Below, one piece after another: positions 1-64,000 of a stretch of 64,000 bases of DNA. The stretch lies in NCBI GenBank assembly GCA_000827205.1, contig KN832556.1, forward strand, positions 1,399,849 to 1,463,848, given 5' to 3'. Positions within the stretch are counted from its first letter, which is position 1, and each line of letters starts with the position of its first letter. Under the pieces are notes generated by a model that saw only the letters and a program-made list of their open reading frames with translations, had not been told where the DNA came from and made no database searches. A program made the translations under genes and the position numbers. This DNA comes from Plicaturopsis crispa FD-325 SS-3. Lineage: Eukaryota; Basidiomycota; Agaricomycetes; Amylocorticiales; Amylocorticiaceae.

Positions 1-1
1 C

Positions 2-790
2 CAGGTCTTCGCGTGCGGACAGTGCCGCCCATGCAATTCTGGCGACGAGAACTACTGCCAGGGACACAACGGCGTCTACCCAGCGGACACGTATAACGCG
101 AAGTACCCGAACGGCGACATCGCCGTCGGTGGGTACTCCACCGGGATCCGTGCGCACCAGCAATTCGTGTTTGCGATCCCCGACGAGCTGGAGGATGAAA
201 TCGCCGCCCCGATGTTGTGCGGAGGACTTACCGTCTACGCGCCGTTGAAGCGCCACGGATGCAAGCCGGGCGCGAAGGTTGGCGTTGTTGGGATTGGCGG
301 CCTTGGCCACTTCGCAATCCTCTTCGCAGCCGCAATGGGCGCGGAGGTCACCGCGTTTTCACACTCCGACAGCAAGAAAGCCGATGCGACCAAGATGGGC
401 GCAACGCATTTCGTAGTCACGGACCACGAGGGCGAGTGGGCCAAGCCGCTCAAGGGGAAATTCGACGTCATCATCAGTACGCGCAACGACACAAACATCC
501 CGCTGGACCTGTTCCTCTCTACGCTCTACGTGCACGGGAAACTCGTTGCCGTAGGACTTCCTGAGAAGCCATGGCCCCAAATTGCGCCGTTCGCGTTCCT
601 CCAATCCTGCTTCCTTGGCGGATCTCACATCGGAAACAAGACAGAGGCGGAGGAGATGCTGAAGCTGGCGGCAGAGAAAAAAATTAGGTCTTGGATCGAT
701 GTCAAGCCGATGTCGGAGGCGCAAGCTGCCGTTCGCGCAATTCAGGATGGATCGGTGCGGTACCGCACTGTGCTCACCGTGGATATCTAG
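2..790 (+). CDS. Zinc-dependent alcohol dehydrogenase (cinnamyl-alcohol/ADH6 type), 3' part
   Basis: The reading frame is open from base 2 to the stop at 790, so the N-terminus lies outside the window. The fragment starts with the structural-zinc cysteine cluster CGQCRPC followed by a fourth Cys in ENYC. The Rossmann motif GIGGLGH comes next. After the second strand the sequence AFSHSDSKK is of the kind seen in NADP(H)-preferring members. The medium-chain dehydrogenase C-terminal fold follows and ends in RYRTVLTVDI. Members reduce aldehydes, including cinnamaldehydes, to alcohols in the cytosol. No intron is visible in this part. Family assignment is strong; the exact substrate and cofactor are inferred from relatives. 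Confidence 0.9.
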   Translation, partial: QVFACGQCRPCNSGDENYCQGHNGVYPADTYNAKYPNGDIAVGGYSTGIRAHQQFVFAIPDELEDEIAAPMLCGGLTVYAPLKRHGCKPGAKVGVVGIGGLGHFAILFAAAMGAEVTAFSHSDSKKADATKMGATHFVVTDHEGEWAKPLKGKFDVIISTRNDTNIPLDLFLSTLYVHGKLVAVGLPEKPWPQIAPFAFLQSCFLGGSHIGNKTEAEEMLKLAAEKKIRSWIDVKPMSEAQAAVRAIQDGSVRYRTVLTVDI

Positions 791-831
791 GTGGTGGTCA
801 CGGCGACGAGGATGGATTATGGCAGCGGCGG

Positions 832-901
832 TTATAGAGGCTATAGAGTAGAGGTCTGGGCTTGCCGTTTGCTACAAAAGCAACTTATAGAGGCTATAGA
901 G
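832..901. repeat. 17-bp direct repeat in the 3' flank of the dehydrogenase gene
   Basis: TTATAGAGGCTATAGAG occurs identically at 832-848 and 885-901. The repeat unit itself contains the partial duplication TATAGAG. It lies in the roughly 420-bp gap between the dehydrogenase stop and the convergent LPMO gene. Nothing else recognisable lies in that gap. Confidence 0.6.
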
Positions 902-1212
902 CAGTAATACATATTGATTGCATTGGCCATAGAGACCCCCTTATGCATTATTCACCATGATTGAAGAGCATCGATCTACCTTCCCAAAACATTGGACGCT
1001 TGCGCAGCTATAAGGTTCGTACTGTCCGCACGCACACGCACTTCACAAATTTGCAAGATGCAGCGGCGCAATCATTCTAAGACGGCCTCCTTAGACATTT
1101 TCGCTCGACGGACACTATACAGAAGAAACAGCCTTTTTGTCAACCCTAAGAAAACATACTACCGTACAATCGAATTTACAGAATACTTTGTCGCAGTTGC
1201 TGCCGAAACAAT

Positions 1213-2255
1213 TTATCCCTGCCACACAGCGGGCCCAGGGATGGCGTAGGTGGTCACGTCCTGGTTTGCGTTCGAGTAGATGTCGATGTCGATACTCGGG
1301 TCGCTCCTGAAGAAACCCAGTGCAGAATCAGCTCACAGCCGAAAATCAAGTGGGAAGATACTGACATGGAGTAAGCGCCAGGGAATTTGACCAAGTAGTC
1401 TCCAGACGGGGTGCTGCTTCCGCTACCAGTGATGACCAACTGGGCACACTCCGGGTAGAACTGAGGCTGGTTCGAGGTGTGGATAGCGAGGAGCTAATAA
1501 TTATATCCTAACATCAGTACACATTTTGGGGAGGAGAAAGGAACCAGTCATACTTCATGGCGGATGAAGTACTCTCCGGGGGCGAGGGACGACGGGATGG
1601 TGGACGTCCAGGAGTTGTTGTTGGCGACGAGCTCGCCCATTCCCCAAGTGCCGGTGACCAGGGTACCGGAGATCAAGCCGGCCTGGTCGATTTTGAACTA
1701 GAGAGGCACCATTTACTCAGATCCGTATACATTAGACGGGCACATCCTAACATACCCATTCAAGCGAAGACGTGTCAGCGCTGGTGCAAGAGCCACCGCA
1801 GGAGGCCATGTAGACCATGACGGGGCCGATGGTGTGGGGCCATTGGTTCCAGTAAGCGGTCACCTATAAAATACCTTGTGTCAACACTCGCCACGGCTGT
1901 ACGCCGAGCTGACCAACCTTGGAGCCAGAGGCCAAGGTAGCGCTCTTCTGGCCCGACCCGAGCGACGCGCCGTTGGTGTTGCACGACAGCGACGAGGAAG
2001 TCGGGTCCGTGATGGGGTTGTACGTGTCCCACTCGCGCTGGATACTTGACTGGCCGACGGGGGTGTTGTACGGTACGAATCCGTTGTAGTCGACTCCGCC
2101 GAGGTTGTAGCTCAGGACACCACCGTGGGCGGCGACCTATGATAGCGCAGACGCGTTCAGCAAAGCATGCCCTTCACGCGTTGTGTGGGCTGAATTACCT
2201 GGCGGATCTGGGAGACGGCGAGGGCGAGAGAGGCGAAGGCGACTGAGAGGAACAT
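1213..2255 (-). CDS. AA9 lytic polysaccharide monooxygenase (former GH61)
   Basis: Six exons were read: 2255-2199, 2136-1918, 1863-1756, 1697-1554, 1493-1366 and 1306-1213. They join in frame to 249 residues. A signal peptide (MFLSVAFASLALAVS...) ends just before the histidine of HGGVLSYNLGG, which becomes His1 of the mature enzyme. His1 forms the copper histidine brace with the second histidine in WPHTIGPVMVY. The axial tyrosine lies in the family motif QFYPECAQLVI. These enzymes are secreted and cleave cellulose or hemicellulose oxidatively with a copper centre. There is no carbohydrate-binding module: the chain ends after the catalytic domain with GPAVWQG. A TATA box lies about 50 nt upstream of the start codon. 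The last donor was chosen as GTCAGT because only that choice keeps the frame SMSDPSIDID. Confidence 0.95.
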
Positions 2256-2304
2256 TGCTGTTGTCTTGTCCGATGCTGAAGTCCTACAACCTCGTCGAAC
2301 GCGT

Positions 2305-2311
2305 CTTTATA
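2305..2311 (-). promoter_or_regulatory. TATA box of the LPMO gene
   Basis: TATAAAG on the minus strand lies 50 nt upstream of the LPMO start codon at 2255, a usual distance for fungal genes with a short leader. Confidence 0.55.
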
Positions 2312-2319
2312 CCTCTACG

Positions 2320-3117
2320 CGCACGCGCTCCGGTACCGAATACATTCAAGAAGGCGGCTCTCCTGAATGGATAAAAACAGGATAATTGTCGGCGTTGAAA
2401 TAGACCTTTCGGTGCAACTAAGGACGTACGAAGAATGTGTTATAACTAGTTCATCCGATATTCATTCAATAGGACAGACGGGGGTCATCATGTGGACAAC
2501 ATTTAGACATCCTAGGCCCTGCGCGGATCAATAGAGGTGAGGCTGTTTTGAGAGTGGCTTGGGCACGAAGACCAGCTAGTAGAAATGTGACCCTTCGACC
2601 AATGCGATCCGTCGGCGAATCATTCGGCACGCGCACAGAGTTCCTAGTGCGCGAGACATCACATACCAGCCGGACCGTCGCAATGTCTATGCGGCCAACA
2701 AAGAATTTTCTAGCATACGCACTGACGTTGGTAAGCACTACATGGTATGTTCCGTGAACTCACATGTGCAAGAATAGCGGCCAATATCAGTCCTCGATGC
2801 CTCGGGGGACAAAGGGGTCTAAATGTAGAGTACATTGGTATATTTGCATTGGCTACCCAGTGTAACGTCTGGACGAATAGCCTTAGCTCAAAGCGCTCGA
2901 ACAAGAAAGACAGATATGTCATGACGCCGACATACTATACATGTTCTCCCGAGAGTCTTCCAGGTCGCCACCAACATAGCCATCTGAGCCTGACGGAGCC
3001 GACTTTGGCCGGGTCTTGCTAGCCCGAGAATATAATGAACCTAAGAACGGGCAATGAGCTTGCGTTATGAGTTGTAGAGTCAATTGTGTCCCGTACCTTC
3101 ATCCCAAGAGTAATAAT
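2320..3117. other. Region without recognisable gene
   Basis: Only short open frames on both strands are present. None resembles a known protein or has plausible splice partners. It contains the LPMO upstream region and the 3' flank of the PRKRIP1-like gene. Confidence 0.5.
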
Positions 3118-3887
3118 TCAGTCGTCTTCGTGGAATATAATTCGCGGTGCGTCGATGACCCGCGGCTGCTCAGCGCCATCAACAGCCTTTTCAAGTACTG
3201 GTGCGTCCTCTGCATCCTCTGCCCGGTCTTCAACCACGCCATGATTGTCGTCTTCGTCGCCACTGTCGTCGCCAGGTCGCTTGAACACCAACTCCTGACC
3301 GTTCACCAACCGCCGCTTCTTTATTGGCGCGTTCCCAGATCCACTGCCAGGCCCAATAACCCGATCCTCGTTATCTTCTCCATTGCCCGGCTTTGCTTTC
3401 GAGCGCTCTTTCTTCTTCTGCCTCTTGGCGCGGTTCTTGGATGTTTTCGCCTCAGCGATGGCCTCTGCCTCTTTTCGCTTGCGTTCGAATTCTGCTGCTT
3501 CTGCCTCCTGTAGGTAGAAAAAGGTAATGAGATCGAATACGCGCAGATAGAGGGTGGCGATGCCGCATATGTGGACTCCGGACGAACCTTTTGCGCTGTT
3601 TCGTCGAGCAATTTCAACCGCTCGTACTCTCTCCGTCTGCTAGCCTTGTAGACGTGAAACTCGCCACTCCCTGCTCCCGCACTAGACCCCTGCACGTTTT
3701 TCATCATTTCGCGCGGCGGCCGTACCGTCTTCTCTTTTGGCGGAGGCGGCACATAGGCGGGTTTCGTGGGGTCTTTGAGAAGCTTTTCAAGCTGAGACCG
3801 CTGGCGTTCCACAGCTGTTGGGGTGTGTCGATTGACTGGACCTCCTGTGACAATGGCAGAGGACGTGGGCGTCGGTGATTTAGACAT
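3118..3887 (-). CDS. PRKRIP1-like spliceosome-associated protein (DUF1168)
   Basis: Two exons, 3887-3588 and 3507-3118, are joined by an 80-nt intron (GTTCGT...CTACAG) and give 229 residues. The diagnostic core GSSAGAGSGEFHVYKASRRREYERL is nearly identical to animal PRKRIP1 (C114), a protein that bridges spliceosome components in late complexes. Downstream is a long basic helix rich in Lys, Arg and Glu (KNRAKRQKKKERSKAK), then an acidic tail ending in IIFHEDD. The start at MSKSPTPTSS was taken because the open frame upstream of it has no matching conserved sequence. A nuclear role in splicing is inferred from the family. Confidence 0.9.
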
Positions 3888-3889
3888 TG

Positions 3890-5905
3890 TGAAGGGCTGT
3901 TGAGACCTGAGTCCGGAGTATTTCAGCAAGAGTTTGAGAGAACTGTGAACGTTTCTCGATGAGCGGCGGCCAGTGCCAGGGGGCTGTTGGCAAACAAACC
4001 ACAACTAACGCTCGCGATTATTGATCTCCGAGCCCTCGGCCGCTATGTACGTATGCAGCGCCCTGAAGCAGGACAGGATGATATTTTGCAAATTAGGTAG
4101 ACCATCTTGGCTTGGGTTACACTCGCACACACGTTAGTGCTGTGAGGAGGGTACTATTTGATACCATTAGTGAATCTTTGAACGGGACCCACATATGATG
4201 GGCATTGATAGTCTTTTGATATTACTATCTGCTATGGCGTATTAAAGTGACTATGTATACATAGTAGGGTCACTACATAACCAAAACACTCTGAAAAGGC
4301 ACGGTGGCGTTGACACGAGCTTGATGCAACAAAAATGTGTGGGCTGTGCTCCAAATCACTGTCTGACTAACATGAAATATATGTCGGCGCACCGGCTAAG
4401 AAAGTCGATAGAGGTGGCGGCAGATTCCAAACAGGTCATTGATCACAACATGAGCGTCCGCTAAGTGCGGGGCTGTGCAGGGAATGCTCGGATTCGAATG
4501 TGGGTCTGTGGCTGAGCGTCAATGATGATGTAGACTTGGCGAGGGCATGTAAGTATGTTACGCGCGTACAAGCGGTAAGACTACGTACTCCCATTGAATC
4601 TGAGGATCATAGCGTCTGAACGGACATCAATGACCCTACGCGACAATCAGAGAAGCGGCCAGAACAGGACACTTTAGCGCCTCATATGTTGCTACAGCGG
4701 CAAAAAGTATGGCAGTCGCAGGAGAGCAGACACAAGACGCCGGGACGTTATCGATTGAAGTAACACGACCACGCCATCGTGGAAGACAGGTCCAAATTTG
4801 AATCCGTCATTTTGTATAGTTTTTACTCTGTGAGTGAAAGCGACTAGCACCGTTAATTAAACAGATCAGCTGGCAAGGCGTGTGCATACGGTGCATACCT
4901 GTTCTGGGAATTCAAAGTTGGTTCAGTACCAAAGGATGTTGGATGCATAGGTCAAGTATTGCACGCCGTCAGGGAAGCTTCAAACCTCGACCCTCGAAGC
5001 TAGATGCTACTGTGGGGAGCCAATCTTGCTGATTTGGGCTCACGCTAACCGCCGGTACGACGAGTGATTGCAACTGAAATGCCAATTGAGTGCTGAGAGG
5101 AACTGATGACGAGCAGGGATGCTTATCTGTTGTGCTATTCAGGTCCTGAACCCACGGATACGCAAATCGTTCGACTCGATGCCCTCGTTTGAGGGTGCTT
5201 ACCCTGAGTACCGGTCCCTCTGCTCCGAGTCCAAGAACAGGCGGAAAGATGGGCTGTGCTCGTTCCCATGCACAAATTCCCGTCGATCTGAGAAAGTTGA
5301 GCCTGAGACTGAACTACAAAAGTGGTCAATCAGGTGCACCAAGACGCCCGGGAACCTCACCCATTCGCGTGACGGTGTAGACGATGTACATATGAGACTC
5401 GGAATACTTCAAGTTGAGGGCGGACACAAAAATGGACTCCCTTGGCCTCGTCGAAATAAATCTGTGGGCACAAGTGAGCGCAGCTGTGTGAGTGATTTCC
5501 GCATCCTTTTAGATACTTTTCTGCATACTTATCCCCGGTAAGACTGACCATCGCCGGAAATGAAGAAAATGAAAACAAGGGCGCCGAGCAAGCGGCGAGT
5601 CGAGATGAATCTGATCGTGTAATCAGCTTGCGATGTCTTCGGTAAATTTGATGGGCAAACTGCTCCTCGACTCGGACGTCGACGTCTTTTGCAGGTTATA
5701 CGGACCGTCTCGTCGACAAGGCGATCTGTCATACGCCTTGAGGCTGCTGCGAGCCGGGACCGCCGACGTTTGGGCGTCTCAACGGGCATCCGTGTGTCTA
5801 CCGGAGTACCAACACTGGACCGTGGTTCTTTCCCCGTTCTCTTTCTCTTCTCTTTCCCTCTGGCGCTTTCACGGATAGCTGCTGAGCAGTCTTGTCCGCA
5901 TGCAT
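3890..5905. other. 2-kb region without recognisable gene
   Basis: AT-rich stretches alternate with short open frames (up to 140 codons, at 5119-5541) that show no conserved motif and no consistent splicing. The last few hundred bases are the upstream region of the membrane-protein gene at 5910. No terminal inverted repeats were seen. Confidence 0.45.
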
Positions 5906-5909
5906 TCGA

Positions 5910-8900
5910 ATGGCCGACTCTTTCCATCTGACAGTAGACGACACGTCGCCCACTGTTTCCTACTTTCCTCTCGGCGACACCTTCTCCACACCCAATCTAT
6001 CGGCAGGCTGGAATCCTTACTACACCCTCTCGGGCTTTGCACCAGCGCCAGGGCAGACGGGAAATGGCGAGAGCATGCATATAACAAGTCTCGACGGCGC
6101 GAGTCTGTCGATGACATTTTACGGTACGTTGGTCTATTCTCCGATAACCGTAACGCCGCTCAAGATCGTGCGAGCAGGTACAGGCATCCAAGTATTCGGA
6201 AATTGCACCGGTCAGGCCTCGTACAATGTCTCCCTCGATGGCACGCAACATCCGATCTCGCCCAATAACACCGTTCTGGCCGCATTCGACAATCTGACGA
6301 ATACTAATCATACAATTTCTCTGACCGCCTCGACATTTGACTCATCTGACGACGGCTCGTCTTTTGTCGCGTTCGACAAGGCCATCGTAACGACCGCGCC
6401 TCCTTCGAGCACAGAGTGCGTACGCATCTAGAGACGTCCAACTCTCTTGAAGCACTTACACGACTATTTCAGCCCTTCAAACTACACTACACAGTCTATT
6501 TCTGACGCCAACATCGCGTTTCACGGCCAGTGGTCATATCAAAGCAGCGCATCCGGTTCGATACCCATGCACGTCTCTACCACCGCTGGAGACCGCGTGC
6601 ATACTCTGTTCCAAGGTAAGGGCGATACATCCTCATCCGTGAGGCATGTGCTCATGCGGACATTGACAGGGACGGGGCTGACTTTGACCGGTCTGACGTC
6701 CCCCGATTCTGGTGCTTTTACGGTGACCTTGGATAATAAAACCACCCACAATCTTTCCGCGCAGTCGTCGTTTGCTTTGCCAAACACCCTGTTATTTTAC
6801 GCTAGCGGTCTTTCTGATGATAGCACGCATACGCTCGAAGTTGTCAATCGAGACGGGAGTATGCTTGCAATTGACGCCGGAGGATTTAATATCACAACGG
6901 ACGCAAGTACATCGTGCGTTTCTCTTGTCGGACGATTATTCGCACTGAATCTGATCAAAACCATGAATTACAGTCAAAATCCCAATCCACCACCGTCCCA
7001 GAGCAGTAGTCTTTCCACCAGTTCGACCTATCCCCGTGGGACCATTGCAGCTCTCGTTTTGTCTGGAGTGATGATTCTAGTCGTCATTGGCGCTCTCATC
7101 TACTTCTTGGCCATATACAGACCGCGAAGGCGGCGACAACGTGCCGAGCGCCGTGTGCAGCGCCAAGAGCGACGGTTGCAGATGCAGAAGTTGGAAGGCT
7201 TGGGTGAAGGTGCAGGGCAGGGTGGTGTTGACATTATCGATATCAGGCCACGACAGCTCGACGAAGTACGAGAGGACGATGATGACGACGCTGAAGACAC
7301 TATCGCCGAACATGACATTGCGCCCGCAGCCTCGGGATCAAGAACACGAGGGTACAAATTTGGTTATGGCCTACCTCCCCACCTGAAAGGGAACGACGAT
7401 GAAAAAGCGAGTCTGGATTTCAATCTCGATCCCAGCCTCTATCGCGAAGATGGCCCAACTTCCTCGAAGAAAAATACCGCGATGTCTCGGGCAAGCTCCA
7501 AGAAGGACAGAATGGTCGCGTATGTCAGCGAAAACATGCCATCTCTCATTCCGCTGCCCTCCATATTTCGGTCATCTCGCTCTTCGCACACTCCGCCTCA
7601 TTCACGGACGCATTCACGGACACATTCCGCCTCCACTTCGTCCAGTGACACCGCCCCTACTCAAGATCGACCGCCCTCGCCGCAGTCGTTGACGGCACCA
7701 CCTTCATTCCCTGGGCGCTCGTCCCGCTCTAGCTACTACAACCACGGCCATGCGCGCGATGGTAGCCGTGGGTTCCTTCTACGCTCTAGCCGGGATAGTG
7801 ACCACGGATCTCCCGTATCCCCCGACGACGACCAGACGGCGGGCATCGAGCTTGCGCTTGGCCCACGTATATCCAATTCGCCGGCCTTGGTTATGCCACA
7901 GCATCAGGAAGTAGCCGCGCTGCACGCGGGTCCCAGGCCGATGTCGTTGACCACCTTCGGTCCGCGAGTGAGCTTCGGACCTCGTCCGAAACCTACAAGC
8001 CCACCCCACGATCGTCGGAGTATGGACAACATCGCAGACCATTTCCGCGGGTCTTCGCATCCGCCGGATGTTCCAGCTTCTGCGCGGCCATCGGAGGAGA
8101 GCGTCAAACCCGTCCTCGATGTGCGTTCGACCAGCCCATTCGAGGTCGAATTTGATCCGGGGTCAAGGCGAGTCAGCAAAGACACGAAGCGGTCGAGCAA
8201 GCGAAAATCTCAGCAGGTGCAGTTTGACCTAGGTGACCTCGAGAGTCAGACCAGAAGGCGCGAGTCCGGCCGCGACGTGGTAGAAAAGACTTCCGCGAAG
8301 AGAGAACACGAAAGTCAGCCAACAACGTCTGCTACTGCAGACAATCTGCTGTCCCCTCCCAGTCGCACTCTCAGTGTGCGTAAGGAGTCGTCTCTGTCAT
8401 TCCTCGATCTCTCTAGTCCGCCAGCGTCACTCCGTAACGGAAACTCTAGCACATCAGGATCTTCATCGCAAGCGTCCCAACATTCTCGAGATCCTCCGCT
8501 GCGATCCCGATGGAGCACGACGACGCTATCTGCACCGACGGTCTCCAGCCAATCGCAGTATGCAGAGACTGCCTCATTCTCGGACCTCCAGGGCGTCGCT
8601 CCATTCCCATTCCCTGTCTCTTTGCCCCCGTCACCGCATCACCCTCCGGGAACGAGTACATCGCATCCATACTCTCGTGGTGAAGGACTTGCCTATTCGC
8701 ATTCCACTACGGCGTCGCACGCAAGGACGAACTCTGAAGGTCTTGACTCCATACCGCTGTCGCCGACCGACAGCATTCCCATGTCTGTATCATCAGAAAT
8801 GCAGTTCAGGTCTAACAGTAACACTGGCTCTTTAGTGGACTACTCCACGACTTCCGGTTCTCACCTTCCACGACATCCACCTCTACCTGACTCACCGACT

Positions 8901-9032
8901 ATCGCCGCCCCTGCACGAGCGGCGCCATCTAAAGCACAGAGGATGCTCGGGATGGCCGGCTCCGACAGCGCTTGGTCTGCTCCGTCGGGTTCAAACGTGC
9001 CACCTCTGGATAGACCTGGCGATCTTCGCTAG
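5910..9032 (+). CDS. Large single-pass membrane protein with duplicated ectodomain, basidiomycete type
   Basis: Exons 5910-6415, 6473-6913 and 6974-9032 give 1001 residues. The second intron (60 nt, GTGCGT...TTACAG) keeps the frame if retained, so it is a likely rather than certain call. The extracellular half holds two similar beta-rich modules with N-glycosylation sites. The first begins FHLTVDDTSPTVSYFPLGDT and contains GWNPYYTLSG; the second begins at the NIAFHGQWSYQSS stretch. A short Pro/Ser linker leads to one transmembrane helix (TIAALVLSGVMILVVIGALIYFLAIY) and a strongly basic stop-transfer (RRRRQRAERR). The cytoplasmic tail of about 750 residues is Ser/Pro-rich and probably disordered. 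No signal peptide is obvious at the chosen ATG. Function is unknown; the architecture recalls a surface sensor, which is inference. Confidence 0.8.
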
Positions 9033-9333
9033 GCTCGGACATTATTTTCTTTGCGTTTTCTTGCATGGACGGTTTCTGTACTCATATACCTCGCATTGTA
9101 TTTCAAAAACTCTCATTACCCATCGCCCGCTCGTGTCACTCGTTGACAATTCGCCTTCACACATCAGAGCTCTACCCCGGCTCCTTACTTGCATTATCAC
9201 TTCTCTATCCTTGCAGTTTCTAGCCCTTGCTTTCGAAGATTCGTGCAACTTTGTTTTTGGTATATGTAGGTAGTATGGTATCATACGTACACGATCGGTC
9301 AAGGTGCCGTCGAAATAATCCAACGGACAGTGC

Positions 9334-12300
9334 CTATGCAGGCGGTTGGGTATCCCTCCTCAAACCAAAGCTCACGAATCGGCGGAAGTCAGAAAACACC
9401 TCGCGTTTCTGCCCCTCGGCGCCTACGGTGCGATCGCTGGACCCGGTAGATGGCCCGCTCAGTGGAGGGGATCCCAGGGCTGCGAACATGCTTTCGCCAC
9501 TGGAGATGGGTAGATTCACACGGCTGGCGTTTGGACTTCCGATGTGGGACGTCGCGGAAGGGTCCATGTCGAGCGATGACAGGAACGAGGTGCTCTCCAG
9601 CTCATTCTTCGTGCTGGTGATTGTCACAAACGAGTCCAAGAGACTGTTCTGCTCGGCCTTTGGCGTGCCCTTGAGGTCAAGTATCTGTCGACACCAACCG
9701 TTAGACACAAAAGCTAGCGAACGGGTCCGTATGCGTACTTTTTGGAAGTTCGAGAATGACAGGTCGCCAATAAGGAGGGTATAGTTCAATATAAACCCTT
9801 CCGGTGGGTCCTGAGATGCTGTTAGTCATGCTATATACTGAGTCACGACACGAACGTACGACGGGAGTGACGATGACTTTCAGCAGGGCTTCCAGTCTGG
9901 CAATGTTTTTGTCTACGCCTCGAGTGTAACTGGGCGAAAAGTTTAGTTTTAAGATCTGCACTCAAGGATACACTCGTCCACGCACCTGGTAGTCGACAAT
10001 GCTTCGCCTGGCAATCTCAGCAAGCATGCCTTGATGCCCTGCATATCGATCAATAACTACAGCAGAGTGTACAATCAGACTTTTTGCAAGAAAGAGGCCA
10101 ATCACAACTTTCGCTGTACCTGCTCCGCCCCGGCTTCCTTCAAAGGCCGGCTCTTCACGAGTGCATTGGTGAATTTCGTCAGAGTCAAACTGAAGAGTCC
10201 ACGGTTGAGAATGACCTGTTATTTGAGAGACGATCGTACTCACCTCGCGGCCTTATCAAATAGGTTCCTCAAGTACTTCTTTTGCTCAATCAGAGGCTTT
10301 ATGAGATCAGCCACACTTTCCGCGCCCTTGACTAGGTCATCGATGAAAGCAGATTGCCCGCTAACTTGATTCAAATTGCTCCAAGTCGTCCGCCCCATAG
10401 CAGCATACGCGGACTCCGTTGCCGACTCTAGTTCGCGCAGGAGCACCGTGATAGCTGACGATATTACGCTGTACCCGACTTCAGCAAAGGGACGGTCAAG
10501 CTGCTTGCGCGTGCACGAACCTTACGAAAATGTCTCGCTCGGACTGTAGGGAGACCTTATCTTTGTATTCCTCGTCAACGCTCTCCCGTATCTTTTCCTC
10601 GAGCTGCAGAAGGATGGTTCAGCTATGGGCCAAAGACGTAACGACGTGTACATACCTCAGAGGCAGTGGTCTGGCAATAGTCCGCCGTGTTGATGATAAG
10701 GCACGCGTGCTTTATCTCGTTGGCGTCAAAACGCGTGTCCATTGACCGGCGAGGTTGCGAGACGGTCGGTCTGCTCTCGTTTATGTCAGCATAGGCATAG
10801 TGTTGAAAGACGAGAGCAATTTCAACCGTTTCATGCTGGCCACTAGGACATCCTCTACGTCATACAATCAGTATAGCACACAGACGCACGCCAGGTTACC
10901 CCACGCACCCGCATACACCTTCAACCATTTCTTGCATACACCTCCAAGATCAAATAGCGCACGACCCGTGCCCGCAGAGAGCTTTGCACACTGCTCTAAA
11001 CTCTGTCCGTAGAAGTAGAACAGCTCTGTCGAGGATGGCAATACGACGACAGGTGAATCAGCGACGTCCGCGCCATCCGGATTTGTAGCTGTTTCCAGCG
11101 ACCGTCGGGATGACCTTGCTTTGCTCCCGCGATGGGGTGCGAGCATGTCCGCCAGCGCTCTGTCCGGGAGGTCAGCAGCCTGGGGGATGGAGACATAATA
11201 CAGACATACTTGTCTTGGGCATCAACAAAAACGCCCATGTGTGGCTCCCACGCGGAAGAAATGGTCTTCGGTTGGTGCCCAGGGTTGGACGAAGATGCTT
11301 TTATGATATCTGGAAGCTAATAGATACTCTGCTCAACATAAATACGGAGCAATGAGTCTGCGTAGACCTACGGGGGTCGCCCATTTACGTTCCATAGACG
11401 TTTCGAATTCGGTGGTAACCTGTAAAGTGTCTAGCAATACCTTGACTGTCAACGCGGACCCTGCTTTGGACAGCAACGCTGCCATGTCGTCCCTGCAGTA
11501 CAAGGACGTTTAGGCAAAGAACGGAGAAACGAGAAAGCGGGCTAGTGTACCTGGTTATCTCGACAAACAGCGCACACAGCGCCCATCCGACCTTCCACTC
11601 GGACGGGAACACACGCCCGCGCTCGATCTCGTGCGATTGAAGTAGACGTCTGAACCACGCAAACCGCCGCGCAATGTTGTCCAGGCCGCCTGCCTCGTTC
11701 GTATCGACGGGTTTGAATATCCTACGGTATTCCTTCAGCTCGAGGGCGACGTAGCGATCGACAAAGTGTGCGCGGACGTCAGGGCCGAGGACGTCCACGA
11801 CGAGGCATGCGTCTGCGATGACGGAGTGTTTCACGGAGTCTTGAAGGTAACTAGTTGCAAAATTGTCAACGGCAGCGCCTCATTTTTTAGACACAACGTA
11901 CAATGCGTCGAAGTCCGCATCAAGATGTGTGCGTAGCGTGCCTTGGAGCTGCTGAATGCGCGTCCAGACCTGCGAGATCCTGTGGACTGATGTGTATGGC
12001 TTGAATGATGCGGACAGTTGTTTAACTGCCTGTATCATGGATTGCTCAGGGGCGGCAGAGAGTACAATGCAACGAGGTGACGTACAGCGAGCGTTTGCGC
12101 TATGTCCGCATACTTTTTCTCAGTGATCAGGTCGTCCAGCTGTGTCAGCGCGTTCGCTGAACAAATATATGTTGAGTAGTCATCATGGCTAAAATCGAGC
12201 TAGAAACGCACCCAGCATTTGGAGCCGTCTCAACGTCGTCATACTCAGGATCAGATTCTTCTTCGCAAGGTCAAGCACTTGGATATCCTTCGTAATGTCG

Positions 12301-12768
12301 CGCACCACGGCCTCCGATTCCGTCGCCTTTTCGCGTATGCGGGACATTTGACCGAGCAAGTCCTACTCCCCGATGCACGGTATGTAGCGATTCATGGGGC
12401 AACGCGTACCAAGACGCACCGAGATCATTTCCTGAATGAGTTGCATTCGACCCGGGTCCTGATTACGCCGCAATTCCTGCTGCAAAGAGTCGATCTCACG
12501 CTGTAGGTCGTGCTCGGTCTGTGTGAGACGCGCTTGCACGGCAGCTATGTTACCTAGCGATGCCTCTAGCGTCGACCGTGTGAGACGTTGCGCTGGGTAT
12601 GACACGAATTGACGCACCATCTGGAAAGAACGCGTTCAACATGTCAACCGGGTCGAAGTTGTTCGTAAGGACGTCGAGGGGGTCCTCTGGCCCACCAGCG
12701 GCGGGAAGTTCGAGGACGCGCTGTATGGACGCTATGACTTCGGGCGGCAAATCATCACGGCCGTCCAT
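9334..12768 (-). CDS. VPS53: VPS53, subunit of the GARP/EARP tethering complex
   Basis: Many short introns interrupt the gene. The N-terminus MDGRDDLPPEVIASIQRVL, followed by DPLDVLTNNFDPVDMLNAFFPDEASL, is characteristic of Vps53. The E of FFPDEASL is rebuilt across a 51-nt intron. Next come the coiled coil (LTQTEHDLQREIDSLQQEL), DPGRMQLIQEMIS, and helical-rod segments such as ACLVVDVLGPDVRAHFVDRYVALELKEYRRIF. The C-terminal part contains CLIINTADYCQTTASELEEKI and a Ser-rich tail ending RRDTQPPA. I estimate roughly 850-900 residues. With Vps51, Vps52 and Vps54 it tethers endosome-derived vesicles at the trans-Golgi network. The gene reads as intact. Its 5' flank, about 210 bp beyond the start codon, runs into the inverted duplication described separately. 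Confidence 0.93.
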
Positions 12769-13136
12769 TTAGACTGTAGATATTGAGGCGACGCAGGGTT
12801 ATACCGAGGCCGCGAGACAGCTTCAACACCGCGTATTGGTATAAGGACTTGCTTGTGCTTGGCGGTCCCGGTCCAATTTCATCGGACGGCAGTCCGTTGG
12901 AGATCGCTGGGTTACAAGTTGGATCGGAGTTGTAAATCTCTCGGAATTGCCCGTTAGTCAACTCCGAGAAAGTGCTTTGGACCAGGCTCCTAAAACCAGC
13001 CACTCGTATCGCTCGGAGGCTAAATCCATTGACCACGTTTTTTGCATACCATTTTAAGACCGCCAAGAACTTCTTTTCCTCTAATACTACCGACCTAAGC
13101 ACTGTCCTCCTCGCGATAGAGCGGCTGGCAAATCAG

Positions 13137-13468
13137 TAGTCTCCTTTGCTGACCTAATGAGAGTATGACAGTCGATACTCTCTGTAAGGTCTGCTCCAAC
13201 ATATCGGTGGCGCGGTGGGGGGGTACGTTCGGTATTCGGAACTTTATCCGACGCGGCGCCTGCAAAGCCTTTGGCTCGTTTTCCCTCTACTTTTCGAGCT
13301 GTTAGCTACACCTCATCTATACACCTTTCTATCCAGTTTTTTGGCGGAGGCCTTACGAATAGCGCGTCCGAGCCCCTGCCAAAATTTGGGATTTTTCGGT
13401 GCCCGGGGAGGTTCCCAAAAACGCGAACGGACCCCCCCACCGCGCCACCGATATGTTGGAGAAGACTA
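13137..13468. mobile_element. 332-bp non-autonomous DNA element (MITE-like) in the left arm
   Basis: The element is flanked by GCAAATCAG at 13128-13136 and 13469-13477. The other arm keeps one uninterrupted copy (reverse complement at 13918-13926), which marks this as an insertion with a target duplication of about 9 bp (8 if one G belongs to the element). The outermost bases are inverted (TAGTCT...AGACTA). A 38-bp inverted repeat with one mismatch lies at 13194-13231 and 13424-13461. The left end carries about 50 bp more than the right between the outer bases and this repeat, including an 8-bp hairpin (GAGAGTAT/ATACTCTC). No coding capacity was seen. A 9-bp duplication would suit a Mutator-like family and 8 bp a hAT family; this is unresolved. 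Confidence 0.75.
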
Positions 13469-13971
13469 GCAAATCAGGCAGTGCCGAACTGCAAACCTCG
13501 GGTGCCGAGCGCGTTTTACTCGACCTGTGGCGCGACGGTTTCACCGTCGTCCCGCCTCCTGCGCTTTGCGCAGGGCCAAATAAACTGCTTCTGCATCGCA
13601 GAAAATTCATTCTGGATGTATCCTGGATGCTCCAATTTTTTTTACAATACTTTGGTGCCTCATACCTGAGCATTGCTCCCTTTCAGAGTAACTTTCTGAG
13701 ATTTGAGCATGGAATGCTAGCTGGGGCTGGCACACACGCAGAAAAAAATGACAGCTGTGCATACACCCAAAGCTGAACACAATAGATGATTTTCTGCGAT
13801 GCAGAAGCAATTTATTTGGCCCTGCGCGAAGCGCAGGAGGCGGGACGACGGTGAAACCGTCGCGCCACAGGTCGAGTAAAACGCGCTCGGCACCCGAGGT
13901 TTGCAGTTCGGCACTGCCTGATTTGCCAGCCGCTCTATCGCGAGGAGGACAGTGCTTAGGTCGGTAGTATT

Positions 13972-14764
13972 TAGTGCTGCCGCTGATGTGAGGTGAACTC
14001 AAGCTGACCTCAACTCACATCAAGCGTATTACCTTTTTGGGTGTCTTGAGGTGCCTCAAGGTGAACCGACCTTGAGTTGCATCGCGAGATGATTGCCGAA
14101 TTAGAAAGCTCGAGAAATGTCGCGCGACGCCTGCGAGACGCGCTGTCGCGCGCAACATCCCACAGACCCGAGACCCTATGGGCTTGAGGAGGACCTGCCG
14201 GTAATGCTCTCAGATGTGTACCATTACTGTGAGATGTATTTTAGCCTTCGAGTCTTTTTTTTGCTGTGCAAAAGCTACACGCGCTCCGTCGAGTTGGATC
14301 TGCGCCGTCACTCACGCGGGTGGTTGGTCGTCCAATACCGTCTGCCATGACATACATGACAGGTAGACAGTGGACCTGGTGCCCGTTATTTTACCGCAAT
14401 GGGGGATGCCGCCGAGTGAAATAAAAGCTTTCCAGCGGTACAGCGTAGCTATCGAGACTCGCACTTTCGCAGGTACTTACCTGTGACCGTCAGCGCGTCG
14501 AGGCCGAGAGATACCCCCCACCTCGACGGCCTCAGCTCAGACGCGCGGTTGCTGACGCGGTGACGGTCCACGCTGCACTGAGTAAGTATGTGCATTGCAA
14601 GTGCGCGCAAGCAACAACGCGCGACGCGCTGCGGCACCCTCGGCCGCTGTTCCCGATTTGGAATCACATCTCAAGGTGAATTGAGTTGGAATCACCTTGA
14701 GTTGCTTGAGATGCACAGCCACTTCACCTTGAGCTGATCTCAACTCACATCAGCGGCAGCACTA
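13972..14764. mobile_element. 793-bp non-autonomous hAT-type element in the right arm
   Basis: The element has perfect 21-bp terminal inverted repeats starting TAGTGCTGCCGCTGATGTGA. It is flanked by an exact 8-bp target duplication GTAGTATT (13964-13971 and 14765-14772). The opposite arm has the empty site, a single copy at 13083-13090 in reverse complement. An 8-bp duplication and a TIR beginning TAGTG fit the hAT superfamily. The subterminal regions carry four copies of CTCAAGGTGA or its complement (14055-14064, 14670-14679, 14692-14701, 14724-14733), which may be transposase-binding sites. No transposase is encoded, so movement would need a partner element. Confidence 0.87.
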
Positions 14765-14873
14765 GTAGTATTAGAGGAAAAGAAGTTCTTGGCGGTCTTA
14801 AAATGGTATGCAAAAAACGTGGTCAATGGATTTAGCCTCCGAGCGATACGAGTGGCTGGTTTTAGGAGCCTGG

Positions 14874-15180
14874 CTTTGGACTTGACTTCCGTTCATTCGA
14901 CGCGTCCGGCTGCTGTGTCGAAGACTCTTTGACTTTTGCGAGGATATCTCAACGCGATCTTTCCTGTAAACACTATCCGAACCTGGCGGTGGGGCGTTCG
15001 GAAACTATACGATCCAAGAATTGACAAGTGTCTTCGAGGGGAACTCGAGGACTACAGACTCTGGACGTGAGTGATGTCCTAGGTGCACGGATGAATAATT
15101 CTATGCTCAAGTCTGACTGTACGAATCAGACAACTAGAATATTGACCAGTGGAACATAATCTATACCATCGCTACCCGCT
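14874..15180. other. Short intergenic stretch without feature
   Basis: Sequence past the end of the right duplication arm up to the next start codon. Nothing recognisable was seen; it presumably serves as the upstream region of the gene at 15181. Confidence 0.4.
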
Positions 15181-17019
15181 ATGCCTAGATCACCTGCGGA
15201 CGAATCTCAACCCTCAATTGGCCTCGATAGTCTTCCGCCACCCGGCATCCCCTCCTTCTTCCCGGCCCTCCTTGCGCGATTACGAACAGCAAATCCAGCC
15301 CTACCGCTCGATCCTATTGTTCTCCAGTCTATCCTCTTATGCTTGACAGCAGGAGGAAAGAATCTCATCTTGAGGACCCGTGAAGACGACGTAGGCATCG
15401 TGCTGAGACTGGCCGTTTCAGTAAGTCTCTTTGCTTCCAGTCTTTGAGGCTGCTTGGTGTTCCTGTATCCGCACTACTTGTTTCACTTATGTATGGACAG
15501 CCGACCTTACTTGCGTCGAGCCTTTTCAAATGCATATATGGCCCACCATCCTTATCGCGCTCTCAATTTCCACCTATTTGCTAAACCAAAATGGTTGACA
15601 GACCTTAACAGCCGTGTTCGGATATCTAACACACAGGCTTAGAATCCGTACGCCAACATCATCGCTACACCAGTCCCAGACGCAACAAGATTTCCTCACC
15701 TCCCTTTTCATCCCTTCCCCATCCCCATCTCCGTCGGTTCAACTCCAGCACCCGCAGCCCACGCCAGCATCGCCTGGCAGGCATTATGCGTCACCGCGCC
15801 ACCACCGTGCTTCTCCAAGCCCGATCCCCACAGTCCAGGTCACCCCGCCCGCGGATCCATCTTTCCGCCCTCTCGAGCAAGAGCAGGGTGAAAGTATGGT
15901 CCTCCCGCGCGCATTGGTCATTTCTGGCCTTGAACATTGCGAGATGAAAGCGCAGCGTGCGCTCGTCCGGGTGCTCGCCGAGGGGCGAGTCGTCCTGGAG
16001 GGTGCGGTACCGACACCGACACCCACGCCGACGCCAGGGAAAGAACCCAGTCGATTCGAGTGGGAAGAAATGTCTGAAGGGCGTGGAGATCCTGACGGAG
16101 TCTGGACCCTTCCCCACGGGTTTATGGTAGTCTACGTTTGTCCTGTAGACGCCAGAGAGCGACCGGGGATACACAAAACGTTGGTAAGTAGTTCCTCGTA
16201 TCGTCCGTTGACTGCGATTGACTTTATGTATAGCTCGACAGATTTGCGATGAGTGCGACGATAACTCTCCACCCATCAACCCGTGCTGCCTTGCAAAGTT
16301 CTTCCCGCACGGCCTCTACACCCACGCTTTCGACGTCGTCTCCTGTAGTGAAACCGCAACAACCATACCCCACCGCAAATCATCTAAGTCCTTTGTTTTC
16401 GCCCAAGGCCCTCACAGCTCTGCAGACACTCGCTCGAGCGCATACACACATCCCCCCGACGCTCAATTTCTATATATCCGATCTATTTTCCGCTGCCCGT
16501 CACCACCCCTTGCTTGACGGGACTCTTCTCAGTGCACGATCTCTAAGGGACGCACAGGAATTAATCAGAGCCGCCCGAGTCGTCTGCGGTGAATGGACCG
16601 GCGCTGAGCTCATCAAGACCGTGGCGGCTGCCGACCTCGACGACGCGGACGACGCCATAACTGAGCCTGTGGGCGACTATGAGATCGACGACGTTAGGAT
16701 GAGCGATGTCAAGCTCGGGCTACTTGACCCTGACGCGGAATGGCAATCCCTCTCCCCGTCTCCAACGCCGTCGTTCCGCCCGTCCCTCGCGCGCTCGGCG
16801 ATAGAGCAGACGGAGCCGCTTGCGGTATCCGAGGCGGACATCGCGCGCATAGTCCCGCGCGCGATATCGCACCGCCTGCGTGTGCGCGATGGGCCGACGG
16901 ATGAGATACTCGGCAGTGCGGTGTGGGGTGCGGTGTCCGGGGCTGGCGGAGATGAGGCAAGCGGGCGAACGCGGAGCACCGTGAAGGATATCTTGGTCAG
17001 GATTTTGTCAGAGGTGTAA
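15181..17019 (+). CDS. Mg-chelatase/MoxR-related protein, function uncertain
   Basis: The start MPRSPADESQPSIGLDSL is followed by IPSFFPALLARLRTANPALPLDPIVLQSILLCLTAGGKNLILRTRE. Further exons include AVFGYLTHRLRIR and a Pro/Ser-rich insert. The best clue is LPHGFMVVYVCPVDARERPGIHKTLLDRFAMS, joined across a clear intron (16184-16233). It resembles the part of Mg-chelatase and MoxR AAA+ proteins where the chain says that the lid and remaining subunits define the ring (NP...LLDRF). The C-terminal third is helical (LISDLFSAARHHPLLDG-like) and ends VKDILVRILSEV. No Walker A loop is visible. The exon layout between about 15421 and 15613 is unclear because no good donor was found there. Role unknown. 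Confidence 0.55.
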
Positions 17020-17039
17020 CTTGCGTTCAATGCAAAGTC

Positions 17040-17530
17040 GTGCCTCCATACAAGGAGGTACATTGCCCGAAGCGAGTCGTTGGGCTCAGCAAGACGGATC
17101 TGGACGGTGACGTTGTCGTGCAGATTGCGGGTGGCGACCATCACACCTTGTTCCTCACTGCAGCAGGCAGGGTCTACGCCTGCGGGCAAGCCGACTGGGG
17201 TCAACTAGGACTGCCCGAGGACCACGACATTTTCAAGGATCAAGATTACAAGAAAGCGTTTGTTTCGAAGCCGACGGTAGTGCACGTGGCCGACGCGGAC
17301 GACGCCGTCGTCCAGATAGCTGCAGGGACGAACAGTAACATGGCAGTCACAAGACGCGGAGCGCTGTACGCATGGGGCGGAGATACGCGGAATGAGATGG
17401 GACTAGGAACGGAATAAACGACGCGCCGACGCCTGCTGTTATTGTACGCAAGGAGGGTGGATCGTGGTCAGCGGTCAGTGTTGCTTGCGGGGGCCAACAT
17501 ACGCTTGGACTGTTCGGAAAAAAAGTTTGA
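17040..17530 (+). pseudogene. Broken C-terminal fragment of an RCC1-like (Ran exchange factor) gene
   Basis: About 160 codons match RCC1 propeller repeats: VVQIAGGDHHTLFLTAAGR, VYACGQADWGQLGLPEDH, VVQIAAGTNSNMAVTRRG, ALYAWGGDTRNEMGLGTE, then AVSVACGGQHTLGLFGKK. The propeller's N-terminal half is missing and there is no ATG. At about 17415 a one-base shift meets a stop; the conserved sequence resumes in the next frame (NDAPTPAVIVRKEGGSW) and ends at the TGA at 17528. It sits only about 40 bp after the preceding gene. Together these show a relic of a duplicated host gene, not a working copy. The intact RCC1 is expected elsewhere in the genome. Confidence 0.8.
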
Positions 17531-17744
17531 TGTATTTATTATGTTCTAGTTGGTCGGACATGTATATGTTTTTTTCACGGCACCTGCAAGGTTCCAAGCG
17601 TCAGGATTTCAGAAATCCGAGACTTGAGTGCGAAATCCTAACACGCGAATCGCGACGCGACAGGACGCGACGCACATCACGTGCAGGACCATATCCCTCC
17701 GTTTCCGTATATTTTACCGTGCGGCGTGAACTCTGGTCGGGACT

Positions 17745-19296
17745 ATGACCATGGACGACAGCACCCGAGAAACCTCTGAAGAACCTGACACGAGCGACGA
17801 GATTTACGCTCTCATCGAGCTCGGACAAGCCCTCATCTACGCGATTTTACAAAACGAGCCGTTTACAAACGTGAAAAAGCTGATCGATTCCGGTGCGCCG
17901 CTGTGGTATCAAGACGAGGAGGGTCTATCTGCGCTACACGCCGCCGCGTACAGCGAAAATTCGAGGTTTATCAAGCTGCTGATCGAGGAAGGCGCGGTTT
18001 GGAATGCTGGTGAGTGAAGAGGTCACGTCGATTAGTGAAGATCGCGACTAAGTCGTACAAACGATGTGAAACCGCAGTGGATAAATTCCAGAACACGGCG
18101 GGGGATATTGCGCTATCCTTGAATAATGAAGAATGTTATACCCTCATCAGAGACGCCGGGATTCGCGCAGGTTTGTTGTCTTTACATGCCCGATACCTAG
18201 TCACTGACAATACATCCATCGACCAGAACTCCTGCTCACTCTCCTCGCCTCGCGGCCGTCCCCCTCTGCGCCATCAGGTCTCGTACTTCGTGCAGCCGAT
18301 GCAACAGCCGCAGGCTCCACCAGCAACTTCTTATCCTCTCGCCTACGGTTTACAACAGACGAGCACGGGCAGGAAATATGTCTAGTGAGAGCAGGCGAAG
18401 ACGAAGAGGTTGGTGTTATGATGGGTTGGGAGCGTGGAATTAGTAAGTGAACTCATGCTCCAAAGCAAGATTTTTTTTGGCGGTTGGATGGCATCGTTGA
18501 AGGTTGACAAGTTGTGTAGTGCAGGAAACCGTCCGACGATTATGCTCGGGCCACGAACACTCCAAGCAAGGTCTGAAAGTCCTCAATGTTGGATTCGGAC
18601 TGGGAATTGTGCGTGTACAAGTTCATAGTCGCACCGCGACTCAAGTTGGACATACTCACCACCTCGAGTCAGATCGATACATTCTTCCAAGCCCAGTCCA
18701 CCCCGCCCTCACAGCATTTCATCATCGAAGCCCATCCAGATGTGCTACAACACATGAAATCACATGGCTGGTACGAGAAACCGGGGGTAAAAATCCTGGA
18801 GGGCAAATGGCAGGATTTTATCGACAGCGAGGAAATCCTCGCTGTCGGAGGGTTTGACGTTGTTTATACTGATACGTTCTCCGAGGATTACAAGGGTGAG
18901 TTCTCGATTATCTGGCCGTACCAAAGATCAGACAGATGAACGTACGACTCGGACCCGTAGATCTACGCCAATTTTTCGCGCACCTGCCCGACCTGCTTGC
19001 TGGTCCGGAATCGAGGTTCAGTTTTTTCAACGGTCTAGGCGCAACCAGTACGCTCTTCTCCTCCCTTCCTCTTTCCAAGTCACTTTCTGACCCTTTGCTG
19101 GATGGTAGACGCACTTTTCTACGACGTATACACCCATCTTGCGGAGATGCATCTCGCAGACGTCGGTGTAGACATAGAATGGAGTGACGTAGACGTGGGG
19201 AAACCTGGTACTGAGGACCGGTGGGGGAAGACGAGGGAGTACTTCGCTCTACCTTTGTACCGACTGCCCATAGGCTATATGCGAAGTATTTCTTGA
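17745..19296 (+). CDS. RMT2: Protein arginine N-methyltransferase 2 (RMT2)
   Basis: The N-terminal part has an ankyrin-type segment (VKKLIDSGAPLWYQDEEGLSALHAAAYSENSRFIKLLIEEGAVWN). A SAM-dependent methyltransferase domain follows: motif I in LKVLNVGFGLGI, then FIIEAHPDVLQHMKSHGWYEK, WQDFIDSEE, FDVVYTDTFSEDYKDLRQFF, and RFSFFNGLGATS. It ends with the conserved EYFALPLYRLPIGYM. Ankyrin repeats joined to a guanidinoacetate-methyltransferase-like domain define RMT2, which methylates the delta-nitrogen of an arginine in ribosomal protein L12. Several 50-70-nt introns were recognised, for example after NAG, IRA, WERGI and GLGI; all rejoin in frame. The upstream RCC1 relic is unrelated. Confidence in identity is high; exact intron ends are by eye. 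Confidence 0.92.
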
Positions 19297-19428
19297 CCTG
19301 GCCATTCGTGCGTCGATGTGGTAGTGACATTCAGAGGGTACTTTGAACTCGACTGCCTACTGTAGTCTTTCAGTAGTGTTGCCACGGATCCATTGTTAGT
19401 CTCATTATGAGGGGACACAGGTTCACAT

Positions 19429-20535
19429 TCACGCGCGCGGCGCCACAGCAGGGATAGCCGGAACACCCCTCAACGCAAACCCAATTTTCCTCCACCAGTG
19501 GGCAACGACCCGATTTGGCGCGAGGAGTGGGTTGTCATCATTGCAGACGACGCGAGAGCGCAGTTTCCAGCCATCCAAAGACCCGCGGATAACATCGAAT
19601 CGCCTAACAACCTCGTCCATAGTGGGTCGTATTGTGGGATTATCCATGACCATATAGCTCACGAGGGACTCCATGAAATCGAACACACGTTTGTCCTATT
19701 CAAGAAAATGTCAAAGTGATTCGCCAATTATATAGCTTCGGGGAAGGAACGTACATGAAGGAATCGCGCCCGGATGAATTTGCCTAGCATGCATATATCC
19801 TTCACGAATGGGTCTTCTAGCGGTGGGCATTCCTCTGGTTCGTACGGGTGTGACATCCCGAAGTCGGTGAAGTAGTACCTCACGGGGTGCTGTGTGCGGG
19901 TGGATGCTCTTGAAGATACGCTCCGGGCCCTCTTCGTGGCGTTCTTCGCGGGGTGGTATGGCGTATCGTAAAGCGGTGCTGCATCCATTTTGATGTTGTC
20001 CTCTATTATGTTACTAGTAAATGGAAGGTTGTGCTCAGCTAAGCCAACTGACCTGAGCGTGCTAGAATTGACGAGTACTTACCGATGGGCGACGTGATGC
20101 TGATGCATGAAGTGTAGACCCTAGAGACGAAGCGGTCAACGAGAAATACCCGCGTCATCGGGACCGTCACGACAAACCTCAATAAGTTGCCCAAAGAGAT
20201 CCACCACCTCCCCTACAGTATCAAAAGGAGGGTCGTCATACGAGCAAAGCAGTGGCATACACAAGACCAGTGCATTGCCATCGTCAGGTACTTGGATCGT
20301 CTCGTACACCGGCACGCAATGGTTACGAGGATCTGACGCTTGCGGCTCTGAGGAGAAGAATCGAGTAATGGCTGCCTCGTGTGGATGCAGTGCCTTGTCG
20401 ACCATCTTTAACGAGACGGACGCCCCGTTGGAAACGCGTGTGGCGTTGACGAGGGTGGCATTCTGTACATGGGAGGCTGAGTTGGGGTCCGGAGGTATTG
20501 ATGGTGCTAGGGTGTATGACTCACTGGCGACTTTT
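19429..20535 (-). CDS. Fungal-type kinase-like protein, probable pseudokinase
   Basis: The N-lobe reads ATRVSNGASVSLKMVDKALHPHEAAITRFFSSE, then CVPVYETIQVPDDGNALVLCMPLL. The C-lobe exon GLHFMHQHHVAHR joins, at the only in-frame AG, to NIIEDNIKMDAAPLYD. Relatives in agaricomycetes read HRDCMxxNIMMDA here, so the HRD catalytic Asp is replaced by Asn while the spacing is kept. DFG is present (YYFTDFGMSHPY). The C-terminus (VSYMVMDNPTIRPTMDEVVRRFDVIRG, WKLRSRVV) is typical of this expanded family. The start codon is not settled; the frame is open to about 20535 and a 5' exon may be missing from the call. Either a pseudokinase or a decaying copy. Confidence 0.75.
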
Positions 20536-21241
20536 GACCATCTTCGCAGTCGGTCAGGTTTCCTGAGGTCTTGCGTGAAGGTACCCAGTCTGGAGAAAAG
20601 TGGTCACGAAGTTTATATCCACACGACTCGAGCCAGTGATACCGGCTCGACCAAATATTCTCTTCGCGTCCTCGTTCACCGAGAGCTTCCTTCGGAAGTT
20701 GGGCGGGGAGCGGTGTCCTTGCATCTGCATGACGCATGATGCAATGGTACTAGACTGCCGAGAGGCTTCGATGAGAGAGATCAATTGGTCAGGGTAAGGA
20801 CTCGGCTGAGAAGGGCCCGGGAAATAAGGCGTACCGTCACGAAATCAGCACGTACGTTGCATGATAAGACACTGATCGCAAGCCGTGCGCGTGAGACTTC
20901 ATAAGCACATCGCGTCGCGTTTGCTAGTAGGGCAGCATTCCAGCTGCAGAGTATCATGCTGCGACTTTGGAGCATGCTTCGAAAGCGTTCAGTTGAAAGG
21001 TTGGCACAAACTTGAATGTACTCTCGGCAATCATCTCGCCGACGATCAGGATCCCGCCGTTGACGCGGGTCATGTCTTCCGCGGCGCGTCGCACTCGTCG
21101 TGTATGATAGGTAGAGTCGGAGGGCAGCGCGCGACGACGCGCGTGGAAGGAAGGAAGGAAGGAAGTTGTATTATCCTGGCGTGGTCCGCGTCCCGAACAT
21201 GCCAGTTGTCAGGCCATACAGGCATATCTCTGCATCATTTA
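20536..21241. other. Region without gene, with a short GGAA repeat
   Basis: No recognisable protein. A GGAA microsatellite of five units lies at 21145-21165. The region ends at the TA target site of the large element that follows. Confidence 0.45.
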
Positions 21242-24200
21242 CCTGTAACGAGTGCTTAGCCGTGATGCACACCAGCCTGTCATCACAGGCTAGCTTCATG
21301 CATCACCTTACAGCTTGCCCCCGCGCGCAGGAAAATGATCTCGATCGTCGAGACTTAGTAGCCGGCCGCGGGTAAAAGTCGGGAAAACATTCGGGAATTG
21401 CGACCACGCGGCGGCGGGGCGCTTTCCGAAAGCACTAAATGGTTGCCTCCCGCCTCCATGTTGCACTCGCAGCTGAATCGCAGCTCCGTCGACGCTATAA
21501 TCCCGAATCGCGGGCGCCGGCCACGAGCAATAACGATGTCAAGGGATAGATGTAGGAAAAGCACAACGATGGTTGGTGACCTGGAGGTATGACGACGGTA
21601 CGTTCTCTACCTCGGCCGTTCCTATGCGCACTAATCGAATCGGTGCTTTTGCGCATTAGCATTGTATGACTTAACCAGTGGCCTAGCAGGAGGCCCTGAC
21701 CAGCTCCAGTGCCCAGGGGTTCAAACTCGACTGGCGCACTGTGGAGGCGTTGCGGACGCCAGCGCACACTCGCTACTGTACATCTTGCAAACAATACTAC
21801 CCTGCCCGCCCTCCTCCCTCTATCGATTAGTACCCCATCCGATGGTTTTCCCATTTGACGACCAGTGTGAGCCGTAGCGGCATCAATGCCAGCTCAAATT
21901 ATAGGCCAGTATATGGCTGCTGATGTTCATTTTGAATGCATAGGCACTGCCAGCCATTCAATGGATTCCGTTGTACACTCTGGTATCGCGGGTGAGCCCT
22001 GCGCACAAGTATTTTGTCCGCGCCAGCAATGCTAACAATATCCGATGTCCTACATTTTCCAGACATCATTCGCTCCGACATCACGTACCAGGGGATGCCC
22101 GCGCACATACCACAAGCCGGCAAATACTGACGCAAAATCATATGATTGGATTCACGTCCCTGGGTGTGTCCTGTTTAACTACCATCTTCGCTTGCTAATT
22201 TTTTAATCAAAGTGCGGCCTAGCGCTACCGCTTCACGGCGGTTGGCGTACCACTCACCTCGCGAATACATACATGCATTCGGGCACCAGTGCGTCGTACA
22301 TGCGTGAGTCATGTTGTTTGTGTACCAGTGCACGACGGCTATCGTGCATGTGCGGATATCATCTCACCCAGATTTCGGGTCAGCCAGGCAGCGAAAGGCT
22401 CCACTGGGAAATGTGTACGTCCTCTCCGTCGCCTCGTCGGACAACGTGGCCCACACGAACTGGACTACGCGTATGCGGTGCTCAACGAACACAGCTTGCA
22501 CAAGACTGGACCGCCGTCACTCGATTCGGACCCAGGTCGTGCAGCGATCGCACGACACTCGATCCTTCACCTCTGTCCTACCACTTCCGCTCACACCTTC
22601 CCGCATTTCATTTGCATATTGTACAGTTTGTACTACAGACTGCTGTAAATCGTAATACAATCTATTTCGTGACACAAGACCTAATTGAGATCAACTTTGG
22701 GTTGTGATTTGTGCTACAGCTACCGTCTTTTAGTAGCGGTGTAATACTTTCAATACGGCGAGCTAGGAAACATGACGATGAGATCCATAATCGCCGTGGC
22801 CTTCATACTTGCGATCTTGCCGTTTCTCGTTCCTTGCATTTCAAATTTATTTTGCCTAAGTCATCGACCATAAAAATTATATGGATGGAATAGGGACATC
22901 ATCTGCTCCTCATATTCGATTTTGTCTCATTTTTAGTGGCACTCGGGCATATGTACAGGGCATATTCGTTTCAGCAGTATCTCTATTCGGCGTCTGATTG
23001 GTTGACCACACCCGATCCCAAATCGCCTCCGAATGCACTTTGCATTAATACTTTCCGCATATGGCAATTTTGAACGGCTTCGCTTCATCGAACCATTAAC
23101 CAAGCAATGCATCGCTACAGCTGTGAGGTGATGCAATGTGATGCATCGCCTGGTTCAAGCGGAGCTCAAACACCCATATATAAGTCGCGTCGTTCTTTCT
23201 CAACACCCCCCACAACTTTCCCTTTCCCCCGCTCGCCGATGGTCGCCGTACTACGTGTGTTCGATAATGCTCGCTCTCCGTTGTTCACCAACCTCCGTGG
23301 ACCACTCCGTGCGCTTCGTGCTCGAAACCAGGGCCTCAACACGACGAGACCGTTGAGACGATGCCTATCGCTAGCGCATACTATATAGGTGGCCGGGTCT
23401 TGTGGCAGGTTCGTCGCAGTAGTATTGACACTGGTTCCAACCCTGATGGTGTCGCTCGGATACCAGGTACTCATGGTATTGGGCCTAGTATGTGAGTGCT
23501 GACTTCCCGCTCCCGAGGTTGATGTTACAACTTTGCGCGTCCGCTGTTTGCGTCCCTTGTCAGCCTGTGTTGTTGCGTGTTGCCCGGGCCCTCTACCTAC
23601 CTGGCGCCATGCCCTTGCTTTCACTTCAGATTCATTCAAGTTTGCGCATAGATCATGTACTACTTACCCTAGGCTCTGTACTCAATACACTAGCCTACGG
23701 ATCTGCTAATTTCATGCATCCAGTGGCCATCAATTCAACTATTGTCACTAATGCTGGCAGTGCTCAACGTCAACTTGAACGCCGTTAACAGTGGGATATA
23801 GACTTTTGTCAGCATGATAGCGCGGCTTCCAAATGAACCTCAGACTGTCAACTCATTGTTCGTCGATTCTTCACTCACGCGCTCGCGATACCGCCGGTCA
23901 CCGGTCACCATTTACGGTTGTGTCGAATTGATACGATCGTCTGCCGAGCCCTGTGATGCAGCGGCGAGCTGCCGGTGCTGCTAGGGTCAGGGAACGCAAT
24001 CAGGTCGCAAAAACCAGTGCATCCTCAGTGTTGTTCGCTTAGGACGGGGCTACCGTGATGCCTATGGCGATGTAGATATCTAGATGCGGATGAGGCCAGA
24101 AATCGGGGTTTTCCCAGAAATATAAACCAATTATGAAGTGAGCAGCGGGATCATTGAGCGACGGCCTGTTCGTGCAGCGCCAAGCGCCAAGCGCCCTGCG

Positions 24201-24323
24201 GGTGCGCGCCCGATTTAGGGCCAGCGGACGATCTCGTTTTGCTGTAATTACAGGTGAGGTGGTGCATCATCTCAGGCTGTTATCACAGGCTGGTGTGCAT
24301 CACGGCTAAGCACTCGTTACAGG
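21242..24323. mobile_element. 3.08-kb TA-flanked element with 39-bp terminal inverted repeats
   Basis: The first 39 bases (beginning CCTGTAACGAGTGCTTAGCC) recur perfectly as the reverse complement at the right end, 24285-24323. Weaker inverted similarity continues inward for about 30 bp (gatgcaccacct-like stretches). A TA dinucleotide flanks both ends (21240-21241 and 24324-24325). This fits a DNA transposon with TA target duplication, such as Tc1/mariner relatives. No transposase motif was found in the interior, where open frames are short and unlike known proteins, so it appears non-autonomous or has captured other DNA. Identical TIRs suggest a fairly recent insertion. Confidence 0.72.
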
Positions 24324-24607
24324 TAGGTAATGCAGCACCATGCCAGTATTGGGTGCAGTTGTGACCTCTATGGTAAACTACTTGCATTTGACTTGCCCAA
24401 CTTCAAAGAATCGTTGCCACGCCGCGGCGGCGCGGAAAGTCCAACTAGTACTGCGAGATCAATTCGCGCGGCGCCGGAGGGCAAGCTTTTGCACGTATGT
24501 AGTCTGTAGGCATTTCAACTCTCTAGGTTCAAGTGTCCAATTATGAGTATCCAAAAGGTACTGTACTACGTAGTCACGGTGGAGAACAAGGCGATAATTG
24601 TTGTAGT

Positions 24608-26816
24608 TCAGCTGGTGAGGTTGTCACCGTTCTTTACCTTGCGAGCACGCTTTGCCTTGGGCGGTGAGAGTGCTGCCTCCGTGCTCACAGCACCATCCCC
24701 CTCCCCGTCCTCGCCCTCAGCCCCCTCATCGGCAGCGGCTGCCTCACGCAACTTCTTCGCCTTCTTCGCGGATTTTCTGCCGTTTGTCTCTTTCGTCTGA
24801 ATCTCGTTTGGCGGGCGTAACGATGCTGTTTATATTCGGCGATCAGAAGGCGACGACAGAGTTTTGTGGTGAGGAGATACACACCGTGGTTGACAGGCTG
24901 TAAGTCATACATCCGGTGAAGATAGAGCACGGCCTGCTCTTTGTCCTTTGCCTGATGAGCAAAATTGGAGTATCAGCGGCTGAGTCCCATGTATGAGGTT
25001 GACAAGCGTACCTCAATCATGAGGTCTGAGTAAAACAGGCCCTAGTGGTCAGTAAACTAATCATGCGCATAATCGGAGATGGAAAACCCACCCATGTCAT
25101 CAGGCAGATCCGGCGGTAGCTCTTCACACCGGTCCGCATGCGCTCTGCGCTCCATCAAGGTCACCGCACCCGTCCGTGGCTCGCTTAAGTGCTGCTTTGG
25201 CTTTATCCCGCGTCGCGCAAAAATCGCGTTTGCGCGAGCGATGATTTCGCGCGGCGGGATCGATGAGGGGTTGAGATGGTCGTGGTGATAGTCTGGGCGT
25301 CGAAGGTAAGTACGATTCATAAAAATAGGGTACGACGAAACCTACCGAATACGAGGGGAATGTCTAGCTCTTCGCATATGGGGAGGAGATCCTCTGCGTT
25401 GTAGCAGAGCTTGATGAAAATTAGCATCGGCGCGGTCTTATGGAGTTGATCATTCGTAACTCACTTCGTCGTTTTCAAGGACCAGACGATCGCGAACATT
25501 CTGCGGCAGGACATCCTGAATGCTTGTCTTGATACGTGCCAGTGCCGCCTGCTTGTCGCCGTACACGCCGCCTCCCTGTTATCGGGAAATACGTTAGTGA
25601 CTCGCCCACACACATAGAGATTATGCGGGCTAACATGTATGATCATAACACCATCTTTGCCGATCCCCATTCTATCCATCATCTCGCAGTGATACTCCAG
25701 CTCCCGCACACTCGACTCCAAGACCTTCGGGTTCGGGCTTCCGAGCTGCGTGAACTGGCCGGGGTGTGTAGTGAGACGGTGCCCGAGCCGCGCCGCGAGG
25801 GCACCGACTGACGCGAGGAGGGGCGCACAGTACTCCAGGGAATAGCCGTAGATGGGATGAGAGGCGAAGGGGAACATTTCGGAGGACATGCGCATGAAGC
25901 GGATGTTCTACAAAAGATAGACTGTCAATTTTGCACGGGTGATAGAGCGGGGTGCGTGTACATTGTCTTCGTTCCATTTTATAAGCTCCAGCATATCTTG
26001 CATGTTTTTGCGGCCGAGCTCTTTGACCCACTCCATCCCGTTTTTCTTGATTGAGTCGATCCTACAGGCGGAGGAAAATGTAAGGATGCGAATGGTCAGT
26101 AGAGACGTCGGGACATGTACTCACCGACACGTCCTGGAGCAAAACACAGACTCGGCAGCGGGCTTCTTGTTCCGTAGAATAGTATTCAGGCATGCGTAAC
26201 CTGAAATTGCGTAGGAGGGTCAATAAAGAAGGTAGTTCATATATGAAGACTGCGCACCTAGACGTCCTTTGAAGGTAGTCTCCTTCTTCACTACATCAGC
26301 GATAACATAGACAGGCTCTGCTTTCGGCGCACGAGCGGCTCTTTTCTTCGGGGGCGATTCGGGGTCGGCGAATGTATCATCTTTTGTAGCACGAGACGTG
26401 CGCTTGCGTTTGAGGGGCGTGGTTTCCTGTAGATTGCTACAGCCCTCTTCCTGGTCGACAGCAGGCACGGCCTCTGCCAAGATTTTCTTCCTACTTGCAC
26501 GCTTTGGTTTCGGTTTTGATTCTGGTTCAACGGCAAGAGATTCAACAGGTTCTGGTACCGCTGCTTTGGCCTTGGATTTCGCAGGGACACGCTTGGGTGC
26601 TTTTGTTTGACCCTTTACTTTTCCTGCCTGCAGCTCTTGCGCGGAGTTCCCAGAAACTGAAGAGGCGGCTACGGACGATCCTTGTCTATACGACGCAGCG
26701 CTCGAAGTAAAATCGGACTGCAGGTCGGAATACGTCGACCGTAACCCAGCGAATGTCGTCTCAGAAATCGCTGCTGCATGACGCGCGCTGCGCCTCGGGG
26801 GTTGAGCGGGTAGCAT
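24608..26816 (-). CDS. UV damage endonuclease (UVDE/Uve1)
   Basis: The gene was read as spliced exons. The long basic N-terminal tail (KRVPAKSKAKAAVP, KPKPKRASRKK, LKRKRTSR) probably holds nuclear signals. The TIM-barrel core follows: YACLNTILR, CRIDSIKKNGMEWVKELG, DMLELIKWNEDN, IRFMRMSSEMFPFASH, THPGQFTQLGSP, ELEYHCEMMDRMG, DGVMIIHVGGVYGDK, LVLENDE, ICEELDIPLVFDYHHD. The His and Glu residues in these motifs coordinate the metals of UvdE. After LQPVNH a GTGTGT intron joins to ASLRPPNEIQTKETNGRKSAKKAKK and an acidic-basic tail. The enzyme nicks DNA 5' of UV photoproducts in an alternative excision pathway. The start at MLPAQPPRRSAR is the first ATG; the frame is open a little further upstream, so the start is tentative. 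Confidence 0.92.
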
Positions 26817-27526
26817 GAGCGTCGCGTGGGGCAAGTTGATGCGATAAAGGTGCCTGCGCGGTAACAGACGGGCACTAACTCGAAGGCCTAACGATGCCAA
26901 TGCGGTGCTAGTGTCGTATGGAAGCCGACTAGGCTATGGTTTTCTACAGGTGGATGAGTCAGTCTTCGTGAATCTGCTTTACACTATGCGTCGAATAAAC
27001 CACGTACTCGCTGATAGAGTACTGCAGAGTCGGAGAGAAATAGAAAGAAATGTCGTCACGGTACAGAACAAGAACGAAAGCACAGACATAAATTATTTTC
27101 ACGTAGGGGCTCGTCGCTGCGGCCGATCGCGAATGCTGGCCCGGCGCGATCGAGCGCCGCTCTGACTGTTTCATCCTTGAGCGCGCCCGGCAAATTGAGC
27201 GTACACGACGCCAGCTAAGCTGGTGTCTTCCACAGAGATGAGGAGGAGGAGAAAGAGATGCATAGGATGTCCCAGATATTTTGTCCAGTGACAGATAGTA
27301 AATATCTGGAGACAAAAACGATGGATGGCAAACGATGGATCATGAAGGCGTTGAGTAGACCAATTACATAGAAGCCACGTGGCCGACCCCCGCAGTGGCT
27401 GTTCGGTGCGGCGCCGCGGTCCTCGACGACCTCGACTTTTTCCTCTACAAATCAGCACAGAGGCTTAGGCCGCCCGACGAACACTAGCGGACGAATACGG
27501 TACTCGCGTACGAATAACACGCCGAC
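26817..27526. other. Divergent upstream region of the UVDE and HOB3 genes
   Basis: About 710 bp lie between two divergently transcribed start codons. Open frames here are short and unlike known proteins. It should hold both promoters; no clear TATA box was found for either gene. Confidence 0.45.
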
Positions 27527-28865
27527 ATGAGCTGGTCAGGGTATGCAGACAATTTTGCTACAACTCCCGACGAACGCCGCTAAAGTCATGACCTATCTAG
27601 GTTTAAGAAATCGGTGAATCGGGCGGGCACTACGGTATGTCACCATCTAGCTCACTGCGTACGACGATATCTGACAGAATGCGTGCTTGTGTCACCATAG
27701 CTTCTGCAAAAGACGGGCCAAATCGAGCGCACAATCGACCGTGAATTCGCAGATGAAGAGGCCAAATTCAAGACGTGCGTTAATACCTTTACCGGGATGC
27801 AGAAATTCAGGATGCAGCATCTATTTCCTTGTGCTGACCCCTGCCTCTAGGTTCGAGAAGGAATGTCAAGCCCTTCAGAAGGATAGCAAAGCGTATCTCG
27901 ACGCGATGCGAGGTGCGCGTCGATGTCCCGTTTAAATATGGACTACACGCTGATCATGACACGGACAGCGATGACATCCGCACAAGCCCGCCTCGCAGAG
28001 ACCATCGAAACCTTCTACGGTGCTGCGGACGCGACATCCGAAGGCGCCATGGCTGGTCATGCATACAAGGCCTCCGTCGACGATTTGGATTCTGGGATTG
28101 CGCGCGAACTGGTGCGTTGCCTTCAAGGTATGCCCGTACTGCTGCTTGTTCTAACAGACACATCGCAGGACATGCCATACAGGACGGCCATAATGGAGCC
28201 TTTGGGAAAGATGAACGCATACTTTCCCATCATCAACGAACACATCGCCAAGAGGAACAAGAAGGTGCGCGCCCTCCGAATGTACTGCATTCCCCTCCTC
28301 TGACGGCGCGTATGTAGTTACTGGACTTCGACTCCGCCCGGAGCAAGATGCGCAAGCTTATCGACAAACCCTCCGAAGACCCCACGAAACTTCCCAAAGT
28401 CTGTCCCGAGTCTATCTCTCCCCATTCTTCCCGACATTGATGATCCACATTTACAGGCCCAGCAGGAGCATGACGAGGCGAAGGAAGTATTCGACTTGCT
28501 GAACGACCAGCTCATCGCAGAGCTCCCGCAGCTGCTCGACCTCCGCGTGCCCTACTTCGATCCCAGCTTCGAGGCCATGATCCGCATGCAGTGCAAGTTC
28601 GCAGAAGAGGGGTACGAGAAGATGGGCGGTGTGCAACGGTGCGTTCTTGTGTACTTCACTGTTGGACTATCGTCTGACCTAGGCGGCTGTGTGCAGGTAC
28701 TTTGATGACAGCGTTAGAGACGATTATGCTGCTGGCCAACTGGATGCTCAGGTGCGTGTCTTCTATTTGTAAGGGCTGTGCTCATACTGACATCATGTCG
28801 TATATCTCCAGGTCGAGGGCGTGCTGCAGGAGATGAAGGAATTATCAATATGCGGCGCGAACTAG
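27527..28865 (+). CDS. hob3: BAR-domain protein Hob3/Rvs161 (amphiphysin family)
   Basis: A 14-nt first exon (MSWSG) joins a short second exon (FKKSVNRAGTT) and then LLQKTGQIERTIDREFADEEAKFKTFEKECQALQKDSKAYLDAMRAMTSAQARLAETI. Further exons give GMAGHAYKASVDDLDSGIARELDMPYRTAIMEPLGKM, DKPSEDPTKLPKAQQEHDEAKEVFDLLNDQLIAELPQLLDLRVPYFDPSFEAMIRMQ, and GGVQRYFDDSVRDDYAAGQLDAQVEGVLQEMKELSICGAN. This is the whole BAR protein of the Rvs161/Hob3 type without an SH3 domain. It bends membranes and supports endocytosis, actin patches and Cdc42-linked cytokinesis. The tiny first exon and donor GTATGC were chosen because they rebuild the conserved MSWxGF start. Six or more introns are present. Confidence 0.95.
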
Positions 28866-29445
28866 GGGAGCATGGGTCAGATCGATAGTCTTGAAGCAAA
28901 GAAGTCTCACCGGAACTGTGTAGTTGTGTCGACCTGGATTTTCAACCTTTTATCGCTATGGCTATCTAAGTACATCGCGCGGACAGCCCACCAGACGTAC
29001 CAACATGGATCTCGCCGTAAGGAAATGGTGGCGCGAGAACGATGAACGAAACACTGCCTTCGTCGTTGTCACTTTCGAGGAGACATCTTCAGGTAACATC
29101 GTGATAAGCAGAGGCAAGTTAATTTGGGTCGAAATGCGTTTATAAGTACAGTGGTCAATATTGCGAATGCAATCGGGGAGGTCGATGTCAGTGGTGTCAA
29201 GATGCTCTAGAGGCGAGGAACGAAAAGGCGCGGATATGCACAAGCCAACGATTATAACAGGCAAAGCAGAAAGAAAAACGATAAGACCACGATCAGAGGC
29301 CCTGGATATCCAGCAACGCTCGCGTCGTGGCACTGCGAGGCGAAAAATAGCAAAGCAAAGAGAGGGCCCATGAGAGGAGTTCATGAGCCGATACCCAAGT
29401 CAGAAGAACAAGGACCCCACCAATTTCAAAAGCGAAGCGCGCAGC
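28866..29445. other. Convergent 3' region without gene
   Basis: A stretch of about 580 bp between two converging genes. Only short open frames were seen, none like a known protein. Confidence 0.45.
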
Positions 29446-29448
29446 ACC

Positions 29449-32400
29449 TCAATCCCCAATGCGGTCTTGTAAAGACTCGCCGCCGGATAGACGGGCAGCA
29501 AGGCTCACGCGCGGTGCGGCTCCGCCGCGGCTAGCGCCACCACGTCCACGGCCTTGGGATCCGCCGCGGGGCTGCGTCGGTGGACGTTCGGTGCCGCGGC
29601 GGTTGGCGTTCTGGCCTCCTCCGGAGGTACTTGCGGTAATGGGATAGTCGCTCATGCGGTCCAGCAATGCCACAGGCCGTTCTACTTGAGGAGGAGGCGG
29701 AGGTGGCGACGGTGCTCTCGCTGGGACGGGTGCCTGTTGCACCTTTGCTCTGTTGACGCGAGGCCGTTTGGGAGGGTGCTCAGCGTCGGAAGCCTTGGCA
29801 AAAGACAGGTGGGGCTGAGCACTCCGCGGGGCCGGTGGGGGCGGCGGCGATGCCACAGGCCGCATTCGCTCGTTCACCGGATTCGGCGCATCGTATGGCC
29901 TTCTGTAGGTCTCTTCGTACGATGGACGCTCATTCGGCGGTGAATACGAACGCTCCGGGCTTTGATACGCTGGCCGATAGCTCTCACCGCCACCGATGGC
30001 GTACGTCCGGCCACGAGGGGAAGGAGGCCGCATTGGTGGGATAGGCGGTGGCGCCGCGAAACGAGGTTCAGGCCTACGACGCTCCGGAGTAGGTGTGCGC
30101 GAGCGGTAGGTGGGGGGTAGTGGTGGTGTCCGGCCACGAGATACAACGCGTGGTTGCTCGTATTGTCCCGACCAGCGCCGTTGGGTGGAAGGGAAGTCCG
30201 GACCTCGCGGATCTGGCGAGCGAGGACGTTTCCTGCTCATCGGTGGCGGTGATCCCGGCGGCGTGAGGCGCCTAGCTTGACTGTAGACCTGGCTGGAGGG
30301 GCCAGCATGCGCATAGTGGTCGTACTGCTGCTGTCTTCCGCTTGCAGGCAAAGCACGCGGAGGGGTACGCGCACGCGGGAGGGGGGCAGATCGTGGCGGA
30401 GGTGCATAGGAGCTTGGCGGAGAGTACGGACGCGGCGGAGGGGAATAATGGTCGGATGCGCGAGCCGGCTTATTCGGAAGTTGTGGCCTGTTGCCGCCGC
30501 TGACACGACGAGGCGGAGGTGACCAACGCGTATCATTACTTGGTCGTGTAGGCAGCCGGGGCTCGTTCGGACGCTGCTGCTCGTCGATACGACCACCTAA
30601 TTCTTGCGAGGTAGTGCCACGACTTGGTTGAGAGTGGTCGGGCCAGCCACCGTCGCCCGAAACGGCTGACATTGGGCCATTGGAATTCGACCACCCGCCA
30701 TCTCCCGTGTGGTCCATCGGGCTTTGGGCAAGGTCGGCGTCCCGATTATAGACGGTGGGCCGCGAGCCATCGCGTCGCAGACGAGGGTCTCTAGTCGGTG
30801 TAACCGGAGACGCGGTGAGATTGGACGCAGGCAAGGGCACACTCGTAGATATGGGTGAAAGCATACGATGATCCTCACGGCGAGTGGCACCGAGGTCAGC
30901 GTCATCAAACACCTCGTTATTCGCCTCACCCGGCTTTCGCTTGTTGAAGTTGGGGAATTTCGGTCTGGTAGGCGTGATGGCGGGTGGCTCTGCGTCACGA
31001 GAACTGTCCGATTTGTTCGCAACAGGTTCTTGTGACGGCGCTGGCTCGCTCGACGATTGTACACGCGCGTTTTGCGGCTGCGGGGTCGTCGGCTCCTGCT
31101 TTACATTGACCTGAACGGCAAAGCCAGACGGGCTTGACTGTTGACGTCCCGCCGGTGCGGCGGGGTTTTCTTTCCTCAGATGGCGTAGATTTGCCGCAGG
31201 CGTGACATGCCTTACCGGCAGCGGGCCCATGTCCATCGATACAGCAGATTCGGACCCCGATGATGTAGGGGCGCCGACGGGGTGTTGCGAAGGCGGAGGG
31301 ATATGGATGGGGGTCAACCTCTGGGACGCGGATCGTTTTATCGAGGACGCAGATTCCGCAGGTACCTTTTTCTCTTTCTCAGAGGCTAGCGCGATGGAAC
31401 TGAACGGCATGTCTGTGACGACGTGCCGTCCAGCCTCCGTAGTGGCGGGCACGAACGCATTCTGTTTGCGACCCTCCTGGGTAGACGAACCTGCGCGTGA
31501 TTGAGATCGGGAAGGTAGCGATGAGACGAGGGGAACATCGGCGGAGGACGTAGACGACGGCGGGGACAGACCCGCATCGACGTGTGCCTCTACATCGTGC
31601 TCGCTAGTGGCCTGAGAATGTGTTCTGAATTTTTCTTGCATAGCCTTCGCCCGACGTTTGCGATATTCCTCGGCACGTCGCATTTCTTCCTCTTGCTCAG
31701 CCTTGAGGCGAGCTTCCTCGGCGGCGCGTGCTTGTTCCAGGGTACGGCGTTCAGCGGCCTGACGGTTGGCCTCCAGCAGCGCCAGGCGGCGCTCTTCGCG
31801 TTTCTTCGCCTCTTCGGCCAGACGTTGCTTTTCCTCCTCTTCCGCCCTGCGCTGCTCCGACTCTTTCCGCACGCGCTCTTCCTCTGCGATGCGTTGTTGT
31901 TCAGCCTCAGCAGCCCTGCGACGTTCCTCCTCGAGACGTCTCTGAAGCGTTTCGGCTCTAAGCTTTTCGGCGGCTTCCGCTTTGACCCTCCGTTCTTCGG
32001 CTAGCTTGCGCTGCTCTTCCTCGAGATTACGACGCCGTTCGTCCTCGATTTGCCGTTTCTTCTCTTCCTCCACGCGCCGTTTCTCATCCTCGACCCGCGC
32101 CCGCTCCTCCTCCTGTACGCGTTCCTCTTCCTCCCAGCCTCCGATAACGTCCTCGATCCACAGGACAACCTTACCAGCCTCCTCCAGCGCCTTACCTACG
32201 TTTGTCTCCTTCTCCACACGTTCAATATCACCACTGAGCACTTCAGCCTGGTTCATCGTATTCACGGCCTGAGCCAGAGCGGTAGAGGCGTTCTCCCTGG
32301 CCCTGGACACTTCGGCCAGTGCCGTCGACACCGCTGCCTCCGCAGAGGCTGCAAGCGAGTGTGCCGCCGTGGCGACGTCGAAGGAGGAGCGCGCTGTCTG

Positions 32401-33255
32401 CGTGAGAGACGTCGTGCGCGCGGATAGCGAGGACATCGCAGCATGATGTGCGACGAGCGTCTCGCGGAGACGGGCATTGAGGTCCTTGATTACCGCAAGA
32501 GGAGGGTGATCGGCGTAGGGGGCGGTAGGCGAGCGGGGGTCAGATTGAGAGGGGTTGCGAGATGACACAGTGTTAACACGCAATGCCGAAGCACGCGGAA
32601 CCGGGGTGGATGTCCTATTGAGCGAGGAACCTGGAGCTGCGGAGACTCGGGATGCGAAGTCGGGGGACAGATCCATTGCAGCGCTAGCGGGGATGTCTTC
32701 GTTGTGACCTAGAGATGGTAATTGTAGACGAGGAGAGGCCGGCGCTGCCCCAATAGAGGGGCTATGAGGTGACGGATATTCCGTCTTCAATCTAGGGACA
32801 GTTTGCACACTGGACGCGGCGCCGAAATGGCTTGGATCTGGGGAGGTGACAGACGCGCTCGAGCTAGGACGACTTGCTGTATTCTGTGTGCTCTGAGAGT
32901 TATCAGACACCGCGACATTTGCCATGCCTATGTCGAAAACATTGAACCCCTGTGGAGAAGGTACGCTTCCCAATGCTTGGAGCAACGTCGGCCTAGACAA
33001 GGCGTGTTGTTGGGTGCTCACTGTCACGGTCGCCATGCGTTGATCTTGAGGGGGCGAAGGTGACGGGGAGCGATAGGCAAGCTCGGGGTCAGCTGCGCTA
33101 AAACGCTTAAGTAGCTCGGGTGGTTGGCCAATCGTCTTGAATCGAAACTCCGAGACGCTGGGTGTCCTATGAGAGATAGGGGGCTCGTTTGGAGCCTGTG
33201 ATACTGTGGTAGTGAGAGTGTTGGAAGATACTCTTTGTATGAGAGATTCGGGCAT
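29449..33255 (-). CDS. 1268-residue coiled-coil and Pro/Arg-rich protein with RGG tail, function unknown
   Basis: One uninterrupted frame runs from MPESLIQRVSSN to RLSGGESLQDRIGD. The frame is open 63 codons further upstream, but that part is low in coding character, so the second ATG was chosen. Residues 1-260 are Ser/Pro-rich. A helical segment follows (LRETLVAHHAAMSSL to WIEDVIGG), then a charged single helix or coiled coil of about 170 residues (EEERARVEDEKRRVEEEKKR...). The second half is disordered and rich in Pro, Arg and Tyr (RRPEPRFAAPPPIPPMRPPSPRG). It ends in an RGG-type stretch (GGSQGRGRGGASRGG), a feature shared with RNA-binding proteins. I do not recognise the family; a nuclear RNA-linked role is a guess from composition. 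Confidence 0.75.
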   Translation of the reverse strand: MPESLIQRVSSNTLTTTVSQAPNEPPISHRTPSVSEFRFKTIGQPPELLKRFSAADPELAYRSPSPSPPQDQRMATVTVSTQQHALSRPTLLQALGSVPSPQGFNVFDIGMANVAVSDNSQSTQNTASRPSSSASVTSPDPSHFGAASSVQTVPRLKTEYPSPHSPSIGAAPASPRLQLPSLGHNEDIPASAAMDLSPDFASRVSAAPGSSLNRTSTPVPRASALRVNTVSSRNPSQSDPRSPTAPYADHPPLAVIKDLNARLRETLVAHHAAMSSLSARTTSLTQTARSSFDVATAAHSLAASAEAAVSTALAEVSRARENASTALAQAVNTMNQAEVLSGDIERVEKETNVGKALEEAGKVVLWIEDVIGGWEEEERVQEEERARVEDEKRRVEEEKKRQIEDERRRNLEEEQRKLAEERRVKAEAAEKLRAETLQRRLEEERRRAAEAEQQRIAEEERVRKESEQRRAEEEEKQRLAEEAKKREERRLALLEANRQAAERRTLEQARAAEEARLKAEQEEEMRRAEEYRKRRAKAMQEKFRTHSQATSEHDVEAHVDAGLSPPSSTSSADVPLVSSLPSRSQSRAGSSTQEGRKQNAFVPATTEAGRHVVTDMPFSSIALASEKEKKVPAESASSIKRSASQRLTPIHIPPPSQHPVGAPTSSGSESAVSMDMGPLPVRHVTPAANLRHLRKENPAAPAGRQQSSPSGFAVQVNVKQEPTTPQPQNARVQSSSEPAPSQEPVANKSDSSRDAEPPAITPTRPKFPNFNKRKPGEANNEVFDDADLGATRREDHRMLSPISTSVPLPASNLTASPVTPTRDPRLRRDGSRPTVYNRDADLAQSPMDHTGDGGWSNSNGPMSAVSGDGGWPDHSQPSRGTTSQELGGRIDEQQRPNEPRLPTRPSNDTRWSPPPRRVSGGNRPQLPNKPARASDHYSPPPRPYSPPSSYAPPPRSAPLPRARTPPRALPASGRQQQYDHYAHAGPSSQVYSQARRLTPPGSPPPMSRKRPRSPDPRGPDFPSTQRRWSGQYEQPRVVSRGRTPPLPPTYRSRTPTPERRRPEPRFAAPPPIPPMRPPSPRGRTYAIGGGESYRPAYQSPERSYSPPNERPSYEETYRRPYDAPNPVNERMRPVASPPPPPAPRSAQPHLSFAKASDAEHPPKRPRVNRAKVQQAPVPARAPSPPPPPPQVERPVALLDRMSDYPITASTSGGGQNANRRGTERPPTQPRGGSQGRGRGGASRGGAAPRVSLAARLSGGESLQDRIGD

Positions 33256-33725
33256 TAATGCTCGATTGTCGTGTGATTTAAGGACTTGCGAAGAGATATT
33301 TTGGACTGTTGCTGCGGTGGGTAGGTGACGCGCAGCTGGAAAGGTTGATCCCAAGTTCTTTGCGAGTAAAAAAATCAGGATCGCTGTGGACGTCGATAAT
33401 CTTTGTCGACCGCTCGTGTGGCCTGCTATGGAGCTTGAAATCACCAGGGAAAAGGTAAGTCCTCAGACGAAAAAGAGATGGACGTGGTAGTCACTTGTCA
33501 AGGTGCGAATAGACGCTGGTAAAGGCCAGGGAAAGCTTAAGAGGTGGTAAAATGCGAGAGCGGACGACAAAAGAAAAGGTGAAAGAAAGGGGAAGATTCA
33601 AAAGGCGGGAGCGGCGGCGACATATTGAAGCCACGTGGTCTTGATAGACTCGCTCCTCCAACAAAATGCGGCGTACACGTTGAGATACGGCAAAGTACAT
33701 TCATCTACACGAGGATAGTCGACCC
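33256..33725. other. Upstream region of the coiled-coil gene
   Basis: About 470 bp lie between the chosen start of the 1268-residue protein and the stop of acetoacetyl-CoA synthetase on the same strand. Part may be leader or a 5' exon of the former. No conserved coding sequence was seen. Confidence 0.4.
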
Positions 33726-36502
33726 TTACAGCTTTGATTTTACCTTGTGGTCGCCTCCGGACAGCCCCTCGATGTCGCGGTATTGATAATACAGCTGCAA
33801 CGCCTCCGGGTTTGCCACCGTTCCACTTGGCTGCACTTCTACACCGCTCACAATCTGCTTGACCGCGATTTCGATTTTCTTGCCATTGACGGTGTACTAG
33901 AGTGCACAAGGATACTTGTTAGAAGGCTTTAAAGTATGATGGAGAAGAAAGGGACGGACCGGAATATCACTGGTCTCGAAGACGTAGCTTGGCACATGCC
34001 TCGGACTTAGGCTGGATCGAATCGCGTTCTTGACCCTTGCGATCAGGTCGCTCGTGCATGTATGCCCGGACCGCATCTTCAAGAACAGTAGGACGCGTTC
34101 GTCTTTGTCTTGTGGCCGCCTTTGGCCAACGCACAAAGAGTCTTCGACGACGCCGGAAAATGCCTCCATGACGGTGTATATCTCGCCCGAGCCGAAGCGA
34201 ACACCAGAGGGATTGAGCACGCCGTCACTAGAGCGAGAGCCATTGAATTAGTTGATGATTCACGGAGCCCGCACCATGACCAGATCGACATGCCTGCGCC
34301 CCAAAATCATAATGCCTTTCGTTTGAGGATTTACCGCGATGAAATCGCCCTGCCTCCATATTCCTACCCAATATCAGTCAGTGCCATTCCCAGTCGAATG
34401 TGTCCTTAATGACTAACCAGGATAGGTATCGTAGTACGCCTTGCGAAACTTTTCGCCCGACTCGTCTCCCCAAAAGCACACCGGAATGGATGGGTGCGGC
34501 CGCGAGCATACTAGCTCGCCAGGTGATCCAGTGTCCTCGATGTTCTTTCCCATGGAATTGAACACCTCAACCTTCATCCCAAGAGATTTGGCTTGTATCT
34601 CTAAATTGGTGAACGTGTCAGTACATAATACACATGAAACACGAGAATCTTTACCTCCTGCATGAACCGGCAGACTTGGAGTGCCCATGACAACTGCACT
34701 GGTTTAGCGTATCCATTCGGTATAACATCCAATATTCGACTTACAGTTGGCGAACACATCTGTCCCGCCGGAATGGCTTACAAGATGAAGGTTGCGGCGA
34801 AAGGCCTGCTGAGCCCACTCGAAAACAGGCGGGGTCAGCACAGCACCGGTAGATGCCAGGATACGGAGCGATTCAAACGTCGCCAATTCAGCTGAGATGC
34901 TCCAGTCAGACAATTTACTACAATCATAGAAGACGAAGGCATGCATACACGGCGTGATACCTTTCCCCTGCACTTCTGCTAGAAATCGAGGGCTAGTTCC
35001 GAACATCGAAACCCTTGAATTGTGTCCCCGATGTTAGCTATGTGTTACCCTGCAGGCAAGTAGTGGAACGCGCACTGTTGGTCATCGATAAATTTCAAGA
35101 AAGAACGTACATCTGGATAGAACGGGGACCCGTCATACAGAATAATCCGTGCACCACAGGCAAGGCCGCTTAGCATAAACGGCCACATCATCCATCCCGT
35201 CTGTGAAGCGAATTTGAGGGTGCGTCATTTTCTGGAGAAGGGTCGCTAAATACCGTCGTGTACTGGAAATATGTATCATCGGGACCGAGCCCGAACCCTA
35301 CACCGAGATCTTTCTTGCTCTGCAGCAACGCACCCTGTTCCATTACAGTGCTTAGTGGATGTCAAAGAACGGTCGACCGGTAAGATCACTCACCCCGCCA
35401 GAGTGAACGATGCATTTGGGTTTCCCGCTAGTCCCGGAGCTGTATAAGATGTACAAGGGGTGATTGAATGGTAGTTGCTCGAAATACAACTCCCGCCCGT
35501 CGCCGGTGGCGAGAAAATCATCGAGCAGGGAGCTATTGACGAAGTGTCAGCGTGCGCGTCGTTCTCGACTTGAATATTGAGCAATAACGCGACCTTTCGG
35601 AGACTCCGTCCGTGCCATCAACGTGTCTACCCGTCAGGGTACTGGGGAGCAAGACGACATGTTTGAGACCCTTGTTGGCAAGTGCCTTCGAGACCTCTGC
35701 GACCTTGCCAACAATGTTGATTGTCTTGCCTGCATACCCGACCTCTGTCTCGGCAAATATAAACTTGGGCTGTATCTGGGTGTATCTGTCCAGAATCCCC
35801 TGGCAAAGTCGTGTCAGTGGGTGCATGGCAAGGTGCACGCACATACCGGCTATACCTGCGTGCCCATGTCGGTAGCCGTACTCGAAAATATGGCTCCGAC
35901 GCTAGCCGTCGCGAGCGCGACCACCACTGCAGTGATAGAGTTGGAAATAATGGCTATATTGACAGCCGTACGTTAGTACACTAATCTGCAAATGACATAG
36001 ACAGCACGCGCCCGCTACTCGATCTCCCACCTGCAGGCCGTTGACTCTCAAAGCCGCCGCCATTGCGCGCACCATCTGGCGCAGCTGTCGGAAACTATAG
36101 TGGGACACCCGTCCAGATTCACCCGACGCCGTGCAAGCAATAGCATCGTCATTCCGATACAGCAGGTTCTCTGCATAGTTTAGTCTCGCGCCCTTGAACC
36201 ACAACGGCACCTCCTTAGATAGCCCATCCGAAATGACCGTCTCCGGTGGAACAGAGTATATGACACCGGTAAATTGCCAGAGATCGAGCCAGAACGTGTA
36301 GTCCTCGACTGAGTAGCGATGCAGATCGTGATAATTCTCTGCCGGGTATATGAAAAGGGCTGTTCCACTCGTGTCAATCGCTAGCGAACGCACTGAGATC
36401 CAGGCCGTGTTTGTGGTTTATTCTCCTCCGAAATACCTCTACGCGGGTGTGCTCTGGGTTTGTAGGTTTCCATAATAGACGCGATTGAGAGAATAGCGAC
36501 AT
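33726..36502 (-). CDS. Acetoacetyl-CoA synthetase (acetoacetate-CoA ligase)
   Basis: The first exon reads [44 protein letters not shown] intron then rebuilds the family stretch [29 protein letters not shown]. Adenylation-domain motifs follow across several introns: [45 protein letters not shown], the phosphate-binding loop [42 protein letters not shown], and SGEIYTVME. The carrier-domain lysine motif is [13 protein letters not shown]. The chain ends in DHKVKSKL. The enzyme activates acetoacetate to acetoacetyl-CoA with ATP, feeding sterol and ketone-body carbon. The upstream boundary lies 225 bp from the divergent SEY1 start. Identity is firm; some internal exon borders were not resolved to the base. 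Confidence 0.93.
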
Positions 36503-36727
36503 CCTTTCCCGTCAAGGCCGCCCGCAGGATTGTGTGCGGACCAGTGTCAAGGTCGTGGAAGAGACCCAGGGAACATGCGCGAGACAATGTGGGGTAAGCG
36601 AAATACACCCGTGGGAACAACCTTCCCAAAGTAGTCACACTGTTATTGGGGACGGCGTCACCGTCTTGGGCCCGACTGCCAACTGTATCCACTTCTCTTC
36701 TTATACCCTCTACCATTCTTTAGCGCA
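36503..36727. promoter_or_regulatory. Divergent promoter region of acetoacetyl-CoA synthetase and SEY1
   Basis: Only 225 bp separate the two divergent start codons, so both promoters must overlap or adjoin. No TATA box is evident on either side. Confidence 0.5.
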
Positions 36728-39700
36728 ATGGCCAGCGCAAATCCTGCAAACGATATCCTTCCGCCTGGCTTATCAGGCAGTGCCAAAGCCATCAACGGAC
36801 ACGCGACCGCTGGGGCAGGCGCCTCGGAGCGGGTCCAGGTCGTCAACGACGAGAAACAATTCACGTATGTACTTCATGCGCTAGCAGTCGGTTTAGCGCG
36901 TTGATTGAGACGTATAAGCTCGGAACTGACCTCTCAAATTGAGCGGTGGGGGCTTCAAGATGCCGGCTTTGGTTATAACATTGTTGCCGTCTTTGGGTCG
37001 CAATCGACCGGAAAGAGTGAGTCTGCGCGTGCGCGCTGGCGTTTACGATGAGCTGAACGCGCACTGTGAAGGCACCCTACTGAACAGGCTGTTTGGAACG
37101 ACCTTTGATGTCATGGACGAAACACGAAGGCAGCAGACGACGAAAGGTGTGTGGCATGTGGCAGGCCTCAAGGATGCAGACTGAGCTGTTTTAGGAATAT
37201 GGATGTGTCGAGGGAAGAACATGAATGTCATGGTCATGGACGTCGAAGGAACCGACGGGCGGGAACGAGGAGAAGACCAAGTACGTCCGACCAAAGTTAT
37301 GTATCAGAGGGCGGCCCACTCAACGCCGCATAGGATTTCGAGCGGAAATCCGCGCTGTTCTCCCTGGCATCGTCTGAAGTGCTCATAATTAACTTATGGG
37401 AGCACCAAGTCGGTCTGTACCAGGGTGCAAACATGGGCTTGCTCAAGACAGTCTTCGAGGTTAACCTCGGTCTGTTCGGCAAGAAAGCGCAGGACGGGTG
37501 AGTGTCTATGCGTTTATATGTACGTCTGCGTTCTAAGAAAACTCACAGCACGAGCGGCCGCACGTTATTACTCTTCGTCATCCGTGACCACATTGGCACG
37601 ACCCCGCTCGCCAATCTCGAAGCGACGCTGACCGCCGACCTGCAGCGAATTTGGGAGTCGCTCTCGAAGCCTGCCGAGCTCCAGGACCGGAAGCTGTCGG
37701 ACTATTTCGACCTCGCATTCACCACCCTCCCGCATAAGGTCCTCGTTCCTGATAAATTCGAGGCGGAAGTTCAAGATCTGCGCAAGCGCTTTGTAGATAA
37801 AAGCTCACCGGGCTACCTGTTCAAACCGGCGTACCATAAAAGGATACCAGCGGATGGCGTTGCATTTTACATGGAGGGCATCTGGGTTGGTGTAGTTTCC
37901 TCGCGAACAATGGCTTCATACTTACGCAGGGACTATTTCTATAGGAGCAAGTGCAGACCAACAAGGACTTGGACCTCCCCACACAACAGGAGCTGCTGGC
38001 ACAGTTCCGGTGTGACGAGATATCAGCAGTGGCATTGTCCGAGTTCAATGAGCAGGCGAAGTCGCAACGGCGACCCATCGAGGCCGGGCGCGTCGTAGAA
38101 GGTCTTGGTAGACTCATGCGGAACTGGAGAACAGAAGCTCTCAGTGAGTTGTTTGACGTTACATGGATATAGCTATCTGAATATGTCGCTCTTAGCTCGT
38201 TATGACCGCGATGCATCACGATACCACCAAGGTGTTTATAAGCGGAAGCGGGCCGACCTTGTCGCATCTCTCGACTCCACGCTTTCACCCCTCTTCCTGG
38301 GCCAGCTGAAGAATCTCCATAAATCATGCCTAGTAGCGTTCAAAAAAGAAATGCTCGATGGTCTCCACGGGGACGAATACAACTTTGCGGATGTTGTTGG
38401 CAAGGCGAGGCAGCGGTGCGAAGAGCGATTCAAGGAGGGCGCGGAGGAAGCACGTGTTGAGGATACCGACGAATGGAGCTGGCAGGACGAGATGGGCCTT
38501 CTTCAGGAAGAGATAGGGACCGTCGCAGACCAGTGCAGAAAGGACGAAACAAAAAAGATGGTCAACCTCATCGAGGCAAGTCAAACCAGGCCAATCTCTA
38601 GAATGCAAATGACTTACATGCCGGCCTACAGCGGAATTTCAAGAAACAAATTTCGGAACCGGTCGACCTAAGTCTTAACCGGGCAGCGCCAGATATGTGG
38701 GATGGGGTCCTTCGAACTTTCAAGGAGACGCTAGATAAAGCTGAAGCCACCTACCTATCTAAAGCACGAAGTACGTACCTCCCGTCGAAGGCGTTATCAT
38801 GACTATCGACTCACCATTCAATGTCTCTTTAGGCTTCAATTGCACCGAAGACGAAAACGCAACATCCCTCGCTGCATTGCGCACTCGCGCGTGGCTTGCG
38901 TTGCGCGCGAAGGTGGACGAACAGACAGCGGACCCGGTCATACTGTCCAAATTGCGCGCACAGTTCGAGGAGAAATTCCGTTATGACGACCAAGGCGTGC
39001 CGCGGGTATGGAAGCCGGAGGATGACATCGACGGTGCATTCAAAGAAGCAAAAGACCAGGTCCGTAGCTCGCACATGCAATTTCATTTGGCCGAGGCTGA
39101 TGTTCGAGTAGACACTCGAGCTTATTCCCTTGTACTCCAAAATTACGCCGAGCGATCCGGCGAATGCGTACACCCTCCCGCCGTCTGCTATCCCCACCTC
39201 GACATCCACCTCTTCCCTCGACGACGAGTTTGACTTCCCGTCATCCCTGACCGTATTCTCCGAGACGAAGGCCTTGGATCTTACGAATCGGTTCCGCAAG
39301 GAAGCGGATGCCTACTATGTGGAGGCGAAGCGGAGCACTGTGTCCAGTGTCGCCCAGATACCGTATTGGATGTACGGCGTGCTGGTGGTGCTGGGCTGGA
39401 ACGAGGCCATGGCCGTCTTGTTCAATCCGCTTTACTTCACCTTCTTGCTTACTGCATTAGCGGCTGCGTGGGTACCATCCCCTCCGTTCATTGTAATCGT
39501 TACTGATCATTGTGTCTGGGTTGTTTATTAGGTTTGCCATCGTTCAGCTGGGCCTCGTCGGACCACTATTCCACATAACGAGGAGGGTTGGCCATGAGGT
39601 AGGGTGCTCTCGTCCTTTGCTTCCTGTTCTACCGCTGACCAATGCCTTCAATTCCCGCAGGTCCAACGTCAAGCGACCAAGAAGTTGCGAGAGCATTTCT

Positions 39701-39807
39701 CCGAGCCTGCCCTCGCGCCACCTGTGCGTGCTAGTTCTGGTTCGCCGGGATCGTATGACAATGGCGAGTCGGACACCGTGAGGCGGCGGCGGACGGAGCC
39801 GATGTGA
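36728..39807 (+). CDS. SEY1: Sey1/atlastin-type dynamin-like GTPase of the ER
   Basis: The G1 loop [19 protein letters not shown] is rebuilt across an intron of about 60 nt. Next come the switch region [13 protein letters not shown], the G3 motif [14 protein letters not shown], and [40 protein letters not shown]4 is the RDH form ([12 protein letters not shown]) usual for this family. A long helical bundle follows. Near the C-terminus is a pair of transmembrane segments ([19 protein letters not shown] and [22 protein letters not shown]) and a basic cytoplasmic tail ending RRRRTEPM. Sey1 fuses ER tubules by GTP-driven dimerisation and shapes the tubular network. Around ten short introns are present. 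The start at [15 protein letters not shown] precedes the conserved domain by about 60 residues. Confidence 0.95.
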
Positions 39808-40958
39808 GCTTCATTGCAAAGGTATAGATGGACAGTGGACGTGTGCCCTATGGATGGTTCCCTCGTGTAATTAACCCTTCAATGACCCTTATTATTCCGA
39901 TCTTGTCTGGACCCCTTCGAAGGATTCCCGGCATTTTGCACACAGTCGACATTGCTCTTTGCGGTGGCCTGCGTCGTTGTTCAACCAATCGCCACGTCAA
40001 CATTGGGCGTATCTATTCACTGGTTTCGAGAGACTGAGTGTCAGTGTCATATCGGTAAGGTGTAAGTACGTGTTCCACATTTCCGATTTCGCTACACTCA
40101 ATATTCGCTCACTTAACTTTCTTGTAGATCCAATCGTTTGAGAGATTGCGATCGCAGGCTGCTCGCCTCCTACAGCCCCATCAAAGCTGTCATAATCCTG
40201 CTAATGCTGCCGGCCAATGACTCCACGAACTACAATTTGAAAGGTCCGTCTGATTCGTTTTTGTGGCACTGAGCCTGAAGCCACGGCGCGATTCTGATAT
40301 GCACATCGGGACTCAGGCAGCGATCAGACAGTGGTGGGATGCAGCGCCAAATTTGCCCACATGCTAGTGCGTGCGGGATGCGGAACTCGCATTCAGGAAT
40401 GCGCGTGTTCTATCTTGGAAAATGTTCAACGTTCGCTGTCAATGAAGAACGCGGCCAAGAATCGATTGATACCACAGTTCACGGTATCCCCAAATGGTCT
40501 GGAGTAACAGCAGACCGATGTCCGAGCTACATACAGTCCGTCGGTGACACTGAGTAGCCACGCCACTGTCATAAGTACAAGATGTCGAAAGGGTCTACTA
40601 GTGAGTCAAGCTTTCAACTCTCAGTGCAGACTATGACTGATTGTCCCTCCGGCTGTGATGACCTTGTTACGCAGCGCTCATATTTAAACAATGAATACCC
40701 GTCTTCCATTTGTCCGTTCGTCTGTCCGCCACGGTCCGCCCTTACGCGACATCGATGTCGAACTCATCATCTTTTCCAGGCCGACTGTTATGGCGGGTAC
40801 GCGAGACCAATTTGACTGGACCTCGTATCTATTGACATTCCACGTGGGAGATCGCACATATACTTGACGCACCACCCCACTGACCAAGGTGAATGGGTTT
40901 CCAAAGGGGGTTTAAACAACTGTCTTATCTCCCGATCTTGCCACACAGTCTGACATAG
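39808..40958. other. Region without recognisable gene
   Basis: 1.15 kb between SEY1 and the O-methyltransferase. The open frames are short, without motifs or splice logic. No inverted termini were noticed. Confidence 0.45.
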
Positions 40959-40965
40959 TATAAAG
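40959..40965 (+). promoter_or_regulatory. TATA box of the O-methyltransferase gene
   Basis: TATAAAG lies 72 nt upstream of the start codon at 41031, in a position expected for a regulated fungal gene. Confidence 0.5.
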
Positions 40966-41030
40966 TCCAGTTAACTCGGCCGTAGTGGCCTCTCGCACCC
41001 AAATTTTGCGCGGACCACACAACGCTCATC

Positions 41031-42972
41031 ATGGCCTCCGCTGATACCAGTTCTCATATCGATGCCCTACTCTCCCTCATTAATTCTGCGGCTCAGCAGG
41101 CTGTCGCAGAATTCCAGAAGGGTGGGCACGGAGTACCGACTCTCGATCATGCTCACCCGAACGATACTATGGTCGACACGCTACCCATGCGGAAGGCTAT
41201 TCAAATTCTTGAAGGTGCATGCGAGCAGCTGTGCTCTACCTTGGCACAGCCCGCGCACACTCTAGTCAATGTAAGACCTATGTACGGCAAGCTTACTTCT
41301 CTCTGCGATACTGAATGCGTATCACACACAGCGGAGCATGGCTCATTTCGAAACAGCTTGCCTCCGTGTTGTCGTTCAGAATAGAGTGCCCGACATTTTA
41401 TTGCGCGCACCGGACGGAATGCCTGTGGCAGAGCTCTCCAAGGAATCCGGTGTCGAGAGCCACAAACTTGCGCGGATCATGTGCTTGCTCGCGACGAAGC
41501 ATTGTTTCCGGGAAGGTAAACACGTCCTGCTCCTGTACACGTGCAACACTGACTGTCCTTTACTCCTCGTAGTGGCTCCGAATGTATTTGCCAACACGCG
41601 GCTTTCCCGCACGCTCACTCAAGACAAATACCCCAATTTTGTGGACCTTATGGCCTCAGAACCGTGCCTTTCGTCCTCAAACCTCCAAGAGGTTATTTCA
41701 GATGAGAAATATGGCCCCTCTTTTGAGCCATCACATTCGGCGTACGCCCAAGCTTGCAACAAGGACAAACCTTCCGGAATTGAATTGTTTCCTTGGTATG
41801 AGACCCATGTACGTTGCCAGTATACTTATCTGGATGCTGCCACACAACTGACAACTTTGCATGATTTGTAGCCCGAAAGATCTGAGGTTCGTTATTTTAC
41901 TTTTCGTATTGCTTCGAGACACGACTGACATGTCGACGAAGGTCTTCAATCGTGGCATGCTTGATCAGTCGTTTGTGAACATGTCGTCGATGATCATAAC
42001 TGGTCAGTCTATTGCACATTATTACAAGTAAAATCCCATATTGAGTGAGCATGGAATTGGTTTAGAATACCCCTGGAAGGACTTCCCGGCCGGAACCAAG
42101 ATCTGTGACGTCGGGGGCGGCGTTGGTAGCTTCCAGTTGGAGCTTGTGAAGAGCCGTCCAGACTTCAAGCTCACCATCCAGGACCTTCCCCATGTTCTCG
42201 ATTTGGCGCAAAAAGTATGTCGAAGTACTTCGGAGGTGTTTCCCTCAAAATGGATGGTCACCTTTGCATTCTAGCTCTGGACGGTCGAATGCCCTCAGGC
42301 CATACAAGAGAATCGGATTTCTTTCGTCCCCGTGGATTTCTTCAAGGAAAGTCCCGTGGCGGGACAAGACATATATTATGTGCGTACATTGGACTGTTTC
42401 ATTTCCGGTGTACTGACGTGCGCGGACATAGCTCCGAAATATCTGCCATGACTGGCCTGACAGAGAGTCCTTGAAGATCCTACGTGGTATCCGTAAAGTA
42501 ATGACCAAAGACACGCGCCTCCTCATTCGTATGTGTCATCAGCATTGTCTTCCCCCAGTGGACTGACTATTCACGGTATGTTTGCTGCAGAGGAGATTGT
42601 TCTTCCATCCCTCTATCAGGACGAGACACACACGTTCACGGAAAAAGTAAGTAGGGCATGTCTCTCCCTTGAACTAATGCTTACCCTTGCGTGAAACTCT
42701 GCAGGCGCCTTTCCCACTTCTCCCGAATTATGGCGCTGGGAGAATCCGGAACTACAACATGGACATCAATTTACTGTGTACATTCAACGGCCAAGAACGA
42801 AAGCTGGAGGAATGGCTTGCTTTGACGTGTGTCCGGGTTATGGTTTCTCAGAGCATGCTCAGTCGTTTCTAACACACTCTATGGCAGAACGGAAGCTGGA
42901 TTCGTTTTGCGAAAGGCTTGGGATCTTTGCGAAGTTGGCCTCATGGAGTTTGTGATCGCAGAGGAAAACTGA
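41031..42972 (+). CDS. SAM-dependent O-methyltransferase (COMT family 2)
   Basis: The N-terminal helical dimerisation domain is visible in MRKAIQILEGACEQLCSTLAQPAHTLVN and FETACLRVVVQNRVPDILLRAPDGMPVAELSKESGVESHKLARIMCLLATKHCFRE. The catalytic domain has the SAM motif ICDVGGGVGSFQLELVK, LTIQDLPHVLDLAQK, RISFVPVDFFKESPV, and YYLRNICHDWPDRESLKILRGIRKVM, with the catalytic His in CHDW. The end is TEAGFVLRKAWDLCEVGLMEFVIAEEN, read across the final intron. Many short introns are present. Fungal relatives methylate phenolic or polyketide hydroxyls in specialised metabolism. The substrate cannot be predicted and no synthase gene lies nearby. Confidence 0.9.
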
Positions 42973-43585
42973 TATTCGTATCTTGTATTTTGAAGGCTCC
43001 GTCAATGTATGTATCACTAGTTTCAATTTCTCCTCCCCCTCACGTCACCCGCGCTGAATGTGAGGAGGCGCGCTAGCACATCAACCTCGTCTGTCGAGTA
43101 GCGTAGGCCTTGGTTCATCTGCCTGGTCTTGGGTGTATGATAGATTTACGGGCCATGGCAGAGATGAAGGTCAAAGATTTGATCGACAACGCTGCAGAAC
43201 CAAGTACTAGTCGCATGCCCTTGCATGTAATATATGTCTATGTAGATAGCGTGCGTGATATGGTATGTATCTAAAAGTACGTGTTGCAGCCCAGCGCAGT
43301 ATCGTGCAGTCTGGTTAGATCGAGGCAAAAGTGGGGTCCAAAAGCGAGCAGTAACCAGATATTCAGAATCCCATCAAAGAAAAGCAAAAACAAACCCAAA
43401 GCAAAAAAGAAAGACGTTAGTTGGGGTCGTGGGTCATGGGCGGGGATGAGGAGGTCAAGTCTATGGCGGAGGGAAGAGGATGGGTGGGGAGGGGGGGAAG
43501 GTCCGAATAATAATAGCTAAACACCGATAGCAAGGAACACAAAAAGTTCAGAGGGGTAAGAGCACATCCACGCCCGGTGGGCTGC
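42973..43585. other. Convergent 3' region without gene
   Basis: About 610 bp between converging genes. It has A-rich and G-rich simple stretches (AAGCAAAAACAAACCCAAAG, GGGGAGGGGGGG) and no recognisable coding sequence. Confidence 0.45.
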
Positions 43586-44526
43586 TTAATGCTTTCTGCC
43601 TTTCTTCTTCTTTCCGCCGTTGAGAATCGCACCCGCGGACTGGATGGATTTTTGAAGGTCGCCGCTCTCTTGCATCGCGCGGAGGGCAGCGATGTCGTTG
43701 ACAGCGACGCGCTTGCCGCCGATGAGGAGGACGGGGAGGTCTTGCGCTTCGGTCAGCCGGAAGATAAGCGGTGTCAAGACGGCGGCATCGTCTGTATACC
43801 GGATTAGATAAGGTATGCGAAAAAGACGGGAAAGCATACCTCGCTGGTCGACTTCAAAGATAGTGGGCTCTGGGCGGAGGTTCAGGCTTGCGAGCGTCGT
43901 CTTTATCTCACGCGATAGCGGCGAGTGCGTCTGTGCAGTCGATAAGCAGAGATTCCTCGATTGAACGAGCATCGCACCTTTGAGAACAACATGACGGGAT
44001 TTGTCGCCCAGACGTCGTGCACAATGTGCTCGACCTCCTGCTTTGCCCGTGCGCTGCGCGTGTCAAAGTCGAGCACAAGCTGCGGGTCGATTGGCTTCGC
44101 TGGATCCACGCTCGACGGGATCACGTTTTGGGGTAGACTCGCGATGAAACTGGACACGGCCGCGAGCTCCTGCGCGTCCGTGAGCTGCACCTGCGGATTC
44201 TTGAGGCGGAAGAGTCGCGACGCGGGTAAAGCCTCAGCGTCAAGCGGAATCTGTGGCACCGGATTCGACCCTGTGCGCATTCGTATTGGCGCGAGTGCCA
44301 GCGCAGGTCGAGAGATGAAGAAGACATATGTGGAGAGGACGATGAGGGAGAAAAGGGCGAGGAATGTGGTGCGGTATTTCGGTTTGCGGGGCTGGACTGT
44401 AGCGAGCATCGTGCTTATCGACAACGGCAGGTTCAAGGACATCGGAACTTGCCCAGGAGTGCTGCTGTTAGGCTGGGGGAGGTCGGTAAGGGGAAACCGG
44501 GTGGAATTGGTGCGGCGATGGGCCAT
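43586..44526 (-). CDS. Membrane-anchored glutaredoxin-fold protein lacking the active-site cysteine
   Basis: This is a type II membrane protein. A cytoplasmic stretch of about 50 residues is followed by one transmembrane helix (TTFLALFSLIVLSTYVFFI) and a glutaredoxin-like domain: VMLFSK, THSPLSREIKTTLASLNLRPEPTIFEVDQR, DDAAVLTPLIF, then LPVLLIGGKRVAVNDIAALRAMQESGDL. An intron falls exactly between FSK and the active-site segment, as in the paralogue at 46607-47487. There the motif is TYCPYS; here it is THSPLS, so the nucleophilic cysteine is a serine and neither CxxC position holds cysteine. The cis-proline (LPVL) is kept. The tail is lysine-rich (KKKKGRKH). Yeast Grx6/Grx7 are the nearest known type. 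Oxidoreductase activity is unlikely; iron-sulfur binding through this Cys is also excluded. Confidence 0.82.
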
Positions 44527-45349
44527 TTGTGGTGATTATAAGGAATGTCAGACAACGTTATTCACGCGTTGTAGGCTAGAAGAACAGCGAATTAAAGCAA
44601 GGACCGATAGCACCTCGACCAGAAAGAGAAAAGGAACGTTTGTTCGCGATAAAGCTGAGGGAAAAGTGCAGTCCAGCGGCAAAATATTGTTGTCTTTGTT
44701 CCCCCTGGCCGGCGTTGGCCTCAGACGGCATGCCCGGCCGACGCCTTGGCCTTGATCGGCTGTTGTCCAACTGCACAAGTTGCTCTCGATTTTGCTTTCC
44801 CCGTTCTTGTTCTCGACATGACAGCACCTAACACAGTCTCACGGACCCAACGAGGCGTCGTCGACAGAACAGCATTGGAGCACCACCATAATCATTGTGT
44901 TTGCGCCGTGGCATTCGAGGGACAGAAGCACGGCAAGTCCTGTTTTCATCGGGAAGATCTAGCACGGCACACACTACTTAACCCCGGATCGAACCTGTAC
45001 ACGAGGCAAAGATGAAATGTCTGCCGGGCTTGCAAGTGGGCCGGGGCATGTGTAGCCTGTACGAAGCGACGGTTATGACGGCGAGCACAAACTTATCGAT
45101 GGCGGTCCGGAAAATGCGCGGACGTGGTTCAAATGTCGGAGGGGGGATGCAAAGACTCTGTATTCAGTGCCCACCTGGAAGATATAATTTATTTCTGCGT
45201 AGCTGTCGTACAAGGCAACCCTCTGTGAGATCATGAGAAACATCAGTCTCTATCCCAGAGCGGGGATCAACGGAAGTATAACACACCACACGATGATCAT
45301 TCCCAAACGCCACAAACTTACACGGTGTATGAACTGCTATCTGCGTTGG
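44527..45349. other. Region without recognisable gene
   Basis: About 820 bp between the glutaredoxin-fold gene and the HAD gene, both on the minus strand. No feature beyond short open frames was found. Confidence 0.45.
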
Positions 45350-46352
45350 TCAGGACGCCTCGGTGTAACGAGGCAGCCCCCAGTCCTCGGGTTTGAATTC
45401 CTCTAGCGAACGAAGGACCGCGTCTGCACGCTCCGAGCCCGTATATTCCACGTCGAGGAGATTCGCGTCGGGGACCCATACGACTGCCGCGTGCGAAGAT
45501 ACGGTGATCAGTTGGGTTTGGATGCAGAAGTAGGCAGGCCACAGATAAACACACCATTCATTCCTGCACGCTTTCCAGCCTGCATTCCGGGGATGGCGTC
45601 CTCGAACACCAAGCCCTTCGCTCTGTCCGCCAGCTCACTCTGACTGCACTCCGAGTAATATCCGTATCCCACTGGCCGATGCAATTCCTGCCGCGCAGCG
45701 GCTAGAAATATGTCCGGGTCCGGCTTACCTACTAGTTTTCTTTTCCCGTCGCGCCCCCCCACGTCGTCGTCTCCGCAGATTACCCGGCCCTCAAATAGGT
45801 CAAAAACGTCTCTCAGACGGCCGGTCTTGAGCTCGTAATTGCGTCGGCGGGACCCGGTGGCCACTGCGATGGGTATACCGTGTGCATGGAGGTGCCTGAT
45901 TAGCTTTTCGGCGCCGGGGAGGAGTGGCACGCTGGGCCAAAGCTCATCTTGGAGCGCGTTTCGTTGGACGAGATAATCGGGGAGTGTGAGGGAGATGCCG
46001 GGGAAGAATGAGAGTAGGTGTTTCGCAGCTTTGTGTTCAGCTACATCGCAGTGAGTACGCGCGCCCATTTGTTCATGATCAACTGTGGATCGGACCTACG
46101 TTTCCCCATGCACCCGCTCTTTATGTCCCAAGTCATCTCGACGCCGTACGGCGCGAGTATTTCGTCTGCACCATTTCAGAAAGCTATTTTTCACCGGACA
46201 ATTGTATGCTTACTGGTGACCTGTGTGTATATCTTCTCCGAATCGAGCAAGAGACCTGTACGCGCGTGGTTTGACGCGTTATACACCTGGAAAATGTGAC
46301 TCTGCTTACCGTCCATGTCAAAGATCACATACTCGATTTTTCGATCTGCCAT
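45350..46352 (-). CDS. HAD-superfamily phosphatase, HDHD1/glycerol-3-phosphatase type
   Basis: A short first exon MADRKIEYVIFDMD joins GLLLDSEKIYTQVT, giving motif I DMDGLLLDSE. The next exons read ILAPYGVEMTWDIKSGCMGK and AAKHLLSFFPGISLTLPDYLVQRNALQDELWPSVPLLPGAEKLIRHLHAHGIPIAVATGS, where TGS is motif II. The motif III lysine is in KLVGKPDPDIFLAAA and motif IV is LVFEDAIPGMQAGKRAG. The end is VVWVPDANLLDVEYTGSERADAVLRSLEEFKPEDWGLPRY. The cap sits between motifs I and II, as in class I HAD enzymes. Fungal and animal relatives dephosphorylate pseudouridine 5'-phosphate or small sugar and glycerol phosphates. The substrate is not decided by the sequence. Confidence 0.9.
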
Positions 46353-46606
46353 TTTCGCTGCTAGCTTGCTGTCGATTTACAAAGAGGAAGACCGTGACGG
46401 CGAGACGAGAGCCGTTACCGATCTATGACATAGGGAAATATCTACATCTGGCCTTTAGGTCCGAGTCGTACGCGATCGGCTGTGCAACCAAGCTTGCCGT
46501 CGTATTTATACCTTCCCCGCATTACACTTTCGTTTTTACCTCCAAAGCTTTTCATTTCGCCAATTTTCAGCTTGCTGTGCAACGCGACTTTTTCAAAATT
46601 CCCGCC
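46353..46606. promoter_or_regulatory. Divergent promoter region of the HAD and glutaredoxin genes
   Basis: 254 bp separate the two divergent start codons. TATTTATA at 46503-46510, about 97 nt upstream of the glutaredoxin ATG, is a candidate TATA box for the plus-strand gene. Confidence 0.5.
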
Positions 46607-47487
46607 ATGGACCACCGCAAACGACCCAGCATCAATGTCTCGAGCCCACCGCCCTCCGTGACGCGCTCCCCATTCCGCAGGCGGCGTCTCCTCTGGATTT
46701 CTGTCTCCTTGCTCGCACTGTTCATCTATCTCGTTCCTTGGGACCTGCCCTCCTTCGATCCTTCCGTGCCCGCACTGTCTCGTGCTAACATCGCCTCTCT
46801 TGTGCGTCCGGGGCGCTATGAGCCCGACGAGATCTGGGGTCTGTTGCACATGGTGACGAGCGAGGAGCCCATATTATTGGGCCATGGGTCGGAGGTCGGG
46901 GAAGGGGAACAGAGACCGGTGGACATGGACAAGTACGCGGGCGTGACTGTGAATGACAAGGTCGACTGGAAGAGGAACGTAAAGGTGTTGAAAGAAAAGT
47001 ATCCTGTGGTTGTGTTCAGCAAGGTGCGAAGAGCAATTTATCTTTTGCGTCAATTCCTAACCTATCTCTTGATAGACATACTGCCCGTGAGTCTCACAAG
47101 ATGTGCCGGTTCTCAGCGTAAATTGACATGCACCTCACAGATACTCGAAAAAAGCAAAAGCGCTCCTGGAAACATACAGCCTGCGTCCACAGCCCAAAAT
47201 TGTGGAAGTTGACCTCCGCGGTACGCCACTTCCTTCCAGCGATTAACACTGTCTCTCAGCGATGTTAACTAATTTATCTCCGCATAGACGACGGGCCTCT
47301 CTTGAAATCCATCCTCACGCGACTCAGCTCTCGTGCTACATTCCCGAACGTGTTCGTACACGGCGTGTCTATCGGTGGATACGACAACCTCGCTGCACTT
47401 CACGAGCAGGGGAAACTGGTCAGCACGTTCGAGAAGGCAGGTGTCAAGGTCACTGGCGAAGTGGCTACGAGGGCGGTGGAAGACTAG
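46607..47487 (+). CDS. Membrane-anchored glutaredoxin (Grx6/Grx7-like, CPYS active site)
   Basis: MDHRKRPSINVSSPPPSVTRSPFRRRR is followed by one transmembrane helix (LLWISVSLLALFIYLV) and a lumenal linker. The glutaredoxin domain begins VLKEKYPVVVFSK. The active site TYCPYSKKAKALLETYSLRPQPKIVEVDLR is rebuilt over two introns, one of them inside the CPYS codons. Then follow DDGPLLKSILTRLSS, the glutathione-binding cis-Pro segment ATFPNVFVHGVSIGGYDNLAALHEQGKL, and VATRAVED. The CPYS form acts with glutathione as a monothiol enzyme and, in yeast Grx6, can bind an iron-sulfur cluster in the early secretory pathway. The shared intron after FSK links it to the cysteine-less paralogue at 43586-44526. 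Confidence 0.92.
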
Positions 47488-48005
47488 AGTGGAGGTGGCA
47501 CTAGCCGGGAAGGAGAAAAGAATATTGCATACGGACAGCACATAACCTTGCATAGTTATATATCCATTGTCACTGATCTGTAATTGTACTTTCACCTTGC
47601 CGTCGTCGGTCGCGACGATTCTGCAGCTAACATGCACCTGTTGGCACTCCGAGAGGCAGTGACTGGGGGTCGCCTGTAATCAAATTCACTGATAACACTT
47701 TCCGATGCGTACATGCTCGGATCCCACGCGACGCGCGATTTTTTTTTGGACCAGTGCCGTGCGCCACAAATTCTTGAGTTCCAATGCTACATACACACCG
47801 TATCGTTCGTATTTTTCGCCCAATTCCTCCACAGATAATGCTGGAGTACTCATCCAAACGTCCTGTAAAAGTTTGGGATTTTTCGGTGGCCGGAGAGATA
47901 GATAAAAACTGATGTGTTCCTCCTCTACATCATACATCCGCTGCAATCGACCGCTCTCACTGTTGCTACCGTGTAAAATTGAGGCGTTTCGTCGTACAGA
48001 CAGGG
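47488..48005. other. Region between glutaredoxin and tRNA gene
   Basis: About 520 bp. Nothing recognisable apart from a run of T (TTTTTTTTT near 47740). Confidence 0.4.
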
Positions 48006-48009
48006 AAAA
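48006..48009 (-). terminator. RNA polymerase III terminator of tRNA-Val
   Basis: Four T on the transcribed-sense strand directly follow the tRNA discriminator base, as expected for a Pol III stop signal. Confidence 0.7.
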
Positions 48010-48133
48010 TGATCCGGCTGAGGCTCGAACTCAGGACCTTCTGTGGAAGGTCATCGGTGGTTCGGACCTCGACGAGATTCGAACTACCGATGAAGTGTTA
48101 GACAGATGCGATAACCAACTACGCCATCGGACC
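48010..48133 (-). tRNA. tRNA-Val(AAC) with a 50-nt intron
   Basis: The 5' acceptor strand GGTCCGA is followed by TG and the D arm (GCGT...TCGC). The anticodon stem TCTGT/ACAGA holds the loop CTAACAC with anticodon AAC (plus-strand 48097-48099). Next come the variable AGGTC, the T arm CTGAG-TTCGAGC-CTCAG, and the 3' acceptor strand CCGGATC plus A. An intron of 50 nt (48046-48095) interrupts the anticodon loop one base after the anticodon, the standard site for nuclear tRNA introns. The mature length is 74 nt before CCA. The acceptor stem has an A-C mismatch at pair 7-66 and a G-T pair at 2-71. The intron itself folds into a long hairpin. The internal B box lies in the T arm. Confidence 0.88.
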
Positions 48134-48590
48134 GTTGGTAGCCTTCAAAACTTGAGCATAATACCTAGAGAATAGGAAATACACTTGTCAATCCTACTTA
48201 CTCTATGCTGTCTTGACTTTCCTGGCTTACTGGCAGTCCTCGTCCATGAAGAGGATTTTCCTACAATATGTAAGGCTACTACGATCATAGTAAGTACTGC
48301 TGAACCTTTATGCAGTGCAAATTTGTTTTGCACCCTTATACAAATAATGTTCCATCTACTTTAGCCACAGGGTTACGATATTCGTATTTTCAGTTACTCC
48401 GATATTTTGTATCGAGGAGAACGTTGCATTTGAAAGACGCGTCGAAATGTCGAGACAATGTTTTGCGGCGTGGGAAAATTGCTCCTTCGGCCGCGGATGT
48501 GCTCGGCGTTCGCGCTCAGGAGCTCAACCGTAACGTCAACCACCTATTAATTTCGACGACATACATATTGCAGCTGAATCTGCAAGTTCG
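48134..48590. other. Upstream region of tRNA and Zn2Cys6 genes
   Basis: About 460 bp between the divergent tRNA and the regulator start codon; nothing else recognised. Confidence 0.4.
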
Positions 48591-51500
48591 ATGAACACGC
48601 ACCGCGACTCCGAACGAAATGACTCACATGGACTGGCCTCGGGCTCGCAACAGGCTGTCAAAAAGAGGAGGATCTACCCTGCTTGCGACCTTTGTAGACA
48701 GAAGAAGGGTAAGTTCTATCTTTTAATGTCGGAAGGGACGAGACGTCTGTGTACTGAGGTCGCGTTATGAGCTCAGTCCGATGTACGTTCGCTTGGTCGC
48801 ATATCCAAGCGAGACCGCCTCTTGAAGGATACCACACTTTGTAGGTGATGGCCTTGCAGGTGTCGGAAAATGCCGTAATTGTCTTGCCTCCGGATCGCAG
48901 TGCACGTACGCAAACCCAGCGAGGTTGAAGGTAAAGAATCATAATTGAGACCCTGAACTCTGACTCTTACTGCTATACCAGAAACAAGGGAGCCTGGCAT
49001 GGTACGCATTATCATCTCTGTACGCGTCGCTTGTAATACTCACCTCGCGTCGGAAACGTACCTAGGTCAAGAGAAGACTCAGAACGCAGGCTCAAGAAAT
49101 TGGAGTTCTTACTGCAAAATGTCCGCAGGTGTTACTTTATTGTGCGCCCAGTGTTTGTGCTGATAATATACACCTGACTAGCCTCGTCCCAACGGGGACT
49201 TTTCTCGGGAATTGGGCATCCGCGTACATCCCAGCTGGTTCACTGATCAAGACATCCACTCTGCTTCAAGCCATGATCTCTCTGCGCCTTCTCTGTTTTC
49301 CACCACCGCCCCCGATTCCATGCAATCTGCCGAAGACAGTCAGTCCGAAAGCGAGGACGTCGAAGAAGGGCCCGACTCTCTGACAAAGCATCTGGAGAGT
49401 TTACACTTGACCGACCGATTCCTCGGAAAATCCAGTGGTGCTCAACTTCTCAACCACGTCCAGGAAATGAAGCTCACGCACAATGATGTCAAGCCTACCC
49501 AGCGACCCCGACCGCACATACGGGCCCGATTTTGGCGCGTGAAACCGGTACGCAATTTTTTCTTCATGCGTTGAAAACCGAATTGAGGCCCGCCGGCCAT
49601 ATAACAGTGGGAGCAGTATGCACCTCTGCCAGAGAGACGTGACCTTTTCTTCCCCGAAGCGGACCTGTTAACCACACTGGTTGATCTTTACTTCGCGAGG
49701 TACAACGTATACCTTCCCCTCCTCCACCGCCCAACATTTGAACGTGGACTAGCGGATGGACTACATCTGGTAGACGATGGCTTTGGTGCCACTGTTCTTC
49801 TTGTCTGTGCCCTTGGGTCGCGTTATAGCACAGACCCTCGGGTCTTCCTTGTCAACAACGAAACCGACCTCAATTCGGCAGGATGGAAGTGGTTCAACCA
49901 GGTCCAGCATCGCAGCTCGATATACACGCCGCTCAGACCATGCGAGCTGCAAGTAATTTGCGTGAGTGCTCGCTTCTCTCCTCCATACGCATACGAGTAC
50001 TGACACATCTTGCAGCTGTCTGCTTTATTCCTGCAAGCAAGCGCTGCCCCACACGCGACTTGGACTTTAATTGGGGTCGGTGTCCGCCTCGCGATAAGCT
50101 CAGGCGCGCATAGACGAAAACCTACAATCACTGTCGAAGACGAGTTATGGAAGCGCGCATTTTGGTGAGCGTCACTTGCATGATCTTTAATCTTATATGT
50201 TCCCTATGCTATATATCTCCTGACCGCATGCTTTTTTGAAGGGTACTTGTCTGTTTGGACAGGACTGCAAGTGCCACTCTTGGCAGACCGTGTCCGATGC
50301 AGGACAAAGAGTAAGCAAAGGCATGTACTTTTCGAAAACACTCTGACTTCGTGTGCACAGCTTCGACCTAGATCTTCCGAACAATTGTGACGATGAATAC
50401 TGGGAAAACATCGAAGATCCCGAACAGAATTTCAAGCAACCGCCAGGAAAGCCATCTGGGACCGATTTCTTCATATGCTTAGTGAAGTTGAATCAGATAA
50501 TCGCGCTTGCTCTGGATAAGATTGTAAGGCTGATATTATATGACGTTCCTTTAAGCCATCTTAACATCCAAATATTACAGTATTCAGTCGACAAGTCGAA
50601 GATTCCACGTAGCTACGTGAAGGGAGGGGAACAGACGATTGTTGCAGAACTTGACTCCGCATTAAATAAGTGGCTTCAAGAGATCCCGGATCATTGTAAG
50701 CTGACCTCTACTATGACCTGTTTCCGGACTCGCGGTGCTTACTGCGCTACAGTGCGCTGGGATCCAACACGCGAAGATGCGCTATTCTTCAACCAATCAG
50801 CCTCGCTGTACGCGAGCTATTACTACGTGCAAATCCTCATACACCGGCCATTTATACCATTCTTACACAAGGCGTCGCCGGTATCATTTCCCTCCCTAGC
50901 AATATGCTCCAATGCTGCGCGATCGTGCTTCCATGTTCTTCTCCTTCAGTATGAACGATTCCCTGACAGCTTGCTGAAGCAGTATGCGTTTGTAAGGCTG
51001 GTCATGTTTATTCTCGCCGAAATGTTGCTAACCGGAATATGCATGCTCATAGCCGGCGCTGCTGTCCTCGAGCATCGTCCTGCTTCTGACCATCTGGGGT
51101 GGTAGACGGTCGGGGGTGTCTATAGATAATACGCAGGAGATGGCGAATGTGCACAGGTGTTTGGACATGCTCAAAAGCATGGAGGATCGCTGGCTCGGGG
51201 CAGGACGTCTATGGTTTGTTCCAAAATCTGCGATATCTCAAACTGGCATATTCACAACCTTCAGGGATATTCTCCACGAGCTGGTGGCCGTCGGGGACTT
51301 GCCATTTCCCGACGATCCCCCAGACAGCAAGAAGCGCCGTCGCGACTCCGAAAGTGGTGATGCCCCAGGCAGGTCGTCCTCCCGGGGTCAGATCTTTTTT
51401 GACCCAGTTCCGACTGGAATGGACCTCGCCAGGTGGCTATCCACGGACGTTTCTGTGCAGGAAGAGAGAAACGCGTCGTCGTCGTCGAATCAGCCACCCC

Positions 51501-51822
51501 TGTTCTTCAGCGACAGTGCGCCTGACACCTTTCTAGCGACGCCTTTTCAGCAGGCGCCCCTGGATCCATTTGCCACGCCTGACCTAGGTTCTGGCTTGTA
51601 TCAGCCGTCTATTCCTGGGGAGACAGGCAGTAACGTTGCTGATGCCGTCGACGTCTGGTCTACTGCACCTACTAGCTTTGAGTGAGCACCGTTAACTTTT
51701 TGACATGCATCGAACTCTAATGCAGTATATTCCTATTGCCAAGGTTAGACGAATGGGGAGCATACATCATGGATATGATAGAACGAGATCCGCATGATCT
51801 CTCGGACAATACCAGCTACTGA
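48591..51822 (+). CDS. Zn2Cys6 binuclear-cluster transcription factor with fungal-specific domain
   Basis: After MNTHRDSERNDSHGLASGSQQAVKKRRIYPA the DNA-binding cluster is C-DL-C-RQKKVR-C-DGLAGVGK-C-RN-C-LASGSQ-C. It is rebuilt over two introns, one with donor GTAAGT and one with GTACGT. A linker with KLEFLLQNV follows. The fungal_trans domain is visible in LVTLYFARYNVYLPLLHRPTFERGLADGLHLVDDGFGATVLLVCALGSRYSTDPR and later helices. The last long exon has WLGAGRLWFVPKSA and a Ser/Pro-rich activation-type region. A final intron after SFE joins to DIFLLPRLDEWGAYIMDMIERDPHDLSDNTSY, so the stop is at 51822, not at 51685. Target genes are unknown; the adjacent FAD oxidase is a possible one by position only. 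Confidence 0.88.
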
Positions 51823-52082
51823 CCTGTCTTCGATCGATTTCGTAGCCTGAGACTATGTACATGCACACTGACGTGTAATCCTGTAGAGGAGTTTCTCTCG
51901 GTTTTTGCAATTGAGTAAGATGCATAACCATAGTACTTAGTATGGCCTGATTCTTACGGAGCGCCGACCAGTATACAGACTTGTTACTATTACCTGTCGA
52001 CCATAAATAAGTACAGGGGTGGGGGCGTAGGTAGCAAGCTATAGTAGGAGCTAATGTAAACTGTAGGCTACAAGCCCATTAT

Positions 52083-53889
52083 CTAGTTGGCCGGAACGAT
52101 CGCGAACCATTTCGCAAACACCGATTCCGGGTCGTACTTCTTCTTGATGACCTGCAGTCTGGGATAATGGTCCCCGAAAAGCAGCTCCGCTTTGCTCTTG
52201 GACGATTTCTCCGCGGGCACGACCCCAGTGGTCCCTTCGCTGTCTAGAAATGGCAATCCCGTCAGCCCTTCATGCCAACAACGCTACCACACATCGGCGT
52301 ACCGTAGTTCCCATAGCCCGAATTCTCGGGCCCAAGAAGTGCGGCCTGACCCCTCGAGATGATGCCTGCGAGTTCAGGCCCGATCTCACGCGCCTTCGCC
52401 TCATTCTCCGGTGTGTTCGTGACCCACTTTAAGAGAACCAGCGCGTTCCCAGCACCGCTACGGCGGAACGCCGTGGCACCGGCAGGGGCACTGTTCATCT
52501 TGGTGAGCGGGAAGTACTCGATCATAAGGTTGGTTTTGAGGAAATCGGGATTTGCGGTAGCAAATTCGTTCGCGCGGGCATGAGCTGCCCGGAGGTCCTC
52601 ATAGTTTGGTTTTACTTGGTAGACACCTTTCATATATGAACCGTAGCCGTGCTCTGCTTCCGGGTTCTGCGCGGACAGTAAGACGTCGGCCAGATGTATA
52701 ATGCATGAAAATAGCAATTTACCTGCAGGGTGTTCAGGGTCTCGTAGGGAATTTCCGCGGAATGGTCCACGATAGGTCCTGCGGGTCATTAGTTTGATAT
52801 TGGGGTGAGGACAATCCGTCCAGCCGTGCCGCCTCACCGATATCGAGTAGATCTTTCCAGTGTGCTCTTCCTTCGGCTTCCGAACCATTGAAAAATACGA
52901 TGACTACTATGCAAGGCTACACAAGGTCAACCACTGGATAAATTAATAATAGTAATGTGAAGTTACCTTTCCATCGTGGTCTGTGGTGAATATGTGGACG
53001 GCACCTTCGTGGGGCGAAAGCCCCGCCTCTAGTCGCTGGTTAGCCAGGGCTACCAGTGCCTCGGTCTTGTCCACAGAGAATATTACGGGACCGGCGTAAA
53101 TAGTTTTGCGTTGCGGGTAAAGCTTCAAAACGAATTCTGTGACAACACCGAAATTGGATCCTCCGCCCCGGACGGCCCAGAAGAGATCGGTATGCTCAGT
53201 GTCGTTTGCGGTGAGGATTGAGCCATCAGCGGTGACGATGGTGACCTAGGTTCAAGCGTTAGAGGAATATACCGGCGACGACTTCTAGAATAGTGTACCT
53301 GTGCGATGTTATCAAGCGCAAGCCCATGCGCACCACTGAGCCATCCGTATCCACCTCCAAGCAATAGACTGGGACATCACATGAAGGCGGATAGAGAATA
53401 GGAAATGCAATTCGACGTACCCTCCGACACCGGTCTGTAAGACAACGGAGGTCAGCGTTTGTAATACCGAAAGACATAAACAAAAACGCGTACATGGCTA
53501 ACAGTTCCTGCGACGGTAGCGAGGCCATGCTTTATCGTGGCGACGTCGACGGACCCCCATATAGAGCCCCCACCAACGTAGGCAAGCTTCTGCTCAGGGT
53601 CTACCTTCACTTCACCGAGGTACCGGGATAGGTCCACGACGAGACCGCCCTCCGAAGAAGAAGCCCCGGATGGCGAATGGCCCCCTCCTCGAACAGCGAG
53701 GGGTAGCTTGGCAGCTTGAGCGTATCGAATAGCCAACGACGCGTCTTCCGCGTCCTTGACAAACGCGACTATTTTGGCGTTACGCTCGGCATTGATCGCC
53801 CATCGCGCGACTGCCTGCGCGTAGGACGCGTCGGTCGGCGTGACAAGGTCACCCTTGAAGGAGTTCTTGAAAGATTCGAAGTCAGACAT
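52083..53889 (-). CDS. Berberine-bridge-type FAD-linked oxidase
   Basis: The start MSDFESFKNSFKGDLVTPTDASYAQAVARW leads into the FAD-binding (PCMH) fold: IRYAQAAKLPLAVRGGGHSPSGAS, where the His of GGGHS is the usual covalent FAD site. Then come [59 protein letters not shown] and DLFWAVRGGGSNFGVVTEFVLKLYP. The C-terminal BBE domain ends YDSEGTTGVVPAEKSSKSKAELLFGDHYPRLQVIKKKYDPESVFAKWFAIVPAN. The stretch TGVGG stands where bicovalent enzymes have CxxVG, so FAD is probably held by the histidine alone. Members oxidise sugars or specialised metabolites and are often secreted, but no signal peptide is seen. Several introns are present. Confidence 0.9.
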
Positions 53890-54681
53890 GGAGTAGCGGC
53901 TCGAGTGGAGGGATGGTGCAGACCAGATGAATGCGCGCCCATTCTTATAGTTTCCCATATCTCTCCCCCCGCAGTCTACAGCGCTAGGGGTCTTTGATGA
54001 CCCACCGCAATCCCGAGTGTAGCTGTGTGTTCGACGGAGTGCATCACGGGTATGTATGTTGCCTGACGACTTATCGTGAATCCCAGAAGCCTCCCAGGCT
54101 CTTACCAACAACGATGGTGGTCAAATCCATCAGCACCCCATCAGTCATATTTGTTAAAGCTTAGATGTTAAAGCCGACGTGACACGTCCAGCAGCGGGAC
54201 AATCCGCGTCGAGCGTGCGGGATATTGGTCGGCCTCATGCTCGGGAATAGCAGCAGTACTGAACACTGAGTGCTAATTAGAATCAAAGTGGTGTACACGG
54301 TAGCCTAAGCACTTACTGATGCGAGCCGGCGTTTGCGAATGTGGTCCTTGTGCGATGTGAAACGATTGATTGCTTCGTACAAGCTTCGTGTTCAAACTCA
54401 ATGAGCGCGCTTTTCAGTAAACTCTCGGCACCCGCAGCAATAGCGATTGCAAATTTCGAACATGACGAAAGGCCATGCTAAAATTGCAATGTGAACAGGT
54501 GGAAGGAACAGTAAAAGTAGTAGGACTGAGCAGGGCATCGCCGAGGCCATGATAGCTCCGGCGCAAGGATTAATAGCCCCTGTCTTTACACACACACCCT
54601 CACGGCACTTACTCACAGAAATATGTGCGGTCTTTCCCCCGCCATGTAAATAGCTCAAACGCCGGGCAGTCTAGGTATAGC
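53890..54681. other. Upstream region without recognisable gene
   Basis: About 790 bp between the divergent FAD oxidase and PalC genes. Short open frames only. Confidence 0.45.
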
Positions 54682-56286
54682 ATGTCTATATATCTGTACG
54701 AACTTCCTACGACAGGCGCCATATCTTTCTCCGATTTTTGCGTCGATCTGACAGACGGAAACGCGTATACAACGCACCTTTCCGAGGCGACACAGGCGCG
54801 GGCAAACCTGCGCGGCGCGTTGAAAGAGAGTAAGCGCGCCGATCATGGTGAGAAAGACTACTTGAAGCTCGTGAAGGTGCGTGAGGTTCTTAGTCGAGGA
54901 AATCGCTGATAGCGGATGCCTTATCCTAGATCTTGGATGATTATTTGCCGCAATTGCGCGGTATAACGTCTTGTGTCGCCAACGATGAGATTGGACTCGC
55001 GTCAGAGCCCGGTATGTACCTGACTGCCTGTGTAGGCATCCTATTGAACAATGCTCTAGTCTTCAGCTGGCGCACGACGCTTTCAGCCAACATGTTTAAT
55101 ACATCCCCGCGGCTATCTATACCTTCCCTCCACGCCGAACTAATCTTCACCGAACTCACCTATGCCTTCGCGCTGTCTAATCTGGCTCGTTCAGTCGTCA
55201 CCTCCCTCGGGATCTATGAGCGCGAGCGCGCCATCTCCGACATCGAGCGCAAAGCCAAGGACGAGAAACTGAATTTCGCCGTGACGCTGCTGTGCAGAGC
55301 AAGCGGCATGTTCCAGCACGTCAGCGAGACCGTGATACCAGCATGGGATAAACAGGGCAGCAGGGACACTGCGCCCCGACCGCCGGAAGTGCGTAAAGAG
55401 GTGAACAGTGCGCTGGCCAAGTAAGCGGGCGAGTGCTGTCTCGTGTCCGCAGTAGCAGCACTGACCATCCATCAGACTAGCCCTCGCAGACGCACAGACG
55501 CTCGCCATCCGAAAGCTCCTCTCTAAATCCGCATACGACAGTACCATAGCCCCAGGGCCACCTCTACCGAAATCACACCCGTCGCCCGCACTCATCGCAA
55601 AGCTTCACCTAGAATGCGCCGAATTGTACTCTTCTGCTCGCTTGTTGGCCAAGATACCCGGCAGCGCTTCGAAGGGGAAGGGAAAGGACGCTGCCGAGGG
55701 CGAGGTGTCTGCGGACCTGCGCCGATACCTCTCCGACGAGTCTTCCTTTCACGCCGCCATCGCAAAGAAATGGCTCGGTGTGGACGCGGGCGAACACAGC
55801 GACAGCGCCAAAGGGGGCGAAGCGGTGGGATTCTTGGTCTGGGCGAAGAAGGAGCTTGAGGCACTCAAAGGGATCAATATCAGCGGACAGAAGGAGACGA
55901 GAGAAAGGAAGAAAGAAAAGGTCGCAGAAGAGCTCGACGCAGTCAACGTCTTCCTGAAAAACTACCGCAAACTCAATGATTCGGTATGTTACATGTCTAT
56001 GGGACCGGGGAGCGGCGCACTCAGTTGACCGTCTATTGCGCAGCTGCACTTCCAGCCCGTGCCCCCGCAGACAGATTTACAAGCGCGTATGCCGGCTGGG
56101 AGACTAGCAGTCGCCGCGAAGCCATTTGTACCACCGACGCCCGCATTTGGGCCTGGTTCAGTCGACTACGTTCGGCGAGAGGCTGAGAAGCTCGAACTCG
56201 GCGTCCCGGCAGAAAGCGACTCTTCGCCTAGTGTTGTAAGCCCCAGCTCGGGCAAATCGTACGCAGGGGCAGGAGCGTATTTTTGA
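54682..56286 (+). CDS. palC: PalC-like pH-response protein with BRO1 domain
   Basis: MSIYLYELPTTGAISFSDFCVDLTDGNAYTTHLSEATQARANLRGALKES opens a BRO1-type helical domain. Further exons read ILDDYLPQLRGI, FSWRTTLSANMFNTSPRLSIPSLHAELIFTELTYAFALSNLARSVV and KDEKLNFAVTLLCRASGMFQHVSETVIPAWD. Then come LALADAQTLAIRKLL and HLECAELYSSARLLAKIPG, and the protein ends SYAGAGAYF, a typical PalC terminus. PalC works with PalA and Vps32 on endosomal ESCRT surfaces to activate the PacC/Rim101 alkaline-pH pathway. The BRO1 core of about 450 residues is retained. Four introns were recognised. Identity rests on the domain order and C-terminus and is confident. Confidence 0.88.
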
Positions 56287-56431
56287 AGTCACGCAGGTTT
56301 TCTTTTTATTCCTCTGGACGGTGAATTGCTATACCCATGTTTTTATCTCGGGAGTGTACAAGTCGAAAGCTGTAAATGAAAGAACTACACCATGGACTCG
56401 GGAGTACAAATGACCTCGTCCATTCGCCGCG

Positions 56432-58951
56432 TCAAGCTCCTTTGATCAACTGCACAGCTTCCTCGCTGCCAGCAATCCTTTCCAACCTAAACCAATCGTA
56501 CTTCGAGAACAGTACCCGACACGTCACATCCGCAGCCTCGACGCCTTCATCCAAGAACGGGTAGGCCAGCAACTCCGAATAGAACTGAGGATGATCGGGC
56601 GGGCCGTAGAATATCAGGTTGCGGATACCGCGGATTTTATAGCTGGCGTCACGAGGGGAATGTGAGACGGGAATGGGGCGCGGAAAGAGGAGACTGACCG
56701 TCGATAAAAGTGGAAACGCTCGCTGATGAGCAAGAGCGACTTCTTGCCCGAGAAGAAGGCTTGGCGCGCACGGGAGATATCCTGGTTCGACGAATATCTG
56801 CGCGAGCAATCAGTACAGTAGATAAAGAGAGCAAGGAGCATCAGACGACTGACTCGGACAGGACGGTAAACGTCACGCCGGAATGTTTCTTGAAAAAGTT
56901 GTGCACCCGGATGAAGTCGAACGAGGATGGGATGAAGATTACTGTGTTGGCGCTCTGGACGGCTGATTTCAAGACCGTTGGAAGCAACTATACGGTCGTT
57001 AGGCTCCTAGCCAGGGCGTATTGGGGGCTTGTTGATACGTACTTGAGTTGTGAAGTGGTTAAACCTCTTCTCTGCTTCATCCACAGGTGTCGAGCAGTCG
57101 AAATGTATAAAATTCTACAGAAAGTTTAGTGAGTAATCATGTGTACGAAGAAAACCACACACCTGTTCTACTCCTGCCGGAACCGGTATGGGTTGCCACC
57201 GCTTTTCGGTACGTATCCTACCAGCAACGTTTTTGAGGCTACTGCTAAACAAGGAACGAGTCTCGGGGGTCTCGAAAGCAGAAAGAAGGATAGACTGGCG
57301 GAGGTAAGCAGCACTGGACAGACAGAAAGTGAGCTATTTAGCGAGGAAAGCAGAACAGTGAAGTTCTTACTGCCCGTCCAGATACCACGGCTTGATTCGA
57401 GAGAAATCGGTGTTATGGGACTCCTTGGGCAGGTTGTTGATATGCGATATTACAAACTACGGACCCCCTTGAGAACAGATATGATTATCGTGAAGAAGTT
57501 ATAACTTACCTGTACATGTTCCCAATTTTGCATTGTTAGTGCGTCCATCTGGTCGACCACGAGCACTTCGATAGACGACAGAAAATCCGCATTCCTAATT
57601 CCCCACCGCAATATAAGTCAAGGGGCATAGCGAAGCAAGCCAAGACCACTTACTTTTCCTTCTCAATCGACATGCGCAATCCCAGAGGACTCGCAAAGAT
57701 AACATCGCACCCGTAAAACTCAGCGAACAGCTTTACGCTCTTCCGCGTGATCTTCACACCCAGCCTAAAGCTGTCGTCCACATTCCCCTTGAATGTCTCC
57801 ACATGGTCACGGGGATAGGTGCCCGGTTCGGCAGTGGCTAGTTTATCGACCGCGCCCTCGGGCAGCCCGTACTCCGCGAGGAAGCGTGCGTGGTTCTCGA
57901 TTTGATAGCTCGGTGGGGGCGTGTGTGATGTGAGCGCGTTGACCCAGTTGAGGGCGGACGAGCGGAAGGGGAGGAGGAAGAGGACGGAGGGCCGCGTGAA
58001 GCCTTGGTCTTGGACGTCTTCTGGGGGAGTCGCGCCGGATGTGGATTTGGCAGCGTGCGCGAGACGTTCGTTGTTTTTGAGCACTCGTCGACGTTTCCTG
58101 GGAAAGGGAGTGAGCGACGAGAAAGCCAGGGATTAGTGTCACTTACTTTGTTATGTGGTTCAGGGCATGAAGGGAAATAGCTTCTCGCACACTGGTTTGG
58201 TTGTCCAGTGATGTCTGAGTTATGTACATGTCGCGATTGGATGACAGTGTGCTCAGCAAATCATTCTGCAACTCCGTTCGATCTGTAACACTATGAGTAT
58301 GGAATGGTCTACACAATCAAATAATATGTATACCTTTCGATTGCTTAGCTTGTCGTGCTTCAAACGGTGCTTTGAGCCTATCCAGGACCTTTTCGGAAAC
58401 GTTTAGTTTTCCACAACCACGAGAAAGGGTGGCCACTAGCATACCGCATGCCCTGGGCCAGCGGGCTTTGGTTGGGACGGAGCTGTCGAGCCTTCCGGAC
58501 GCGAAACAACAGCGGATCCCAGACGACCGAGTGTTTCTTTGGAATTTATCCATGCACGACGGTCCACAGCATCTCTGGAAGCTTCAGACAGTGCTGGCGG
58601 ATTCAGGCCGAAATGTTGCTCATATGGATCTGTATTTTTTAACCATTACAATTTGAAGGGGTGTCTGCTACTCTTCAACGCACCTTCAGATTCGAGCTCA
58701 TCTCCCCCTTCCTCTGCCTCCTCCGTGTCAACCTGCATAGGGACATCGCTGTTGCTCTTAGCATCCGTGGTTTCATTTTCCTTCTCCGTCTCCGGAGTTT
58801 CGGATGGTTCTGGGATAAACTGGACTGCCCGTCGTTTGTTCAATTTTTCGGAGGGCACTTGATCGAAGACACCTTTCCGTTTGCTGGCTTTCAAGGCGGA
58901 TACATTCAGCAACGTCAAGAGGCGTGTTGTCGTTTCGCTGCCGTCAGACAT
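56432..58951 (-). CDS. UTP25: UTP25-like ribosome-biogenesis factor (DEF family)
   Basis: The N-terminus [27 protein letters not shown] is followed by an acidic stretch ([14 protein letters not shown]). The conserved body includes [102 protein letters not shown] and [62 protein letters not shown]. The end is [27 protein letters not shown]. This is the U3 snoRNP-associated Utp25/Digestive-organ-expansion-factor family, needed for 18S rRNA processing in the nucleolus. It has a helicase-like fold without the standard catalytic motifs. Several introns interrupt it. Confidence 0.9.
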
Positions 58952-59343
58952 TTTTTTTCCAGTGTGCCAAAGCCAGATATGTTTTTTTATTGACAGAAAT
59001 CGCGGAAACGGAAGAAAAAGCAAAGGCCGTAAAATGATCACGTGGAAGAGTCGCGTCCGCTGAATTTATGATGGGCGCCGCTCTTTCGCGTCGACCACGA
59101 CAGTCTCGTCTGTGTTTCTCTTGCAATTGCGTTTGCTGCTTTCGAAAACTTGAAATTGAACTGGAATCTCGCAGATAATATCCTCAAGACACACCCTTGT
59201 CTTTCTCCAACACACATCCAAACGCGTTAGACGCGGGCCACGCTGCGCGCTCGACCAAGACAAACATTCACAACTTCACGTTCACGTGTGTAAAACGCGC
59301 GGCATTCTGGAGTCGTTTCACCACAAGAACAATATACGCACAT
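58952..59343. promoter_or_regulatory. Divergent promoter region of UTP25 and TOP3
   Basis: 392 bp separate the two start codons. A run of eight T and other T-rich stretches lie on the UTP25 side; no TATA box is evident. The two genes may share regulatory sequences. Confidence 0.5.
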
Positions 59344-62300
59344 ATGCACGTTCTCTGTGTCGCTGAGAAGCCGTCCATAGCGAAGGAAATCAGCAGGATA
59401 CTTTCAGGGGGGCAGTCCACGACAGTACGTCTACCCATACACCGCGTCAAGGTCCGGAACTGACGGGCATTATACAGAGAAATGGTACCAACAAGTACTG
59501 CAAAAATTTCGACTTTACTTATCCTTACACGAATGCGACCTTCACTGTCACGTCCGTCATGGGCCATCTCACGACCAAAGATTTCCCCCAGGATTACCGG
59601 CTGTGGACGGCATGCGACCCATTCCTCCTCTTTGATGCTCCTGTTATCACGAAGACCGGCGACTCTTTCAAGACACTAGAGACGAACCTGAAGAACGAAG
59701 CACGAAGGGCGAACACCCTAATGATTTGGACCGATTGCGATAGGGAGGGCGAACATATTGGCTCGGAAATCGCTGATATTTGCCGCAGAGCGAATAGGAA
59801 CATCGTCGTCAATAGAGCTCGGTTTAGCGCGCTTATTGCACAGTGCGTGCCGCAATTCCCGCTACGCGTTCTCTCGGACACACTGACCACACAATGGTTA
59901 GGCAGATACATCACGCTGCCCAGAATCCTGTCCCGTTGGACATGGCACAAGCGCACGCCGTCGAAGCTCGAACGCTCCTAGATTTGAGACTTGGTGCCGC
60001 GTTCACTCGCATGCAAACCCTTCTGTTACAACAACGATTTCCTGGTATGAGGGATGAAAACAAGACTTTCGTATCATATGGTACGTGTGCATGCATTCTT
60101 TGATGACATTCCTCGCTGATAGCGGCATAGGTCCTTGTCAATTTCCAACGCTCGGTTTCGTAGTAGCACGATACAACCAGGTCAAAGCATTCGTTCCCGA
60201 GGACTTCTGGTACATATTTCTCTCCTTGTCCCGCCAAACATCGTCAAAGGGTCAGAACGAAGAGACTGTTTTTGCATGGAGAAGGGGCCATATATTCGAC
60301 GAGGACTTTGCTCTCGTGCTTTACGAGCACGTACAATCCAACCCACGGGTACGAGTGACAAAGGTGACGAAGAAGACTACGAAGAAATGGTTTGTAAACA
60401 CATACAACTTTTCAGGTCTACGCTTAGCTAACTAATGAAGTCCCATAGGAAACCTCTTCCACTCACTACGGTGGAGCTTCAAAAGGCCGCCTCGCGACTA
60501 CTGCGAATCGCCCCGAAAAAGGTCCTCGAGGTCAGTGCCCGACTTGTCGTCTACAATTATATGATTCACCTCGCGCTATTTCACTTCAGGTTGCAGAGCA
60601 TCTATACCAGCAGGGTTTTCTATCCTACCCTCGTACAGAAACAGACCAGTTTGATCCTCAGTTCGACTTCATGACACTGATCCAGAAGCAAACGACGGAC
60701 CCTACTTGGGGCGCTTTCGCATCCGGGTGCGTCTCTTTCTAATTTGCAGAGATCCGCTACGCCTTACACACCATCTTTACCCAGACTCCAAAATGGGGGT
60801 TTCGGCGCTCCTCGACGGGGTAAGAACAATGATAAGGCCCATCCACCCATCCACCCTACAGCGCACGCTGCAAATTTAGCCGGCCAAGAGAAACAGGTGT
60901 ACGAATTTATCACCCGCCGATTCTTAGCATGCTGCTCGAAAGACGCAGAGGGATTCGAAACGACTGTGGACGTGGTCAGCAACGGGGAGTTTTTCTATGC
61001 AACTGGTAACTCACCTCTCACTTCGTCTCTTCCAACTGTTAACACTGGTCCGCAGGACTCATCGTGCTGGAGCGCAATTATCTGGAAGTGTATCCGTACG
61101 ATAAGTGGAGTAGCAAGGAAATACCTGATTTCGCGGAGGGCGAGGAGTTCATGCCGACGAAACTGGAACTGAAGACGGGACAGACAACGAGTCCGACCTG
61201 TCTCACGGAGGCCGACCTCGTCACGCTAATGGACAAGAACGGCATCGGTACGTATCTTCTACTTCGTCTAGTCGACATGACGCGACCCGTATCGTAGGTA
61301 CGGACGCGACGATCGCAACGCACATAGCCACAATCGTCGAGCGGGGGTACGTGCACGAGCGCATGAGCGGGAACACGAAGCATCTCATCCCGTCTGCTCT
61401 TGGCATCGGCCTCGTAGAGGGGTACAACGACATCGGGTTCGAGCGGAGCTTGAGCAAGCCGCAGCTCAGGCGAGAGGTACGTCGTACTCGTTCAATATAT
61501 ATCCCCCACTGGCATCCGTTGATAGGAGGAGGAATTAGACGGAGCGACGGATGGTCCAGGTGTGCGAGGGGACGAAGACGAAGAATGATATGCTGCAGGA
61601 GACTATCGACCAGTATAAGGATATCTTCATACGCGCCAAGGCGGAGTTCAACAAGATCTATGATGTGGGTGCTTCTCGCTCCTCTAGGCAATATTGATGA
61701 CTTGACAATGTGCCATAGAGCGTTAATAAGCATATGAATGAGGATGTCGAGGGCTTTGGTCTTGGTGGTGGTGGTGGTGCAGGAGGAGGTGGCGGAGGCG
61801 GCGGGGGTGCCGGGGGAGGTGGTGGTCGAGGTGGTCGTGGAGGAGGGGGCGCCCGTGGCGGCCGAGGCCGTGGTGCAGCCCGTGGTGGGGGCGACCCTCC
61901 CGCGCGAGGGCGAGGAGGTGGCGGAGGCGGGCGGCGACCTGCCGCACCACGACCACCCGACTCCGATGACGACGGTAGGAGCTCTCGCTTTCATTCTCCA
62001 GCCTTCGCCTTATGTAGAAATACCTCCAGGACCTCCACCACCACCCCGTCCCCGTGGTCGTCCCCCTGCTTCATCGAGCGCATCCGCATCCACGTCAAAC
62101 GCTGCTGCCTCCTCATCAAACGCCGTCAACTGCTCCTGTGGTGTTGCGGCCGTGCGGAGAACGGTGACGTCCAACTCTGCAAGCAAGGGGCGCGCGTTCT
62201 GGGGCTGCGGGAGCGATGTAGGATGCGGATTTTTCGAGTTCGTTGATGGGCCCGGTGCAGTCGCTGGACCAAGTCGACCTGCCCCAGCTCCACCGCCGAA

Positions 62301-63091
62301 GACGGTACCCGCGAAGCGGCCGGTGTCGAGTCGCGTAAGTCCAAACTACTTTTTCATGCAATCATTGTTCTGAATGTGATGTTGTGTTGTGTTGTGTTAC
62401 AGGGCCAGCCACCGGCGGCACAAGGTGGTGCCCAACGAATGTGCAAGTGCAATGTGGTGGCCGCCTCGTTGACTGTAGTGAAGGAAGGGGTCAACAAAGG
62501 CAGACGGTTCCACAAGTGTTCGCAGGAGAAATGCGATTTTTGGGAGTGGGACGATGCGCCACCAGGTACCGGGGGTGCCCCTGCAGCAGCAGGAGGAGGA
62601 GGTGCTGGGAAAGGTGAATGTTTCAAGGTACGTCTGCAGACGGTGTTCTATGTATGTGTAAGGACCTGATTTTGGTGGATGCAGTGCCATATGGATGGCC
62701 ATTGGGCATCAGGTATGTTTACTAGCGAATCAGAGCCACCTAGCTTAATCGCATTCGATTTTTTGCCGCAGAATGCCCTAATGAGGGAGATGCTAGTGCG
62801 TCGAAACGACCGCGGAGCTTTGCGGGAAACGCAGACAGCAGCGGCAGCAAACAGGGCGAGTGCTTCAAATGCCACCAGGTAGGCCACTGGAGCAATGGTA
62901 AATCTACCCTCGTCTTTTGTATATCAATACCCGTATTGACGTTGCGCCCAGCATGCCCCAATGGCGACGGACCATCCGCACCTGCGCCAAAGACAGCGAG
63001 GAGCGCTAAGCGGGGCCGCGGAAGTCGAGGGGGGAGTACGCGAGGGAAAGGGAAACGGTCCTCAAAGAAAACAACCTACGATGATTACTGA
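59344..63091 (+). CDS. TOP3: DNA topoisomerase III (type IA) with extended zinc-finger tail
   Basis: The TOPRIM domain opens MHVLCVAEKPSIAKEISRILSGG and holds the acidic triad in WTDCDREGEHIGSEIADI. Then come DLRLGAAFTRMQTLLLQ and FVSYGPCQFPTLGFVVARYNQV. The catalytic tyrosine is in GFLSYPRTETDQFDPQFDF, rebuilt over an intron. KAHPPIHPTAHAANL, GLIVLERNYLEVYPYDKWSSK, LMDKNGIGTDATIATHI and GIGLVEGYNDIGFERSLSKPQLR follow. The tail has a Gly-rich stretch of about 50 residues, two GRF-type zinc motifs (CSCGVAAVRRTV...FWGCG; CKCNVVAASLTVV...FHKCS...FWEW), and two CCHC knuckles (CFKCHMDGHWASEC, CFKCHQVGHWSNAC). It ends in a basic TRGKGKRSSKK. With a RecQ helicase and Rmi1 it dissolves recombination intermediates. 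About fifteen introns are present. Confidence 0.95.
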
Positions 63092-64000
63092 GTGCTGTAC
63101 CTTTTCTGTACCTTTTTTTTGCTTTTCTTGGGAACGGAAGGCGATATGTATAGCGGTTCCTGTATTAATATGCTATATCTTCCTACGGGCGACGTGCTGT
63201 AGAGTGTAGGGTGATTCACTGTACTCTATTTCGATGAACAATTCAGCATGATAATTTGGTGGAGATAGTGCGCGCCCACCGTGTTGCTGCTTTCACGAGG
63301 CTTCAATTTAACTTGGCCAAATAAGGCGATTTGTATGCCTTTTTGGGAAGTCGAGGGCATGGGGCGCGCGTGGCGCGCCGCGCGGGGACAAGTCGCGACG
63401 GAACGGATGGCGAACGGGATCGCCGTGCCACGCTCATCTGGACATCGTTGGGCCCTCGCCGCTGACGGGTAATTGCACTGCCGCATGCTAGCCATCCGTC
63501 AAGGGACTCCGAAGAAACGGCACTGTGATCAATACAATGGATTCCTATGGAGTCTCGACTCTTGACGAGTCGACAACAGCAGGAGATCTCCAGCTGCGAC
63601 GGTTGGCAGTTGATCCTGAGTCTTGGCACCGGTGGATGGATAAATCGCAACGCACTCGAAGTTTGCGGTCGTGATTCATGAATGAAGACATAGTGACAAT
63701 GTCATATCACATGGTTCTTTTTTACCCCGCATTCCCCGCAAAATATCGAAGTTGCTTGTCGCTGACAATCAAATTGAACGTGCGCGGGGCAGCGAATCGC
63801 GAGCAAGCCACCGCGCTGCAGCGATGTTCCGACCGAGGAATCGATGATGGCGGTGCGAGAGAAAGTCAGAAAATGAACGGAAAGGAGGAGGAAACGGCGC
63901 AGCGCAGCGGGGAAAGCAGGAGAAACCGCATGTGATTCCGTCGGAATGACGTTCAGCGGATTTCGGATGCGGATTTCACGGAGGACCGCCCAACTACAAA
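63092..64000. other. 3' flank without recognisable gene
   Basis: About 900 bp to the window edge. Short open frames only; a purine-rich stretch (GGAAAGGAGGAGGAAAC) near the end. A gene may begin outside the window. Confidence 0.4.

Follow-up and report, generated by a model that had tools for sequence, protein, structure and literature searches.

The inverted repeat beside VPS53 in the stretch of Plicaturopsis crispa DNA analysed here (64,000 nucleotides, referred to as the window) is best explained as a set of nested transposons, and we hold this explanation as a whole with high confidence: an outer element with long terminal inverted repeats (TIRs) came first, and two smaller elements then entered it, one in each TIR. 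The element boundaries, the target site duplications (TSDs), the multi-copy status of the outer element, the existence of an insert-free paralogue and the deletion-derivative structure of the larger insert are all direct observations. An earlier note on this DNA had described the same arrangement as a local inverted duplication; much of its description stands, although the origin that it gave to the arms does not.

Boundaries of the nested elements

An inverted-repeat search recovered three arm segments in the window (Table 1), which together form arms in opposite orientation at 12982-13606 and 13789-14873. Once the inserts are removed, each together with one of its TSD copies, these arms can be compared over 284 bp and show two mismatches (282 of 284 positions alike, the outermost C/G pair counted), in agreement with the near-identity that had been reported; a match of such length excludes chance. 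The outermost C/G pair (12982/14873) is part of the 9-bp TSD and lies outside the TIR, and the TIR proper is therefore 283 bp long, beginning at 12983 with the terminal sequence CAGGCTCC. Removal of the two inserts and of the extra TSD copies leaves an outer element of 748 bp.

Table 1. Features of the nested structure and of related copies (window positions unless a contig handle is given; TSDs, empty sites and TIRs by sequence)
Feature	Position	Strand	Remarks
VPS53, 5′ part, gene on the left	11388-12768	-	ATG at 12768, read from the sequence
Outer element, left TSD GCTTTGGAC	12974-12982	.	9 bp, identical to 14873-14881
Outer long-TIR non-autonomous element	12983-14872	.	MULE-like by structure
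Left TIR, 283 bp	12983-13606	+	split by the 332-bp element
Empty site for the 793-bp element, AATACTAC	13083-13090	+	in the left arm
332-bp element, left TSD GCAAATCAG	13128-13136	.	9 bp; second copy 13469-13477
332-bp non-autonomous element, TAGTCT...AGACTA	13137-13468	+	inserted in the left TIR
Spacer between TIRs, 182 bp	13607-13788	.	
Right TIR, 283 bp	13789-14872	-	split by the 793-bp element
Empty site for the 332-bp element, CTGATTTGC	13918-13926	-	in the right arm
793-bp element, left TSD GTAGTATT	13964-13971	.	8 bp; second copy 14765-14772
793-bp non-autonomous element, TIR TAGTGCTGCCGC	13972-14764	+	inserted in the right TIR
Outer element, right TSD GCTTTGGAC	14873-14881	.	9 bp, perfect direct repeat
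Arm segment pair 1	12982-13090 / 14765-14873	inverted	109 nt, 100%
Arm segment pair 2	13083-13136 / 13918-13971	inverted	54 nt, 100%
Arm segment pair 3	13466-13606 / 13789-13929	inverted	141 nt, 98%
Putative start of divergent gene, right side	15181-15438	+	no Pfam match for the stretch
Outer-family copy	C3:1893369-1894501		both ends present; own 9-bp TSD AATAAATAG (script); centre mostly N
Outer-family copy	C8:1116683		one end readable; N past the matched arm
Outer-family pair	C2:2044974-2054715		both ends, 9.7-kb interval, mostly N inside; CATGAGGAG on either side (by eye)
Partner of the 793-bp element, 3834 bp	C10:1212534-1216367 (L013 1035-4868)		matching TIRs; perfect 8-bp TSD CTCGCGAC

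Perfect TSDs are present at all three levels of the structure in the window, namely those of the outer, the 332-bp and the 793-bp element. The inserts lie exactly where the earlier note had placed them, the 332-bp element on the left with a TSD of 9 bp and the 793-bp element on the right with one of 8 bp, and each arm is uninterrupted across the site where the opposite arm was struck, at precisely the two empty sites that had been named. The TSDs and the empty sites together bear out the further claim that the boundaries of both elements can be read from one sequence.

None of the three elements carries a transposase, and the outer, the 332-bp and the 793-bp elements are all non-autonomous. 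Specifically, no Pfam domain exceeded its curated cut-off in the 13 frames scanned across the composite (five stop-to-stop frames of at least 100 aa overlapping it and eight more, 60-93 aa long, that lie over the 793-bp element), the only matches being three of chance level in two frames (best E 0.079).

The composite lies between VPS53 and the putative start of a divergent gene. The Vps53_N match (E 1.7e-23) falls in a downstream exon of VPS53 (11388-11879), and the first exon, which by itself gave no Pfam match, was assigned by reading. The VPS53 ATG stands about 214 bp from the arms, so that the distance of about 210 bp reported previously holds for the position beside VPS53, if not for the term “duplication” attached to it. 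The two start codons are now separated by 2412 bp, an interval that the composite has widened from about 513 bp, the value obtained once the element and a single TSD copy are subtracted.

The two inserts and their families

In the family of the 332-bp element, an end-to-end script test found a 9-bp TSD in all seven elements (the window element counted), the six others being 858-1190 bp long; loci at which the second end was not established (L028, L030, L032, L033, L034) were left out of this count. A close full-length copy of the 332-bp element was not found in the genome search, and its two parts resemble different groups of relatives: one group of elements shares 84-91% identity with its left 104-121 bp, and the elements at C5:1425447 and C35:41635 share 77-82% with its right part, rising to 86% over the outer 189 bp. 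Its ends are also asymmetric, in that a 43-bp inverted repeat (13189-13231 / 13424-13466) starts 52 bp inside the left end and 2 bp from the right end. Elsewhere, at C12:544173-562203 (L026, L031), two ends of this family stand about 18 kb apart, with the same 9 bp (ACTATCATA) outside both when read by eye. The interior of this pair, the only very long candidate for an autonomous partner of the 332-bp family, is mostly N, and the pair is possibly a very large member of that family.

In the family of the 793-bp element, an 8-bp TSD flanks four of the five two-ended elements (those in the window and at L013, L016 and L018), and L014 is without one; loci with only a single end or an internal fragment (L015, L017, L019, L020, L021) were not counted. 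The element at L013, on contig C10, is the partner of the window element. Positions 1-501 of the 793-bp element are 98.0% identical to one end of this partner and positions 503-793 (291 bp) are 99.3% identical to its other end, and the missing middle, positions 502-3543 of the C10 element, contains the whole of a 709-aa frame (970-3096). The 793-bp element is therefore derived, by internal deletion, from the 3834-bp C10 element or from a very close relative of it.

The 709-aa frame is the longest stop-free frame of the C10 element and the only one of its frames that was scanned; its sole Pfam match at E ≤ 1 is DDE_3 (E 3.8e-11). D, D and E motifs can be read in this frame, with 97 residues from D to D and 159 from D to E, and can be read at L039 too, and searching its sequence against solved structures brought up nothing meaningful (best E 0.59). 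Relatives of the 709-aa protein occur at C7:1235537-1237312 (L038; 59% identity, one stop in frame) and at C5:305160-306980 (L039; 56% identity, an open frame of 699 aa). A scan for TIRs of 14 bases with up to three mismatches and an exact TSD of 7-12 bp recovered the known ends of L013 and found no such combination in the fetched flanks of the related transposase loci L038, L039 and L040; the TSD length given for this transposase type is therefore taken from L013 only.

The outer family and the origin of the arms

Searched with its outer 155 bases, the genome contains at least eight matches to the outer TIR at at least four loci, the window included, both counts being lower bounds; the outer family is thus small, though multi-copy. 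A 9-bp flanking repeat is present at all three loci where both ends are readable (called by script in the window and on C3, and by eye from the printed flanks on C2), the C8 copy having only one readable end. In the alignment with the C3 paralogue, both of its arms are without the 332-bp and the 793-bp insert and run unbroken through both sites. The ends of the window spacer align with the readable spacer of this paralogue (82% over 57 and 90% over 29 positions), and a genome search with the 182-bp spacer gave no match beyond itself.

Because the window arms and the C3 arms are unbroken through the insertion sites, both insertions are later than the arms. The arms came ready-made through transposition and the insertions followed; hence the order given in the earlier note, duplication first and insertions later, is right in that the arms precede the insertions and wrong in that the arms are the TIRs of a transposon. 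In the sequence of events that we propose, a non-autonomous cut-and-paste transposon, about 748 bp long and with TIRs of 283 bp, inserted between VPS53 and the divergent gene, duplicating 9 bp. Subsequently the left TIR was entered by a 332-bp element, with a 9-bp TSD, and the right TIR by a 793-bp element from a different family, with an 8-bp TSD, and owing to the near-identity of the TIRs each arm retains the pre-insertion site of the other. The transposases that mobilised these elements were presumably encoded elsewhere and acted in trans.

The near-identity of the arms is itself open to two readings. Counted against L009, L010, L011 and L012 where these are aligned, the two window arms have ten differences in common, four of them adjacent, that set them apart from the other loci, and two differences separate the arms from each other. 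Likewise, a comparison by eye shows no difference between the two C3 paralogue arms in the arm columns of the alignment (the printed value of 295/312 includes spacer columns). Either the window copy derives from a separate source element, in which the arms already resembled each other, or its arms have been homogenised, and since both readings fit, arm identity gives no date for the element. Gene conversion between the arms, which would explain their present identity and make it undatable, is suggested by the excess of shared differences and by the similar state of the C3 arms; however, a distinct source element with alike arms yields the same pattern, and the four adjacent changes may represent one event, so that we consider gene conversion a possible but less probable contributor. 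It is in any case compatible with the nested-transposon explanation and leaves the logic of the empty sites untouched.

As for the superfamily of the outer element, its TIR length and TSD suggest that it is probably a MULE. PMC3310237 and PMC3903597 describe TIR-MULEs as having TSDs of 9-11 bp and TIRs of 100-500 bp; the outer element has TSDs of 9 bp (GCTTTGGAC, AATAAATAG, CATGAGGAG) and long, highly alike TIRs of 283 bp, and it resembles non-autonomous TIR-MULEs also in occupying several loci with different TSDs. It differs from TIR-MULEs in its ends, which are CAGGCTCC, and in that a transposase was unseen in the members of the family, of which the larger C2 member and the centre of the C3 copy are mostly N. 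The genome search for MULE domains returned no more than two matches, of which one fell under the curated cut-off, and the outer TIR (15 bases, up to three mismatches) was absent from the 4.5-kb and 4.0-kb stretches around them.

That no MULE transposase linked to the outer TIR was found would also fit a Foldback-type or other long-TIR element with the same nested structure, as would the fact that 566 of the 748 bp of the element, the larger share, belong to the TIRs and that the inner arms and spacer (13466-13929) fold into a very stable hairpin (z -31). Such stability is, however, expected of any comparable inverted repeat, and the combination of a 9-bp TSD and TIRs between 100 and 500 bp is how TIR-MULEs are described (PMC3310237 and PMC3903597). 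Tandem Repeats Finder detected no array within the outer arms, its sole row being two copies of 9 bp inside the 793-bp insert, whereas the arms of Foldback elements frequently contain tandem repeats. We think a Foldback-type or other long-TIR element less likely than a MULE, and it would change nothing in the nested-transposon explanation except the MULE label. A literature search yielded no recognisable description of these families in the excerpts available.

The earlier proposal, in which unique sequence beside VPS53 was duplicated locally in inverted orientation and then received two transposon insertions, would account for near-identical inverted arms that are older than the inserts. But a perfect 9-bp TSD bounds the arms, three other loci carry them, and the window flanks (674 and 559 bp), which lie outside the repeat, are single-copy and matched only themselves in the genome search. 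For these reasons the arms are TIRs and not a local duplication, which would call for unique arms without a TSD; we reject that origin as having next to no chance of being correct. The earlier note had itself set a shared repeat family against its reading, and such a family, albeit a small one, is what the recurrence of the outer TIR reveals. To order the events by their empty sites is sound, yet it is no evidence for local duplication, because any long-TIR element struck in one arm shows the same pattern. An assembly artefact is very unlikely: long inverted repeats are difficult to assemble and other members of the family are interrupted by N, but the window is free of N, the perfect TSDs of the three elements all differ from one another, and the same arms recur in a paralogue.

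Comparison with known systems

It is informative to set the 793-bp element beside the superfamilies that it partly resembles. The DDE_3 match of its partner, which we take to denote the IS630/Tc1 type, and the D, D and E motifs are shared with Tc1/mariner-IS630 elements. The target of Tc1/mariner elements is TA, however, and an 8-bp TSD is unexpected with an IS630/Tc1-type catalytic domain; the 793-bp family has 8-bp TSDs without a TA rule, and the 793-bp element shows no TA target duplication. Its TIR begins with TAGTG, a start that is presumably hAT-like. According to PMC12730594, hAT and Zisupton elements produce 8-bp TSDs, as the 793-bp element does, but no hAT-type transposase accompanies such TSDs here, the partner frame matching nothing but DDE_3 at E ≤ 1. 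An assignment to hAT on the strength of the TSD and the TAGTG end was accordingly set aside. The combination of a DDE_3 protein with 8-bp TSDs is offered as the one lead that goes further than an ordinary case, with one full-length element, that on C10, as its basis: the frame and the TSD are linked in this element, and of the other elements with the same ends three, including that in the window, have an 8-bp TSD and L014 does not.

The window structure requires no new mechanism; non-autonomous DNA transposons are nested here in a clean but ordinary way. What distinguishes it from nested insertions in MULEs is that a non-coding element has taken one insert into each of its TIRs, with the effect that each arm documents the empty site of the other. 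Every terminal position of a long-TIR element is present twice, and the empty site of any insertion into one arm is thereby kept; a single genome thus yields exact boundaries, together with the relative order of arms and inserts, which is of use in annotation.
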